In this document: piece by piece, positions 1 to 64,000 of the stretch | Position numbering within the stretch: the first letter of the stretch is position 1 | Layout: each line of letters begins with the position of its first letter | Assembly (NCBI GenBank): GCA_964036195.1 | Contig: OZ038456.1 | Span: forward strand, 7,192,001-7,256,000 | Direction of reading: 5' to 3' | Length of the DNA: 64,000 bases | From: Sphaerolaimus hirsutus | Lineage: Eukaryota; Nematoda; Chromadorea; Monhysterida; Sphaerolaimidae | Made by a program: the position numbers and the translations under genes | Notes under the pieces: model-generated | What the model was told of the DNA's origin: nothing | The model's database searches: none | Seen by the model: the letters and a program-made list of their open reading frames with translations, nothing else

Positions 1-158
1 CATTAAAAAGATCATTTGAAACATGTTCTCTGTAGTGGCATACTTTCAAAAAGTAAGTGAGTGAGTACCATTACTTTTTTCGGGGGGGGGGATGTATTTA
101 TGCTGTACTCCAGTATCCATGTTTATCGAGTAAACGTAAATACCTTTTAACAACTATG
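1..158. repeat. Right half of a CAGAGTTG/CAACTATG hAT-like element, cut by the window edge
   Basis: The stretch ends in TTTTAACAACTATG and carries the GAGTAAACGTAAATAC motif. Both are found at the right end of the complete element at 25018-25525 and of the copy ending near 51183. The left end lies outside the window. No coding potential is visible. Confidence 0.6.
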
Positions 159-1740
159 CATACACCAGTTATGTGTGTACCGGGCCTATGTGCGTGCTGG
201 GTTTCATTCTGTGCGTAACGGGCGTACGTGTGTGCCGGGTTTATGTGCGTAACAGTGCACGCTCGACAGTTGGCACAACATTAGCAAAAACACCAAATGA
301 GTGTAAGAATATGATCAGTTATGTGATCTGAAAATATTTACATTTATTTAAAAATCAGATATGAAAATAATCTTATAATAAAATTCGTAATTTATTTTTT
401 CATAGTGAAAACGAAATATTATGGTGACAAAACTGTATAATTTTCGCGTCATTATTCAGGTGAATTATGGTAGGTTTCCATACTAAGTGTATCAATTAGC
501 TTTGAAGACACTTTTGATACTTTGTACTCATGTTTTTATAGCACTAGTTTATCTTGAACTAGCCACCAAAGGAGGTAAATATATACTCAAGAAGGTAAAT
601 AAATATACATAGGTATTTTTAAATATATACACAAGAAGGAAAAAAATTGCGGTCGAATAATAAACTACAAAGTTCATATTTCTCAAGTAAATATGGTATT
701 TGGGGATTTTCGATGGATGATTAATTGTGCTAACATATTTCTATCGTTGCAAAAAAGGTTGATCTCAAATTAAGTCAAGCAAAAGGTGGAAATTACAGTT
801 GAAACGTGTCACGTAAAAAAACCACGAAATATCTCAACAAAAAACGATTTCGCTGCATGTTGAACACACACAATCAATTTCGAGTTATTAAAATACTATT
901 TATAAAAAACCATGACAAATTACGGGCACACATGTTAAGTGATTCTTCCAGGAAATTTTTTATTTTGATCTACACGAAAATTTACGTGGCACATTTGAAC
1001 TATAATATCGGCTTTATACACGTTCCCACGTTAGAACGTCACCGCAACCTACCAATTTCCTACCCATAAATAAAACCAAAAACTACTGGAAGTTCCCCTG
1101 GGGCTAACTATTCCAAAGAATTTTTTGACCGTGCTTTTTCGATGAAAATGCACGTGTTTTTGAGTAAACTGAGTCATTCCGTCAAATTAAAGGTTCGGCA
1201 TGTGTTTTTGAAAAGATTATTTAATAATTAGTATTTGATTATGAAATTTTTTTTGTAACCCAATATTTTGGATATTCAATATTCGATACGCTATATCGTT
1301 TGAACCCCACCCACACCGTATATTTGTCCACTTGTGGAATTTGGCCCAGGGGACGTTATTCAAAGTGGGGGAATTTTCATTTGCAGGGCTTTATTCTAGA
1401 ACTTACGGTATTTTGTACCGCAATATCTGAGCATCATTTTTGAGTGTGGCAAAGCAAAACAACGCGACGCTTCTTGGTTCCTTCGAAATCTGAAAAACTG
1501 AAGTGTTCATTAATTATGCACGTGCGCTTCTGTTTTGTAGAATCTGATAGCAAAAATGAACTGGGGACATCGATCTTGGATGGGATATAGCGTTCTAAAG
1601 ATGCGTGTTTTTTGAAAATATAATTGAATATAATCTCAGAAAATCTCTCAAAAATATAATTAAGTTTCTCTGAAAAGTACCCAGAGGAAATATAAATGAT
1701 AATTTTTTATATTTTGTTATTTTTATTAGATTATCTAGAG
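159..1740. other. AT-rich spacer with no recognised gene
   Basis: I see only AT-rich sequence with homopolymer runs. The short ORF at 806-1069 shows no family motif, no splice context and a lysine/asparagine-rich composition expected by chance. Nothing here is supported as functional. Confidence 0.5.
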
Positions 1741-1751
1741 AGATTTATTTA

Positions 1752-2030
1752 CCTATAGCGTAACTCGAAATATCCCCCTATGGAGTTTTTTTTGGTCAGA
1801 GTTTTTTTATGGGGGGGGGGGGGCTATTCGAGGGGGGGGGGATTTTAGGCACGCTTCTATGACTTCAAATAAGATGCAAAATCTTTATCGTAATGCCTAA
1901 AGGGATGGGGGGGGATTATTCAAGGACCTCAATTCAAGGGGAATTGTTTTTTCCTCACTCGTCTAAGAGGGGAGTCAGGGGGGAATCATTCAAGGAGGGG
2001 GAATTATTCGAGTTTATATGGTATATATTT
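1752..2030. repeat. Degenerate G-tract element related to the CCGTATTT-CGAGG family
   Basis: Runs of G alternate with the phrases TATTCGAG, AATTATTCGAG and ATTCAAGG. These are the interior of the TA-flanked family seen intact at 2958-3429 and elsewhere. The ends (AACTCGAAATATCCCCC on the left, GAATTATTCGAG on the right) are mutated, so this is an old copy. Confidence 0.55.
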
Positions 2031-2465
2031 GTGGGAATTTCTGATATATTATTATAACATCAGAAAATATCAGCCTAACGCATTTATATTTTGAGAGATT
2101 TTCTGGAACCCTAAAAGCCCTTGTTTGGAACCCTAACTGCACTGCCACCATTTCAGACGTAGCTTAATTTTTTGCCGCATTAATATTGGTCATTAAACAT
2201 TACTGGTGACATTTTTAGGCTGTTTTCTTTTACAAAGTCATTTATTTATGCACATTTAAATTTATTTACGTAAGCAAGCTTCTATTACCCTACGAATATT
2301 TAAGAACTTCCATATTCCGTTCCTTTTATTAGGGTATTCCTAGTCATATCAACACAATTCTTATATTTTACTTAAATCATGACTATTTTTCATAAAGTTC
2401 TACGTAAAGGGTGATAAGTTTACTAGGTATATAATAAAAGTTCGAAAACTCAATCATTCCCTTGT

Positions 2466-2693
2466 AACGCATTTGAGTTTACCAAAAAGCGGTTCACGTC
2501 AACTGCAATTGACGGAAGACGAAAATGATCCAGTGCGTGTGCGCACAGTGGTTTACTGCCAGACTTTGGTCAACTCATAAATCGGCTTTGAACGCATTTG
2601 AGTTGACTGGAATTAGGTATACGTAATCAATCCCCATCAACTGCAGTTGACAGACACCTCATTCTGGTAAACTCAAATGCGTTAAAAACTGAT
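2466..2693. repeat. Short inverted-repeat element with TCAACTGCAGTTGACA core
   Basis: The left arm AACGCATTTGAGTTTACC recurs inverted at the right end as GGTAAACTCAAATGCGTT. Inside are copies of a palindrome close to TCAACTGCAGTTGACA. Related fragments occur near 14340-14440 and 15555-15660, the latter two in and near introns of the receptor gene. This is probably a small non-autonomous DNA transposon; the superfamily is unknown. Confidence 0.6.
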
Positions 2694-2957
2694 TTATGAG
2701 TTTACCAAAATTTAGTAGTAAACAGCGCCATCCTGGTAGATTCAAATTTGTTTAGCACAGATTTATGATCAGTTTCAGCAATTTCAAATTCAATATTTTT
2801 GGTATTTTGTATTTAAAAATTATAATTTGATCTCACTATGGTAAGCATGCGTGTGAAACAATAGGAAACGTATGAAAAAATTCCACTAACTCAATACTGT
2901 GAACTTCATATTGGCAGCGGGCCAACGTTTATAACGTAAACAAGCAAACGATGTGTA

Positions 2958-3429
2958 CCGTATTTCCTCGAAATACCCCCCGTGGGGTGATTGTTTCATA
3001 GTGGTCCCGAGAGGGGGGGGGGTTAAACGAGGGGGGGGGGTATTTCGAGGGGGGGGGGGTATTTCGAGGGGGGGTTATTGTTTCACAAGAAAATTTTTGA
3101 AAACCAAGTACGAAATTGTCGTCTGAAACGTACGCAAACGTCGAAAAATGCAACAAAAACCGCCATTTATAAGGTTCTGTAGACTAATATTAGTATGTAG
3201 ATGGTATGTACACTGTTCTAACGTGACACCGACATTGTTTTAACGTGTGTTCTGCAGTACACTGAACACAAACTACAGTTATTGTCATGTACGTTCCCTT
3301 TACACTCAATTTGGGGGGGGGGTATTTCGAGGGGGGGGTGATTGTTTCATAGTGGTCTCGAGAGGGAGGGGGGGTCAAACGAGGGGGGGGGGTATTTCAA
3401 GGGGGGGGGGGTATTTCGAGGAAATACGG
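2958..3429. mobile_element. TA-flanked CCGTATTTCCTCGAA element, complete copy
   Basis: Terminal inverted repeats run from CCGTATTTCCTCGAAATACC to its reverse complement. A TA sits on each side (2956-2957 and 3430-3431), as expected for Tc1/mariner-type TA insertion. The interior has G tracts of 8-10 bases separated by TATTTCGAGG and TGATTGTTTCATAGTGG phrases. There is no transposase, so it is non-autonomous. Near-identical copies lie at 38500-38955 and 57537-57979. Confidence 0.8.
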
Positions 3430-3528
3430 TAGAAACATTTGACGGAGATACCGTCGTAAATTCTCGATTTTCGCGACATCCCTCCAATAAAGCGACCCCC
3501 TCCAATAATCCAACACTCAACCTCCAAC

Positions 3529-4467
3529 TAGTGATGTTAAAGGCACCGGGAAAAATGGCACCGCACCGCACCGGCACCTTTGCCAACGCATGAAAAGGGC
3601 ACCTGGCACCCTGGGGCACCGGCCAGAAAATGGCACCGCACCGCACCGGCACCGGTGCCTTTTGGAAAAAATGGCACCGGCACCGAAGGGCACCGGCGGG
3701 TTGCCGGTGCTAGCACCGAAAGGCACCGCACCGGGCTGGAATTTCTGAAGTAAATATCGGGCAGTTTCTCAGTGGTCTCACCTTTGGAAGTGCATATTTC
3801 CATGAATTTTCAACCGATTTTGATGGTTGAACACTTAAAATGATCAGAATGATGTGGCAATCACTTTTATGAAGCAATTACAATGATAACAAATGAAAGA
3901 TAAAATATTTAATTCACTGCAATGTCCATAGCCACTATTGTCTACTGATCTGAGTCGTTGCTGTACAGAGAATGGAACAATCTCTGTCATAAACTGACAA
4001 CAAATTTTGAACAAACAAGTAAGATAAATATAAAATATAAAAATGATTTAAAATTCAAAAAAATTTAGATTCGCTCATCAGATACTGTATCGGGTATAAT
4101 GGATTTCACAGTAGGTATATTTATTTGATGGGAGGTTTACAAAATAGGCAAAAACGGTAGGGTAAATATATCGCTGTTTTTTAAATATGAATAAGCACAT
4201 ACTATGGACAAAATTGCACAGCACATGAAGCCTTGGCCGGTGCCTTTCCCGGTGCCTTTTACCTTGCCCTGGTGCTAGCACCTTTGGCACCGGCAGAAAA
4301 ATGGCACCGCACCGCACCGCACCGGCACCGGTGCTATTCTGAAAAAAATGGCACCAGCACCGGCATGGCACCCCTGAAGATTGCAATGGCACCGCACCAG
4401 CACCGGTGCTGGTGCCCTTCGGTGCCCAGCACCGGGGCACCGGTGCCCCGGTGCCTTTACATCACTA
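3529..4467. mobile_element. hAT-like non-autonomous element, GGCACC dialect, perfect 8-bp TSD
   Basis: The element starts TAGTGATGTTAAAGG and ends CCTTTACATCACTA. It is flanked by a perfect 8-bp duplication CCTCCAAC at 3521-3528 and 4468-4475. The terminal base pattern and 8-bp duplication fit the hAT superfamily. Both arms of about 220 bp consist of GGCACCGGCACC-like tracts. A middle of about 480 bp is shared with the element at 35172-36852. The ORFs here are by-products of the GC-rich arms. Confidence 0.85.
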
Positions 4468-4884
4468 CCTCCAACATCACCAGATCGTGTGTCTAACTGC
4501 CTATTTTCAGCTATTTTTAGTACTATGTATTAAATACGCGACCCGCTCTATGCGACCCATCCAATAAATAGCGTGATCCCTAAAAATGTGCTGAAAGCAA
4601 TAATGCGACAGTCGTAATTATTGAGAATTTACAATCATTTGTCACGTTTTGTTAAGTAAAGTTTGGCACGCTGCCAGCAGTGGCTTACTACAACAGGCTT
4701 TATTTACCAACATGGTAAAGTACTTTATTTCTCTATGAGTTCATTGTTATTTTCATCATTTGCAACAATGTATAAAAATAGGTAATACGCCATATTGTTC
4801 ACGATATTCTTTTGCTATAAAATAACCATATTTCATAACTGTTTTACGACAGCTCATTCCGACAGTTTTTATGTCCCTATGAGC

Positions 4885-5040
4885 TTAACTATGCATTGTA
4901 ATTTTCTCATTGGCTGGCGCACGGTACACTGGACAATTGCCATTAGCATTGATACAGTTTTTGCATTCGGAATTGTAGTTTCCAAATTGCGAATTTTTAC
5001 AAATCATCGTTGGCATAAATGTGCTCATAAAAACGGGCAT
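4885..5040 (-). CDS. Candidate short cysteine-bearing ORF, unrecognised
   Basis: A 51-codon reading frame on the minus strand runs from an ATG to TAA. It contains a polar stretch with four cysteines spaced C-x11-C-x2-C-x6-C (CKNSQFGNYNSECKNC, then NANGNCPVYRAP). Its composition is less biased than the AT-rich surroundings. It could be a terminal exon or a small secreted peptide, but I see no signal peptide, no clear splice acceptor and no family match. The other two minus-strand frames are also partly open, so chance remains likely. Confidence 0.2.
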   Translation of the reverse strand: MPVFMSTFMPTMICKNSQFGNYNSECKNCINANGNCPVYRAPANEKITMHS

Positions 5041-5582
5041 TTTTGCAATCACAGGCTATTACATCCAAAAATGCTATAGATAACTTTAAACCTTTATCCA
5101 TCCGAAGTCGCAAAAGTTTTTAAGTTTTTGGTTTGCCAGTCCATTAAAGCTACCTAATTTGATTTGTCATATGATGATATACTGAGCTTTTATTTCTAAA
5201 GATGGCAGATACTGTAAATATATGAAGACCTAGATAGAACTATAAGATGGAAATATGATGTGACAGCAAAGTGTAATATGTAAACTCTGCGGACCGCACG
5301 CTATGCATTGTTCTGAAGGAAAAACTCCATCATGACGTCATCGTTAATAAAAAAATTGTTCCAGCAAAAAAAAGAAGAAAAAACATTTCAGGAAAAAACA
5401 TTCGACACTTTTACATGACTCTGCCTTGTTCAATTTGAAATGTGTTTTTTTTTGTGAGAGTGAATACATAAGTGTCCAGCTCGCGCGTTATCGACCAAGA
5501 CATAAATAATTTTGGGCGCACACTTTGCGGTCAACCGAGTTTATCTGGTATATGGTCAACATACATTTAGCTACTAGAGATA

Positions 5583-7189
5583 CCGTATTACCTCGAAATA
5601 CCCCCATGGGGGTTTATTATTTCGGCAGCAAAATTTGAGGGGGGGTTAATTCGAGGGGGGTTTTTATTATTTCGTCAGAAATTTTCGTGAAATTCGTAGT
5701 AGAGAATACGCTTTTTCACACACAAAAATGGTAATAAACGCGAGAAAATAGGTAGTATTGGGGCTATAGATGTACATCTGTACACAAATGAGCGTATAAG
5801 TGTATCTGCAATGCAAATTAGTAGTAATAAGTACATCATGTATTAGGTTGTAAACTAATGAAGTGTCTTTTTTCGCCATCTCATACAAATATACATTTGT
5901 GCTTTCCATTTTGTTGTACGTTGACCGATTTTGATGCCATTTGAGTATGTTGTGGTTTCGGGTCTGGGCTATGATGAAATGTTTTTGTTTGCTCAAATAA
6001 TCCCCCAGTCCCGAGATAAGGGGGGTCTATAAAAAGGTGGTCATTTTACATGGCCAATATGCACATTGACTTTGAAGCTTAATAACTCAGCCATTTCTGG
6101 GCCGATTCGGATCGTTCAACACTTAAAATAACCAGGACAATCCGCATATTCAATTTTTGTGGTCGAGTTAGTGATGTCTTAATCCCGTATGCCGGTTTGA
6201 CCCGGTTTTTGAACATGAAAAATAATCGTAATTATAATTTTTCAAGACAATTTTTTTGAAGTTGCTATCATATACTATAGACAAAAAGAATAAATCTGGC
6301 CCAAAAATTAGTTCAATATCTCTCTCCAGTCAAAAGTTATATCACTTTATACATTCGCCTCCCAACAATAAATAGAAAAATCTGCATGACGAGCAAATGC
6401 ATGTGACTTCAGAAATCCATATCTCGGCCATTTCTCAGCCAATTTCCACCAATGAACACTTAAAATGATCAGAAAAACCTGTAAGTTCCTTTTTTATGCT
6501 CAGGTTATCTGTATTCATCGTTCTTGATTAGTTATTTACATGTATGGGAGGCGGAAGTTTTAAGTTCTATTACTTTTGATTGAAAAGAGATATTGAAATA
6601 ATTTTTGTGGTTTATGAACCCCATTGTCTAAAGTATTTCTATGATAGCATGTTTAGAAAAATTTATTTTTGGTGTTTAAAAACTGGGTCAAATCGGCATA
6701 CGTGATTTAGACATCACTAATCCAACCACAAAAATGGAATCTACTGGTTGTGCTGATCATTTTAAGTGTCGAACGATCCAAATTGGCCCAGAAATGGCTG
6801 AGTGAGTAAGGTTCAAAGTGAATGTGTAGATCGGCCATGCAAAATGAACACCTTTTTATAGACCCCCCTTATCTCGGGACTGGGGGATTATTCGAGGAAA
6901 CAAAAACATTTCTTCATAGCCCAGACCCCAAACCCCAACATACTCAAATGGCATCAAAATCGGTCAACGTACAAAAGAATGTGGGATGCACAAATGTATA
7001 TTTGTAGGAAATCGAAAAAAGACACTTCATTAGTTTACAACCTAATACATCGCATACATGATGTACATCATTCTGGAGGGGGGTATTTCGAGGGGGGGGG
7101 TTTATTATTTCCCCAGCCCATTTTGACGGGGGGTTAATTCGAGGGGGGGGGGGGTTAATTCAAGGGGGGGATAATTCGAGGTAATACGG
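5583..7189. mobile_element. 1.6-kb foldback element of the TA-flanked CCGTATT family
   Basis: The ends are CCGTATTACCTCGAA and its reverse complement, with TA on both sides. The inverted homology covers almost the whole element. For example, the stretch around 5835-6050 (ATTAGGTTGTAAACTAATG ... CAGTCCCGAGATAAGG) returns inverted at 6830-7050. The inner halves around 6080-6350 and 6430-6800 also mirror each other. There is no transposase ORF. Confidence 0.75.
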
Positions 7190-7768
7190 TATATGTTTTG
7201 TCGCCATTCATTTCACTTTGGTGTCAGCTTGTAAGCATTTTGGTGTTTTTGTGGTCACTTTCACCCGGACACTTTACAAAAGTGACTAATGAAAGTTTTT
7301 CCACTGTGCACCGTACACATTTTTTCACTTCATTTGAACACCTGAAAATCACCACTTACCCAAACCAAATTAGTTTCCAGATGCAGGACAAACAAGGCCA
7401 CGCAATATTACATGCATTTTTTCAAATGTCCACCCTTGTCAAAAATATTGATAGAATAGTATAAATATTTTAAGACTTGTGTGATTTATTTGCATGTATT
7501 CATAATAACATGATAAAAACATTTTTCTATTTCCCACCAAAGTTAAATCTCACTTTTTTCAAAGGTCTTCATCTACTAATTAATACAATTTCTATTTACA
7601 ATGCACATAGCTGTGATGAATCTTTGCTCAAATGGATAACATATCTGAAAATGCAGCTCACAATGGCACAATATGCTTCCCGGTATGTTTTTTAGACCTT
7701 GGTTTGCTATGATTGGTGGAGTTATTGTTCTGGGAAGGGATATTTTACCTTGTAGTAAATGTCATGTT

Positions 7769-8818
7769 CAGGGTTGGTTTTATAAAAATTCATTTTAGTA
7801 AAATTGTATAAAAATTGTATAAAAATTTTATTTTATTTTTAGTTTATTCTTGTTTCATTTTATTTTATTTTATTTTATTCCCAAATATCATTAATAAAAT
7901 AAAATGACACATTTTACAAAAATTGTACAAAAATTGTACAAAAAATCGGAATCATGCATGCAAGGCCAGAAAAATGTTATAATTAGACCTATACATGAAA
8001 AACCTGTGACAAATTTTTCCCTTACTTTTCAAAAGTTGCATGCAGTATGTATTGTTAGCTAGCTGCAAGTGTAAAGTTACAATTATTGATGAGAATGGTT
8101 TGCATTTTCAGAGAAGGACTAGTGGAGTGTGCTGGGCACATTTGTAAAATGTAATGCAATTTGTCAATTGTCATGACAAATGTAAAGTAAAGTGTCAATT
8201 GTCATGCAAAATGTCAAGTGTCATGTCAAATTTCAAGCAAAGTGGCAATTGTTATGACAAATGTCATGCAAAGTGTAAATTGTGTATCCAAATCTTGTGT
8301 TTTTGTATCCATAGTAAGTTTTGTATCCAAATCTTATGTTTTTGTATCCAAATGTTCACATAAGATTTGGATTCAACAACAACATAATTTGGATACAAAA
8401 CATAAGATTTAGATATAAAACATAAGATTTGGACACAATTTGCTTGACAATTGATACTTTATTTTTTACATGTCATGACAATTTACACTTTACCTTACAT
8501 TTGTCATGACAATTGACACTTTGCATGACATTTTGCATGACATTTGACACTTTACACTTGGGACTGCTCCCAGATCCATGAAAAAACAGGTAGAAACTCA
8601 AGCAACGATATAAAATTTTACAAAAAATATGAATTTTTATACTATTTTACAAAAAATATGAATTTTTATACAATTTTACAAAAATTTTACAAAAATTCGA
8701 ATTTTTATACAATTTTTATTTTTATTCTTAAATTTTCCATTTTATTTTATTTTATTTTATTCTTGAATATTCCATTTTATTTTTATTTTTATTTTTTTCT
8801 GAGATTTTGCCAACCCTG
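7769..8818. mobile_element. hAT-like element with CAGGGTTGG ends, perfect 8-bp TSD
   Basis: The terminal inverted repeat CAGGGTTGG...CCAACCCTG is flanked by a perfect duplication GTCATGTT (7761-7768, 8819-8826). The subterminal arms are ATTTTATTTT/AAAATAAAA-rich. A CAG/CTG-type palindromic element is nested inside. No transposase is visible. Related ends occur at 38140 and 42366. Confidence 0.85.
8135..8570. mobile_element. Palindromic TCCCAG-type MITE (long subfamily) nested in the hAT element
   Basis: The arms carry alternating AATGTCAA, GTCATGCAAA and GTGTCAATTGT phrases mirrored around a core of TGTATCCAAATCTTATG repeats. It ends in GGACTGCTCC next to CAG; the left edge follows CTG. The same core appears at 52253-52645 and 54627-54909, which defines a long subfamily. 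The flanking triplets (CTG left, CAG right) do not match exactly here. Confidence 0.65.
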
Positions 8819-9114
8819 GTCATGTTTATATATTGTCAAATTGTCATGTGAAATTGAATTGCACTGTCTGGTGAACAGAAATTACATTAATTTACAACTA
8901 AAAATTCCGAGGTAAAAACAAATATTCGGATTTTAATTGTTTTAATTTAATTTGAATCAATTTGATTTTTTTATTTATCTCTCTAGAAAAAAAGTGATTT
9001 TCAGTGTTTTAACGATGGGATAAAAATTCCAAATTTCGCATTTATCGTTCCTAGGGGGCTCTCTTTCTCATTCAAAGTGCGGGATCGCGGTAAGTAGGGT
9101 TCCAATTAGGGTTC

Positions 9115-9292
9115 AATCGGGATAACGATCCCGGTCCCGTCACCCCAGTCCCGGTCCCGGTACGATCCCGCAGTCCCAGTCCCGGTCCCGATAAGAAAAA
9201 TTTCTGGTCCCGGTCCCGGTACGATGCCCCAGTCCCGGTCCCGGTCCCAATAAGAAAAGTTTGTGGTCCCGATCCCGGTCCGAAAATGTGAA
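9115..9292. repeat. GGTCCC-rich minisatellite
   Basis: Imperfect tandem copies of CCCGGTCCCGGT(A)CGATCCC/GCC alternate with AATAAGAAAA linkers. The array lies just 5' of the first recognised receptor exon and ends in a C tract that also serves as that exon's polypyrimidine tract. Confidence 0.7.
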
Positions 9293-9334
9293 CCCGTTTG
9301 AACTCTAGTTCCAATACCCCCCCCCCCCCCACAG

Positions 9335-12300
9335 ACGGAGCCGTACGACGTGCCACGGCTGGTGCTCGTGCTCTACGTGGGCAGCGCCATCGCCATGGTC
9401 GCCCTGGTCAACAACGCCCTGCTCTTCGCCCTGTTCGTCGGACAGAAGTATAGGTCGGTGTTTTTTATTGAAGGGTGGTAAGGGTTGGGTTTGGAAGTAG
9501 GTTTTTTTCAATTTTCATAACCCAATTTTTGAGGTTGAGTCGGTGAGAATATTGCGTGAGACTCGGGTTGGGCGAAATTCTCTAGTCAGGGGCGTATTTT
9601 TTGGTTGATGAGTCGAGTCGACTCCTTTGGCACCGATTTTTGGCATTGAGTCTCGAGTCGAGTCGAATTCAAGCCCTACCTTCGGTCCCTCAGTGCATAG
9701 CACCTTTTTATTGGTGTTTTTGCATAACAATTCATCAACAGTGATGTAAAAAATTGTGGCACTAGAACCAAAGTGCAATATTGGTTTCGTTGATGCTTCT
9801 CACCAGTGTAAAATGTCTGTCCCAGAACCCTATTTAGAAACCATGGTCTGCAAAAATTCTCGGAAAACATGGCAAACTCCCCCAGGAAACATGAAAATGG
9901 AGCCAGAAAATGAAAAAAAGGATAGAAAATAGAAAATGAAAACAGAAAATCACTTTATTTGGACTACAAAAATTGCAAGAACTGAAATATAAATTTAAAC
10001 ACCAATTTATTCCATTCACCAAACCATTGAAAACACCCATGCCAATTCAATTTCAACACTTATTCTCACCTACCCTCCCCCTTAATTACCCCCCTCAATT
10101 ACCCCCCTCCCTTAATTACCGCCCTCTCAATTACACCCTCTATTACCCCCTCCCTTAATTACCCCCCTCCCTTAATTACCCCCCTCTCAATTACCCCCTC
10201 CATTACCCCCCTCAATTACCCCCTCACCCCTCAGAAACGGGCCGACCCTGTACCTGGGCATCCTGGCCCTGCTGGACGTGTTCATAGCGCTCATGTACCT
10301 GCTACTGTTCTCGGCCGACCTGATCTGGGTGTACTACCAGGTGGAGAGCTTGTATCACCTGTGGCATGGGTATACTATGCCCGTGTTGGCGTTGAGTAGG
10401 ATTTGTGAGTGGGGGGTTGGGGGGGTTGGCAGTATGCAGGGTTTTTTTGTGATGATTTTGACAACACTTGAACAGTTCAATAGGTTGAGTAAAAAGTTCA
10501 TATTCATGAGTAAAAGTGGTTGAGTACAGGTCAGAGCCCGACTAGCAGCTATAGTGGCAAATTTTTTCAAATTTCTATAATTTTTAAGTGACAAGAATGA
10601 TTCATCTGCAATTTGACATGTATGACAATTCTCTCTTTGACCTAGCTGGAATGTGTACTTACAAGTTTTTCTCATGAATATGGAGCCTTCTATTTGATTT
10701 ATTGATCTTTTCAAGTGTTGTCAGACTTGTCACAAAATTAACCCGTGTGAAGTGTGCCTTAACTTTGGGTTTGGAGGTTGTCACAGTTGTCAAATGTGCC
10801 TGACTTTTTTCAAAGTTTATGTAAATGTACCTAGGTATGTTTGCTTTTTAATTTTCTCACTCCTTGAGTACAGGAAATGAAAAGCTGTTTTTTACTCAGA
10901 TTATAAATATGTGAAAGAAATTAAAAGTAGTTTTCACCAGTGAACACTGACAAGAAAGTGTTTCTCTCCGATTTTTACTCAAGAAAGTGTAAAAAATGTA
11001 AGATACACAACTGTATTTGGCACCTTACGCTCAAATTGAATCTGGGCCCAGTTGACAATTCTTATCCACCACTCAATTTTCAGTCCAATAAAAACACGAC
11101 CACCAAATCGACACATCCAATACACCCGCAGTTCAATTCGCTTCCACCTGTCTAATTGTATGCGCCACTGCGGAAAGGTACCTTTTAATATCACCCCTGC
11201 GAGCGGCACACAAATTGAAGGTGTTGTATTCACAGCCAGTGAGAAGAGTTATTATTGCCATTGTTTTACTGGTGGCTGTGTTTACTAGGTGGGTTTTGGG
11301 TGGGTTTTAGGGGGGGGGGGGGGTTGTGGGTTTTTGGGGGTGTCTTTGCTTATAAAAATTAGTTTTGAATGTCAAATTTAAGACATAGTTTATACATTTT
11401 TGAAATCTTGAGTTTACAAATTTAGTGTCAGGTTTTTCAACTAGATTCTTAAATTTTATGAGAGCAGTTCCAAAGAAATCTAAAGTCACCCAACTGAAAA
11501 AAGTTCTCTCATTATGTCTTCATCATGACTCCCCAAAAGTACTTCCAATTTTAACAATTCCCCATGTCAACTAAGTAAGAAAAAATACACTTTTCTGCTT
11601 GAGTAACATGTGACGAAACCTTCAAAACATTCAACAAATTAAATGAGTTCACACCCAGCGTTCCAAAAATGGATGTTTTTCGAAAATAAAATTTAATACA
11701 ATCTCAGAAAATCTTGTTGTTTTTTTAAATTTTATACTCATAAAATACATATAGGTAATTAAATCTTTCTAAAGATAACTAAAATTAAATCTACAAAAAA
11801 AACAAGGACAAAATTAACAGATTTTCACTTAATTGTTCAACACTTTTAACATTTTTCAAACATTTAACAAAGATTTTTCACTGCTATTCACACTCCAACC
11901 CGACTCTCAGGGGCCCCGGCGTATGGGAATATGAAATCGTATTTCTACCCGATTGTCCCCCCTTCGAACAATACGACTGGCTGCCAGATTTAATGCAATC
12001 AAAATTCTATACAGATTTTAATTTTTACTATTTTCCCATAATCGGAGTGATAATTCCATTTATAATGCTCATAGCGTTGAATATCGCTATAGTTTTGAGC
12101 GTGAAGCAGAATTCTAGAATTGAAAGGGCCAGACAGATTTTGTTGTCTACGCAAGCGGAACGTACGTTTTTTTAAACGTTTTTTTGTGTTTAAGAGGATG
12201 TCGATTTTTCAAGTTGGTAAAATGATAGGAAAAGTGGTAAGTGGTAGGTTAAGTGACACGTAATTTTGTTACTCAAGTCGTCATTTAAAAAAACACGAAC

Positions 12301-15300
12301 AGAGCGGAATTTAACGGTTCTAACTAGAAAATTTTTCAACTTAAGACATTAGTAGTGATGGAAAAATGCCAGCAAAAATAGCGCCATTTGCACCATGGCG
12401 CCATAAAAAATAATGGTCACATGGTCGTGTCAAAATTGTAAAACATCAACCTGCAAAGTTGCCCTGGATTTAAATATGGTAACTTTGTCAATTGTAGAGT
12501 TTGTCACTCGAAATTTGACAAGTCAGGCACTAAATCACATCAGTCGCTCAACATTCTCATTTGAAAAAAGTGAAATCTAGAATTTCGACTCAGGCTGTAC
12601 TTCCTGCCCCACGCCGCCGCAAAAGTTGCCCGAAAAGTTGCCAGCTCAAGGGCAGACAAAAAGTGCGAGAAAAGTGCGTCGAGCCACGGTGACAATTGTC
12701 GCGCTTGTGACAACTTACCTCATTTGCAACAGCGTCGATATTGTCATTAAAGTGACAGAGAGGTTTGACTATTTGAAGAAGATGTTTTTTCAGGTGCGTT
12801 TTTAAGTATTTATATGTGATCGTTGTGTTTCTTTTTAAATATTCCACTGCTAAGAAGTAAGTAGTTGCACTGTGCATAACTAGTATGCAGAAATAGTGTG
12901 CAGAACTAGTGATGCAAAAAACACCAGGACTTTGGCACCAAACGCCTTTTTTGACCCCTAGCGCAAGCGCCAATGTCACCACAGCAAAATGACGCCAAGC
13001 ACCAAAAGCGCCATGGCTTTGGCTTTGGCTTCTTACTTTGGCGCTAGCGCAATGGCGCTTTTACATAACTACTAGTGATGTAAAAGCGCCACGGCGCTTT
13101 TGGCGCTTGGCGCCATTTCCCTCTGGCGCCATTGGCGCTTGGAGCCAAAGTCATGGCGCTTTTTTACATCACTAATCACCACTCACCCACATAAGGTAGC
13201 ACCCTACAGCGCCCTACTCGCGCCCTATACTCAAAAAACACCCAAAATACCCTTTCCCATAGGATCCACAAGGCTACTCGACCGATTTGTACCGCCTATC
13301 GACAGATTGTGTCTCGATCCTTTTCGTGGTCAATTGCTGCAGTCGTTTGTTTGTGTACTGCGCCAGCGACCCGCAGATTAGAAGCGATGTCAAGGCTATT
13401 ATTAAGGGTGTTTGTTGCTGTTGCAGGTGGGTTTTTTGGGGCGGGGGGGGGGGGTTGAGAAACTTTTAAAGTGTAAAGTTAGGTGTAAAGTGGCATGTAA
13501 AGTGGCGTGCAAAATTCGTCAAAAAATGGTCAAGTGGCATAAGAAATGCATTAAAAAAATGTCAAATGGCAGGGAAAGTGTCAAAGGTTCAGTATAAAAA
13601 CCTCTTTACTTAAATTACATTTTGCATGACATTTGACACTTGACTTTACACTTTACAGGGTGCGGGATGGGCCCATGTTGCGTTTGTGTATAAATATGAA
13701 GTAATAGGTTTTGCGACTTCTCACATTTCACTTGACTTGACAACTTCACCCATCGCTTGACACTTGACAATGTTTATAATCTACCCCAGGTTTTCTTGCC
13801 CCACTTGGATGCGTGCCGGCGGCGTGCCTTCAAACAATTTGGTGAATCAAGACGATACGATATCGCAACAGCGCAGCAAAAGTTGGGTAGGTGGGGTGAG
13901 ATTTTGTCTGCGCTTTTGTTTCTTTTTTAAAAACGGCGAAATTTCCTCTCGAGGAAACACTCCATCATGACGTTATCGTTTACAAAATCAAAATCAAAAT
14001 CAAAGTCTCAAAAAGAAAAGTCGTTCCAGGAAAAACATTCATTGCTGGTACTTGCAGCATTCATTCATTCATTGCTGCAGTCTGTAAACTCATGTAATTT
14101 AGGTATTCAACTGTCCAACAGCAATAAAAAGATGTGTATACACTGCATACATATAATGTATCTGCTGTCGCTTCTCTAGGCTAATATTCTTTTCTGTATT
14201 GTATTATTTTCATCCACAGGGGACGTTATTCAAAAGGGGGGAGTTATTCGAGGGGGGTCTTATTTGAGGATTTGCGGTGCTTATAGAAACAAAGATTTGA
14301 AAAGTTACAGATGTTTGTAAGTAGGTATTTTCATAGATTTACCTTGAATGCATTCGAGTTTACTGGAGTGAGTTAAGCCGTCAACTGCAGTTGACAAACA
14401 CCTTATTCCAGTAACCTCAATCCCTGATTCAAAGGGGTGGTCATTCACAGTTGATGTATTAGTTCAAATGTAGAGTACAACCGACACTATGAAAAAATTG
14501 GCACAATTCCAGTCAAACTCAACAATCAACAAACTGAGCGTGCGAAACAGCGCCGACCAGCGCAACGTGAACAAAAAAGCCGGTGCGGGGGACTCGTTGC
14601 TAGTAAATGCGCACAATTCTATGGTAGATGGGTGCGGAAATTGCAGATATAAAGGGAGACACGGACGTTATAAGATGCCCACGCTGATGAGCCAGGTAAA
14701 TTGACAAGGAAACTAATAAGTGACAAGTAAATTTCTGAAAGAAAATACTATATGTTTGGATAATAATTGATTTGTCACTTGATTACTACTTACCACATTT
14801 CTTTGCACTTGCCCAGTTGTGGGATTTGCAATTGTCTATGCAAAATATCATACAAATTTGTCAAATTTTCTGCAAAATGTGAGAAGTTCAGTGATAAATA
14901 TTTCCATTTTTATTTTGATTGACACTTTGCATGAAATTTGACAATTTACATGACACTTGACAGTTGAGTGTGGGACTAAGTAAATACTGCCACCTGTATG
15001 ATGAGGTGCTAATTTGGCACTATGCCATATGGTATTTTAGTTATAGGTACAAATGACAAGTTAATTTTTCTGAATGAAATTACCTTACAGACACCTTGCA
15101 TTATTAAAGGTGGCGCAAAAAAACTTGTTGGCTCCCATAAAACTGCAAGCAATTAAAACAAAATTTTTTCGACCCAGGAAATGTCTTTGGACAGCGGCAA
15201 TCGATCACATTGCAATGAAAGCATCGAAGGCAGCGATGTGATTTTAAATCAAGAAACTCCAGATGGACATGTTATACAGGTGAATTTTGTTGTTGTTTTT

Positions 15301-16191
15301 TTGTTTAAAGTAAACTGACCGACCACAATGGAATCTACCGTATCCCACTTGAATAAAAAATGAGTATTATTTATTCTTCCAATTTTTATTTTCAATACAT
15401 TGCTCTCTCTATATTTATGTATGGGTGAATTTGGAGCTTACTTTTACGCGTACTTCACGCACCAATATGTCTCGTATTTATTTAATTTTTTATTTTGAAC
15501 TCTTTTCCTTGTACGCATTTACTTGTTACTGGTATAAGTTATTCGTTCTTACTCTCTGTCAACTGGAGTTGACAAACATCTGATTCCAGTAAAATCGAAT
15601 TTCATCCAGGTTGATTTATGAGTTTGCTAGATTTTCAGCTTACTGACTGTCAACTAGTGTGCGCTTTGTCATCACTGTTTAGAATGGCGCGCCATTTTCA
15701 TTGCGCCAAACAAACACCAATCCATCACCATTTACATTAAAACATACTATAAATACGCGCAGACGCACAGTCTATACGAGTGGCAGTGCTGCGAGCAGGT
15801 GCCAGTCCCACACCCTGTAAAATGCCCTGTAAAATGTCAAATATCATGCAAACTGTCAAAAGTCATGTAAAATGCCCTGCAAAATGGCAACCAACTTGGC
15901 ACTTTGCAGGGCATTTTACATGACTTTTGACACTTTGCATGACATTTGACATTTTACAGGGCATTTTACAGGGTCTGGGAGTGCCCCCAGAACAACGGGC
16001 ATTTGACCCGAAACGCCAAAATAAATGGCGCTGGCGCCATGGCGCACACTCAGTGCAATAATGGCGCCATGAATGAGAGCAATTACGACAATGTTACTCC
16101 GAGGCAAAATCAAAGTTTGACCACTTTTGGCGCGAGTGATGTAGTTAATGACTCGCGGCAATGCATGGAATCGCTTATTGTAGAGTTGTGA
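9335..16191 (+). CDS. Class A seven-transmembrane receptor, FMRFamide/neuropeptide-receptor-like (5' exon missing)
   Basis: Eleven exons: 9335-9453, 10235-10404, 11132-11288, 11911-12161, 12594-12793, 13263-13426, 13790-13886, 14474-14695, 15178-15279, 15763-15798, 15991-16191. Each has AG/GT borders. Together they give 1719 nt in one frame (572 residues plus TGA), and codon phase agrees at every junction. TM1 is LVLVLYVGSAIAMVALVNN. TM2-TM3 contain GPTLYLGILALLDVFIALMY and LYHLWHGYTMPVLALSRI. The DRY-box equivalent is ERY in CATAERYLLISP. TM4 is RRVIIAIVLLVAVF. ECL2 carries DCPPFEQYDW. TM6 is VTIVALVTTYLICNSVDIV, without a CWxP motif. TM7-helix 8 reads LFVVNCCSRLFVYCASDPQI in place of NPxxY. 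A long serine/asparagine-rich tail follows. It should be a plasma-membrane peptide receptor coupling to G proteins; the ligand is inferred from the family style only. The start exon was not found. The last intron is a MITE. Confidence 0.85.
10068..10230. repeat. Minisatellite TTACCCCCCTCAA in receptor intron 1
   Basis: About twelve imperfect copies of a 12-14 bp unit (AATTACCCCCCTC) run up to the acceptor of the second receptor exon. They act as an extended polypyrimidine tract. Copy number is likely to vary between alleles. Confidence 0.75.
12907..13174. mobile_element. Two adjacent GCGCC hAT-like MITEs in a receptor intron
   Basis: The first copy spans 12907-13071 (TAGTGATGC ... ACATAACTA) and the second 13073-13174 (TAGTGATG ... 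CATCACTA). Both consist of GCGCCAAGCGCCAA-like tracts. They lie in the intron between the TM6 and TM7 exons and have no coding capacity of their own. A degraded third copy starts near 12356 in the preceding intron. Confidence 0.7.
13478..13668. repeat. Fragment of TCCCAG-type palindromic MITE
   Basis: Mirrored phrases AAAGTGTAAAGT and ACTTTACACTTTACAGGG, with GTGTCAAATGG and GACATTTGACAC, identify the family seen intact at 15799-15987. The ends are eroded. It lies within the receptor intron after the TM7 exon. Confidence 0.55.
14812..14985. repeat. Degenerate TCCCAG-type palindromic MITE in receptor intron
   Basis: CCAGTTGTGGGATTTGCAATTG on the left and GACACTTGACAGTTGAGTG on the right flank partly mirrored CATACAAATTTGTCAAA and TGACACTTTGCATGAAATT phrases. 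The termini are diverged and no clear triplet duplication remains. Confidence 0.45.
15799..15987 (+). mobile_element. Palindromic MITE forming the last intron of the receptor gene (candidate introner)
   Basis: The element begins GTGCCAGTCCCACACCCTG and ends GGGTCTGGGAGTGCCCC. Its arms AAAATGTCAAATATCATGC and CATGACATTTGACATTTT are mirrored. It is bordered by a 3-bp duplication CAG (15796-15798 and 15988-15990). With GT as its first two bases and the second CAG as acceptor, removal of 15799-15990 joins GAG CAG to AAC AAC without changing the frame. The distal part continues to the stop codon in the receptor frame. Other copies at 25792, 37501 and 54627 also show CAG or CTG duplications. Whether splicing happens is inference. 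Confidence 0.75.
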
Positions 16192-16192
16192 T

Positions 16193-16338
16193 TAGTGATG
16201 TAAACAGCCTAATGCACCATGGCGCCTTTCGGAACCCCAGCACTACCTAAATGTGGTTTGGGGATGGCAAGCGCTCGCGCCATTTTAATGGCACCAAATG
16301 GCGCCAGTGTCAGTTTTTGTGGTGCTTTTCCATTACTA
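16193..16338. mobile_element. GCGCC hAT-like MITE just after the receptor stop codon
   Basis: It starts TAGTGATGTAAACAGCC two bases after the TGA of the receptor and ends TTTTCCATTACTA. The core is GGCGCC-rich but eroded. The flanking 8-mers do not match, so it is old or rearranged. It would lie in the 3' UTR. Confidence 0.6.
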
Positions 16339-16742
16339 GATAGCATCAACCGCAAATAGTGCTAGAGAAAAAGCCAATTATCACTAGTTACATCACTAGT
16401 TGTAAGCTTGTTACAGATTTTTGGCAGTTAAAATGGTAGTTTGAATTTTCAAAAACGTTCTGACGTGAGAAAAAAAAAATTAAATTCAGCAGGTAGATCA
16501 GTAACATGAAAAGTGGCAAATTATTATAGAAATTTCTGTCAGGTGAGAATATAAGTCAGGCACATGTGACTTAAGTTACTACTTATAACATAAGTTACTA
16601 CCTATAACTTAAGTTACAACTTATAACTTTAGTTATCACTTGTCACTTTTCTTGCGACTTGTCTGCTTGTGGAATCGGCAGTTGCGGGCACACATGAATA
16701 AAATCAGTTAAAACTTTTTTCAGTCATTTTTGGAACAACATA

Positions 16743-17129
16743 CGGCCCTGTGCCGGTATACATCTAAACCCATTACACATCTAGACAGAGTCTGCTGATG
16801 AACAGCGATTATCTACATGTTGGATCGATAAACGTTTATCATTCAATAAAACATAGCTGATTATTCAACGGCGCTGGCAGCATGCATTGTTTCCATCGTC
16901 AGCGCGCTTGAATTTGGTTGCAGATTGTGATATTAGTGGATACACCCGGTCTACAGTGGGCGTTAAACAGAAAAGCCCACAGCACTATACTTTTGTGTTT
17001 GCCGCCCACTGTAGAGCGGATGTGTCAAATACTATGCTAATTTTTTAATCCTAGATGTGTGATGGGTAGAACTAAATGGGTGGCACGTTTAGATGTGTAA
17101 TGGGTTTAGATGTGTACTAGGCCCCAGTC
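16743..17129. mobile_element. Short inverted-repeat element with CAACATAC 8-bp duplication
   Basis: ACATCTAAACCCATTACACATCTAGA on the left is mirrored by TCTAGATGTGTGATGGG and GTAATGGGTTTAGATGTGTA on the right. CAACATAC occurs at 16735-16742 and 17130-17137. The interior has a second stem built on CAGTGGGCG/CGCCCACTG. No ORF is present. Confidence 0.6.
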
Positions 17130-17214
17130 CAACATACTACTGAAATAAGTTAGGTCTGAATGTTTTTATTTTTAACATTAGTTTCTTCATGTGATTACTA
17201 ACAATTTATTACCT

Positions 17215-17345
17215 TGAATAAACCCTCCACCATTAGGGGAGATTTTCCTTCAAATAACTCCCCACTACCATCAAAGTATAAAAAAAGCCTTCAATAACTC
17301 CCCAGTAAAAAAGACCTGTCCAAAAACCTCCCGGAATGTATTTAC
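17215..17345. repeat. Degenerate CCGTATT-family interior
   Basis: Phrases such as TACCTTGAATAAACCCTCC and AATAACTCCCC resemble the C-rich strand of the TA-flanked element family. The ends are not recognisable. Confidence 0.35.
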
Positions 17346-17561
17346 AACACAAATATTATACAATCGAGTTAATACAATTTTTCATGGTCAGAGCACTTTT
17401 AATTGAGTATTCATCAGAATTCTTGTTTGGACAAAAACACAATTAACCATTTGCACATATAAAATTTCATAGTTTGCTGTAATTTAAAAGAGCTTAGAAC
17501 CCCATCCCCAGTTTCCCAATTTGCAATTTGTATTTATTTTTTTCTGAATAATAATTCACAG

Positions 17562-17621
17562 GAAAATATGGGCAACGGATATGTGTGCTCTCACAAATAT
17601 GAAAAAGTTGGCATTGAATAA
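17562..17621 (+). CDS. Exon-like stretch ending in a stop, unrecognised
   Basis: After a plausible acceptor (AATAATTCACAG) the frame reads ENMGNGYVCSHKYEKVGIE followed by TAA. The peptide is not compositionally trivial, but at 19 residues it cannot be assigned and no upstream partner exon was found. It may be a terminal exon of an unseen gene or a coincidence. Confidence 0.15.
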   Translation, partial: ENMGNGYVCSHKYEKVGIE

Positions 17622-17880
17622 GAAAGAATACAAATTGCAAACAATTTTAAATTGCCTCTGGAGTGATTTTGACGCAATTCACTTTTGATTTTCATTTTGT
17701 TCTGCTCACAAATATGTATACAATTACATATGTAAATATTTTATGTTTATTTTAAGTTTCATTTGCGTTTTCCCAATTGTCAATTCCCCAAGTGGACTAC
17801 CGACATTATAATTACAAGAAAACATGTTGACAAAAATTTCATTCAAAGATTTGATTGTCGCTTTAAAGTTGACCAGCCAC

Positions 17881-17982
17881 TAGTGATGGAAAAAGCGCCA
17901 GGACTTTGGCACCAAGCGCCATGGCGCTTTTTGATTTGGCGCTAGCGCCAGACGCCAGCGCCATGGTGCTTTTCCATCACTG
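17881..17982. mobile_element. GCGCC hAT-like MITE
   Basis: The element starts TAGTGATGGAAAAAGCGCC and ends GCTTTTCCATCACTG. The 8-mers CCAGCCAC and CCCGTCAC that flank it are similar but not identical. The core is GCGCC repeats. Confidence 0.65.
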
Positions 17983-18042
17983 CCCGTCACTTGATTTTTG
18001 TCATCCTTTTTGTCACTTGTCCAGTTGTGAAATTGGCGCCAG

Positions 18043-18121
18043 ATATCGCCTGACGTCATGTTTTCAATGTCCTTGTGCCAAAGCGCATTGGATTACCGAT
18101 TTGCATGAAAAAGTTGCCTAA
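18043..18121 (+). CDS. Exon-like stretch after a CAG-ended MITE fragment, unrecognised
   Basis: Following ATTGGCGCCAG, which looks like the end of a triplet-duplicating MITE, the frame encodes a cysteine-bearing tail (SCFQCPCAKAHWITDLHEKV) and a TAA. The opposite strand is also open over the same stretch, so strand and reality are uncertain. It is reported because the CAG-bordered context matches the receptor's last intron. Confidence 0.15.
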
Positions 18122-18177
18122 AATGCCGATTTCTGCCTTCCCTTGCATTTTTTTGCGTATCAGTGATTATTAGTGTA

Positions 18178-18362
18178 ACATATTTCCTTGAAATAACAAC
18201 CCCCGGGGGTTTTATAGCTGTGCCAGCGCCATTTGAGGAGGGCTGAATTTGGGCGGGGGCTATTTTAGAGGGTACTATTCGACCCTTCCTCAGTCCACTC
18301 AGATCTGAGAGTGCTTTATAGGGGGGGGGGGTAATTCAAAAGGGTATTTCGAGGAAATATTA
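18178..18362. mobile_element. Eroded TA-flanked CCGTATT-family element
   Basis: The ends CATATTTCCTTGAAATAACAAC and GTATTTCGAGGAAATATTATG are mutated versions of the family termini. G tracts with TATTTTAGAGG lie between them. Confidence 0.55.
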
Positions 18363-18654
18363 TGACATTTTTCGACACCTGTAAAAAGTTTCGGTTTGAC
18401 TGATGTGTCAAGAAAATTATTTATCGAAATGAAGTAAACGTTATGCTTTTTATTTTAATCCCAGTTAAAGTCAATATTATGCAAGGAAATGTCGAAAACC
18501 AGAGAATCACAAACACATAAACACATCAGGATAAATCACAAACGAACAATCCTCTTATCACTTAAATACAATAAATGTGCTAAAGTGAAAATGAAATCAC
18601 GTTCTATGACATTTCCTGCACATATTTTATTATTCATGTTATAATTCAGCTAAT

Positions 18655-18905
18655 AGAAGCGCGTCTCTAATAGAGGCGGGTCTCTAATAGAAGCGCGTCT
18701 CCAATAGAAGGTACACTTTTCTACTTAATTTGGGCTATGAAACAAATAGAAGGGCGGTCTCCAATAGAAGGTACACAAAGTGCTGGAATTGCGTCAAATG
18801 CATAAACAATTAGCTGGTGCTGTGATTTAGTGGCTTTGGTCCATTGATTTGGAATAATTTTTACTTCAAATGTTAAATGAACTCTAGGTATCGTCATTCT
18901 ATCTT
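18655..18905. repeat. TCTAATAGAAG-type repeat fragment
   Basis: Short tandem-like phrases TCTAATAGAAGCGCGTCTC and CCAATAGAAGGTACAC precede a stretch mirrored in the 27869-28401 element (TTAGTGGCTTTGGT, TGAAGTG). I read it as a truncated member of the CCGTATTTCTTC subfamily. Confidence 0.45.
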
Positions 18906-18946
18906 CTATGAAGTGTCTGCAGGGTAACATACGCACTTATTTATCC

Positions 18947-19145
18947 TGGCGCCCTTGGCGCCTGGCGCCCTATTTCCAAATGACGCGATGGCGCTCTTGG
19001 CGCTTGGCGCCCTCTTTCCTTGGCGTCCTTGGCGCCTGGCGCTCTTTTTCTGTGGCACCCTTGGCGCTTGGCGCCCACTTTCCGAATGGCGCCAAACGCC
19101 ATTGGCGCCTAGCGCCCTTTTTTCTGGCGCTTTTTTTATCACTAC
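18947..19145. mobile_element. GGCGCC hAT-like MITE, one arm
   Basis: Alternating TTGGCGCCTGGCGCC units end in TTTTTTATCACTA. The left portion matches the inside of 53679-54588 in reverse orientation (TTATTTATCCTGGCGCC), so this is a truncated arm of that long element. ORFs on both strands are artefacts of the repeat. Confidence 0.65.
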
Positions 19146-19155
19146 TTGGCGCCAA

Positions 19156-19318
19156 TGGCCCCCCACACGCTAGTTGACATCGACACCAAATGCCAACTGG
19201 TTCCATTCCCAATTCAAAGCTTGCGTATGAACGTCGATCATCGACTCGTCAGCAAGCTTTAAATCGGGATTGGAACCAGTTGACATTTGGTGTCAATGCC
19301 AACTAGCGTGTGTGGGCC
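19156..19318. mobile_element. Near-perfect hairpin element
   Basis: CACACGCTAGTTGACATCGA and the following AAATGCCAACTGGTTCC on the left are mirrored by GGAACCAGTTGACATTTGG and CCAACTAGCGTGTGTGGGCC on the right. An inner AAGCTTGC/GCAAGCTT stem surrounds a short loop. This is probably a small MITE of unknown superfamily. Confidence 0.65.
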
Positions 19319-19439
19319 CATTCCATCGATACTCACTACTAGTACCGTAACGCCTCGATATTTCTTTGTATAGAATAAAAATAGATGTTTTAACTCTTAA
19401 CTTGTCCACTTGCGGAACCGGCACCTGGGTTACCAAAAC

Positions 19440-20006
19440 GTCGCCAAATGTGTAGCCAGCATACCAGTACACTTTTTTATGCTTTCCCAGCCAAATTATC
19501 TGGTTAATAAAAGTGAAAAAAATGTCACATGGGCCAGTTTTACACTTTTGAAAAAGTGTAAAACTACAAAAAAGAAATTGAACAAGAATGTGAACAAGAA
19601 TGTGTGTCAAAAAAACCTGCACGTGTTCAATGTTTCACTGAAAATAGCGATAGAAATATAAGTGTGTTGTAAAAAATTGTCTCTCGGATATTATCATGGC
19701 ATCAGATTGGGAATTTTGGGTCTGATGATGAATTCTGACAATGATGTTGTGATGATTGCATTTGATGAAAATAATGTGAGAAATGAATGGAATGATCAGT
19801 CAATTCATCTAAAAGTGAAAGGAAGGGTGTCGTCTGATGCTCAACAGCAAGAGCACTCTCTTAAAAAAATTTATGCTTACATTTTTTCACTCCTTCCTAG
19901 GTATTTTAAAAATACCTTACACTTACAGTATCCATACTCAAAATTTAGATAGTGTATTTACACTTACACTTTCCAAAAATACCAGTATTTTAACAACTCT
20001 GGTTAG
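19440..20006. repeat. Fragment of CAGAGTTG hAT-like element
   Basis: The GTTTTACACTTTTGAAAAAGTG hairpin, the phrase AATACCTTACACTTACAG and the right end TTTAACAACTCTG match the complete element at 51192-52191. The left end is missing. Confidence 0.6.
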
Positions 20007-20482
20007 TGCTACTGACGACTGTCCTTGTTGTGTTTAGCTAGCGCCATACCAAAGTCCTCAATGAAAACACAATGCTGATTGTTAGATGAAATAAATAAGA
20101 GAAATTAGGTTTAAATATTTATACATTTTAGCTTTTGAAAATTAAAAATGACTGGCATTTTGGCTGTTTCTCGTTTTTGTGATGGGTGCTGGGACACAAG
20201 TTTGGAAGCGTTCGGGCTGGAACATGTTGAAGCAACAACGCTCTGCGGGGCGGCAGTATTTAAGCAAACATCACACGCAACCAGAGAAAACATTCCTCTG
20301 CTTTCCTGTTTCTCCAGTATATGATTACGCGCTTGTAATTCAGGCATATTTATGCACTGAGAGTGGGTCTGGGATCGGCTTCTAAGGGTACTCTGGGGCC
20401 AGTCAGAGTATCCGGCATGCCCATGACTCCACTATTAAAGGTGGGAACCCTATTTAGGGTACCGGCCCGCCGATAAAAGCCC

Positions 20483-23318
20483 ATGGCCCAAAAGAACTGG
20501 CACTTTCTCTTTCCTGCTCCTGGACAAGGCCATCCAGGATGCAGTACTCGGCCTGCTACAAACCTTCCACACCCTAACCTTCACCACTTTGCAACGCGCA
20601 AATGCACGGTTTTCAATGATGGTAGAACCATCTGTGTTAAATCGAGCCCTAGTTCCAGTCAATTTCTCACCACATGCACCTGTGGCAACTGCACCTATTG
20701 CCAGTACATTAACAGTGAAATTTATACAAATGAAAATAGCATGGGATACATATATTGCTCAGAATTAGATACTCGTGCTGATTGCAATTCTACTAATGTA
20801 GTCTATTTAATTACCTGCAATGACTGCAAATTACATTATGTCGGAGAAACATGTAGAAAATTTAAATTGCGCATTGGTGAGCACATTAGAAGCTTCAAAA
20901 AAGGTAAAATGGAAACAGAACTGGTTAAACATTTCACATTACCTGGACATACACCTAAATTTAAAATCTTGGGAATTTATGATAAAGCTAGTTTGCTAAA
21001 TGCTGAAAAAGAATGGATACTCTTATTAAATACGGCCTACCCCTTTGGTTTAAACACTAAAATCCCTGGTTATGGCACTATCAAAAAAGGTAAAATGCCT
21101 AAGTTTGCAAACAGTCCATATTTTTGTCGCCCTGTACCTAGAAATCATAGTGATCGAATCCGCACCAAAAAACGCAAACGCAAAAGATGGTCGACCGATG
21201 AAATATGTGATAAAATTTTGTCATTAAACTCTGCGGATTTTGACTATGGTTCAGTTATAAAATTCTTGAGAACATGCAAATATCAAGATTTACAAAGAAG
21301 AATTAGACATGTACATAGGCGACTTTGTGACAATTCTACTGATATGGCCATGGCCGTTCTTGGATTTCTTACCAGTAAAGGTGATCTGGATAAAAAACAA
21401 CCAAATGATTTATGTAAAAAACACTTATTTACATGTAAATTTCCGGGTGCTACAATGGACTGTATAAGACCAGCAAAATTCCTCAACAGCAAAAAATTTT
21501 GTGATAGAATATCAAGTGACTGGCTTAAACTTAATAAAATTATAGTCTGTTTTACTTATGAAAAACCCCTTTCCCACACAATATGTAATCATAACAAGGT
21601 TTTCAAATCAATCACTGAAAGGGAGCTAAAATTGATTCTGGAAAAGAGATGTGATTGTGAAAATTCAAAATTTATGGATTTGCACCATAAGCACATTGTT
21701 ACTGGTAACTTGGCCGTTTTGAATGACAGCTATCTAGAAAATGCCTTGAAATTAGGGGCTAAGTACAGATGTACTATGGATAACAGCGTTTCAGGGTGTA
21801 AAAATATGATCGTAGATTTACTTCAAAAAATAAGTATTAAATTTAATATTCAAATTACGAATGATATTATGGAAGATCTGGATAATTTCATTTCCAAAAG
21901 AACCAAGAACTGGATAGATAACTTCCCTGATATGATTGATGTTAATTACATCAAAAAAGCTTGTCAGAAACCACATGATAAATATCTAATAGCACCAGCC
22001 GACAAAGCGACGAGCAATCTGATTATAATATGCAAAAAATTTGCGGCTCAGGCAATGTGTGCTGAACTGGGTGTTTTTTGGAATAATGGTGTCATGCAAT
22101 GCAGTGGGAATGCAACTTATACCCCCGTATCAGATTAAGAAAATGACATCATCAATAAACATAATAATCTGCTCAGAAATCTAGATATTTCAATTAATAA
22201 CAAATGGCAAAGTCTGCCCAGACTTTTTCCTATACCTAAAATGCACAAAAACCCTGTTAAATTCAGATTTATAAGTGGAGGAAGTACAGCTCCAATTAAA
22301 CCAGCAGCCATCATTTTGCATCGTATTTTAAGACATTTTAAGGCACATATGAAAAACTACTGCTCAACGTTCACTCAACGTACTGGCCATGTGAAAGTTC
22401 TATTGAAATCCAGGAATTTGTGGAAAATGCTAGCAAAGGTACAGATTCAGTTCGATGTTTTAGTGGTGACTTTTCCACCTTGTACCCAAATATGTGCCAC
22501 AAAGAGATTCATGTATTCATCAAATAGCCGACAGATGTTTTTGCAATGCGGGCAAAAAATATATTGTTGTTGGATGGCAAAATTTGTGGTACAGTGATAG
22601 TATACACAAAAAACTGCTTACATTGGATAAGGAAGGTGTTATGAACCTACTTAAAACTGTACTTTCGGAATCATACTTAGTGTTTGCTAATCAACTATTC
22701 AGACAAACATCTGGTCTACCTATGGGCTGTGAATCTGCACCTAGTATTGCATGCACCAGCTTAATGTGGCGGGAAATAGAATGGGTAATGCACAACAGAG
22801 ATAAACAGAGAAAAATGTTTAGATGTTTCAGGTACATAGATGACTTATTGATATGTTATAAGAATGGGTGTGACATAGATGTTCAACAAATAGTTGGTGA
22901 AATATACCCTAGTAACCTTCCGCTTAATCGAACAGACCGTGATGGAACATCTACTGACTTCCTCGACATGACCATTGACTTTAAAAATTTGAATTGGAAA
23001 TTATATGATAAGAGACTTGATTTTAACTTCAAATGTATCACCGCAACTAATTTTAGAAGTGCTCAGGCACGTTGTGTTAAAAAGAGTACGTTTTTTGGGC
23101 ACTGGCTAAGAGCTCTAAGACTAAGCTCTAACTGGGATAACTTCGTATGTGGCATCAAACCATGTATTGAAGGGCATCAAAACAATGAATATTCTAATGA
23201 CATTTTATTTGAAGTTGCCCTGAAATGCACTACACGATATAGAAGCTTATTATGGAAATATAACATGAATTTAGATTGTGATACACTTCAAACAATTAGA
23301 AATTTAATTAGTAGATAA
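20483..23318 (+). mobile_element. Penelope-like retroelement with N-terminal GIY-YIG nuclease (permuted type), decayed
   Basis: The first ORF (20483-22138, 551 codons) has a cysteine cluster near residue 65 (CTCGNCTYC). A GIY-YIG domain follows at about residues 105-190 (VVYLITC, YVGET, R-x3-EH, then an E/N near 175-183). A linker leads into the start of the reverse transcriptase (APADKATSN). An in-frame TAA interrupts it at 22136. The RT continues in the same frame, then at least two frameshifts between about 22390 and 22540 lead to a third ORF ending at 23318. That ORF contains GLPMGCESAPSIAC, the catalytic FRYIDDLL and FLDMTI. Classical Penelope elements carry GIY-YIG at the C-terminus. 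The N-terminal order fits the permuted lineage (Hydra/Naiad/Chlamys-type). Inactive as it stands. Confidence 0.85.
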
Positions 23319-23442
23319 ATACAAATACCCGCCTTGAAACTAGTTTGGCACCATGAATGTCAAGCAAATATTGATTTGTGGCGGCAAAATTTGAATCCGG
23401 CATAAACATTTAACACATGCGTTAACACACGCACAAATCATT

Positions 23443-23535
23443 ATGCCAAAATTAGGTGTTAAACGTAAAACAACGGATACATCGACACGCAACATGTCAA
23501 GCAACGACACTACGCCGGTCGGCCCCGCCGCTCCC
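23443..23535 (+). CDS. Candidate first exon of a following Penelope-like copy
   Basis: Downstream of the RT stop, an ATG opens a 31-codon frame (MPKLGVKRKTTDTSTRN ... PVGPAAP) ending exactly at a strong donor CCC|GTAAGT. Penelope-like elements often lie head to tail with partial copies and can retain introns, so this may be the 5' coding exon of a truncated tandem unit. A host exon is the alternative. No partner exon was found. Confidence 0.35.
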
Positions 23536-23580
23536 GTAAGTTTAGGGTGTAGGTGATTAGGTAGTACGAAAGTTTTGGTG

Positions 23581-23655
23581 GTCAGTACTGATGAGACCCT
23601 GCCACCACCTCGGTAAAAAATCCCTGTCTACTGAAAAGGGTCGAAACAGGGTTCA
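23581..23655 (+). ncRNA. Possible hammerhead ribozyme motif 3' of the Penelope-like element
   Basis: CTGATGA (23588-23594) is followed at once by GACCCT. Complementary AGGGTC (23637-23642) then directly precedes GAAAC (23643-23647). This is the CUGAnGA / stem II / GAAA arrangement of hammerhead cores. CCCTGTC at 23622-23628 and CAGGG at 23647-23651 could form another stem next to a GUC. Hammerhead motifs are known from the terminal repeats of Penelope-like elements. The stem II loop of about 36 nt and an unclear stem I make activity uncertain. Confidence 0.4.
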
Positions 23656-23659
23656 GGCT

Positions 23660-24090
23660 TGGAGGTGCTGAGGGAGTGCACCATGTGAATTTTCCAAGCC
23701 TTTTTGGAACTTTTTTCTCTGCCTTTTTAGCTTATATAACAAACCTTTAATAAATGATTGAAATGTTTGGAATTCTGTGGACAGTTGTTGGTATAGATTA
23801 AACGCCGGTGCCTTTTGACTTTTTCGGAACTTTCTACACAAGGCAATTGTATTCATTTTCAAATACTGGATGATATCAGAACGTTGTAGTCAATTATCAT
23901 TTGAAATGTGAGGATAAAACGATAAAAATCTGTAACTCAGGAATAATTGCATTAAACAACCACTGAACACAAAATCAAAGTCAGCATAATCACTCCAAAA
24001 ACTACCATGACCATGCTCTAATTTATAAACTTCTCAAATATAAAATAAAAATAAAGTTCACAAAAATCTCATCTCGACATTTGAGTTGCC
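23660..24090. other. AT-rich spacer, nothing recognised
   Basis: There are no inverted repeats, splice-bordered frames or family motifs that I can support. The downstream edge is the stop codon of the minus-strand SnoaL-like gene. Confidence 0.4.
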
Positions 24091-24092
24091 GC

Positions 24093-26032
24093 TTATTGGG
24101 TGGCCGCAGCGCTGGCGTCACTGACAATTAGCCACTTTCCATCCACCTTCTTGCAGACCGTCACAAACCTGTGACGCTATCAATTGGGAATTGGTATGCT
24201 GCATTTCGTCACTGTTGTCTGTTGCATCTGATCGATTCACAAATACGTGAATCGTATTTGCTTGAATAATACCCCCTTTAATTACCCACTCCCCCCTCTC
24301 TGGAAAATTTCCAGCCACCAGCCTTTACAAGATGAGTGAGGAAAAATATACCACCCTTGAATAATTCTCTCTTAAGGCATTTGATCAATTTGGACGATCA
24401 AATTAAACAAAAATGGTATGAGTTTGTGTTCATTAAGCATATGTTGTGGAAGACTTGATATACCCAAACGTGCTTGAAAATTGTTACGAAATAACAATTC
24501 AACAAAAACAAAATGAATGACGAATAATTCCCCCCTCGAATAGTTCCAGCTCAAAAATGTCAGACGTAAAAATGATTTCCCCGGGGGAATTATTCAAGCA
24601 AATACAGAAAAAAAACCCAGATTTGTCCGTGTTTTGAGTTCCAAACGTGCCACCCACCAAAAAGTTTGATTCTTCCCATCATAAGGCATGTCATACTCTC
24701 CCCTGGCCAGCATGAGTCCATTGCCCAAATCGACATAATCATCATTTTTGGGTGCCCACGTCAAGGTGGCCGGGTCTGGGCCCTTTGACACCATTGCCTG
24801 CATTCCAGCCGCAATTGCTGTGTGTTGGGCAGTTTTGTTAGTGATGTAAAAGCCCTAAATGTCAAGAAAACATGTCTTTGTAGGTTGAATATTAATAGCA
24901 CCAGAGAAGTGATGTGAAAAGCGCCAGGACTGTGTGTGTCGCCAAGCGCCAAAAGCGCCATGGCTCTTTTTGCTTTGGCGCCATGGCGCTTTTACATCAC
25001 TATACCAGAGCCTCCAGCAGAGTTGTTAAGAGTGCTAAACTTTTTTCAAAGTATACATAAATGTAAAGTATTTATTTTTTTACTCACCCCTTGAATCAGA
25101 AAATGTAAGATAAATTTCTTTACTTTTACTCATGAGTAAATGTGAGTAAATATTCGTCCCCCAATGTAATGTGAGTATTTTTGAGGAATCTCACCCCAAT
25201 TTTCACTCAAACTCATTAATTTTCATATTTTGTTGTTGCATATTTTAAGCAAATTTTGGCTAGATATGGGCTTATATATTCATTTTCGACTTTTTTGCCT
25301 ATTTCTAGCATATTCCCTAATTTTATTTCCTTATATGCCTTCAAAAATCGATATAAAAGACTCAAAAAACATTCTCTGAAATACGTTTTCTGTACTTGTG
25401 TACTCTCAAAAAGTATACGTAAAAGCGAGTACTGGAACTTTATCTGAAGGAAAAATTTATGTTTTTACTCTGTATTCGAGTATACATATTTATCGAGTAA
25501 AAGTACATTCATTTTAACAACTATGGCCTCGAGGGATTCCAACACAGCAGACCTTGCTTACATTGACCACATTTTAAACAGTGCTGGTTGTGAGAAGAAA
25601 CATGCAAAGAGTCAATCACAAATTCACAGGTTATGCATTTATGCATGAGTTTAGGTTCTTGTGTTCCTTCTTGTGGGGGTACACATTAGCAGCCTACCTG
25701 CCCTGCCCCTGAAAATATTACATCCCTGCCACATCAGGGTGCCATCCTCCACGTAAAGAGCTGCAACTGCGTTGTAATCTTTGGCGATCAGGGGGCACTC
25801 CCAGATCCTGTAAAAAGCACTGTAAAATGTCAAATGTCATGCAAAGTGTCAAAAGTCATGGAAAATGCCCTGAAAATGGCAACTCGGTTGTCATTTTGCA
25901 TGGCATTTTCCATGATTTTTGACACTTTAAATGAGATTTGACATTTTACAGAGCATTTTACAGGGTCTGGGATTGGCACCAGGCCAGCTTGGAACTTTGA
26001 CACAACATGTTCAGTGTAATCTTCCTTGAGAC
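24093..26032 (-). CDS. SnoaL/NTF2-like (DUF4440-type) small protein, exon split by a MITE
   Basis: Minus-strand exons: 26032-25980 (DYTEHVVSKFQAGL), then 25788-25698 (IAKDYNAVAALYVEDGTLMW) after a MITE, then 24817-24658 and 24168-24093. Phases agree at the AG/GT borders (CAG|GTAGG; CACAG|CAATT; TTTTTG|GTGGGT; CACAG|GTTTG). The C-terminal exon gives FVTVCKKVDGKWLIVSDAS and TAA. The order of motifs matches small cystatin-like-fold NTF2/SnoaL proteins: AGxxxxxDxxxVAxLYxxDxTLM, a GxGL...RGEYxM strand and VxxCKKVDGKWLIV. Such proteins are about 130 residues long, and here about 126 are visible. Enzymatic role unknown; probably cytosolic. The start codon exon was not found. MITE 25792-25979 sits inside coding sequence, so the allele may be disrupted. 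Confidence 0.8.
24250..24609. repeat. Eroded CCGTATT-family element in the last intron of the SnoaL-like gene
   Basis: CGTATTTGCTTGAATAATACCCCC on the left is mirrored by GAATTATTCAAGCAAATAC on the right. CCCCCTCGAATAGTTCC-type phrases lie between them. It falls wholly between exons 24168-24093 and 24817-24658. Confidence 0.6.
24839..25002. mobile_element. GCGCC hAT-like MITE in SnoaL-like gene intron
   Basis: An outer TAGTGATGTAAAAGCCC start is followed by an inner copy beginning AAGTGATGTGAAAAGCGCC at 24907 and ending ACATCACTA. The inner copy is flanked by CACCAGAG (24899-24906) and TACCAGAG (25003-25010), an 8-bp duplication with one mismatch. Confidence 0.65.
25018..25525. mobile_element. 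hAT-like element CAGAGTTGTTAA ... TTAACAACTATG
   Basis: The ends are inverted repeats. The flanks GCCTCCAG (25010-25017) and GCCTCGAG (25526-25533) are an 8-bp duplication with one change. The interior consists of GAGTAAA/TACTC phrases. It lies in the SnoaL-like gene intron and has no transposase. Confidence 0.75.
25792..25979 (-). mobile_element. Palindromic MITE inserted in a coding exon of the SnoaL-like gene
   Basis: On the gene strand it begins GTGCCAATCCCAGACCCTG and ends GATCTGGGAGTGCCCC, bordered by CTG on each side (25982-25980 and 25791-25789). Removing the element and one CTG joins GGC CTG to ATC GCC and restores the SnoaL N-terminal motif. The element is 188 bp, close in size and sequence to the 189-bp copy at 15799. 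With CTG as the duplicated triplet the right border lacks AG. The nearest AG inside the element (GGGAG|TGCCCC) would leave three extra codons in frame. Confidence 0.8.
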
Positions 26033-26121
26033 CTGTGGGGTAGAGATCAGAGGTTTAACGCAATTGTGTGTTTTAGAGGTAGAGAAACGATTTTAGGTGA
26101 TATGTTTTTATTGAGCAATTT

Positions 26122-26875
26122 CCACTTTTCATCCCATACGGTTTACATGCTCACGGTTTACATGTCATTCTGTGTCACTTTACTAGCTACGTGTGACACT
26201 CTACTTGCCACTCTACTGTGCCAGTTTTCATCCAAAGTATGTCACTTTACTTGCTATAAGTGTGCCTCTTTTCAAGCCAAACTTGTGTGTTTTGTGCCAA
26301 TTTACACTTTACATGAAATGTGGCATACCATATTTCTTCTAATAGAGGGGCGGGTCTCCAATAAAAAGTACATACATAGTAAAACTGCTGGAAGCACTGA
26401 TGATGTCAGACAGTTCCATCATTTTATATGATGAAAACAATGTAGTAAAAATTTTGATATTGTTGTTTTTTAAGATATATTGAATTCTATCTAACTGTTT
26501 CAAATGATGCCTGTAAAATGACTGTAAAATGTTGGCTGAACTTGAAGAAAAAAGTGTCTGAAAAAATGGCGAAAAAATAGAAAGGCGGACTCCAATAAGA
26601 AGGGTGGGTAAAAAAGTTGATAAAACAATAGGAGGGCGGCCTTCTATCAGGAAAAGTACGGTATTTATCTGGCATTTCAGTGGCTTGTAAACCATAATAC
26701 TTTGGCACGTAAACTGTTATACTCTGGGATGAAAAGTGTCACATAAGTTTGGCATTCAAAAACATGTCTGGGGCTTGACAACCGTACCTTTTAGCACGTA
26801 AAACAGAGCATTTTAGATGAAAACCGTGAGCATGTAAACCGTTAGGGATGAAAAATTGAACACACTCTTTTTGAG
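26122..26875. mobile_element. Inverted-repeat element with GGTTTACATGCTCACGGTTT ends
   Basis: TTTCATCCCATACGGTTTACATGC on the left is mirrored by GCATGTAAACCGTTAGGGATGAAA on the right, with CTCACGGTTT/AAACCGTGAG beside them. A TA-flanked element (26328-26661) is nested inside. No duplication could be fixed at the outer edges. Confidence 0.55.
26328..26661. mobile_element. CCATATTTCTTC subfamily of the TA-flanked element
   Basis: The left end CCATATTTCTTCTAATAGAGG and right end CTATCAGGAAAAGTACGG lie between TA dinucleotides. The interior has TCTCCAATAAAAAG and its mirrored phrase AATAAGAAGGGTGG rather than long G tracts. Confidence 0.55.
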
Positions 26876-26879
26876 GTGT

Positions 26880-27405
26880 CTAAAAGATTCCTTATTTTAA
26901 CTTACCCATTGTTTTTTCTTTCCTTCTTAGAGTTTATTGAGTTAGAAATCTGCAGTCAGTCCCGAATCTGTGAATTATGAATGAATATGAACATAAAAAT
27001 GAATGTTTAGAAAGCCACACATTGAGAACCAAGAACAGTGGGGAATCCATAGAACAATGTGTTCTTTTTTGGTGAGCGGAACACAAAACGCCTCAGTAAA
27101 AAAAGGAAATATTTCTTGTAAAGGTTGAAGAATTGAATAAGTGGAGATTGAAAATTAAAAAGTTTTGATGCCGCAAAATTTAATTAGGTATGCTATGATT
27201 ATGCCACAAGAAAGGGGATAGGGAAATTTAAAAAATGTTGATGAAGCTAAAACTTTGTCATATTTAGATCCGTAAATGCGCATGAAACTATTTATTTACG
27301 GTGGTTTGATTTCAGCTGCTGCAAAATATGACTATGATGAAATAGCGAAACAGCACCTAGAAATTTTTCCTATTATAATAATCGAAGCGTCGACTGAAAA
27401 CATAA
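26880..27405. other. AT-rich spacer, nothing recognised
   Basis: I see no splice-bordered reading frame, paired termini or tandem repeat in this stretch. Confidence 0.4.
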
Positions 27406-27410
27406 ACATA

Positions 27411-27858
27411 CCGTATTACCTCGAATTAACCCCCCCCCCTTGAATTAACCCCCCCCCCCCCCCACGAAATACCCCCCTAAAATTCGGCTGAGGAAATAAT
27501 AAACCCCCCCCCCCCTCGAAATACCCCCCCTAGAATTAAGTGTAAAGAGAATGTACATGACAAATACCGCAGTTTGTGATCTGTACAATGCAGAACACAC
27601 GTTAAAACTGATGGTTGACTTATGTTAGGGTAGGGTTTATGTCTACATACAGTTATATATGCCTATAAACAGATAAACATCCATGTAATTGTTCAATTGT
27701 TCTACGTCTGAGTATGGGGAATTTCCGAAAATTTCTGGCGAAATAATAGACCCCCCCCCCCTCGAATAAACCCCCCCCCCCCTTCGAAGTATCCCCCCCC
27801 CCCTCAAATTTTGCTGGCGAAATAATAAACCCCCTGGGGGTATTTCGAGGTAATACGG
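27411..27858. mobile_element. TA-flanked CCGTATTACCTCGAATTAACCCC element, complete
   Basis: The terminal inverted repeats CCGTATTACCTCGAA and TTCGAGGTAATACGG are flanked by TA. The C/G tracts at both ends reach 8-15 bases. The interior carries the GTACATGACAAATACCGCAG phrase shared by other copies. Confidence 0.75.
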
Positions 27859-27868
27859 TAAACATTTA

Positions 27869-28401
27869 CCGTATTTCTTCTGATAGAAAGGAACCCTTCT
27901 ACTTCTTTTCTCAACCATATTTCACCCGCCCTTCTATTGGGTAGACCCTTTTATTAGAAGCCACCCTTCTAATTTTTTCGCCATTTTGGGTGCCAATTTT
28001 TATTGACCAATAGCCAAAGTTCTACTAAAGCAGCGTTTATACGCCTTTCTGTGACGATAGGGACTTTCACATTTTTCTTGATGTCACAGAAATTCGTGTA
28101 AACGTTGCTTACGGTTTTTCAAAGTCCTTAAGGTTCACAGACGATCAATTGAGTGACGCTTCATTTGAATAGTTCATCCAACACTTGGTCTTAAAATAGC
28201 ATCGAAACAATAGATCAAAGCCACTAAATAACAACGTCAGTTAGCATTTTTCATTTTTATGCATTTGGTACAATTCCAGCAGTTTTTGACCCTTCTATTC
28301 GAAGCTGCCGTTTTATTTATTTTGTGGCCCGAATAACCTCAAAGAGTGTATTGGATATGCCGTTGTGCTCGAAATCCGCCTTTCTATTAGAAGAAATACT
28401 G
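27869..28401. mobile_element. CCGTATTTCTTCTGATAGAAGG subfamily element, TA flanked
   Basis: The left end is CCGTATTTCTTCTGATAGAAAGG and the right end is CTATTAGAAGAAATACTG, with TA outside. The interior CTTCTATTGGG and ACCCTTCTAA phrases replace the G tracts of the main family. It abuts the preceding element with only a few bases between. Confidence 0.65.
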
Positions 28402-28412
28402 TATGTGATGTA

Positions 28413-29055
28413 TAACGATGGCAAAAAAAAGATTTGAAAATTTGTAATGAAAAAATACAGAAATAAATCGATTTTTTTGAGAGAAAAAATCGAAAATTTG
28501 AAAATTCAAAAACTTTTTCGAATTTTTGACTTTTTCCACTATTTTTGGCAACAAATGTGTAAAAATGCAGGAACGCAGTTCAAAACATCATGCTTACATG
28601 AATATATTTGTAGCGGCAGAACCAAAAAATTACAGTCTGTACTGCGGTAACGGAAGGCTGTTAAGCCGAGATTAGAGCTCAGCGTGATTTTGATGTAAAA
28701 TGATGTCAAAAAATAAATTACATAAGTGTGGATCATGCTACAGGTCTACATTTTTTTATGGATAATATATGAATCAATACCTTAACGTGTTTAATGCTGA
28801 GTGTTATCAGCGACAGCTAGAGCGAATTGAAAAATTCAATTTTTATCACGTTACATCATCATTTTACGTCAGGGAACTAATTTCACATTTTATGTCAATG
28901 GTTGCATGCAATGCTTAAAGCGTGAAAGTGTATTCAAAATTCACCAGAAAAATTAAAAAAACTATTTTCGGTAAAAATTTGATATTAGAAAAGTTGTTTT
29001 AGAAAAAAACACTTGAAAATTTAAATACTTTTGTCCAGAGGGTTTGCCATCGTTA
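28413..29055. mobile_element. hAT-like element TAACGATGGCAAA, perfect 8-bp TSD
   Basis: The ends TAACGATGGCAAA and TTTGCCATCGTTA are flanked by a perfect duplication GTGATGTA (28405-28412, 29056-29063). The subterminal regions are rich in AATTTTCGAAAATT. It is the same family as 32142-33391. Confidence 0.85.
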
Positions 29056-29427
29056 GTGATGTACTTGAATACAACATTAATCACCAGTTATTTATCAACG
29101 TTACAAAACTGGTCGCTGTTTTCGGACCGCAAAATTCTGGCAAACTGACAGAAAAAACCATGTGATTTAATGCGATTGACAGGAATGTATTTAGTGGCAA
29201 ACATTTTTGAAGAAAAAAAGAAATTGGTAATTTGTGTTGCCGGCCAGGTACTTTCTGAACACCAGTTATTAAACATGGAAAATTACATTTTAAAATGATT
29301 GCGATAATCCACAATTTGCTTTAAAGCTATGCAATTTTTGCCGTTGGAAAATGATCAATCTTCATGTGTATCTTTAATCTTTATCCATATTTGTCATGCC
29401 AAAATACTTGCTTCCCTTTTGGAACTG

Positions 29428-29647
29428 GGGGCAGTTCCGCAAATTGAGAAGTGAAAAGTAAAATGGCAAAAGCGAAGTGAAATGAGACGTAAAATGGCAA
29501 AAGCGAAGACAAATTTCTACTCTTTGTATGCTTTACTTCAGTTTTGCCAATTTACTTGCCAATTTACTTACCATTTCACTTCGCACTCCTCATTTTACTT
29601 CATTTTTGCCATTTCACTTCTCACTTTTCAATTTGCGGAACTGGCAC
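29428..29647. mobile_element. CTG-flanked palindromic MITE, AAGTAAAATGGC subfamily
   Basis: GGGGCAGTTCCGCAAATTGAG on the left is mirrored by CAATTTGCGGAACTGGCAC on the right, with CTG at 29425-29427 and 29648-29650. The arms repeat AAATGGCAAAAGCGAAG and its complement. The ends are related to the TCCCAG family, so the two share a superfamily with CAG/CTG target triplets. Confidence 0.7.
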
Positions 29648-29731
29648 CTGATTTCCATTTACCTAAAGCTGAAGTTTTCACAGATAAAATATGGTCATGA
29701 CCCATGACTGAAAAAAGAGACTACATGAATA

Positions 29732-30127
29732 CCGTATTTCTTCGATTTTATTGACTGTTCATTTACATTGCCTTGCTCGTTTACATTGTCGGGTCTGCGG
29801 GGCATCCGAAAAATACATTGCCATGTTCAAATACATTGGCGTATGAAAATATAGATGTTGCGTTATCATAATCATCACTTAATGTTTGCCGCTCTAAGGT
29901 GTCTAACAAGTCTACTACTGGAAAATTTACCTAATTTATGATGAACACCAAGTGTAATTTTCATTATAGTTGAACCACATTCATATCTAATTAAGAAATG
30001 CGCATGGAATATAGATTGTGGGATAAACATGGCCATGTTCATTCACTTTGCCGTGCTCGTTTACATTGCCCCCCAAAATGGCTTATGAAACAATACATTG
30101 GCGGTCAATAAAATCGAAGAAATACGG
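29732..30127. mobile_element. CCGTATTTCTTCGATTTTATTGAC subfamily element, TA flanked
   Basis: The ends CCGTATTTCTTCGATTTTATTGAC and AATAAAATCGAAGAAATACGG are mirrored, with TA on each side. The interior phrases TTCATTTACATTGCC and ACATGGCCATGTTCA repeat. It shows that the outer 15 bases are conserved while the interior differs completely from the G-tract form. Confidence 0.7.
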
Positions 30128-30441
30128 TATGTATCAAAGCACAATTTTTCACGTTTTTGTACAGGTGCAACACAATGTTTTGTAATTTTTGGTTGTCAAA
30201 TTTACAGCAGTACAGAACTGAATTGCTATCTGTTTACTTTGGCCGGTATGCACGCTGAAATATAGTTATGTTTATGTTTACACTGTAGTTATGCACTGTA
30301 AGCTATGGCAGTGCGCAGTGGTAGTAGCTTTGTAACTGCATTGTTTGAATTGAAGCTTTTGCTATGAATAAAATTACATATCCAAACAGACCAAGCATTG
30401 TGAAAATACCATATTCTGGGACACTGTAACTGTGTAATCAG

Positions 30442-30663
30442 TAGTGATGTAAAAAGCGCCAGGACCCCAGGACTTTGGCGCCAAGCGCCAAAAGCGCCAC
30501 GGCGCTTTTTCATGTACGGCGCCAGGCGCCAGTGGCGTCACACGGCTTTAGCGCCAAGCGCCAGAAGCGCCACGGCGCTTTTCTGGGTTGAAGCGCCAAG
30601 CGCCAATGGCGCCAGAGGGTGATGGCGCCAAGCGCCAGCGGCCAGAAGCGCCCGCGCCAACAA
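30442..30663. mobile_element. GCGCC hAT-like MITE, right end lost
   Basis: It starts TAGTGATGTAAAAAGCGCCAGG and continues as GCGCCAAGCGCCAGAAGCGCC units to about 30663. No CATCACTA end follows. Confidence 0.6.
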
Positions 30664-32399
30664 TACTTTGCTGTTTACATTTGTAAATGTGCCTGAAACG
30701 ATATACCCTATTTTCTCGAATTATCCCCCTAGAACTGACTCCACACTCCCCCTCAAATTACAGAGTGAAACGATATACCGTCTGAGCAACCTGAGGAAAA
30801 TATAACCATCTCAAAATACCCCCGTCTCGAATACTGTACCTGGTTTACATAATTGAAGCCAAATTGCATTGCAGGTATGGTTGGACAAATTTTTTTTCAA
30901 AACGCCTTGATTTTTAAAAAATCATCAAAAATGGGGATATAGAGAAAAAAATATGTGTATGTAAGTGTTAGACAATGTATTGTTGAACTCTGGATGATGT
31001 AATGTCTCGGGAGCACTATGAAACAATCACCCCCCCCCCCCCCCCCGGGGGTGATTGTTTCATAGTGCTCCCGAGAGGGGGGGGGGGTTAAACAAGGGGG
31101 GTATTTCGGGTGTTATTATTTCATATGAAATTTTTTGAAATCCTAGTACAAAATCGTGGTTTGTGATGTGCGCTGGGGTAGAAAAATGCATCAATAACTG
31201 ACATGTATCAACTCCTGTATACTAATATTAGTACGTAGATGGTATAAACAGACACTGTTCTAATGTGATTCCAACATTGTTTTAACGTGTGTTCTGCACT
31301 ACGCAGAACTAGTGTGTCAACTTTCCGTTTTCCGTTCCCGCTTTCCGCAGGCAAATTTTTTTCCGTTTCCGTTTTCCGACTGTAAAATTTTTTTTCCGTT
31401 TTCATTTCCGTTTTTCCGGCTCATTTTCCGTTTTCCGGCTAAAATTTCAGTTTTTCTGCTTTTTTTTCCGTTTTCCGGCTCAATTGTCTGTTTTTCCAAC
31501 TTTTTTCCATTTTCTGACTCAATTCTCTGTTTTCTGTTTCAGCCAAACTGGTAAACATGCATGCAGGTTCTCAATTATGTGAATTGTTTCTACCGTATTA
31601 CCTCGAAATACCCTCAGGGGGTTTATTATTTCGCCAGCGAAATTTGAGGGGGGGATAATTCGAGGGGGGGTTTATTCGAGGGGGGGGGGGTCTATTCTTC
31701 GCCAGAGACTTTCGGAAATTCCCCATACGCAGACGTAGAAAAATCGAACAATCACATAGATTTATATGTGTTTATAGGCATATACAGGGGTGGGCATCTT
31801 CAGTTACCGCTGGGAAAATGCGATAGATTGAGCTACGGTTGAGCTATCAGAATGAAATTTTAACACAATGGAGTAGACTCTATAGGACACCTATTCTGAA
31901 GTTTGCAACCCAAACGGCCACATTTTGGGTGAGTTGTGGAACACACGGTTTTTAGTGTAATTTTGTGACTTGGCGTCACCCATAGGATAAATCGAGGGTG
32001 GCATTTGAGGGGGGGGGGGCATCGGTCGTTGGTGTCATCCCATTCTGTCGTACATCGGCCGATTTTGATGCCCTTTGAGTATGTTGTGGTCGCGCCTACT
32101 ACCAAATTCTTTTTTTACTCGAATAGTCCCCCAGTCCCGAGTAACGATGGCAAACCCTCCAAAAAAAAGTATTTAAATTTTTAAGTGTTTTTTCCCAAAT
32201 GAATTTTCGAATTTTCGAATTTTTCCTGAAATTAATTTTCGAATTTTGAATTTAATTTTCGAATTTTCGAATTTTCGAATCTTTTTTGGTAATTTTCGAA
32301 TTTTTTTGGCCATTTTTCGAATTTTTTCAAATAATTTTCGAATTTTTTGGGAAAAATATTGAATCTGAAACTTTAAACACAGAATTTTGACTGTTTTGG

Positions 32400-32905
32400 A
32401 AGTGGCTATACTCGGCAGACGTGCTAATCTACAAATAGATATGATTTATATCTTTGGCTGGCAGACAGCCAACTGAAAACTTGTGAACTGATTCACCACT
32501 GCACTCCATTTCATCCTGACTCCAAACCAGTTCAGTCAGCCGTAAGTTCACTGCGGACTGCAGTTATGACGTCATGATGGAGTGTTACCACCAGAAAAAT
32601 GTAGGGTGTAATTTCGCCCAAGTATAGCACACTGAGCGTACTCAGTGCATACAGTGCTAACTGCACGAAATATGGGTACTTCTCAAACCAATACTCAAAA
32701 CCACCCTTATACTCCAGCGACATTACACCTACAATGAAATCTACCATAACCCATCTGAATAAAAGAACAAACAAAAACATTTTCATCATATTTATCAAAG
32801 CAATTTGATTAATATGATAAAAAAATTTTATGTTTGTTCTTTTATTCAGATGGGATATGGTAGGTTTCATTATAAAGTGTTATGTCGCTGGAGTATATCT
32901 TTGAT
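32400..32905. repeat. TATACTCGGCAGAC repeat nested in the hAT element
   Basis: TATACTCGGCAGACGTG starts the unit. It runs through TATCTTTGGCTGGCAGACAGC and TGACGTCATGATGGAGTG to ...GCTGGAGTATATC. The same unit at 53585-55005 is interrupted by two other transposons, so this copy serves as an empty-site reference. Mirrored TTTTATTCAGATGGG phrases occur in its middle. Confidence 0.6.
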
Positions 32906-32942
32906 CACATCTCTTTTACTTATAAATATGTGCAGTTCCTAT

Positions 32943-33113
32943 GTGTAGTCCCAGACACCTGTAAAATGCTCTGTGAAATGTCAAATGTTATGCAAAGTGT
33001 CTAAAGTCATGGAAATGCTGTGGAAAATGGCAAATATGTTTGCCATTTTTCCAGGGCATTTTCATAACTTTTAACACTTTGCATGACATTTCACATTTTA
33101 CAGGGCAGTTTAC
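32943..33113. mobile_element. TCCCAG-type palindromic MITE, innermost insertion
   Basis: GTGTAGTCCCAGACACCTG starts the left arm. AAATGTCAAATGTTATGC and CATGACATTTCACATTTTAC mirror each other. The right terminus is lost after CAGGGCAGTTTAC. Confidence 0.6.
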
Positions 33114-34529
33114 ATTTCAACGTTTTTGGGCTTTTTTTCTGTTTTGTTTCGCTTTTTCATAAGCACCGCGTATCAATTTTCGTTGTATTTAGTACGTTGA
33201 ACTTAAGAGTGCCTTGAATTGCCTGAAAAATTCGAAAAGTATTTTCGAATTTTCGAATTTTCGAATTTTTTGAAAAATAAATCGATTTTTAAGTGTTTTT
33301 TCTAGGGGTGAAATAAAAATTCGAAAATTCCGGAAAAATTCGAAAATTCGAAAATGTTTTCGAATTTTCGAATCTTTTTTTGCCATCGTTAGTCCCGAGA
33401 TAAGGGGGGTGAAGTCACAAAATTACACTAAAAACTGTGTGTTCCACAACTCCTCCAAACTGTGGCCGTTTGGGTTGCAAACTTCAGCATAGGTGTCCTA
33501 TGGAGTCTACTCTATTGTGTTAAGATTTCATTGTGATAGCTCAACTGTAGCTCAAGCTATCGCGTTTTTCCAGCGGTAACTGAAGATGCCCACCCCTGTA
33601 TTACTGTATATACACAAAAACCCTTCCCTAACGTCACTTTATCATCAGTTTTACGTGTGTTCTGCATAGTACAGATCAAAAACTGCGGTATTTGTCATGT
33701 ACGTTCACGTTACACTCAATTTTAGGGGGGTATTTCGAGGGGGGGGTTTATTATTTCCTCAGCCGAAATTTAGGGGGGGTATTTCGAGGGGGGGGGGGGT
33801 TAATTCAAGGGGGGATAATTCGAGGTAATACGGTATTTCTACCAAGATTTCTGCAAATTTTTTTATTTCTGGATAAATTTCTGCATTTTTTTCCATTTCC
33901 GGCAAAATTTCAGCAAATTTTTTTTCCGTTTCCAGCATAATTTCAGCAAATTTTACCGTTTCCGTTTCCGTTTTCCGGCCTTTCATTTTTCCGTTTTCCG
34001 TTTTCTGGCAGGTGAAAACATTTTTCCGTTTCCTTTCTGCTTTCCGGCAAGTGTAAATTTTTTTCCATTTCCGTTTCCGTTTTCCGCCAAAAAGTTTTTG
34101 TTGACACCCTACGCAGAACACAAACTGCAGTATTTGTCATGTACGTTCTCTTTACACTCAATCTGGGGGGGGGGGGTGATTGTTTCATAGTGGTCTCGAG
34201 AGGGGGGGGTGGGGTCAAACGAGGGGGGGGGGGGGGGTATTTCGAGGGGGTGTATTTCGAGGAAATACGGTATACCGAATGCACACTCTTTATCGAAATT
34301 AGTCGCTGCCCATCTGAATTGGACCAGTGAAAACCAGTTACATGAAAACATATGAATTTCAACAAAAAATATAAAAAACTTTCGAATTTCCAAACAATTT
34401 CTATATAAAAAGCAAGATTTAGTATTATTTTTGACATCAGTATATAAAATGTATATTTATTTATAGTCAGTAAGTGAAACTGACGGCGTTTTTCACATTT
34501 TTGGTGGATCTTTTGAAGACATTATGTTG

Positions 34530-34749
34530 AACTGTGTCGCGCTTTTTTGGCGCTTTTAAAATGGCTAGCGCCAATGGCGCCACAGCATTATAGCGCCAAT
34601 TGCCAAAAGCGCCATGGCGCTTTTCAAGATTATGGCGCCAAGCGCCAATGACGCCACGGCGGAATGGCGCCAAGCGCCAAAAGCGCCATGGCGATTTTCG
34701 CTGTGACGCTAGCGCCAAGCGCCAGCGCCATGGCGCTTTTACATCACTA
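34530..34749. mobile_element. GCGCC hAT-like MITE, left end lost
   Basis: Units of GCGCCAATGGCGCC and GCGCCAAAAGCGCC end in GCGCTTTTACATCACTA. The left end merges into unrelated sequence. Confidence 0.6.
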
Positions 34750-34759
34750 GTAATCAGGG

Positions 34760-35160
34760 AGCTTTAGTTGAGACTGTATTGTATGTGTGGAAGTATATAC
34801 TAATTATATTACCTGAATATAGGTAGGTAAATATTTATAGGTAGGTATATACTTTTTACAGACAAGAAATTCAATTCATTGTCTAAGAAATTTAACTGTC
34901 ACAAGAAATTCCATTTTTAAACTCCAGTTTTAAAAGAACAGAAGCTTAAAAAATACACAAATCGATCACTGTTAAATATGACACTTAACTGAACTGAACT
35001 GAGCTCTGTTTTCTGTTTTCAAAGGAATGCAATTTGTGCAAAATTTGTTTCAAAGGAACAGATTTGCAACTGAGCTTAGTCAAATAAAAAAATTAGGTAG
35101 ATGTCAAGCCAACGCACCAAAAGTATTTAGTGATTGGCATCTGCAAGTGGTTCTAATGTG
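34760..35160. other. AT-rich spacer, nothing recognised
   Basis: I find no paired termini, repeats or splice-bordered frames in this stretch. Confidence 0.4.
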
Positions 35161-35171
35161 TCTGCTTGTGT

Positions 35172-36852
35172 TAGTGATGGAAAAGGCACTGGGAAAAATG
35201 GCACCGCACATCACCGGTGCCATTCTGAAAAAAATAGCACCGGCAACCTGTGGCACCGGCCGGTTGCTCGTGCTAGCACCAAAAGGCACCACAAATGGCT
35301 GAAAGTTCCAACGGATTTTTTTGGGTATTTTCTCAGAGGCTGCACCTTTGGAAGTGCATTTTTCCATGAATTCCCTATCGTGTTTGATGTTTGAGCATTC
35401 AAACTGATCAGAATGATGTGGCGATCACATTATGAAGCAATTAGAATAATTACAAATGATAGCTCAAATATTTTATCTGTTCCAATACAAATACCAGTAA
35501 TGTCTAAAATGTGGGGTGGATATTGTTTAGCAAATGTTACTATATTTTGTCATATACTGACAACAAATTATGAACAAAATGGCAAAACAAACGTGTATTC
35601 CCTCTTCAGAATAATGTATTCCCTCTTCAGAAAGGGTATGGCACATTTCAAAGTAAATTTGACAGGACATTTTTTTCTAAAAATAACCAAAAACAATTGA
35701 ATCTATAATATTGATATTATAAATATGAATCAGCACATGTTGTTGATGTAATTTTACACCCTATTTCTACTAGGCTGGTGCCTTTCCCAGTGCCTTTTAC
35801 TTTGGCTCTGGTGCTAGCAGCTTTGGCACCAGCTGAAACATGACACCACACCGCTAGTGATGTTAAACGCACTGGGAAAAATGGCACCACACCGCACCGG
35901 CACCTTTCCCATCGCGAGAAAAGGGCACATGGCACCCTGGGGCACTGGCCAAAAAATGGCACTGCACCGGCACCGGCACCCGTGCCATTCTGAAAAAATG
36001 TCACCGGCACCTAAGGGCACGGGAGAGTTGCCGGTGCTAGCACCAAAAGGCACTGCACCGGGGAAAATTTTGTGTAGTGATATGAAAAGTGCCAGGACCT
36101 TGGTGGGAAGCGCCAAAAGCGCCCTGGCACATTTCCAGCCACCAGCACCAAAATCTTTGGTGCCAGGGCAGTATGGAACCAACTGCCATGGCACTGAGCA
36201 ACAATAGTTTAACAACCAAAATAGCACCTGAAGCCAAAAGAGTCATGGCACTTTTTGTGTTGGCGCCAGCACCAATGCCATGCACTTTCGCAGGCACCAG
36301 GACCAGGAAGTTCATTTAATTTGAACAACATCACTCCTTTCTGACACATCGGAATCACTTTTATCCAACTCAGAATCAATCATTGTATTGTTTAAAATCG
36401 CTAGTTTTTATGTTTGTCAAAAGAAAATCAATATAAAAAAAAACTGCAGTTCTTGCCCTTGAAGCCCTGCCGGTGCCTTTCCTGGTGCCCCACTTTTTCT
36501 GGCCGGTGCTAGCACCTAAAGGCACCCTTGAAAAGGAGCACCGCACCGCACCGGCACCGGTGCTATTCTGAAAAAAATGGCACCGGCACCGGTAGGGCAT
36601 CTCTGAAAATTGCGAGGGCACCGCACCAGCACCGTTGCTGGTGCACTTCGGTGCCCAGCACCGGGGCACTGGTGCCCCGGTGCCTTTACATCACTACACA
36701 CCGCACCGGCACCGGTGCTCTTCTGGAAAAAAATGGCACCGACACCGGCAGGGCACCCCCAAAAAATGGCACCGCACTGCACCAGCACCGGTGCTGGTGC
36801 GCTGCGGCGCCCAGCACCGGGGCACCGGTGCCCCGGTGCCTTGCCATCACTA
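35172..36852. mobile_element. Outer GGCACC hAT-like element, split by a nested copy
   Basis: It starts TAGTGATGGAAAAGGCAC and ends TGCCTTGCCATCACTA. Its flanks GCTTGTGT (35164-35171) and GGTTGTGT (36853-36860) form an 8-bp duplication with one mismatch. The middle shares TTTGGAAGTGCAT, ATGATCAGAATGATGTGGC-like phrases with 3529-4467. A second element of the same family lies inside at 35855-36696. Confidence 0.8.
35855..36696. mobile_element. Nested GGCACC hAT-like element, perfect 8-bp TSD
   Basis: The ends TAGTGATGTTAAACGCAC and GCCTTTACATCACTA are flanked by a perfect CACACCGC duplication (35847-35854, 36697-36704) made within the outer element's own repeat. A further TAGTGATATGAAAAGTGCC start at 36075 suggests a third, truncated insertion running to about 36334. 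Confidence 0.8.
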
Positions 36853-36869
36853 GGTTGTGTTCCCCTTAA

Positions 36870-37490
36870 ACTGTACTTTGAGCGTTTATCTTCCATTTTT
36901 AACTACTTTTTGCTTACTGAAACTTAAAGATATTACTTTTTCAGTGTGTTGAGTTTATGGTTAAGTTCTGTATTTACAATAACAGGTAAAAAATTCACCG
37001 TTTGTCTTTACTTCTATGTCTTTCTATTCCAGCCACCCCCAGTTTTTTCAGCTAAATAATAAATACCTAGGTACATCAATTCTGGAGTCTGGACTCTAAA
37101 TAGCCGCCCTGCAAAAGTCTTTTTCAGCCACTGAAATGTTTTAAATCAGCGCAGCCCATGCTACGTTGATTTTTCAGAAACTTTATTTTATAAAAATGTT
37201 AAAAGAGAATTATGTGTGCAATTATGGAATGAAAATTAACAAATGGGTGAAAGTGCGGATGTAAAAGAAAACATTAAAAATATTTAAAACAGCTAAATAT
37301 CAGTACGATCAAATACACAAGCGTTTAAAATAATAAGTGTGAACGTCCGTGAAAACAGATCAGAATTCATTTAGGTAAGTTGCAAGGGTAAACAAATTAG
37401 TATGATGATCCACACACTTTTTGATAAGAGTCTGTCAAAGAAAAATTGTGTTATCAAATTTTGTTGCCTCAAGAAACAATCGCGAACCGA
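36870..37490. other. AT-rich spacer, nothing recognised
   Basis: There is no reading frame with splice borders and no paired termini. The right edge abuts a MITE at 37501. Confidence 0.4.
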
Positions 37491-37500
37491 GAAAACCCTG

Positions 37501-37617
37501 GTGCAAATCCCAGACCCTGTAAAATGCCCTGTAAAATGTCAAATGTCATGCAAAGTGTCAAAAAGTCACGTAAAATTCCCTGCGAAATGGCAACTCGGCA
37601 ATTCTGGGATTGCCCCC
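37501..37617 (+). mobile_element. Internally deleted TCCCAG-type MITE with CTG duplication
   Basis: It starts GTGCAAATCCCAGACCCTG and ends TTCTGGGATTGCCCC, with CTG at 37498-37500 and 37618-37620. Only the left arm and the extreme right end remain (117 bp). It supports the CAG/CTG target rule for this family. The ORF that runs through it is coincidental. Confidence 0.75.
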
Positions 37618-37670
37618 TGGCTTGAAATTCGGAACTGTGCGTACGTGCACCGGGAAAAGCTCGTCAGTAC

Positions 37671-38024
37671 TAGTGATGTGAAAAGCGCCAGGACTTTGGC
37701 GCCAAGCGCCAAAAGCGCCATGGCGCTTTTCTGATCCCTAGCGCCAAGCGCCAATGGCGCCAGAGCAAAATGGCGCCAAGCGTCAGAAGCGCCATGGCGC
37801 TTTTTGCTTTGGCGCTAGCGCCAAGCGCCAGCGCCAGGCGTTTTGTTCCTGGCGCCAGGCAAAAATAGCGCCAAGCGCCAAAAGCGCCATGGCGCTTTTC
37901 ATGGGCATGGCGCCAAGCGCCAATGGTGCCACTGCAATTTAGCGCCAAGCGCCAAAAGCGCCATGGCGCTTTTTGCTTTGGCGCTAGCGCCAGGCGCCAG
38001 CGCCATGGCGCTTTTACATCACTA
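37671..38024. mobile_element. GCGCC hAT-like element with 8-bp TSD
   Basis: The ends TAGTGATGTGAAAAGCGCC and GCGCTTTTACATCACTA are flanked by GTCAGTAC (37663-37670) and GACAGTAC (38025-38032). The core is a run of GCGCCAAGCGCCAAAAGCGCC units in both orientations, so much of the element can pair with itself. Confidence 0.8.
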
Positions 38025-38499
38025 GACAGTACACAGGCTCATAAACTGCCTAATCAAAATTGAAAAGCTCGTAAATTTTCAGACAAAAATGCACGACGCC
38101 AGAAATGAGAAAGCGTATTTACACAAAAGCGCCACCGACCAGGGTTGGCAAAATCTCAGAAAAAATAAAAATAAAATAAAAATAAAATGGAAAATTGAAG
38201 AAAAAAATAAAATAAAATAAAATGAAAAATTAATAAAATAAAAATACAATTTTACTAAAATTCGAATTTTTGTAAAATTTTAGTAAAATTGTACGAAAAA
38301 TCGAATTTTTATACACTTTACACTTTGTACACTCAGTAAAATTTTACAAAAACTTGCGTGTCTGTAAAATTATGTAAAAAGTTTTCTATCCTGTTGCTTA
38401 AGATACTAGCTGCCAATTTGCAGAACTGGTACCTTGTTGTTGCTCGCGTTGCTGTGATTGAAAAATATTTTTTTTCTCAAAATTGCAAATTTTCACATA

Positions 38500-38955
38500 C
38501 CGTATTTCCTCGAAATACCCCCCGGGGGGTGATTGTTTCATAGTGGTCCCGAGAGGGGGGGGGGGTTAAACGAGGGGGGGGGTATTTCGAGGGGGGGGTT
38601 ATTATTTCACAAGAAATTTTTTGAAAACCAAGTACGAAATTGTCGTCTGAAACGTACGCAGACGTCGAAAAATGCAACAAAAACCGCCATTTATAAGGTT
38701 CTGTAGACTAATATTAGTACGTAGATGGTATAAACACTGTTCTAACATGATTCCGACATTGTTTTAACGTGTGTTCTGCACTACGCAGAACACAAACTGC
38801 AGTATTTGTCATGTACGTTCTCTTTACACTCAATTTGGGGGGGGTATTTCGAGGGGGGGGGTGATTGTTTCATAGTGGTCTCGAGAGGGGGGGGGGGGGG
38901 GGTCAAACGAGGGGGGGGGGGTATTTCAAGGGGGGGGTATTTCGAGGAAATACGG
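38500..38955. mobile_element. TA-flanked CCGTATTTCCTCGAA element, complete
   Basis: It is very close to 2958-3429 and 57537-57979: CCGTATTTCCTCGAAATACC ends, G tracts up to about 17 bases, and the shared interior around ACGTACGCAGACGTCG. It lies inside the 4.2-kb inverted repeat. Confidence 0.8.
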
Positions 38956-39269
38956 TAGGTATTTTAATAGGTATATTTTCATCCTAAAAATCACCAATTT
39001 ATGTGATTTTCTTATTTTCTTAGTTCCCTACCTTTAAAAAGCCTATGTATTGAACCCCGCAAGCCCCTCCCACCCCCCAAAAAACAAACAAACAATTTTT
39101 TTGCTATATTTCCTTGTAAAATATTTGTAAAATGGTTTCATTTTATTTTATTAAAGACATTTCAGAATAAAATAAAATAAAATGAAACATGAATAAAATA
39201 AAAATAAAATACAATTTTAATAAAAATAAAATACAATTTTAGTAACAAGAATTTCACTAAAACCAACCA

Positions 39270-39570
39270 TGCCACCGACAAAGCAAAAAGCGCCCCGGCG
39301 CTTTTGGTGCTCGGCGCCAGCTTTTGGTGCTATTGGCGCTGGGGTTCGGAAAAGCGCCATGGCGTTTTGGCGCTTGGTACTATCTTTGCATGGCGCCAGT
39401 AACAAAACGCTTAGTGCCGGAGCTTGGAGCTATGGCAAAACAAAAAAAAGGTGGCTTTTTTGGAGCTTTGTCGATCTCAAGCACTATATTATGCCAATGA
39501 CGCCAGAGTCAAAAAGCGTCGAGCGCCAAGAGCGTCATGGCGCTTTTGTCACTGACGCCATTTTCCCGTG
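39270..39570. repeat. GCGCC-rich block, first copy
   Basis: CAAAGCAAAAAGCGCCCCGG opens a stretch that recurs almost unchanged at 40830-41010, including TTGGTGCTCGGCGCC and TTAGTGCCGGAGCTTGG. The termini are not recognisable as a complete hAT copy. Confidence 0.6.
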
Positions 39571-39579
39571 ACTCGATGG

Positions 39580-40060
39580 TTCTGATCTGAATACGGTGAT
39601 AATTACTGATTTTCAGTGAACACTGGGGTAATTTTTTTAAATACTTATTTTAGTCATGCTTATTCAGAAGTGAAATTTTTATAAATTTTAGTTCACATTT
39701 AATGAATTCTTTTCATCCCAATTAGGTTTCAAGTAGATAAGTTTTGAACCTTTGAATTTCATAAGCTAACCAATTTTGGACTAAAAAATAACAAGTTAAA
39801 AGAAAAGTCAAGATTGAACTTTACTTTTAACTTATCTGTTATAAATTTACTTTTTATAACTTTTTACTTCACAATTTAAACTTGTTTTTTTTCACTTCTA
39901 CACTTGCAAATTTGGGACCATGAGGATAAAGTCATATTGTTTTTCTCTTCAGGTGTGTAAATACATGTGTGAAAAAGATTAGGTGCACTACAAAGTCATT
40001 CATTTGTGTATGATGCTGTTATTTATAACGTGATACAAGCAGATTATGACTAATATTCCT
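39580..40060. other. AT-rich spacer, nothing recognised
   Basis: Only AT-rich sequence is visible; there are no paired termini or exon-like frames. Confidence 0.4.
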
Positions 40061-40065
40061 AACTA

Positions 40066-40510
40066 GCAGGATTCTCTCCGACCTTCGGTCGGGTTTTGTG
40101 GTTCTCTACAATTAATACCATTGGAGGAAATATGATACTTTAGTTAAGTTCACCCACATGCTAGGCATGTGTTTTGAAATGCAGTATGTAATGTACCAAC
40201 AATAACAAGACCAATACCAAAGATGCAATGTTTTGGAATGTATTTTTGTAAACTTCCGTAAAATGGTTGGGCATGAAACTTGGTAGTAAAATGTGGACAG
40301 TTTGCGATTTGGTATGATGGTGTGCAGTGTGCATTCTGTGTGGTATAGGTTTTGTGATATGATAGTGTGGTTTTTGCATGGTGTCAAACTTTGTTGTAAT
40401 CTTAAATTGGTTACATTTGTGCTTTGCTGTTCTTTTTTGTGTTTGTAAATCCTTGCGGTATTAATTGTAGAGAACCACAAAACCCAACTGAAGGTTGGAG
40501 AGAATCCTGC
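40066..40510. mobile_element. TIR element GCAGGATTCTCTCC, TA flanked, first copy
   Basis: GCAGGATTCTCTCCGACC and TTTTGTGGTTCTCTACA on the left are mirrored by GTAGAGAACCACAAAACCC and TTGGAGAGAATCCTGC on the right. TA stands outside each end. It is nearly identical to 61979-62422. Confidence 0.7.
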
Positions 40511-40535
40511 TATAGGTACCCACTACTCAGAGGCT

Positions 40536-41345
40536 TGCAAAAACTGACACCCCAGTGGGGACCCCCCTCCAAATGGCACCCCCAGGGAACCCCCCAAAAG
40601 TGGCACCCCCTGGGAACTGCCCAAAAATGGGACCCCCTAGGGCCCCACAAATATGGCACCCCCTGAGGACCACCAAAAAATGGCACCCCTTAGGGACCCC
40701 CCAAAAATGGCACCCACAAGGGACCCCCCAAAAATGGCACCCCCTGGGGACCCCCCAAACATGGCACCCCCTAGGGACCCCCACAAAAATGGCACCCCCT
40801 GGGGACCCACCCAAAACGAAAGCGCCACCACATCAACAAAGCAAAAAGCGCCCCGGCGCTTTTGGTGCTCGGCGCCAGCTTTTGGTGCTATTGGCGCTGG
40901 GGTTCGGAAAAGCGCCATGGCGTTTTGGCAATAGGTACTATCTTTGCATGGCGCCAGTAACAAAACGCTTAGTGCCGGAGCTTGGAGCTATGGCAAAACA
41001 AAAAAGAACATGGCTTTTTTGCACAACCTAGGAACCCCCACAAAAATGGCACCCCCTGGGGACCCACCCAAAGTTGGCCCCCCTGGGGACTCTCCAAAAA
41101 TGGCACCCTCCTGGGGACCCCCCCCCCAAAAAAAAAATGGCACACCCTATGGACCCCCCCCCCTGAAAAAAAAAATATAGCACCCCCTGAGGACCACCAA
41201 AAAATGGCACCCCTGGGGACCACCCAAAAAATGGCATCCCATAGGGACCCCTTGAAATGGCACCCCCATATGTACCTCCAAAAATGGCACCCCCTGGAGA
41301 CCCCCCAAAAATGGCACCCCATGGGGACCCCCTCTAAATCCTGTA
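40536..41345. repeat. Minisatellite of about 33-36 bp, ATGGCACCCCCTGGGGACC
   Basis: Tandem imperfect units of CCCCAAAAATGGCACCCC(C)TGGGGAC follow the TIR element. A GCGCC block (about 40815-41025) interrupts the array. The unit length is often a multiple of three, so ORFs with repeated KWHPLGTPQ-like residues appear on the plus strand and a mirror on the minus strand. I do not regard them as genes. Confidence 0.75.
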
Positions 41346-41487
41346 AACACAATCAGAAACCCACAAACACATCGTTTTATGATTTGAAAATTTTTGGCCC
41401 TGGGGGTTCATTTTCAGGGTTATGGTAATGTAGTGTCAAAATGAAGTGCATATTTCAAATCAAGGCAATCAAAAAGCCACAAATGCA
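41346..41487. repeat. 116-bp satellite unit, cut by assembly gap
   Basis: AATCAGAAACCCACAAACAC ... GGTAATGTAGTGTCAAAATG matches the tandem units at 63530-64000. The sequence then runs into Ns. Confidence 0.75.
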
Positions 41488-41687
41488 NNNNNNNNNNNNN
41501 NNNNNNNNNNNNNNNNNNNNNNNNNNNNNNNNNNNNNNNNNNNNNNNNNNNNNNNNNNNNNNNNNNNNNNNNNNNNNNNNNNNNNNNNNNNNNNNNNNNN
41601 NNNNNNNNNNNNNNNNNNNNNNNNNNNNNNNNNNNNNNNNNNNNNNNNNNNNNNNNNNNNNNNNNNNNNNNNNNNNNNNNNNNNNNN
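41488..41687. other. Assembly gap of 200 N
   Basis: Two hundred undetermined bases lie just inside a satellite array. The round number suggests a placeholder, so the true length is unknown. Confidence 0.95.
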
Positions 41688-41689
41688 GG

Positions 41690-42020
41690 CCACAATAATC
41701 CCCCCAGGGAATTTTGAGGGGTGAACTATTCGAGGGGAAAATTATTCAAGGGGGGGGATTATTATGTCGTCACAAATTTTTTAAGCATATTTCAATGAAC
41801 TGATTTATTTACTTTATTTACTTATTTAGCTTATTTGCTTTATTTAGCTTTATTTACTAAATGAAATGTAACTTTTGTTTAAATTGGATGCAAAAACATT
41901 ATCATATGCCTGAAATGGGGATTTTTCGAGGGGGTATAATTTTTTCCTCACTTGTCTACGAGGGGGGGGATCATTCAAGGGGGCTTATCCAAGCCGGGGG
42001 AATTATTCTAGTATATACAG
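41690..42020. repeat. Eroded CCGTATT-family element
   Basis: CACAATAATCCCCCCAGGG, ATTCGAGGGG and GGGGAATTATTCTAGTATAT phrases belong to the ATTATTC variant of the family. The left end is lost in the gap. Confidence 0.5.
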
Positions 42021-42875
42021 TAAAAAGATGTGAAAATTTGCAATTTTGAGCAAACATTTTTTTCAATCACATCAATGAAAGCAACAACAAGGCACCAGTT
42101 CTGCAAATTAGCAGCTAGCTTCTTAAGTAACAGGATAGAAAACGTTTTATCGAATTTAACAGACACTCGAGTTATTGTAAAATTTTACTAAAATTGTACA
42201 AAAATTCGAATTATTGTACAATTTTACTAAAATTTTACAAAAATTTGAATTTTAGTAAAATTGTATTTTTATTTTATTAATTTTCCATTTTATTTTAAGT
42301 TATTTTATTCTCTACTTTTCCATTTTATTTTTATTTTTATTTTTTTCTGAGATTTTGCCAACCCTGTTCACTACTCGCTAAATATACTCTTTCTGTACTC
42401 TCAAACATTACTCTTCTGTACTCGAGTACTCTCAAACGTAAGCGTACAGGCTAGTACAGATACTTTTTCATATGCAAGTTCGAAAGTTTTCGTATGCGTA
42501 TTTACTCGGTACTCGAGTATGCGTACTTTTTGAGTAAAAGTAAAGACGCATTAACAACTGTGGGGGCAGTCATGCTAGTTTTTATAGCAACCACTTTCAC
42601 AAATGCAAATGTAACAAAGAACATTTTGTTTGAGCGGTTTCCACAGAGAACGAGCGCTCTAGCGTGTTTGCATTATCATCAATGTGATGCTGATGAATGA
42701 TGACAATCGCATTCAGTTCAATTCAGTAATGTGCCGTATTTACACGAATAATTCCTCCCTCTTGAATAATTACCCCTTAGGTAAGTCCCGCCTGTTAGAC
42801 CAGTGAGGAAAAAATAATACCCCTCTCGAATAATTCCCCCCTAAGGGCTTAGGATCAATTCGTTATGTCCAGTAT

Positions 42876-43016
42876 TATTGGATGCGCTTATGGTATTATT
42901 CCAAGCTAGGCAGTGGCGAGATGTTGTAGTTTTATGATGTTTATTCGGAGGTCACGATCACGGGCGATAACAGATTAAATAAGTTAAACACGACATAACG
43001 TCAATAGCGTGCTTCA
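42876..43016 (-). repeat. 3' LTR of the Gypsy element
   Basis: This 141-bp repeat is identical base for base to 47985-48125. On the element's strand it begins TGAAGCACGC and ends GCGCATCCAATA. The target duplication AGTAT lies outside at 42871-42875. A purine-rich tract on the element strand (43035-43049) precedes it. Confidence 0.9.
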
Positions 43017-43073
43017 CATCAACAAACCAACAAATTCCCCCCTCCTCTCGAGGAGCGGGGTATCAATAAAGGC

Positions 43074-43947
43074 TCAAACAGGTATATCGGTGTCCTCGAC
43101 ACCATCAACCACAGGCTGCACCACAGCGGCGCTATCATCAACATTAGCCTCAGACCCTTCACCATTTGCCAAAATTTTCTCTTCAGTCGCCGACTTATAA
43201 AAATTCACCCTATCCAACAAAAAAGTTACACGTTTTTTCAAATTATCATTTTCACTGCGAGCCTCTTCCAGCTCAGCCGAATTGTCGCAAACATGAGATT
43301 TCACGAACTCTTTGGCGGGCCGGTACCGGGATTTCATCTTGACATATCGGTCGTGGAGGGTGTTGAAGTCCTGGATGTCCTTCTCGCGGAGGGCACGCTC
43401 GTTGCGCAACTTGTCCTTGGCGTGGCGGTTGCTCTCTTTCAAGTCGGAAATTGTCTTGCTGCAGCTTTCCAACTGTTGACGTAGGGTTCGGATTTTCTGA
43501 AAAAAACGTGAGTTCCGACAAAATGTTCGCGCATCAACAGACAACGTAACATGGAGAAAATGGGGAGAAAATGACGTTTCATGTGAGTTCCGACACATAC
43601 CCACAGGTCAACAGACAACGTAACTCCAAAATTTCTGAACTTTCCAAGCCATAATTGTAAACCAGTAAAATGAATGAAATACTTCACTACTGCATGCGCC
43701 CAAGCAAAGAAACGCTGGAAAAATCCATGGAAACTTGACGGACATCTTTGTGATGATCGTTCTCGGACTTGAGGTTGTAGAATTTTTCAGCGTAATCGAC
43801 CACCGGGGCATGTTGAACTTGTGTAGCGGGATGAAGTTGAACTTGTGCGGCGGGATGAAGCGCATGTTGGCCATAAATTGAGTTGACTGGCCGCAGCATG
43901 TTACCGGAAGGCACGTTAGTCGAAAAATCTCGCGACAGTGGATTCAT
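43074..43947 (-). CDS. Third, spliced ORF of the Gypsy element, coiled-coil protein
   Basis: Minus-strand exon 1 runs from ATG at 43947 (MNPLSRDFSTNV) to a donor CAA|GTTTCC near 43729. Exon 2 starts after TTTTTTTCAG near 43501 with KIRTLRQQLESCSK and ends at 43074. The joined frame keeps phase. Exon 2 is rich in charged heptads (LKESNRHAKDKLRNERALR, then EARSENDNLKKRV), typical of a coiled coil. A short repeat (HPAAQVQ/HPATQVQ) lies in exon 1. Position after pol is where some Gypsy elements carry env-like ORFs. However, I see no signal peptide or membrane segment, so this is not an obvious envelope. Function unknown. Confidence 0.6.
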
Positions 43948-44053
43948 TTTGGCATCGATTTTGCGTTTTATTTTTTATCACAATTACGATTACGGGGTTG
44001 GAGCACAGAATAGAGAACCAGTAAACGAAGTGTGCCAAAAAGGAAGTAAGCGA

Positions 44054-46696
44054 TCACGACGCTTCCGAGGCGCACTTCTGCGCATGCGAAAGTTTCCACA
44101 CAACTCTATGCGGCACCGAAAATGTTTCGCCATCATGATTTCGCAATAAAAGTGTGGAACCGGATACACTAATGACAACAAATGGGCCTGTGAATTTTGG
44201 CATATTCTTTTCAGACGAAATACTCTTGACCATCACACGATCATCCGGCGAAAATACGGTAGCATGCGCCGAATCAAAATGCCGCTTGTAAATTGATTTA
44301 TTTTTGTCACTCTGCGTTTGGGCCATTTGCCTGGCCACCTGTGGATCTATTTGTCTTGCCGCCGCAAAAAACAAGTTCCAGTGCGGCAAATGCCCAAATA
44401 CCAAATAAAAAGGACAGCATCCTGTAACCCTATTCATGGCTAAATTGCACCGCAAAGTAGCCATTGGCAGCAGATCCCACCATTTTTGTAATGGAAATTC
44501 TCGTGAGCAAAATAACAAAGCTTCGCGTAATGAGCGATTTGCTCGCTCCACTAAACCGTTAGCGGCCGGATTACAGGGCAATGTAGGGCTATGGGTAACG
44601 CCAAAGGTATCGCACAGGGTTCGTAGTTCGGAATTAATAAACTCGGTGCCTCTATCTGTGATTATAACGCGTGGCGCACCACAAAACATGAATAAGTGAT
44701 TATAAATGGCCCTTGTCACAGATGTTGCAGTCAACGATCTCACAACAGATGTAATCATATATCTAGACAAAGCATCGATTGCAACCAAAATTTTCTTCTG
44801 AGAATTCTTATCGTAATACATTACATCGATGTGGAAAATATCAAATGGCTGTGACGGTGTGACTACATCTCCCAGGGGACCAGAATTCACTCTATGAGAT
44901 TTGACAGTCATACACTCGGCGCATTGTTGGCAGAATTCCAAAATGTCACTTTTCATGTCTGGCCAAGCAAAATACTGACATAATAAATCCAAAGTTCTGG
45001 CTTGACCGCCATGACTGGCGTACACACCTAAATGTGCCTGGATCAAGCATGCATGTTGCCAGGCGCGAGGAGGCCAAATAGACAAATGACGTGAGGATGT
45101 TGGTGCGCGAAAATATAGGATTTCATCAATAAGATAAGCGTCTGCAATAGACTCTGGTTCTTTTTCCAATTTCTCAATGATCTTAAGCAACACACTATCG
45201 GATCTCTGCACCGACTTCCAATTAATTTCGGCGCGCGTGGATAACAAAGGTTCCGCTCTCAAACATGCAGATATTGGCATTTTGCCAGTAGTAGCGTGTT
45301 GGCCATGGACTAATTGTGATGGTTTGCATAATTCATCTTCACCGAATTCAGTTTCTGAAATTGGGTTACGCGAAAGTGCGTCCGCTACAGAATTTTGGAC
45401 GCCCGGACGATGGACGAAAGAAGTAATTTTGTCCTGAAGGAAGATAGCCCAGCGTTCCAATTTAGAATGATGCGGGCTGCGTAACACTTGTTGGATTCCA
45501 GAATTGTCCGTGATGACGGTGACTTTTTGTCCTTCCAAATAATCCGCAAACCGGCGTACAGCCCAACAAATGCACAAAGCCTCTAAAGAAGCAGCAGAGT
45601 ATGACGTATGTGGATGTGTGAGTTTCTTTGAAATATATGAAATTGGATGTAATTGGCCATCATCCCCATACTGGGACAAAACTGCTCCCAGCCCCACGCC
45701 GCTGGCGTCAGTCTCGAGGACGAATCCTCTAGGATCATCAAAAACTGGATGAGCTAGAACTGGTGTAGTGGATAGTAAATGTTTTAGTGTATCCCAGGCG
45801 CAAAGCATGTCCTCTGTCCATTCAAAAGGTGTCGAACCATTTTTTGGAACATGGCCTTTCAAAACGTGGTATAACGGTGCGGCTATCCGGCTGAAATTGG
45901 GAATAAAATGAGAATAGTAAATACATTTTCCGAGGAAACGCCGCAAATCTTGTTTAGTGTGAACTTTCGGTTGGTCAATGACCGCTCTGTAACGCGCAGG
46001 TGCCGGAGAAATCCCTTTTTCTGAGATCTGGTGTCCAAGATATTTCAATTCACTGGCAAAGAATTTGCATTTGGCCGGTTGAATTTTGAGATTGGCCCAC
46101 CTTAACCTTTCGAAAAGTTGTTTCAAATGCACAAAATGCTCATCAACGGTGAAACTACTGCACAAAATGTCGTCGATGTAAGCCCGAACCCACGGACTTG
46201 CAGGGTCTGAATTCAAACCCGCTAATAACATGTTCATAAGCCTCTGGAAAGAAGCTCCGGCATTCACAGTACCAAATGGCATTCTCGTATATCTGAATTG
46301 CCCGAGACTACAGACAAAAGATGTTCGCTCGCGCGTTTCCTCGTCGGCAAGCGGGACATTATAATATCCATGGCGGATATCGAGGGCTGAGAAAATTTTC
46401 CGACCCGAGAATTCGGACAGCAACTCGCCAATGCGAGGTAGCGGGTATGAGTCGATTTTTGTTATTAAATTCACCAATTTAAAATCGACGCAAAATCTGA
46501 AATCCGAGGTGCCCTTTGGGGCGATAGTGATGGGTGAGGCCCAAGCGCCGTTTGACGGCTCTATGATGCCTTCTCGCAGCATCGAAGCAATCGTCTTGTG
46601 AATAAAAGCCCTTTTATGTCGTGCCTCATATCGAACATCGACGGCATTTTGCCAGTAGTAGCGTGTTGGCCATGGACTAATTGTGATGGTTTGCAT
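44054..46696 (-). CDS. Gypsy pol polyprotein fragment: reverse transcriptase, RNase H, integrase
   Basis: The frame is 880 codons. RT motifs appear in order: FRFCVDFKLVN, FSALDIRHGYY, MPFGTVNAGASFQ, the catalytic RAYIDDIL, and YLGHQISEKGI. RNase H shows FVLETDASGVGLGAVLSQ, SLEALCICWAV and ITDNSGIQ. Integrase has an H-H-C-C finger (HLGVYASHGG ... CQQCAECM) and the D, D, E residues in FHIDVMYY, IITDRGTEF and GLVERANRSL, then a C-terminal GPFVVISVSGSTLLLRNHD region. The first 17 residues come from the duplicated pol patch read in another frame, so the RT lacks its natural N-terminus and no protease is encoded. It overlaps gag by about 20 bases. Confidence 0.9.
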   Translation of the reverse strand: MQTITISPWPTRYYWQNAVDVRYEARHKRAFIHKTIASMLREGIIEPSNGAWASPITIAPKGTSDFRFCVDFKLVNLITKIDSYPLPRIGELLSEFSGRKIFSALDIRHGYYNVPLADEETRERTSFVCSLGQFRYTRMPFGTVNAGASFQRLMNMLLAGLNSDPASPWVRAYIDDILCSSFTVDEHFVHLKQLFERLRWANLKIQPAKCKFFASELKYLGHQISEKGISPAPARYRAVIDQPKVHTKQDLRRFLGKCIYYSHFIPNFSRIAAPLYHVLKGHVPKNGSTPFEWTEDMLCAWDTLKHLLSTTPVLAHPVFDDPRGFVLETDASGVGLGAVLSQYGDDGQLHPISYISKKLTHPHTSYSAASLEALCICWAVRRFADYLEGQKVTVITDNSGIQQVLRSPHHSKLERWAIFLQDKITSFVHRPGVQNSVADALSRNPISETEFGEDELCKPSQLVHGQHATTGKMPISACLRAEPLLSTRAEINWKSVQRSDSVLLKIIEKLEKEPESIADAYLIDEILYFRAPTSSRHLSIWPPRAWQHACLIQAHLGVYASHGGQARTLDLLCQYFAWPDMKSDILEFCQQCAECMTVKSHRVNSGPLGDVVTPSQPFDIFHIDVMYYDKNSQKKILVAIDALSRYMITSVVRSLTATSVTRAIYNHLFMFCGAPRVIITDRGTEFINSELRTLCDTFGVTHSPTLPCNPAANGLVERANRSLREALLFCSREFPLQKWWDLLPMATLRCNLAMNRVTGCCPFYLVFGHLPHWNLFFAAARQIDPQVARQMAQTQSDKNKSIYKRHFDSAHATVFSPDDRVMVKSISSEKNMPKFTGPFVVISVSGSTLLLRNHDGETFSVPHRVVWKLSHAQKCASEAS

Positions 46697-47915
46697 AATT
46701 CATCTTATGATCGTATGTTTGATCAGGTTGGAACATGGTCGTGTACACCTTATAGCCTTCACCCGACAATTTGGTGGCGAAAATATCTGTCCAAAAATGC
46801 TGCAACAATGACTGGTCGGGAATAGAATTGGCCGTCGACAACACGTGACGTTTCCATTCCGAGAACTTTATGACGTCAGACTTTCCCTTGAAAACCGGTA
46901 TTTTGTCCATTAAATGTGATTTTACGATCATCCATTGATGTAAAACATCGAGACTAGTTTTCTTTGACATGGCCTGTGGGGCCTTCGAAAAATCATTGAG
47001 GAACCAAGGGTCCTGTGGGGGGTCGATACCGGGATCCGGCAACACATTTTCAGCAATTGTGATTTCAGCGTCATCAGCTTTTAACTTGTCATCAACAGAA
47101 ACAGTAACCTCTTCACTTTTTACCATTTTTTTGACATTCCCCTCTCCAGAATTGTCAACTTCAGCCGTCAACTGGTTTGTCAACTCACCAGATGTAACCT
47201 CGGCACCCACATGAATGCCGGCATTTTGCATGCGCAAATCTTTCATTTCCTGGACAGCGATTTCAAATAGGCGCTCGACGCGGGAAAGTCGAGCGTCAAA
47301 ACCAGCGACGGGATTGTCAAGAGTTTTTGGCTGGTCATCCGAAGAAGGCACTAAAGGTGTCTCCATCACAAAATGGTTGCCGGACAGATGATCCACAAAA
47401 TCCACTTCCTCCAAATATCTACCCGGCGGAAAACGCGAAGAATCGACCAAAAATAAATTCCGCGGTCGTGGTGCCAAAATATCCACAGAGGGAAAAAATG
47501 CGGAAACCAGGACATCGGCTACCGCATGAGATGCTTTGAACTGTTCCAGACTATCAATGGCTGCAAAACTCGGCGGAGGAGAATTCATGAATGGTGCCGG
47601 AATTGCACAACCCGACTGATTAATCCTGACAGGTGGCAGCACAAATTGTGGTAGGGGTACTGACCGAGAAATTTGGCCGCCGGATGAACGAGGGTGGACT
47701 GGGACGACATCTCCCAAAACTTCGGGCGCTGGCTGCCAAAAATCCCCATGAGGTGACAAAGGAGCAGAGAAAATCCTTTGCGTGGCTCTTTGCAAGGCAC
47801 TGGCCTGAAACTGACGCTCCTGAGCCGAGTCGGGATGAAAACGAGAGACCGGGTTCACCGGGTGTGAACGCGTGTGTCGCCGCGGCACTTCTCTATCGGA
47901 ACTTGATTGAGACAT
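46677..47915 (-). CDS. Gypsy gag polyprotein, C-terminally truncated
   Basis: The likely start is the ATG at 47915 (MSQSSSDREVPRRHTRSHPV); an upstream GTG-initiated extension reaches the LTR but is less likely. The N-terminal half is proline-rich. The C-terminal half contains a capsid-like segment (DKIPVFKGKSDVIKFSEWK). Translation ends eight residues into the duplicated pol patch. No CCHC zinc knuckle is present, which Gypsy gags normally have downstream. The product would be a capsid-type protein without a nucleocapsid domain. Confidence 0.7.
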   Translation of the reverse strand: MSQSSSDREVPRRHTRSHPVNPVSRFHPDSAQERQFQASALQRATQRIFSAPLSPHGDFWQPAPEVLGDVVPVHPRSSGGQISRSVPLPQFVLPPVRINQSGCAIPAPFMNSPPPSFAAIDSLEQFKASHAVADVLVSAFFPSVDILAPRPRNLFLVDSSRFPPGRYLEEVDFVDHLSGNHFVMETPLVPSSDDQPKTLDNPVAGFDARLSRVERLFEIAVQEMKDLRMQNAGIHVGAEVTSGELTNQLTAEVDNSGEGNVKKMVKSEEVTVSVDDKLKADDAEITIAENVLPDPGIDPPQDPWFLNDFSKAPQAMSKKTSLDVLHQWMIVKSHLMDKIPVFKGKSDVIKFSEWKRHVLSTANSIPDQSLLQHFWTDIFATKLSGEGYKVYTTMFQPDQTYDHKMNYANHHN

Positions 47916-47984
47916 CCGAAGAAAAACTATCTCGCCAGCCTGGGCAGTTCTTTGACAAAAACTTGTCCCCAGCACGTCCACCAC

Positions 47985-48125
47985 TATTGGATGCGCTTAT
48001 GGTATTATTCCAAGCTAGGCAGTGGCGAGATGTTGTAGTTTTATGATGTTTATTCGGAGGTCACGATCACGGGCGATAACAGATTAAATAAGTTAAACAC
48101 GACATAACGTCAATAGCGTGCTTCA
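47985..48125 (-). repeat. 5' LTR of the Gypsy element
   Basis: It is identical to the 3' LTR at 42876-43016. The AGTAT duplication follows at 48126-48130. On the element strand TGGTGGACGTGC begins one or two bases after the LTR and is the likely primer-binding region; I cannot name the tRNA. Confidence 0.9.
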
Positions 48126-48130
48126 AGTAT

Positions 48131-48712
48131 GAATAAAAATGGCATGTAAGTGTGTTTACTGTCTCGAATAAGACCCCCTTTGACTAATTCCCCCTTGAAT
48201 AACTCCCGCTTGAGTAACCCCCATCTTGAACCCCCCAACCATTAACAAAGTTAACAAAAGTTTACAAAGTTAACAAAACTCATTCATAAACACCTTCCCG
48301 GACAAGTTCACCACCCATTTTTTTATTTCACTTCGAATGCAATAGCTCTGTCCATGGGGGTTTTCTAAAGCTGAAACTTTGTATATATAAAGTTGTAACA
48401 CCCCTCTACTCCCCAACAATGGGGGAGGTGCGGAGACTCACTAAGGGGTGGTTCGCCCTATATGCAACATTTTTTTTGGCGTTTTCGGTGTCCCAATCAA
48501 GTTCACCACCCACTTGATTGGCTACACTACGAGGGCCATATCTCCAGTTGTGAGGGTGGTATAAAGCTGAAATTTGGGGGATGTCTTGCCAACAACCCCC
48601 CTCACAATACACCAATGGGGCGGCTGCCGACGACCGACTAAAGCATGGGTCAATGCATATAAAGTTGACCATTTTCTAAGAACAGCCCAAGTGTCCCAAA
48701 ACAAGTTCATCA
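48131..48712. repeat. Repeat fragments with CAAGTTCACCACCCA phrases
   Basis: The phrases CAAGTTCACCACCCAC and ATAAAGCTGAAA(C/T)TT recur two or three times at spacings near 190-230 bp, suggesting an old tandem or divergent duplication. The first 100 bases resemble an eroded CCGTATT-family interior (GAATAAGACCCCC). Confidence 0.4.
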
Positions 48713-50735
48713 CCCAACTGCATTTTAAAAATGTTGCAACAACATACCTAATATAAAACTGAATCGGGTTGGAACCCTAGTTCAGGCAAGAAAAATTTTT
48801 TTTCAGTAGGGCACCCACCCTGTCCCATAAACGGTAGACCAAAAATTTGACTTTAAACCAATTTTTTGTTTTACACTTAAAAAGTTGGTTTACAAAGTTC
48901 ACTAGAGAATGATCTAAGGTTCAAAGTTATGTAAACAACATAACCTCTAAAATGCCTCCATAAGGAAATTTACTCTGGGTGAATTCTATGATGTCAAAAT
49001 GATGTCATTGCAGGAACAAAATTTGACAAAATTTTCACTTTTTCATTCACCCCAAATAAATTTACTTATCGAAGCATTTTAGAGGTTATGTTGTTTACAT
49101 AACTTTGAACCTTAGACCATTCTCTAGTGAACTTTGTAAACCAACTTTTTAAGTGTGAAACAAAAAAATTGGTTTAAAGTCAAATTTTCAGTCTACCATT
49201 TATGGGACAGGGTGGGTGACCTCAGAGTTGGAAAAACGTATTTACGTTTACCCGAAATACCCGGTTATTCGGGTATTTATACTTACGTTTACGTTTACAT
49301 TTTCCAAAAATACCATTACGTTTTGTTACGTTTTCCTGGTACAATTACCCGGGTACCAGAGAAAACGTAAAATTCCAGCTAAAATACACGAAACCGCGCG
49401 TCTGTGAAATGTGGTCTATTACTGCAGGACATATTGATTTTGTGTACATAGTTATACCACTGCACCTAAATAATGCCAATTATGTTGTGTAATTGTCTTT
49501 TTGACAGTGAAAATATTGTGAATAAATACAATCAATCAATTGTAAATGCAATCAATCAATTGTAAATGTAATCAATGTGTCAATTTTGGGATATGAACAG
49601 TGTCTAGGAATGTGTTACCTATAAATACAAGCAGAAAAGTGGAATGTGTTTTTGTTGTGGATTTTAAAATCATTCACTGTTTTGTTTTACCTATTCATAT
49701 CCTGCTGAAGTTTTGCAGTAATGGAATTTTTGATGAAGAAGTGTGCTAATCCATGTGCTAAACTGCGAGGCCATCAGCACCAACATTCGTAAACAAATAG
49801 ACAAAAATTTAAATAAGATTTTTTTGTTTGCTATGAATGTAAGTGAAAAATATGGATGGAAATTATGTATACATTGTTGAAAATGTCACAACAATGGTAA
49901 TTTCAGAAGCTCTGCTCATATGGGGCACTTCTTGAAATTTTTACGTTTACGTTTTTTTTACGTATTCCTTGGTAAACACGGCGGACTTTTTGGAAGTCAT
50001 TGTTCTACGGGATTTTTGTACAAGTGTGAATACTTAAACTTGGCACACGTCCAAGTTCCTTGCGTTTCATGCAATCAAGTTTAAAGACGCGCGACACACC
50101 ATTCGCGTTCGCGTTCAAATCCAATTCAGCGACCGCAAATTGCCGCTAATGGCGACCCACGTACTCGTTGAATCTTGTGTTGACTTTGGTAATTCCGCAA
50201 CCACTATTGGTGACGCGAAAGGAAATCGTGCGTCTTTAACTTTTTGTTAGGAAATGCAAGGAATTTCGACGTGTGCCAAATGCATACGGTACTTTTTCGG
50301 AGGAATTTGTCTGGGCTGCGACGATAAGATCCGACCTAAGGCCTTACAATCCGACTTTCAATAACGATATGCCAATCAAATTCATATCGTTCGCATATAA
50401 AAGTCGAATAGAATCAAATGTATCGTGAACCGAATGGAATCCGTCCATTCAAGTTCGAATTTAAAAACATACGTCATTGGTAACCAAGGGCCGAATCACT
50501 GATTCGTTTCATGTCTGCCGAGTTTATTTTAAAAATACCTACCTTACATTTTAGTATTTATACTTTAGATTTGGAAAAGGTATTTACGTTTACGTTTACG
50601 TTTTCCAAAAATACCAGTATTTGAACAACTCTGGGTGACATACCGAAAAAAAATTTTTTTGGCTGACTTAGGGTTCCAATCCGATTAAGTTTTATATTAG
50701 GTATGTTGTTGCAACATTTTTTTAATGCAGTTGGG
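48713..50735. repeat. Large inverted-repeat element, interrupted by a hAT copy
   Basis: CCCAACTGCATTTTAAAAATG, ATACCTAATATAAAACTGA and GGTTGGAACCCTAG on the left are mirrored at 50670-50735. A second, inner palindrome spans about 48820-49215 (TTTAGAGGTTATGTTGTTTA / TAAACAACATAACCTCTAAA). The element 49223-50633 was inserted into its right half. Confidence 0.6.
49223..50633. mobile_element. hAT-like CAGAGTTG element, 8-bp TSD
   Basis: It begins CAGAGTTGGAAAAACG and ends TTGAACAACTCTG. The flanks GGTGACCT (49215-49222) and GGTGACAT (50634-50641) differ at one position. The interior has the TTTACGTTTACG and AAATACCCGG phrases typical of this family. Its middle (about 50030-50520) is GC-balanced but I recognise no protein there. 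Confidence 0.75.
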
Positions 50736-50739
50736 TCAT

Positions 50740-51183
50740 AAACGTATTTTTATTTTACTCCCACATGAGTACAGAAAACGTAAAGTATTATTTTTACTTC
50801 TACGCTGAGTAAAATGTGAGTAAAATACTTTTTTCCAGAGAAAACGTAAAAATGAGCATTTTTGCCCGGGAAAACGTAAAAATGATTATTTTTTCTCACA
50901 GAAAACGTAAAAGTGGGTATTTTTCTCACAGAAATAATGTAAAAATTGGTGTTTTTGTCCTATGTCAGTTGTCCACACAAGGACACATTTGTTTGTCAGT
51001 TTCTGTGTGGCAAAATGATATTTTCTGTCCCCTTAAAATACATTTTCTGTACCTCGTACTTTCAAAAAGTACGCGAGTATGTGAGTACTGGTATTTTTTT
51101 CCGGGAGGAAACATAAACGTATTTACGCAGTACGCGAGTATACGTATTTATCGAGTAAACGTAAATACGTTTTAACAACTATG
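50740..51183. repeat. CAACTATG-ended hAT-like repeat, left end eroded
   Basis: It has AAACGTAAAAATGA and TTTTCTCACAGAAA repeats, then CGAGTAAACGTAAATACG and TTTTAACAACTATG as in 25018-25525. The left terminus is not recognisable. Confidence 0.5.
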
Positions 51184-51191
51184 CATCATAC

Positions 51192-52191
51192 CAGAGTTGC
51201 GAAAGCGTATTTATGCTTACCCGAAATACCCGGGTAAATGGGTATTTATACTTACGCTTACGCTTACGCTTTCATAAAATACCCGTACGCTTTATTACGC
51301 TTTCCTGGCCAAAATACCTGGGTACTAAAAGCGTAAAAAAATTTTCACACAGCACAGTTTTACACGTTTCAAAAAGTGTAAAACTACAAAAAAATTAAAG
51401 TGAACCAGAACACATAACAAAAAATAACTGTGAAATCACACAATAACATCCGTTCCGAGCATTGCAACTGTATGCACAAAGTTATAAACAATGTCATAAC
51501 ACTAGTGGCTACTGCAGGACAACCCAAAATACCCTTAGCTAAATTTTAAATTGACATAAAAATGGGGCTTCGTCTGGTCTCGATGATAGGTATACGCGGC
51601 GGACAGCACACTTAGTATGAAAACCTACCATAACCCATCTGAATAAGAAACCAAAAATTATTCAGTTTTTCACCGTAATATTTCGTTTTTAGTATGGAAT
51701 AATTAATTACGAAATTTATTACAAGATTTTATTCATTGAATTATGGTATGTTTTCATACTAGGTGTGCTGTCCGCCGAGTATAGCCGTGGCGCGATTCCG
51801 CCATGGCGCTTTTTCTAATGCCATTGCCAATGGTGCCATAAAAATGGCGCCATGTGCCAGAAGCACCATGACACTTTTTGCTGGCCAGGTGCATTGCCAG
51901 GGCACTTTTACACCACTTCCTCATGCATCACTCCACATTCATACATCTGATAAGCCATCTAATATCATCTAAAGTTGAAAGCAAAGGCGTTTTCGATGGG
52001 CTTGAGCAAGCCTTCGGCGATTCTACAGCAAAAGCCCTTTCTAAAAAAATTTTACGCTTACGCTTTTTTTTTACGCTTTCCTAGGTATTTAAAAAATACC
52101 TTACGCTTACAGTATCCATACTCAAAATTTGGAAAGTGTATTTACGCTTACGCTTACGCTTTCCAAAAATACCGGTATTTTAACAGCTCTG
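51192..52191. mobile_element. hAT-like CAGAGTTG element, perfect 8-bp TSD
   Basis: The ends CAGAGTTGCGAAAGCG and TTTTAACAGCTCTG are flanked by a perfect CATCATAC duplication (51184-51191, 52192-52199). Inside lie a fragment of the TATACTCGGC/GCCGAGTATA repeat (about 51580-51785) and GCGCC-type sequence (51787-51925). Confidence 0.85.
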
Positions 52192-52252
52192 CATCATACC
52201 ACTCTTGCATTTAAAATACAGCTTCATGCAAATTAAGCACAGGCGGCGGCTG

Positions 52253-52645
52253 GGGGCAGTCCCAAGCTCTGTAAAGTGTAAAGTAAAGTGTCAAATGTAA
52301 AGTCAAGTGTCAAGTCAAATGTCAAATGTAAAGTAAAGTGTTAAGTCAAATGTCAAATGTAAAGTCAAGTGTCAAGTCAAATGTCAAATGTAAAGTCAAG
52401 TGTCAAGTCAAATGTCAAATGTAAAGTAAAGTGTCAAATGTAAAGTAAAGTGTCAATTGTGTATCCAAATCTTATGTTTTTGTATCCAAATCTTATGTCG
52501 AAAAATAAGATTTGGATACAAAAATATAAGATTTGGATACGAAAAAAAAAGATTTGGATACACAATTGACACTTAACTTTACATTTGACACCTTACTTTA
52601 CATTTGACATTTGACTTGACACTTTACAGGGCTTGGGATTGCCAC
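52253..52645. mobile_element. TCCCAG-type MITE, long subfamily
   Basis: It starts GGGGCAGTCCCAAGCTCTG and ends GGGCTTGGGATTGCCAC. The arms contain five or six tandem AAATGTAAAGTCAAGTGTC units and the core TGTATCCAAATCTTATG in both orientations. The flanking triplets are CTG (left) and CAG (right), one base apart. Confidence 0.7.
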
Positions 52646-52977
52646 CAGGTGTTTTTGGTTACATGGTTACAATTCATGTTGATAAAATGAAATAAGACAA
52701 CTGTGTCTTAATTATTTTACGTCCTCTAATGCAAATTGTGAAACACTGGGGGGGGGGGGGGGTCGATTTAAGAATATGGAATTTATCGCTGAGGCGGAGT
52801 TCGACTCTGCTTTTGATGCCGGGTTATGGTTTTTGTTAGCAAATGAACATGCGAAAGAACAAGAACATGCATCTCCCCATTGTATGCAGCACCCCCCCCC
52901 CAATTCAATTAGCTAATTATGCTGCGAGGTGTTTGCAATCTATCCATTCATTTAGCCCTGACGGCTGTGTCACAGTT

Positions 52978-53242
52978 AGTGATGGAAAAAGTGCAAGGAC
53001 TTTGGCGCCAAGAGACAAAAGCGCGATGGCACTTTTTCGAACCACAGCGCCAAGCGCCAATAGCGCCAGAGCGATATGGCGCCAAGCGCCAAAAGCGCCT
53101 TGGGGCTTTTGCTTTGGCGCTAGCGCCAAGCGCCAGCGCCAGGCGTTTTGTTCCTGGCGCCAGACAAAGGTAGCGCCAAGCGCCAAAAGCGCCATGGCGC
53201 TTTTTGCTTTGGCGCCAGCGCCATGGCGCTTTTCTATCACTA
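52978..53242. mobile_element. GCGCC hAT-like element with 8-bp TSD
   Basis: The ends TAGTGATGGAAAAAGTGC and GCGCTTTTCTATCACTA are flanked by GTCACAGT (52970-52977) and GTCACGGT (53243-53250). The core is GCGCCAAGCGCCA units. It is close in sequence to 37671-38024. Confidence 0.8.
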
Positions 53243-53678
53243 GTCACGGTCCAATGTTTCATGCTTGTCTGTGCACCTGGTTCATATCAAAGTGGTATGC
53301 CTGATATGCCATGGCGTGTTTTTTGTTGTCTTGTTTTTGTCATAGGCCAGTCTTGGCGTAGCCTGAATTGAAGGGCCTGCTCGGTGATACAGGGGTAGGC
53401 TAGATTTTGACCCTTTTGGTAGGGGGGTTGGGTAGATGGCAAATCGCTCCTCCGGAGGAATATATAGCTCACATTTGTTGGGGGTAGGGGTTGCGGGTGT
53501 TCAATGTATAGGCCTTTTACAGGCCTAGAAGGAAGAAAACAGGGAAAAACTTACCCAAAGTAGATGTAATATAGCTGAAAATGGGTATACTCGGCAGACA
53601 TGATACTCTACAAATAGATATGAATTATGTCTTCGGCTGGCAGACAGCCAACTGAAAACTTATGAACTGACTGCCCAC

Positions 53679-54588
53679 TAGTGATGGAAAAGCGCCAGAA
53701 AAAGGGGCGCCATGGCGCCATTCAGAAAGTGCGCGCCAAGCGCCAAGGGCGCCACAGAAGAAAGGGCGCCAGGCGCCAAGGGCGCCATGGCGCCATTCGG
53801 AAAGCGGACGCCAGGCGCCAAGGGCGCCACTGAAAGAGGGCGCCAAGCGCCAAGGGCGCCATGGCGCCATTTGAAAAATAGGGCGCCAGGCGCCAAAAGC
53901 GCCAGGATAAATAAGTGCATACAACACCCTGCGTGTGCTAAAAGTGTTTCTACAGCACCCTAGCACATGCATTCACTACTTAATTTGCGTTCTCCAGGGT
54001 GTAATGAACAAAGACAAAACTAGCAACAAAAAAATTCGAGTAAAATGCAAATGACAATTCAAACACAATGGATATTGTCATTTGACAACAATCCATTCAC
54101 TTCAAATTGACTTTTCCAATCAATGTTTCCTCGAAATGGACAAAAAAAACGGAATTGCAACGATTTGAATCCGTTGATTTGATTTTGCAAGTTCAACGTT
54201 CCATCATTCTCGTCTTCTGATCTGTCAGACACATCTGATGAACCGTTGCACAAAAGATTTATACCCACTCACACCACTTCGACCATTTTTTTGGCGAATA
54301 CAGATCATCCATGAATGCGTTTTTCATCTTTTTTTTCCAGTTATACAGCACTCACCTTGAAACCCTGCTGGCGCCTTTTTGGCGCCTTTTAAAAGCAGGG
54401 CGCCAGGCGCCAAGGGCGCCACAAAAAAAGGGCGCCAAGCGCCAAGGGCGCCATGGCGCCTTTCAGAATGTGAGCGCCAGGCGCCAAGGGCGCCACAGAA
54501 AAAGGGCGCCAAGCGCCAATGGCGCCATGGCGCGGCGCCCTTTGGCGCCCTCAAATGGCGCCAGCGCCATGGCGCCATTCCATCACTA
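53679..54588. mobile_element. Long GGCGCC hAT-like element, perfect 8-bp TSD
   Basis: The ends TAGTGATGGAAAAGCGCC and GGCGCCATTCCATCACTA are flanked by a perfect CTGCCCAC duplication (53671-53678, 54589-54596). The two GGCGCC arms enclose a unique middle (about 53910-54360), the same architecture as the GGCACC element at 3529-4467. Confidence 0.85.
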
Positions 54589-54626
54589 CTGCCCACTCCA
54601 CTCCACTTCTTCCTGAATCGGTTCAG

Positions 54627-54909
54627 GGGGCGGTCCCAAGCCCTGTGAAGTGAAGTGTTAAATGTGAAGTCAAATGTAGAGTAGTGTCAATTGTGTATCC
54701 AAATCTTATTTTTTGTATCCAAATCTTATGTTTTTGTATCCAAATGTCGAAAAATAAGATTTGGATACAAAAACATAAGACTTGGATACGCAAAAATAAG
54801 ATTTGGATACAATTGACACTTTTATTAAATTACATTTGACTGTGCATTTGACTTTACATTTGATACTTTACTTGACACCACTTTCCTTTACTTTACTTGG
54901 GCTTACCAC
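54627..54909. mobile_element. TCCCAG-type MITE, long subfamily, CAG duplication with empty site
   Basis: GGGGCGGTCCCAAGCCCTG begins it and CTTGGGCTTACCAC ends it, with CAG at 54624-54626 and 54910-54912. The related unfilled locus near 32530 reads GTTCAGTCAGCCG with a single CAG. This demonstrates a 3-bp target duplication for the family. Confidence 0.8.
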
Positions 54910-55159
54910 CAGTCAGCCGCAGTTCAGTGCAGACTGCGGTTATGACGTCATGATGGAGTGTTACCTCCAGTAAATTGTAGGCTGTAATGTCGCCCGAGTA
55001 TATATATGCTCATATAGTACTCAAAGTGAAAAATAATCAATATAACACATGAAGTAGTGATTTTGAAGGTGACTTACCCCCCGCCATGACCCCCTTTCCT
55101 AACCATGTGGTGATAGCAAGTTGGGCCCTGACTGACAGATGCCAACTGTCTGGGCTTTT

Positions 55160-55350
55160 TTAACTGGATATCACTATTGTTAATGCGTATTTACTTTTAC
55201 ACAACAAGTACACATACTCGAGTACTGAGTAAATACGCATACGCATACTTTGAGAAAAGTATCTGTATGCTTACTTTTTGAGAGTACTCCTGTACAGTAG
55301 AGTAAGTCTTGCGCGTACAGAAAGAGTATTTTTGCCATTAGAGACCCATA
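55160..55350. repeat. Fragment of GAGTA/TACTC hAT-like repeat
   Basis: TTGTTAATGCGTATTTACTT and repeated CGAGTACTGAGTAAATACG and TTTTTGAGAGTACTC phrases match the family at 25018-25525 and 42365-42560. Confidence 0.5.
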
Positions 55351-55476
55351 AAAAATAGATTTGTACACTGAGTTTTCGCAGGCACTTATTTATGTTTGGC
55401 TCAAATATTTATACTGTCCCGTTGGCGGGACTGGTTTCACCCGATGGAATATCTCATTTTTGTGAAATTGTGACTA

Positions 55477-55885
55477 CCGTATTTCCTCGAAATACCCCCA
55501 GGGGGTTTATTTTTTCAGAGTGAGAATTTTGAGGGGGGTTAAACGAGGGGGGGTTATTATTTCGGCAGAAACTTTTTGAAATCCCAGTACTAAATTGTCG
55601 TCTGAAATGTACGCAGACGTCGAAAAATGCAACAAAAATCGCCATTTATAAGACTCTAAAGACTTGTATAAGTGTGTAGGCGTATAAACACTGTTCTCAC
55701 ATAACAGACTCATCATTTTTAACGTGTGTTCTGCATTGCCCGGATAACAAACCGCAGCCTTTGTCATTTACGTTGTCTATACACTAAATTTGGGGGGTAT
55801 TTCGAGGTGGGGGGTTTATAAAATCATAGTGTCCATTTTGAGGGGGGTATTTCGAGGGGGGGGGGGATATTTCGAGGAAATACAG
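55477..55885. mobile_element. TA-flanked CCGTATTTCCTCGAA element, complete but diverged
   Basis: The ends CCGTATTTCCTCGAAATACC and TTTCGAGGAAATACAG have TA outside. The interior follows the order of 2958-3429, with more substitutions and shorter G tracts. Confidence 0.75.
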
Positions 55886-56075
55886 TATGTTATTTTCGTC
55901 ATTTTTGTGTTTTCTTTTATCATTTTTTCAGTTTTCAGTTTTTATATTTTACTTTTTTCTAAGTAAAAATTTTTTATCACGTAAAATCCGAATGGGAGTT
56001 GAATTAAGTGAGGCGCTTAATCATGTTCAGAAAAAAGTGACTAAAGCTATCTTTTGGGATGGACACAACCGCGTG

Positions 56076-56262
56076 TAGTGATGTAAAAGCGCCGTGGCGC
56101 TATTTTCGCCCGGCGCCAGGAACAAAATGCCAGGCGCTGGCGCTTCTAGCGCTTGGCGCCATTCTGCTCTGGCGCCATTGGCGCTTGGCGCTAAGAGTCG
56201 GAAAAGCGCCATGGCGCTTTTTGGCGCTTGGCGCCAAAGTCCTGGCGCTTTTCACATCACTA
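56076..56262. mobile_element. GCGCC hAT-like MITE with 8-bp TSD
   Basis: The ends TAGTGATGTAAAAGCGCC and GCGCTTTTCACATCACTA are flanked by ACCGCGTG (56068-56075) and CGCGCGTG (56263-56270). The uninterrupted repeat at 59.6 kb has ACGCGCATG at this point. Confidence 0.8.
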
Positions 56263-56301
56263 CGCGCGTGTGAAATGGCTAGAGCTTGAAAATTCGATTT
56301 A

Positions 56302-56631
56302 CCGTGTACCCTCGAATAATTCACCTCTCTAATAACTCCCCCCTGTTAACTGACTGAGGAAAGAATAACTCACCCCCTCGATTAACTCCCCCAACTTTTG
56401 GGTGGAAAAGACGTACCCTCATGTACAAAAATGCTGTGAATGTGTATGTGTACATTAAAAAGAATGTATACTTCTTTAACAGCTGGTGCTCACTAAGATT
56501 GATTTCATTGCATTAAATACCGATTCACGCATGAATATAATCCCGTTGATACAATATGTTGATCATGAATTTTAAGTCATATTCTGACAAAAAAAAATAA
56601 CTCCCCCCGAAACTTATACGAGCATTTACGG
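56302..56631. mobile_element. CCGTGTACCCTCGAATAATT subfamily element, TA flanked
   Basis: The left end CCGTGTACCCTCGAA and right end TACGAGCATTTACGG are degraded inverted repeats with TA outside. The interior phrases AATAACTCCCCC are typical. Confidence 0.6.
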
Positions 56632-56682
56632 TAATGACTATTATTAGCATTGTCGAAATTCTATCATTCTGTAAGTGGGGTC

Positions 56683-56886
56683 TAGTGATGGAAAAGCGCC
56701 AGGAAAAATGGCGCCAGGCGCCAATGGCGCCATGGCGCCATTCAAAAATATGGCGCCGGGCGCCAAAGGGCGCCACAGAAAATGGCGCCAGGCGCCAATG
56801 GCGCCATGGCGCCATCTGAAAAAATGGCGCCGGGCGCCAAAGGGCGCCAGAAACAATGGCGCCAGGCGCCAAAATGGCGCCAACAA
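56683..56886. mobile_element. Left arm of a GGCGCC hAT-like element
   Basis: It starts TAGTGATGGAAAAGCGCC and continues as GGCGCCAATGGCGCCATGGCG units. Unique sequence follows and the assembly gap hides any right arm. Confidence 0.65.
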
Positions 56887-57030
56887 CAAAATTAACTATT
56901 TCAGCCTGCATATCATCACTGAAGCATTTATAGAAAAGCAATATGCTGTACTATTTTTCTGATGGTGACACAAGCCTTAAAACTCATCTTTTATGAAATT
57001 GTATTACCTCAAAATACTTTTCTGAAAATG

Positions 57031-57230
57031 NNNNNNNNNNNNNNNNNNNNNNNNNNNNNNNNNNNNNNNNNNNNNNNNNNNNNNNNNNNNNNNNNNNNNN
57101 NNNNNNNNNNNNNNNNNNNNNNNNNNNNNNNNNNNNNNNNNNNNNNNNNNNNNNNNNNNNNNNNNNNNNNNNNNNNNNNNNNNNNNNNNNNNNNNNNNNN
57201 NNNNNNNNNNNNNNNNNNNNNNNNNNNNNN
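57031..57230. other. Assembly gap of 200 N
   Basis: Two hundred undetermined bases, again a placeholder-like length. ORFs drawn across it are meaningless. Confidence 0.95.
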
Positions 57231-57536
57231 AGTGTATATGCAGTATTTTATGCTGCATGTACTGATGGGGTCGTAGAAAACTTGGGATTCATATAAAATA
57301 AAATAATTTTTTTTTAAAAACGTCACTGTGGCGACGTTTCAGGTGACAACTGTATATGTCACCTGTTTCCATAAGTTATTACCAATCTTGAAAAGTACTT
57401 ATAACATGACAGAATTTATAAATTTATCAACAACACAGAATCTGGGACTTGGTACTACTGTTAATTAAATCAATCTTTCTGAAATTTGTGTGTACCATGC
57501 AATTGTTAGTCATGATCTTGCATTAATATATATGTA

Positions 57537-57979
57537 CCGTATTTCCTCGAAATACCCCCTGGGGGGTGATTGTTTCATAGTGGTCCCGAGAGGGGGGGTT
57601 AAACAAGGGGGGGGTATTTCGAGGGGGGGGTTATTATTTCACAAGAAAATTTTTGAAAACCAAGTACGAAATTGTCGTCTGAAACGTACGCAGACGTCGA
57701 AAAGGCAACAAAAACCGCCATTTTTAAGGTTCTGTAGACCAATATTAGTACGTAGATGGTATAAACACTGTTCTAACATGATTCCGACATTGTTTTAACG
57801 TGTGTTCTGCACTACGCAGAACACAAACTGCAGTATTTGTCATGTATGTTCTCTTTGCACTCAATTTGGGGGGGGGTATTTCGAGGGGGGGGGGTGATTG
57901 TTTCATAGTGGTCTCGAGAGGGGGGGGGGGTCAAACGAGGGGGGGGTATTTCAAGGGGGGGTATTTTGAGGAAATACGG
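57537..57979. mobile_element. TA-flanked CCGTATTTCCTCGAA element, complete
   Basis: It is nearly identical to 38500-38955, including ACGTACGCAGACGTCGAAAA and the paired G tracts. The TA dinucleotides flank CCGTATTTCC and GGAAATACGG. Confidence 0.8.
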
Positions 57980-58079
57980 TATATATATATATAAAATTGA
58001 TAAATATAAATATAAACATTTCATTAATTGATAAATATTTGTGAAAGTGATTTATACATGCAGTTAGGTTGGCACTCTG

Positions 58080-58475
58080 TACAATGGGCTAAATGAAATT
58101 TCAGATGCAAATCACAGGGATGAAATTCGAGATGCCATCACAGAGAAACTGAAAGACTGGTTTCGATGTACTCATGGCAGACTTAGATACTGCTCAATTG
58201 CCAGTCATTGGTGAATTTATTCAGTATGACCAACTGCTTGCACAATCTTTGGGTCAATACCAGCATCAACACTCCAAGGTGACCAAACAACTAAACAGTA
58301 TCTGGCCAGCTGCCAAACCTGATTTTATGCATATAACATATGTCTTATTTTGTGCACTTTCACCTTGCATCACATTTACTAAGCTGAGTTTTCCTGAGCA
58401 CTGCTTGGCTCAGCTGGACTGGAGTTTTTGGTGTTTTTGTTGCAGGCTGGAGTGTTGTAATGGCCTCCACTAGGT
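58080..58475 (+). pseudogene. Exon-like stretch, possibly a decayed transposon gene
   Basis: One frame reads EISDANHRDEIRDAITEKLK, DWFRCTHGRL and then stops. A second frame continues with SLGQYQHQHSKVTKQL and AAKPDF. The composition looks protein-like, and the switch of frame near 58200 suggests decay. I do not recognise the family and no splice borders are clear. Confidence 0.2.
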
Positions 58476-58479
58476 GCTT

Positions 58480-59585
58480 GGCAGTTAATTTATACCCTTT
58501 GCACTGACACTTGGAAGTTGTGCACATACAGTAAATAATTTTGAAAAAATCTCTGGAAACATAAAAAGACTATGTAATTTTTCCAAGCCTTTTTTGCATC
58601 TTTAAGTTTCTTTTACAAGACTTTCACTGAATTCCTCAATTCCATGGATAGATCCATATAACTTATGAGTTTTCAAAAAGGTTCATGTTTATGTTAAATT
58701 TTGTGACAGATTGTAATATTAAATGAAAACATTTCTGAAAACAATACAATAAAATTGTTTTTATTTTTTTTTGTGCTAGTGTATTGAATGTGACATTGTC
58801 TCAGTCAGTGTTCACTTGTTGTTCATTTTTTTGGCTTTCATTTACATACAAAATCAGCTGTTTGAATTGCACTTGTGATTTTTTTTAAATTATACAGTGG
58901 AATGTATAAAAATATCATTACTTGTTTTGCAGAAATGTTATTGAATTCAGTTTTTTTTTTTGATGTGAAAAAAAGGGCTTGTTACAGTGATAATGTGATA
59001 ATTACAGATACAGGGATGTAATTTTAAAAAATTATTTAATGTTTTGTGCATCACAACAATTTCTCCATCATCTTTGAACTTCTATTGCGAAAAATGGTAT
59101 CAAATGAAAGAGAAAACAAAACTGAACATATATCTGAGACGGATATCATATACAATGTAAAACCAAATTTTTAAAAATATTTATAGTTATAAAACAAATT
59201 AATTTTTAAAAATATGTATAACAGCGCTAAAAATATACAATACAGTCCCAAAAATCAAGCATAATTTTCTGCATCACATGCCGCTTACAGCTTGTCCTAC
59301 AAATTCGTACTTATTCGACAAAAAAAATATTTTGTCTGCCGCATTTTACCAAAGTTTTCAAATATGTGTTCTTCCAGAGGAAAAATAGAAAAAAAACAAC
59401 GATGGCGGCCATTTGGCTCATTACACAGACTGTTTAAATGAATTTGAAAACAAAATAATGGGTTTTCACAGAGGGAACCTTGAAAACCAGCTTGTGTGGG
59501 GCCATTAGAACAATCAACAATGACAAAACCAGTAAAAAGTAAATGTTTGCACTTTTTGAAATGTCGTTTTGTTCCCAGGGAAGGT
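58480..59585. other. AT-rich spacer, nothing recognised
   Basis: T-rich and A-rich sequence with no paired termini, tandem units or convincing exon. The 59.59-59.71 kb portion that follows is the uninterrupted copy of the repeat at 56037-56682. Confidence 0.4.
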
Positions 59586-59791
59586 TGGGGACTAAAGCTA
59601 TCTTTGGGATAGACAGACACGCGCATGCGAAATTGCTGGAGCTTGAAAATTTGATTTGATCACTAATATTGGCATGATCTAAATTCTATCATTCTGTAAG
59701 TGGGGTCTACAAAAACATGCATTTTTCACCCATGGCTTTGGAGCTCCATATCCCAGCCATGTTTCTTTTTCACCAAATCCTTGTATATAAT

Positions 59792-61542
59792 TCAGACGTC
59801 ATCACCACCGGCCTTGACGTACACACTCGTACCCATTTCCTCCTTTCTGTCAGTGTGGTCCGCTTGGCCGAAAAGTGTGCACTGCATTCGTTCCTTATTG
59901 AAGGCAAATGTTTCACAATCTGGCTTCCTGTGTAAAAGACATTTATCAGTTGAATCATAAGGAAAAAACGCTATGTACATATGTTTGCCATTGATTAGGG
60001 CATTTTCCATGACTTTTGACACTTTGCATTTCATTTGACATTTTGCAGGGCCGGAGCTCAGGGTGCCTCAAAACCGGAGACCTCCCTCGGCCTCCATGTG
60101 TGACAAACAAAAAACAGGACAAAGGCTTACTTGAGGCACTGCCAGGCACACTCCTGTCCCACGTGCACTGAGCTCAATGTCATCAGAGGTGATTTGTCTA
60201 CATTTTCATTGAACCCCCCTTTCAGACCATAATGTGCCACTCCTGGCGCATCTGTGATGTTTGCAGGCTGCTGTTATCGGTGGAGAACTTTGTGCCTATT
60301 TTGCATGGTTGTGGGCAAACCTATTTACCCAGTACAAATCTTATTGCCCCAAGTGGCCACGTTTCACCTTTCATGCAGCATGGTTTGTTATCAAGGGTGC
60401 GAAATTCAAGGGCGTTTATGCATGTGAAGACTGCTTCACTGCAGGCAGAACACACACTTATTTTTCACTGTGTTTTTCTTACAATTTTTCACTGTGCTTT
60501 TAGATTGCTTATTCATGCAATATCAATTACGAATTCTATTACAAGCACCTGGCACTTTATAGAAAAAAATTTCTGTATAATTCTAGGTTACTTCAGATAG
60601 ATCCATCCATTCTATACAAAGTTATGTAAATATCCATGATTTGTCAGTTCTCCACAACCACAACTCCACATGATTAACTCCAATGTTCATGGGCTGGGAT
60701 AAACAAAAACAAACTGTTCTATATGTAAGTTACCGTATTTTCTCGAATAGTTCCCCTGGGGAATTATTTTTTCCTCAGACTTTTTTGACGTGGGAACTAT
60801 TCAAGGGGGGAAATTATTTTTATGTCAAAATTTTCAAGCACAGTTCTTTCAATTTATTCACACAACATTCATGTTTAATGAAACAACATGCTATTCTTGT
60901 TCAAATTCAACCACAATTTTGCACACCAGATGCATTTGCATTTGAAGACGCATTCAATGCCCAGACGCAGCAGCTCTTTTGCTTGTGCTTGCTTCATCAA
61001 TCGTTTTTTTAAGTATATGTTGTTTTTTTGAGCGTCAGTGGGGGGGGGGGGGGACTATTTGCGGAGGAATTGTTGTTTCCTCAGTCGCCTAACAGGGGGG
61101 GACATATTCAAGGGGAGGAACTACTCAAGAGGGGGGACCTATTCAAGAAAATACGGTATATTTTCAAGAGAATGAACATGTGCTGGCATGAACATGTTTG
61201 TACTATTGATAAAATTGATTTAGAAGAAGTCACCTTTGACACACAATGCTCTGTAGTTTTGATCTGTGACAGCATAATCCAACATCGTCTGCGTGTCTGT
61301 CACTTGGAGCAGACCTGTGGGCTCTGCAATTGAAATTATTAGTACACAACAGATATTTACATTTTCAGATGAACTTTGATGAGATGATGAGTTTTCCAAA
61401 TAATCTCACCACACACCTAAAAATTCAAGTTCAAAAGCATTACTGGTGGTCTCAGGTGTCATTAAATCCACTCTGCTACATGGAAGCACAGAAAGTTGGC
61501 AATAGTCATAGTTGTGGTTGTAAACAAAGCATCTGCACTGAT
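59792..61542 (-). CDS. 3' part of a gene with two PAN/Apple-like domains
   Basis: Minus-strand exons: 61542-61417, 61323-61234, 60197-60131, 59927-59792 (ending in TGA). Borders are AG/GT and codon phase matches at each: TTTTTAG|GTGTG, GTCAAAG|GTGAC, CTCAA|GTAAG. The first exon gives QCRCFVYNHNYDYCQLSV ... NAFELEFL, the closing half of one PAN/Apple fold. The last two give VGQECAWQCLKKPDCETFAF, NKERMQCTLFG and GTSVYVKAG, most of a second. PAN domains are disulfide-bonded binding modules of secreted or cell-surface proteins. The cysteine spacing C-x3-C-x4-C ... C fits. Upstream exons, including the signal peptide, are missing or replaced by repeats beyond 61.6 kb. The intron 61233-60198 contains a TA-flanked element. 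Confidence 0.65.
60000..60052. repeat. Half of a TCCCAG-type MITE in a PAN-gene intron
   Basis: GCATTTTCCATGACTTTTGACACTTTGC and TTTGACATTTTGCAGGG match the right arm of the 25792 copy. The left arm and triplet duplication are absent. Confidence 0.5.
60733..61156. mobile_element. TA-flanked CCGTATTTTCTCGAATAGTTCC element in a PAN-gene intron
   Basis: The ends CCGTATTTTCTCGAATAG and CTATTCAAGAAAATACGG have TA outside. The interior has GGGAACTATTCAAGGGGGG phrases. It is wholly intronic with respect to the minus-strand gene. Confidence 0.75.
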
Positions 61543-61652
61543 CTGAAAAAAAAGTATTAGCCAGGCACGTTTTTTATGTGGCGGCCTTTTTATCGTTTTT
61601 TTAAATGATTTGCTGCCCCATTTCATTGCTTCTCTGCTTTCTGGGGGCACTC

Positions 61653-61715
61653 ACAGACCCCGTAAAGTGTAAAGTAAAGTGTCAAATGACATGCAAAGTG
61701 TTAATTGAAACAAAA
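61653..61715. repeat. Half of a TCCCAG-type MITE upstream of the PAN gene exons
   Basis: GGGGGCACTCACAGACCCCG and AAAGTGTCAAATGACATGC mark the left arm. The rest is lost before a TA-flanked element at 61751. Confidence 0.5.
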
Positions 61716-61750
61716 AAGCTTTTATTACTAAACATGAAAATTCACACTTA

Positions 61751-61976
61751 CCGTATTTACTCGAATAATTCCCCCGGGGAATTATTTTTTCCTCAGACAT
61801 TTTTGAGGGGGAACTATTCAAGGGGGGGGGAATTATTCAAGTGGGGGAATTATTATTTCCTCAAAATTTTCAGGGATGTTTTCATCACACTACATACGCG
61901 TGTACGTCCAATTTCCATTGGTAATGCACATTCCATTGCATCTTTGCACACAGGATGTGCTGCATTTGTATTCGAC
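61751..61976. mobile_element. Left part of a CCGTATTTACTCGAATAATTCC element
   Basis: It starts CCGTATTTACTCGAA after TA and contains GGGGAATTATTTTTTCCTCAG-like phrases. The right end is cut off by the TIR element at 61979. Confidence 0.6.
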
Positions 61977-61978
61977 TA

Positions 61979-62422
61979 GCAGGATTCTCTCCGACCTTCG
62001 GTCGGGTTTTGTGGTTCTCTACAATTAATACCATTGGAGAAAATATGATACTCTAGTTAAGTTTGCCCACATGCTAGGCATGTGTTTTGAAATGCGGTAT
62101 GTAATCTACCAACAATAACAAGACCAATACCAAAGATGCAATGTTTTGGAATGGATTTTTGTAAACTTCTGTAAAATGGTTGGGCATGAAACTCGGTAGT
62201 AAAATGTAGACAGTTTGCGATTTGGTATGATGGTGTGCAGTGTGCATTCTGTGTGGTATAGGTTTTGTGATACGATAGTGTGGTTTTTGCAAGGTGTCAA
62301 ACTTTGTTGTAATCTTCAATTGGTTACATTTGTGCTTTGCTGTTCTTTTTGTGTTTGTAAATCCTTGTGGTATAAATTGTAGAGAACCACAAAACCCAAC
62401 TGAAGGTTGGAGAGAATCCTGC
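61979..62422. mobile_element. TIR element GCAGGATTCTCTCC, second copy
   Basis: It is nearly identical to 40066-40510 with the same TA-flanked inverted ends. It is followed by the same CTCAGAGGCTTGCAAAAACTG sequence and minisatellite. Confidence 0.7.
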
Positions 62423-63358
62423 TATAGGTACCCACTACTCAGAGGCTTGCAAAAACTGACACCCCAATGGGGACCTCCCTCCAAATGGCACCCCCTGGGG
62501 AACCTCCCAAAAGTGGCACCCCCTGGGAACCGCCCAAAAATGGGACCCCCTAGGGCCCCACAAATATGGCACCCCCTGAGGACCACCAAAAAATGGCACC
62601 CCTTAGGGACCCCCCAAAAATGGCACCCCCTTGGGACCCCCCAAAAATAGCACCTCCTGGGGACCCCCCCAAACATGGCACCCCCTAGGAACCCCCACAA
62701 AAATGGCACCCCCTGGGGACCCACCCAAAGTTGGCTCCCCCTGGGGACTCTACAAAACCCAACTGAAGGTTGGAGAGAATCCTGCTATAGGTACCCACTT
62801 CTCAGAGGCTTGCAAAAACTGACACCCCAATGGGGACCCCCCTCCAAATGGCACCCCCCAGGGAACCCCCCAAAAGTGGCACCCCCTGGGAACCGCCCAA
62901 AAATGGGACCCCCTAGGGCCCCAGAAATATGGCACCCCCTGAGGACCACCAAAAAATGGCACCCCTTAGGGACCCCCCAAAAATGGCACCCCCTTGGGAC
63001 CCCCCAAAAATAGCACCCCCTGGGGACCCCCAAACATGGCACCCCCTAGGAACCCCCACAAAAATGGCACCCCCTGGGGACCCACCCAAAGTTGGCTCCC
63101 CCTGGGGACTCTCCAAAAATGGCACCCCCCTGGGGACCCCCCCCCCCCCAAAATGGCACCCCCTATGGACCCCCCGCAAAAAAAATATAGCACCCCCTGA
63201 GGACCACCAAAAAATGGCACCCCTGGGGACCACCCAAAAAATGGCATCCCATGTGGACCCCCTTGAAATGGCACCCCCATATGTACCTCCAGAAAATGGC
63301 ACCCCCTGGAGACACCCCAAAAATGGCACCCCATGGGGACCCCCTCTAAATCCTGTAA
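62423..63358. repeat. Minisatellite ATGGCACCCCCTGGGGACC with an internal tandem duplication
   Basis: The array resembles 40536-41345. A block starting at CCCAACTGAAGGTTGGAG (62396) is repeated from 62757, so the lead-in sequence and about 300 bp of array occur twice. Reading frames with KWHPLGTPQ-type repeats run through it but have no start context. Confidence 0.75.
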
Positions 63359-63499
63359 ACACAGCCCCTAGTTTGGAAACTCCTGTAAACTCAGCCCCTA
63401 ATTTGGAAAATGGTATGAATATTTCAAAAAATCACTATCATCAATCCAGAAATGCATCAATTCACAATTTTCAATTTTTTAGCCCCAGGGGTTAGACTT

Positions 63500-64000
63500 A
63501 AAAAGTTATGGTAATGTAGAGTAGAAATGGAGTGCACATTTCAAATCACTGCAATAAAAAACCCACAAATGCATCATTTCACAAATTGAAAGTTTTTGTG
63601 CCCAGGGGTTCATTATCAGGGTTTTAGTAATGTGGTGTCAAAATGGAGTGCATATTTGAAATCGCTACAATCAGAAACCCACAAACACATCATTTTATGA
63701 TTTGAAAATTTTTGGCCCTGGGGGTTCATTTTCAGGGTTATGGTAATGTAGTGTCAAAATGAAGTGCATATTTCAAATCAAGGCAATCAAAAAGCCACAA
63801 ATGCATCATTTCACAATTTCTAATTTATTAGCCCCATGGGTTCAATTTAAGGCTTACAGTAATGTAGAGTTGAAATTGAGTCATTACAAATCAGTGCAAT
63901 TAGAAACCTGCAAAATGCATCATTTCACAATAAGAAATTTTTGGGTCTAGGGGTTCAATTTCAGGGTTTTAGTAATGTAGTGTCAAAATGGAGTGCATAT
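63500..64000. repeat. 116-bp satellite array running out of the window
   Basis: The marker AGTGCA(C/T)ATTT recurs at 63531, 63647 and 63763, giving a 116-bp period. Each unit has CCCACAAA(C/T)(G/A)CATCATTT and a GGGGTTCA(A/T)T phrase. The units match the sequence entering the gap at 41488. Confidence 0.8.

Follow-up and report, generated by a model that had tools for sequence, protein, structure and literature searches.

A hairpin-forming transposon family that very probably acts as an introner in an animal genome, with both CAG and CTG targets in coding sequence

A receptor-like gene in a 64,000-nt window of a 348-Mb animal genome (the window being the whole stretch of DNA analysed, contig C9, positions 7192001-7256000) carries a palindromic element in the place of an intron, which raises the question of whether insertion of such elements creates introns in this genome and, if so, at which target sites. 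Direct reading of positions 15796-15990 bears out the sequence-only reading, which had described a CAG-flanked, 189-bp palindrome opening with GT. The element (15799-15987, forward strand) starts GTGCCAG and ends GTGCCCC; its ends are unlike (GTGCCA at the 5' end, TGCCCC at the 3' end), the left starting GTGCCAGTCCCA whereas the right, read inward, starts GGGGCACTCCCA. The two arms of the hairpin, 15798-15890 and 15896-15988, show 91% complementarity and stand 5 nt apart, and the element folded as RNA has a predicted energy of -133.9 kcal/mol; Rfam at gathering thresholds gives no match in the window. On the same strand, the left copy of the target duplication (CAG, 15796-15798) would remain in the mRNA, the GT borne by the element (15799-15800) is the proposed 5' splice site, and the right copy (CAG, 15988-15990) is the proposed 3' splice site, which would leave with the intron.

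Removal of 15799-15990 restores the reading frame, as had also been claimed: a candidate 36-nt exon abutting the element (15763-15798, 12 codons) is joined in phase 0 to a candidate terminal coding exon (15991-16191), open to a TGA. Upstream on the forward strand, two further candidate coding exons of the receptor tail were recognized by eye, both in phase 0: an open frame of 61 codons (14513-14695) ending CAG before GTAAAT, and one of 34 codons (15178-15279) ending CAG before GTGAAT. The start of the 36-nt exon depends on a single AG before 15763 and is not fixed, since the frame is open for 46 codons further upstream. The gene resembles seven-helix receptors of nematodes: a protein search gave seven matches, all from nematodes, six at 34-39% identity and one at 26%, covering at most 69% of the hand-joined model, in which Pfam found no family. 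Three of these matches were inspected and have short tails that by eye are unlike the focal tail. Because none of the seven matches provides a homologue for the tail exons on either side of the element, the focal copy is a weaker witness than other loci. A codon model trained on 20 kinase exons, in which six frames are scored on each side of an element, nevertheless gives the focal junction a best frame of +6.0 against -11.2 for the next, with left and right best frames in agreement, the left flank alone scoring only +0.9. These scores, the agreement of frames and the recurrence of the same pattern at many family loci indicate that the junction is more than chance. Given that position, ends, duplication and frame all fit the rule of the family, splicing of the focal copy at 15798/15991 is predicted with good confidence.

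The element belongs to a large family. Exact 27-base end patterns, counted over the whole 348-Mb genome, find the left end 1161 times after CAG and 978 times after CTG (at least 2139 in total), and the right end 945 times before CAG and 645 times before CTG; reversed-pattern controls find none. The preference for CAG or CTG (CWG) targets proposed from the focal sequence thus holds genome-wide. CAG is more enriched at the right end of the element than at the left (Fisher p = 0.0017), an excess that we can attribute only to selection for a 3' AG. In a similarity search in which 40 of 2159 candidates were scored, the better strand shows about 90-95% identity to the focal copy. Of the 30 best-matching loci 29 could be parsed, and in these the orientation that places GT at the left gives a better fit than its reverse. 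The unlike ends are therefore a feature of the family, which carries GT at one end only. Parsed copies measure 116-327 bp and are, as expected of miniature inverted-repeat transposable elements (MITEs), short, numerous, built of inverted repeats and flanked by a target duplication. In a sample of 45 copies not selected by similarity, the duplications are CTG..CTG (17), CAG..CAG (14), CTG..CAG (6), CAG..CTG (1) and other (7), and the right side lacks CWG in 7 of the 45.

The window holds a second copy on the reverse strand (25792-25979), whose GT end lies at 25979 with CTG beside it in its own orientation. Diverged, related element ends with adjoining CTG or CAG occur at 37501, 54627, 61644 and 52253-52645, the last in a member of about 390 bp that overlaps 19- and 31-bp tandem repeats. 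Other tandem arrays, with units of 27 bp and 116 bp, occupy 62450-63344 and 63446-64000. Two further regions of the window resemble mobile elements: a long pol frame on the reverse strand (44057-46699) with reverse transcriptase, RNase H and integrase domains, which we take to be Ty3/gypsy-like, and forward-strand frames (20477-23315) that match GIY-YIG and, under the cut-off, a reverse transcriptase, possibly a Penelope-like element. Elsewhere in the genome, one fetched locus (L091, contig C762) looks mitochondrial, with ND2- and ND1-like frames on one strand, while the other carries COX1 and an ATP6-like frame; it is readable with the invertebrate code, the neighbours of COX1 being named by eye. 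Of at least 120 matches listed in a COX1 search, the best is a contig at 89%, and those with a species name are insects at 64-67%.

Whether family members lie in coding sequence was examined at 90 loci, which yield 72 parsed, distinct copies: 27 recovered through their resemblance to the focal copy and the 45 unselected ones, the latter from the first 30 listed places on contig C1 for each of two patterns and so representing one end of one contig. Eleven loci have no parsable right end (L032, L035, L036, L041, L042, L060, L063, L069, L077, L082, L083) and seven are duplicates (L011, L016, L017, L038, L047, L058, L059). The best codon frames to the left and right of the element agree in 35 of the 72 copies, where 12 are expected (p = 4e-10). 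Copies with a total score above zero, a threshold of our choosing with an uncalibrated null, are here called coding-like; there are 27, with left and right frames agreeing in 21 and differing in 6. In 26 of the 27 (14 CTG..CTG, 9 CAG..CAG and 3 CTG..CAG; p = 4e-7) the GT end comes first along the coding strand, as anticipated by the proposal of a single productive orientation, and the sense frame of the lone antisense call, L003, encodes leucine-rich repeats. Among the unselected copies 15 of 45 are coding-like, all 15 sense, comprising 11 of 25 with CTG at the left and 4 of 20 with CAG; extrapolated to the 2139 exact left ends, this proportion suggests that several hundred copies may lie in coding exons. 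By score, 45 of the 72 copies overall and 10 of the 24 CTG..CTG copies are non-coding; in these 45 (scores of zero or below) the best frame is sense in 30 and antisense in 15, and the two sides agree in 14. Left unspliced, the element would bring a stop into 25 of the 26 sense coding-like copies, and its length is not divisible by three in 11 of the 26. The context of the target is nearly palindromic: where CWG flanks the element at either end, the preceding base is C in 15 of 27 coding-like and 22 of 36 remaining copies, and the following base is G in 20 of 27 and 22 of 36, respectively. Insertion preference alone therefore does not account for the strand bias.

Conserved domains continue across the insertion point. 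Peptides chosen from the frame scores, not blindly, were searched against Pfam (E <= 0.01) for the sense strand of 40 of the 72 copies and the antisense strand of 20; 12 of the 40 sense peptides contain a domain that exceeds the curated cut-off and spans the junction, whereas none of the 20 antisense peptides has a match over the cut-off. Five of the twelve are CAG..CAG copies (L008, CTE_SPB4; L015, kinase; L045, Oscp1; L012, BLTP1; L022, SLC12, 7e-35), six are CTG..CTG copies (L019, E1_dh; L028, PAS; L018, NUP210; L068, Oscp1, 4e-17; L030, Neur_chan_memb, 1e-14; L075, CHGN, 5e-16) and one is CTG..CAG (L074, CHGN). Alignments to PDB proteins are ungapped at the junction for L030 (nAChR beta-2, 7e-14), L019 (BCKDHA, 1e-18), L007 (NPC1-like transporter and Patched, 3e-6), L074 (chondroitin sulfate synthase 2, 2e-8) and the TTG..CTG copy L113 (NEK7, 2e-26), and a match to chondroitin sulfate synthase 2 crosses the junction of L075 (1e-12). 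L113 had been fetched, with L112, for a kinase match near a listed element; at L112, where the kinase match lies beside a CTG right end, no element could be parsed. Position, strand and the order along the profile suggest that two genes each harbour a pair of elements: an OSCP1 gene (C1:3592974 and C1:3592139) with L045 (CAG) and L068 (CTG), covering profile positions 1-50 and then 48-89, and a CHGN gene (C1:5420034 and C1:5421078) with L074 (CTG..CAG) and L075 (CTG..CTG), covering 312-401 and then 410-512. Domains that end at the junction (L024, Ion_trans), begin there (L078, CBS) or whose best stretch does not cross it (L003, leucine-rich repeats) were not counted. Below the Pfam cut-off are L085 (zf-C2H2_7) and L005 (UDPGT); the matches to HalD (L086), nec1 (L070) and Sigma70_r4_2 (L002, antisense), likewise below it, were taken for chance, and junction peptides that we read as tetraspanin-, Ly6- or zinc-finger-like have nothing over the cut-off and were not counted.

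These results support, at the level of the family, the suggestion that the element is an introner: orientation in coding-like copies is sense-only, the three-base duplication keeps the frame, and domains continue across the insertion point. Many similar copies lie at different positions in genes, and the ends of the element are the predicted ends of the intron, with removal keeping the coding frame (35 of 72 by frames, 12 of 40 by domains). We consider it very probable that the element is a non-autonomous, hairpin-forming DNA transposon (MITE) acting as an introner. The narrower proposal, that introns are created at CAG sites, is sustained for CAG at family level; it does not describe the whole family, in that, within the unselected sample, insertions on the CTG side make up at least as many of the coding-like copies, and a boundary AG is missing from most of them.

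The question thus becomes how a CTG copy could be spliced. Direct reading shows that the exact boundaries open to a CTG duplication are limited to CT-CC, TG-CC, GG-CT and GT-TG. Among coding-like copies, sense orientation is no less strict for CTG than for CAG, which implies that the GT end matters and points to splicing at a TG acceptor. It is also possible, though we give it considerably less weight, that only the CAG copies are spliced introners and that exonic CTG copies either are spliced at an AG close by or sit in broken or dying alleles. At nine homology-supported CTG..CTG or TTG..CTG loci (L005 being included on its match under the cut-off), we searched for an in-frame AG between 70 nt upstream and 45 nt downstream of the boundary, with the GT of the element as donor. 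Two of them, L028 and L030, have such an AG, whose use would add 9 nt; moreover, of eleven ordinary introns adjoining element-bearing exons that were inspected by eye, the eight that are legible (beside L005, L015, L018, L019, L028, L030, L068 and L075) all end AG, and in human, according to the consulted part of one study, TG acceptors occur only with a nearby partner AG (PMC2374985). In family elements TTTTACAG sits 19 nt before the boundary; it would shift the frame if used. Against a nearby AG as the general explanation, the other seven loci (L005, L007, L018, L019, L068, L075, L113) lack any in-frame AG whose use would remove fewer than 18 nt or add fewer than 45 nt, and L005 has none in the scanned range. 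Against broken genes, which would be indifferent to orientation, all 14 coding-like CTG..CTG copies are sense, and the TTG in the left copy of L113 is synonymous with CTG. Some CTG copies could nonetheless be recent disruptions of dying genes. On balance we favour, with some reserve, the reading that CTG and CAG targets both become working introns within one animal transposon family. A large share of its new introns would then be constitutive GT-TG introns at first, to be converted to GT-AG when a single T mutates to A in the intronic copy of the target duplication. Such a change would fit the CAG excess at the right end as well as the three coding-like CTG..CAG copies (L025, L074, L085).

Three further readings concern the focal copy or the family as a whole. 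The focal copy might lie within an older intron spliced from 15279 to 15991, with the 36-nt stretch skipped and the CAG of the element serving merely as acceptor: the exon at 15178-15279, being in phase 0, would join 15991 in frame, the 36-nt exon hangs on one AG, and the tail is without a homologue in hand. We regard this as unlikely in view of the agreement and clear separation of codon frames at the focal flanks, notwithstanding the low score of the left flank, and of a CAG duplication that matches the family pattern of insertion into exons. A non-spliceosomal, hairpin-dependent removal from DNA or RNA, as discussed for introns of euglenids and Amoebophrya, could draw on the full-length hairpin and its folding energy, and the consulted part of one source describes hairpin introners with non-GT-AG ends in Amoebophrya (PMC7789003); the hairpin, however, is identical in both orientations, yet coding-like copies are sense-only, which argues for recognition of GT and makes such removal very improbable. 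Least credible of all is an ordinary MITE near genes with coincidentally open frames: GC-rich flanks do yield long chance open frames on both strands, but the junction-crossing domain matches, with E-values down to 7e-35 and confined to sense peptides, refute coincidence at family level.

Returning to the introner reading, we infer splicing, the use of TG and a later ripening of the 3' splice site from the arrangement of the sequences, as follows. The element would insert into CWG (CAG or CTG) with duplication of the three bases; GT would come from its 5' end, and the 3' splice site from the copy of CWG at the opposite end. Where the element lies with its GT end towards the 5' side of the coding strand, the spliceosome would take out the element with one CWG, leaving the mRNA unchanged; a CAG target would give a GT-AG intron and a CTG target a tolerated GT-TG intron, which a T-to-A change in the right, intronic copy would turn into GT-AG. 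Insertions in the reverse orientation would offer no GT, stay unspliced and be purged from exons.

Parts of this scheme have counterparts in known systems, as described in the sections of the cited papers that we consulted. In Chrysochromulina, too, the introner supplies GT and the insertion site the 3' splice site, although there the duplications are of 4 bp and terminal inverted repeats are lacking, whereas here a full-length palindrome in an animal makes 3-bp CWG duplications and apparently uses CAG and CTG alike (PMC9860276); the same source reports introners from two animal groups. GT-TG splice sites are reported for the IE-B and IE-D introners of the green alga Micromonas, with 25 and 6 members, respectively, of very variable length (PMC3879977), whereas here one family appears to yield both GT-AG and GT-TG introns depending on the target. 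Our literature searches, outside whose coverage many journals lie, found no GT-TG introners in animals. The hairpin introners of the dinoflagellate Amoebophrya likewise have inverted repeats that draw the exon ends together and short direct repeats, with non-canonical and very varied ends, in contrast to the GT kept upstream in the coding-like copies here (PMC7789003). Fritillaria is also an animal with relaxed 3' splice sites, its non-canonical introns having AC or AT ends, rather than TG, and its U2AF subunits being duplicated (PMC13326754). As to the mobilizer, the CWG duplication fits NuwaI of the PHIS superfamily, which makes CWG target duplications and occurs mainly in animals (PMC4482050); the consulted part of that source does not mention introns. 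A mobilizer of this kind would carry a DDE (PHIS) transposase between terminal repeats that match those of the element. The transposase domain DDE_Tnp_4 is abundant in the genome (at least 163 matches, with 150 of 306 candidates scored) in a nearly uniform family apparently with an intron; the 4.5 kb around one copy (L114) contain no ends matching the element.

Intron gain is hard to watch, and this one genome holds both proposed versions of the splice site together with intermediates that have CTG at the left and CAG at the right. The birth and the repair of a splice site are thereby directly testable in an animal, and if TG acceptors work here without a partner AG, this would bear on how strictly animal spliceosomes need AG.
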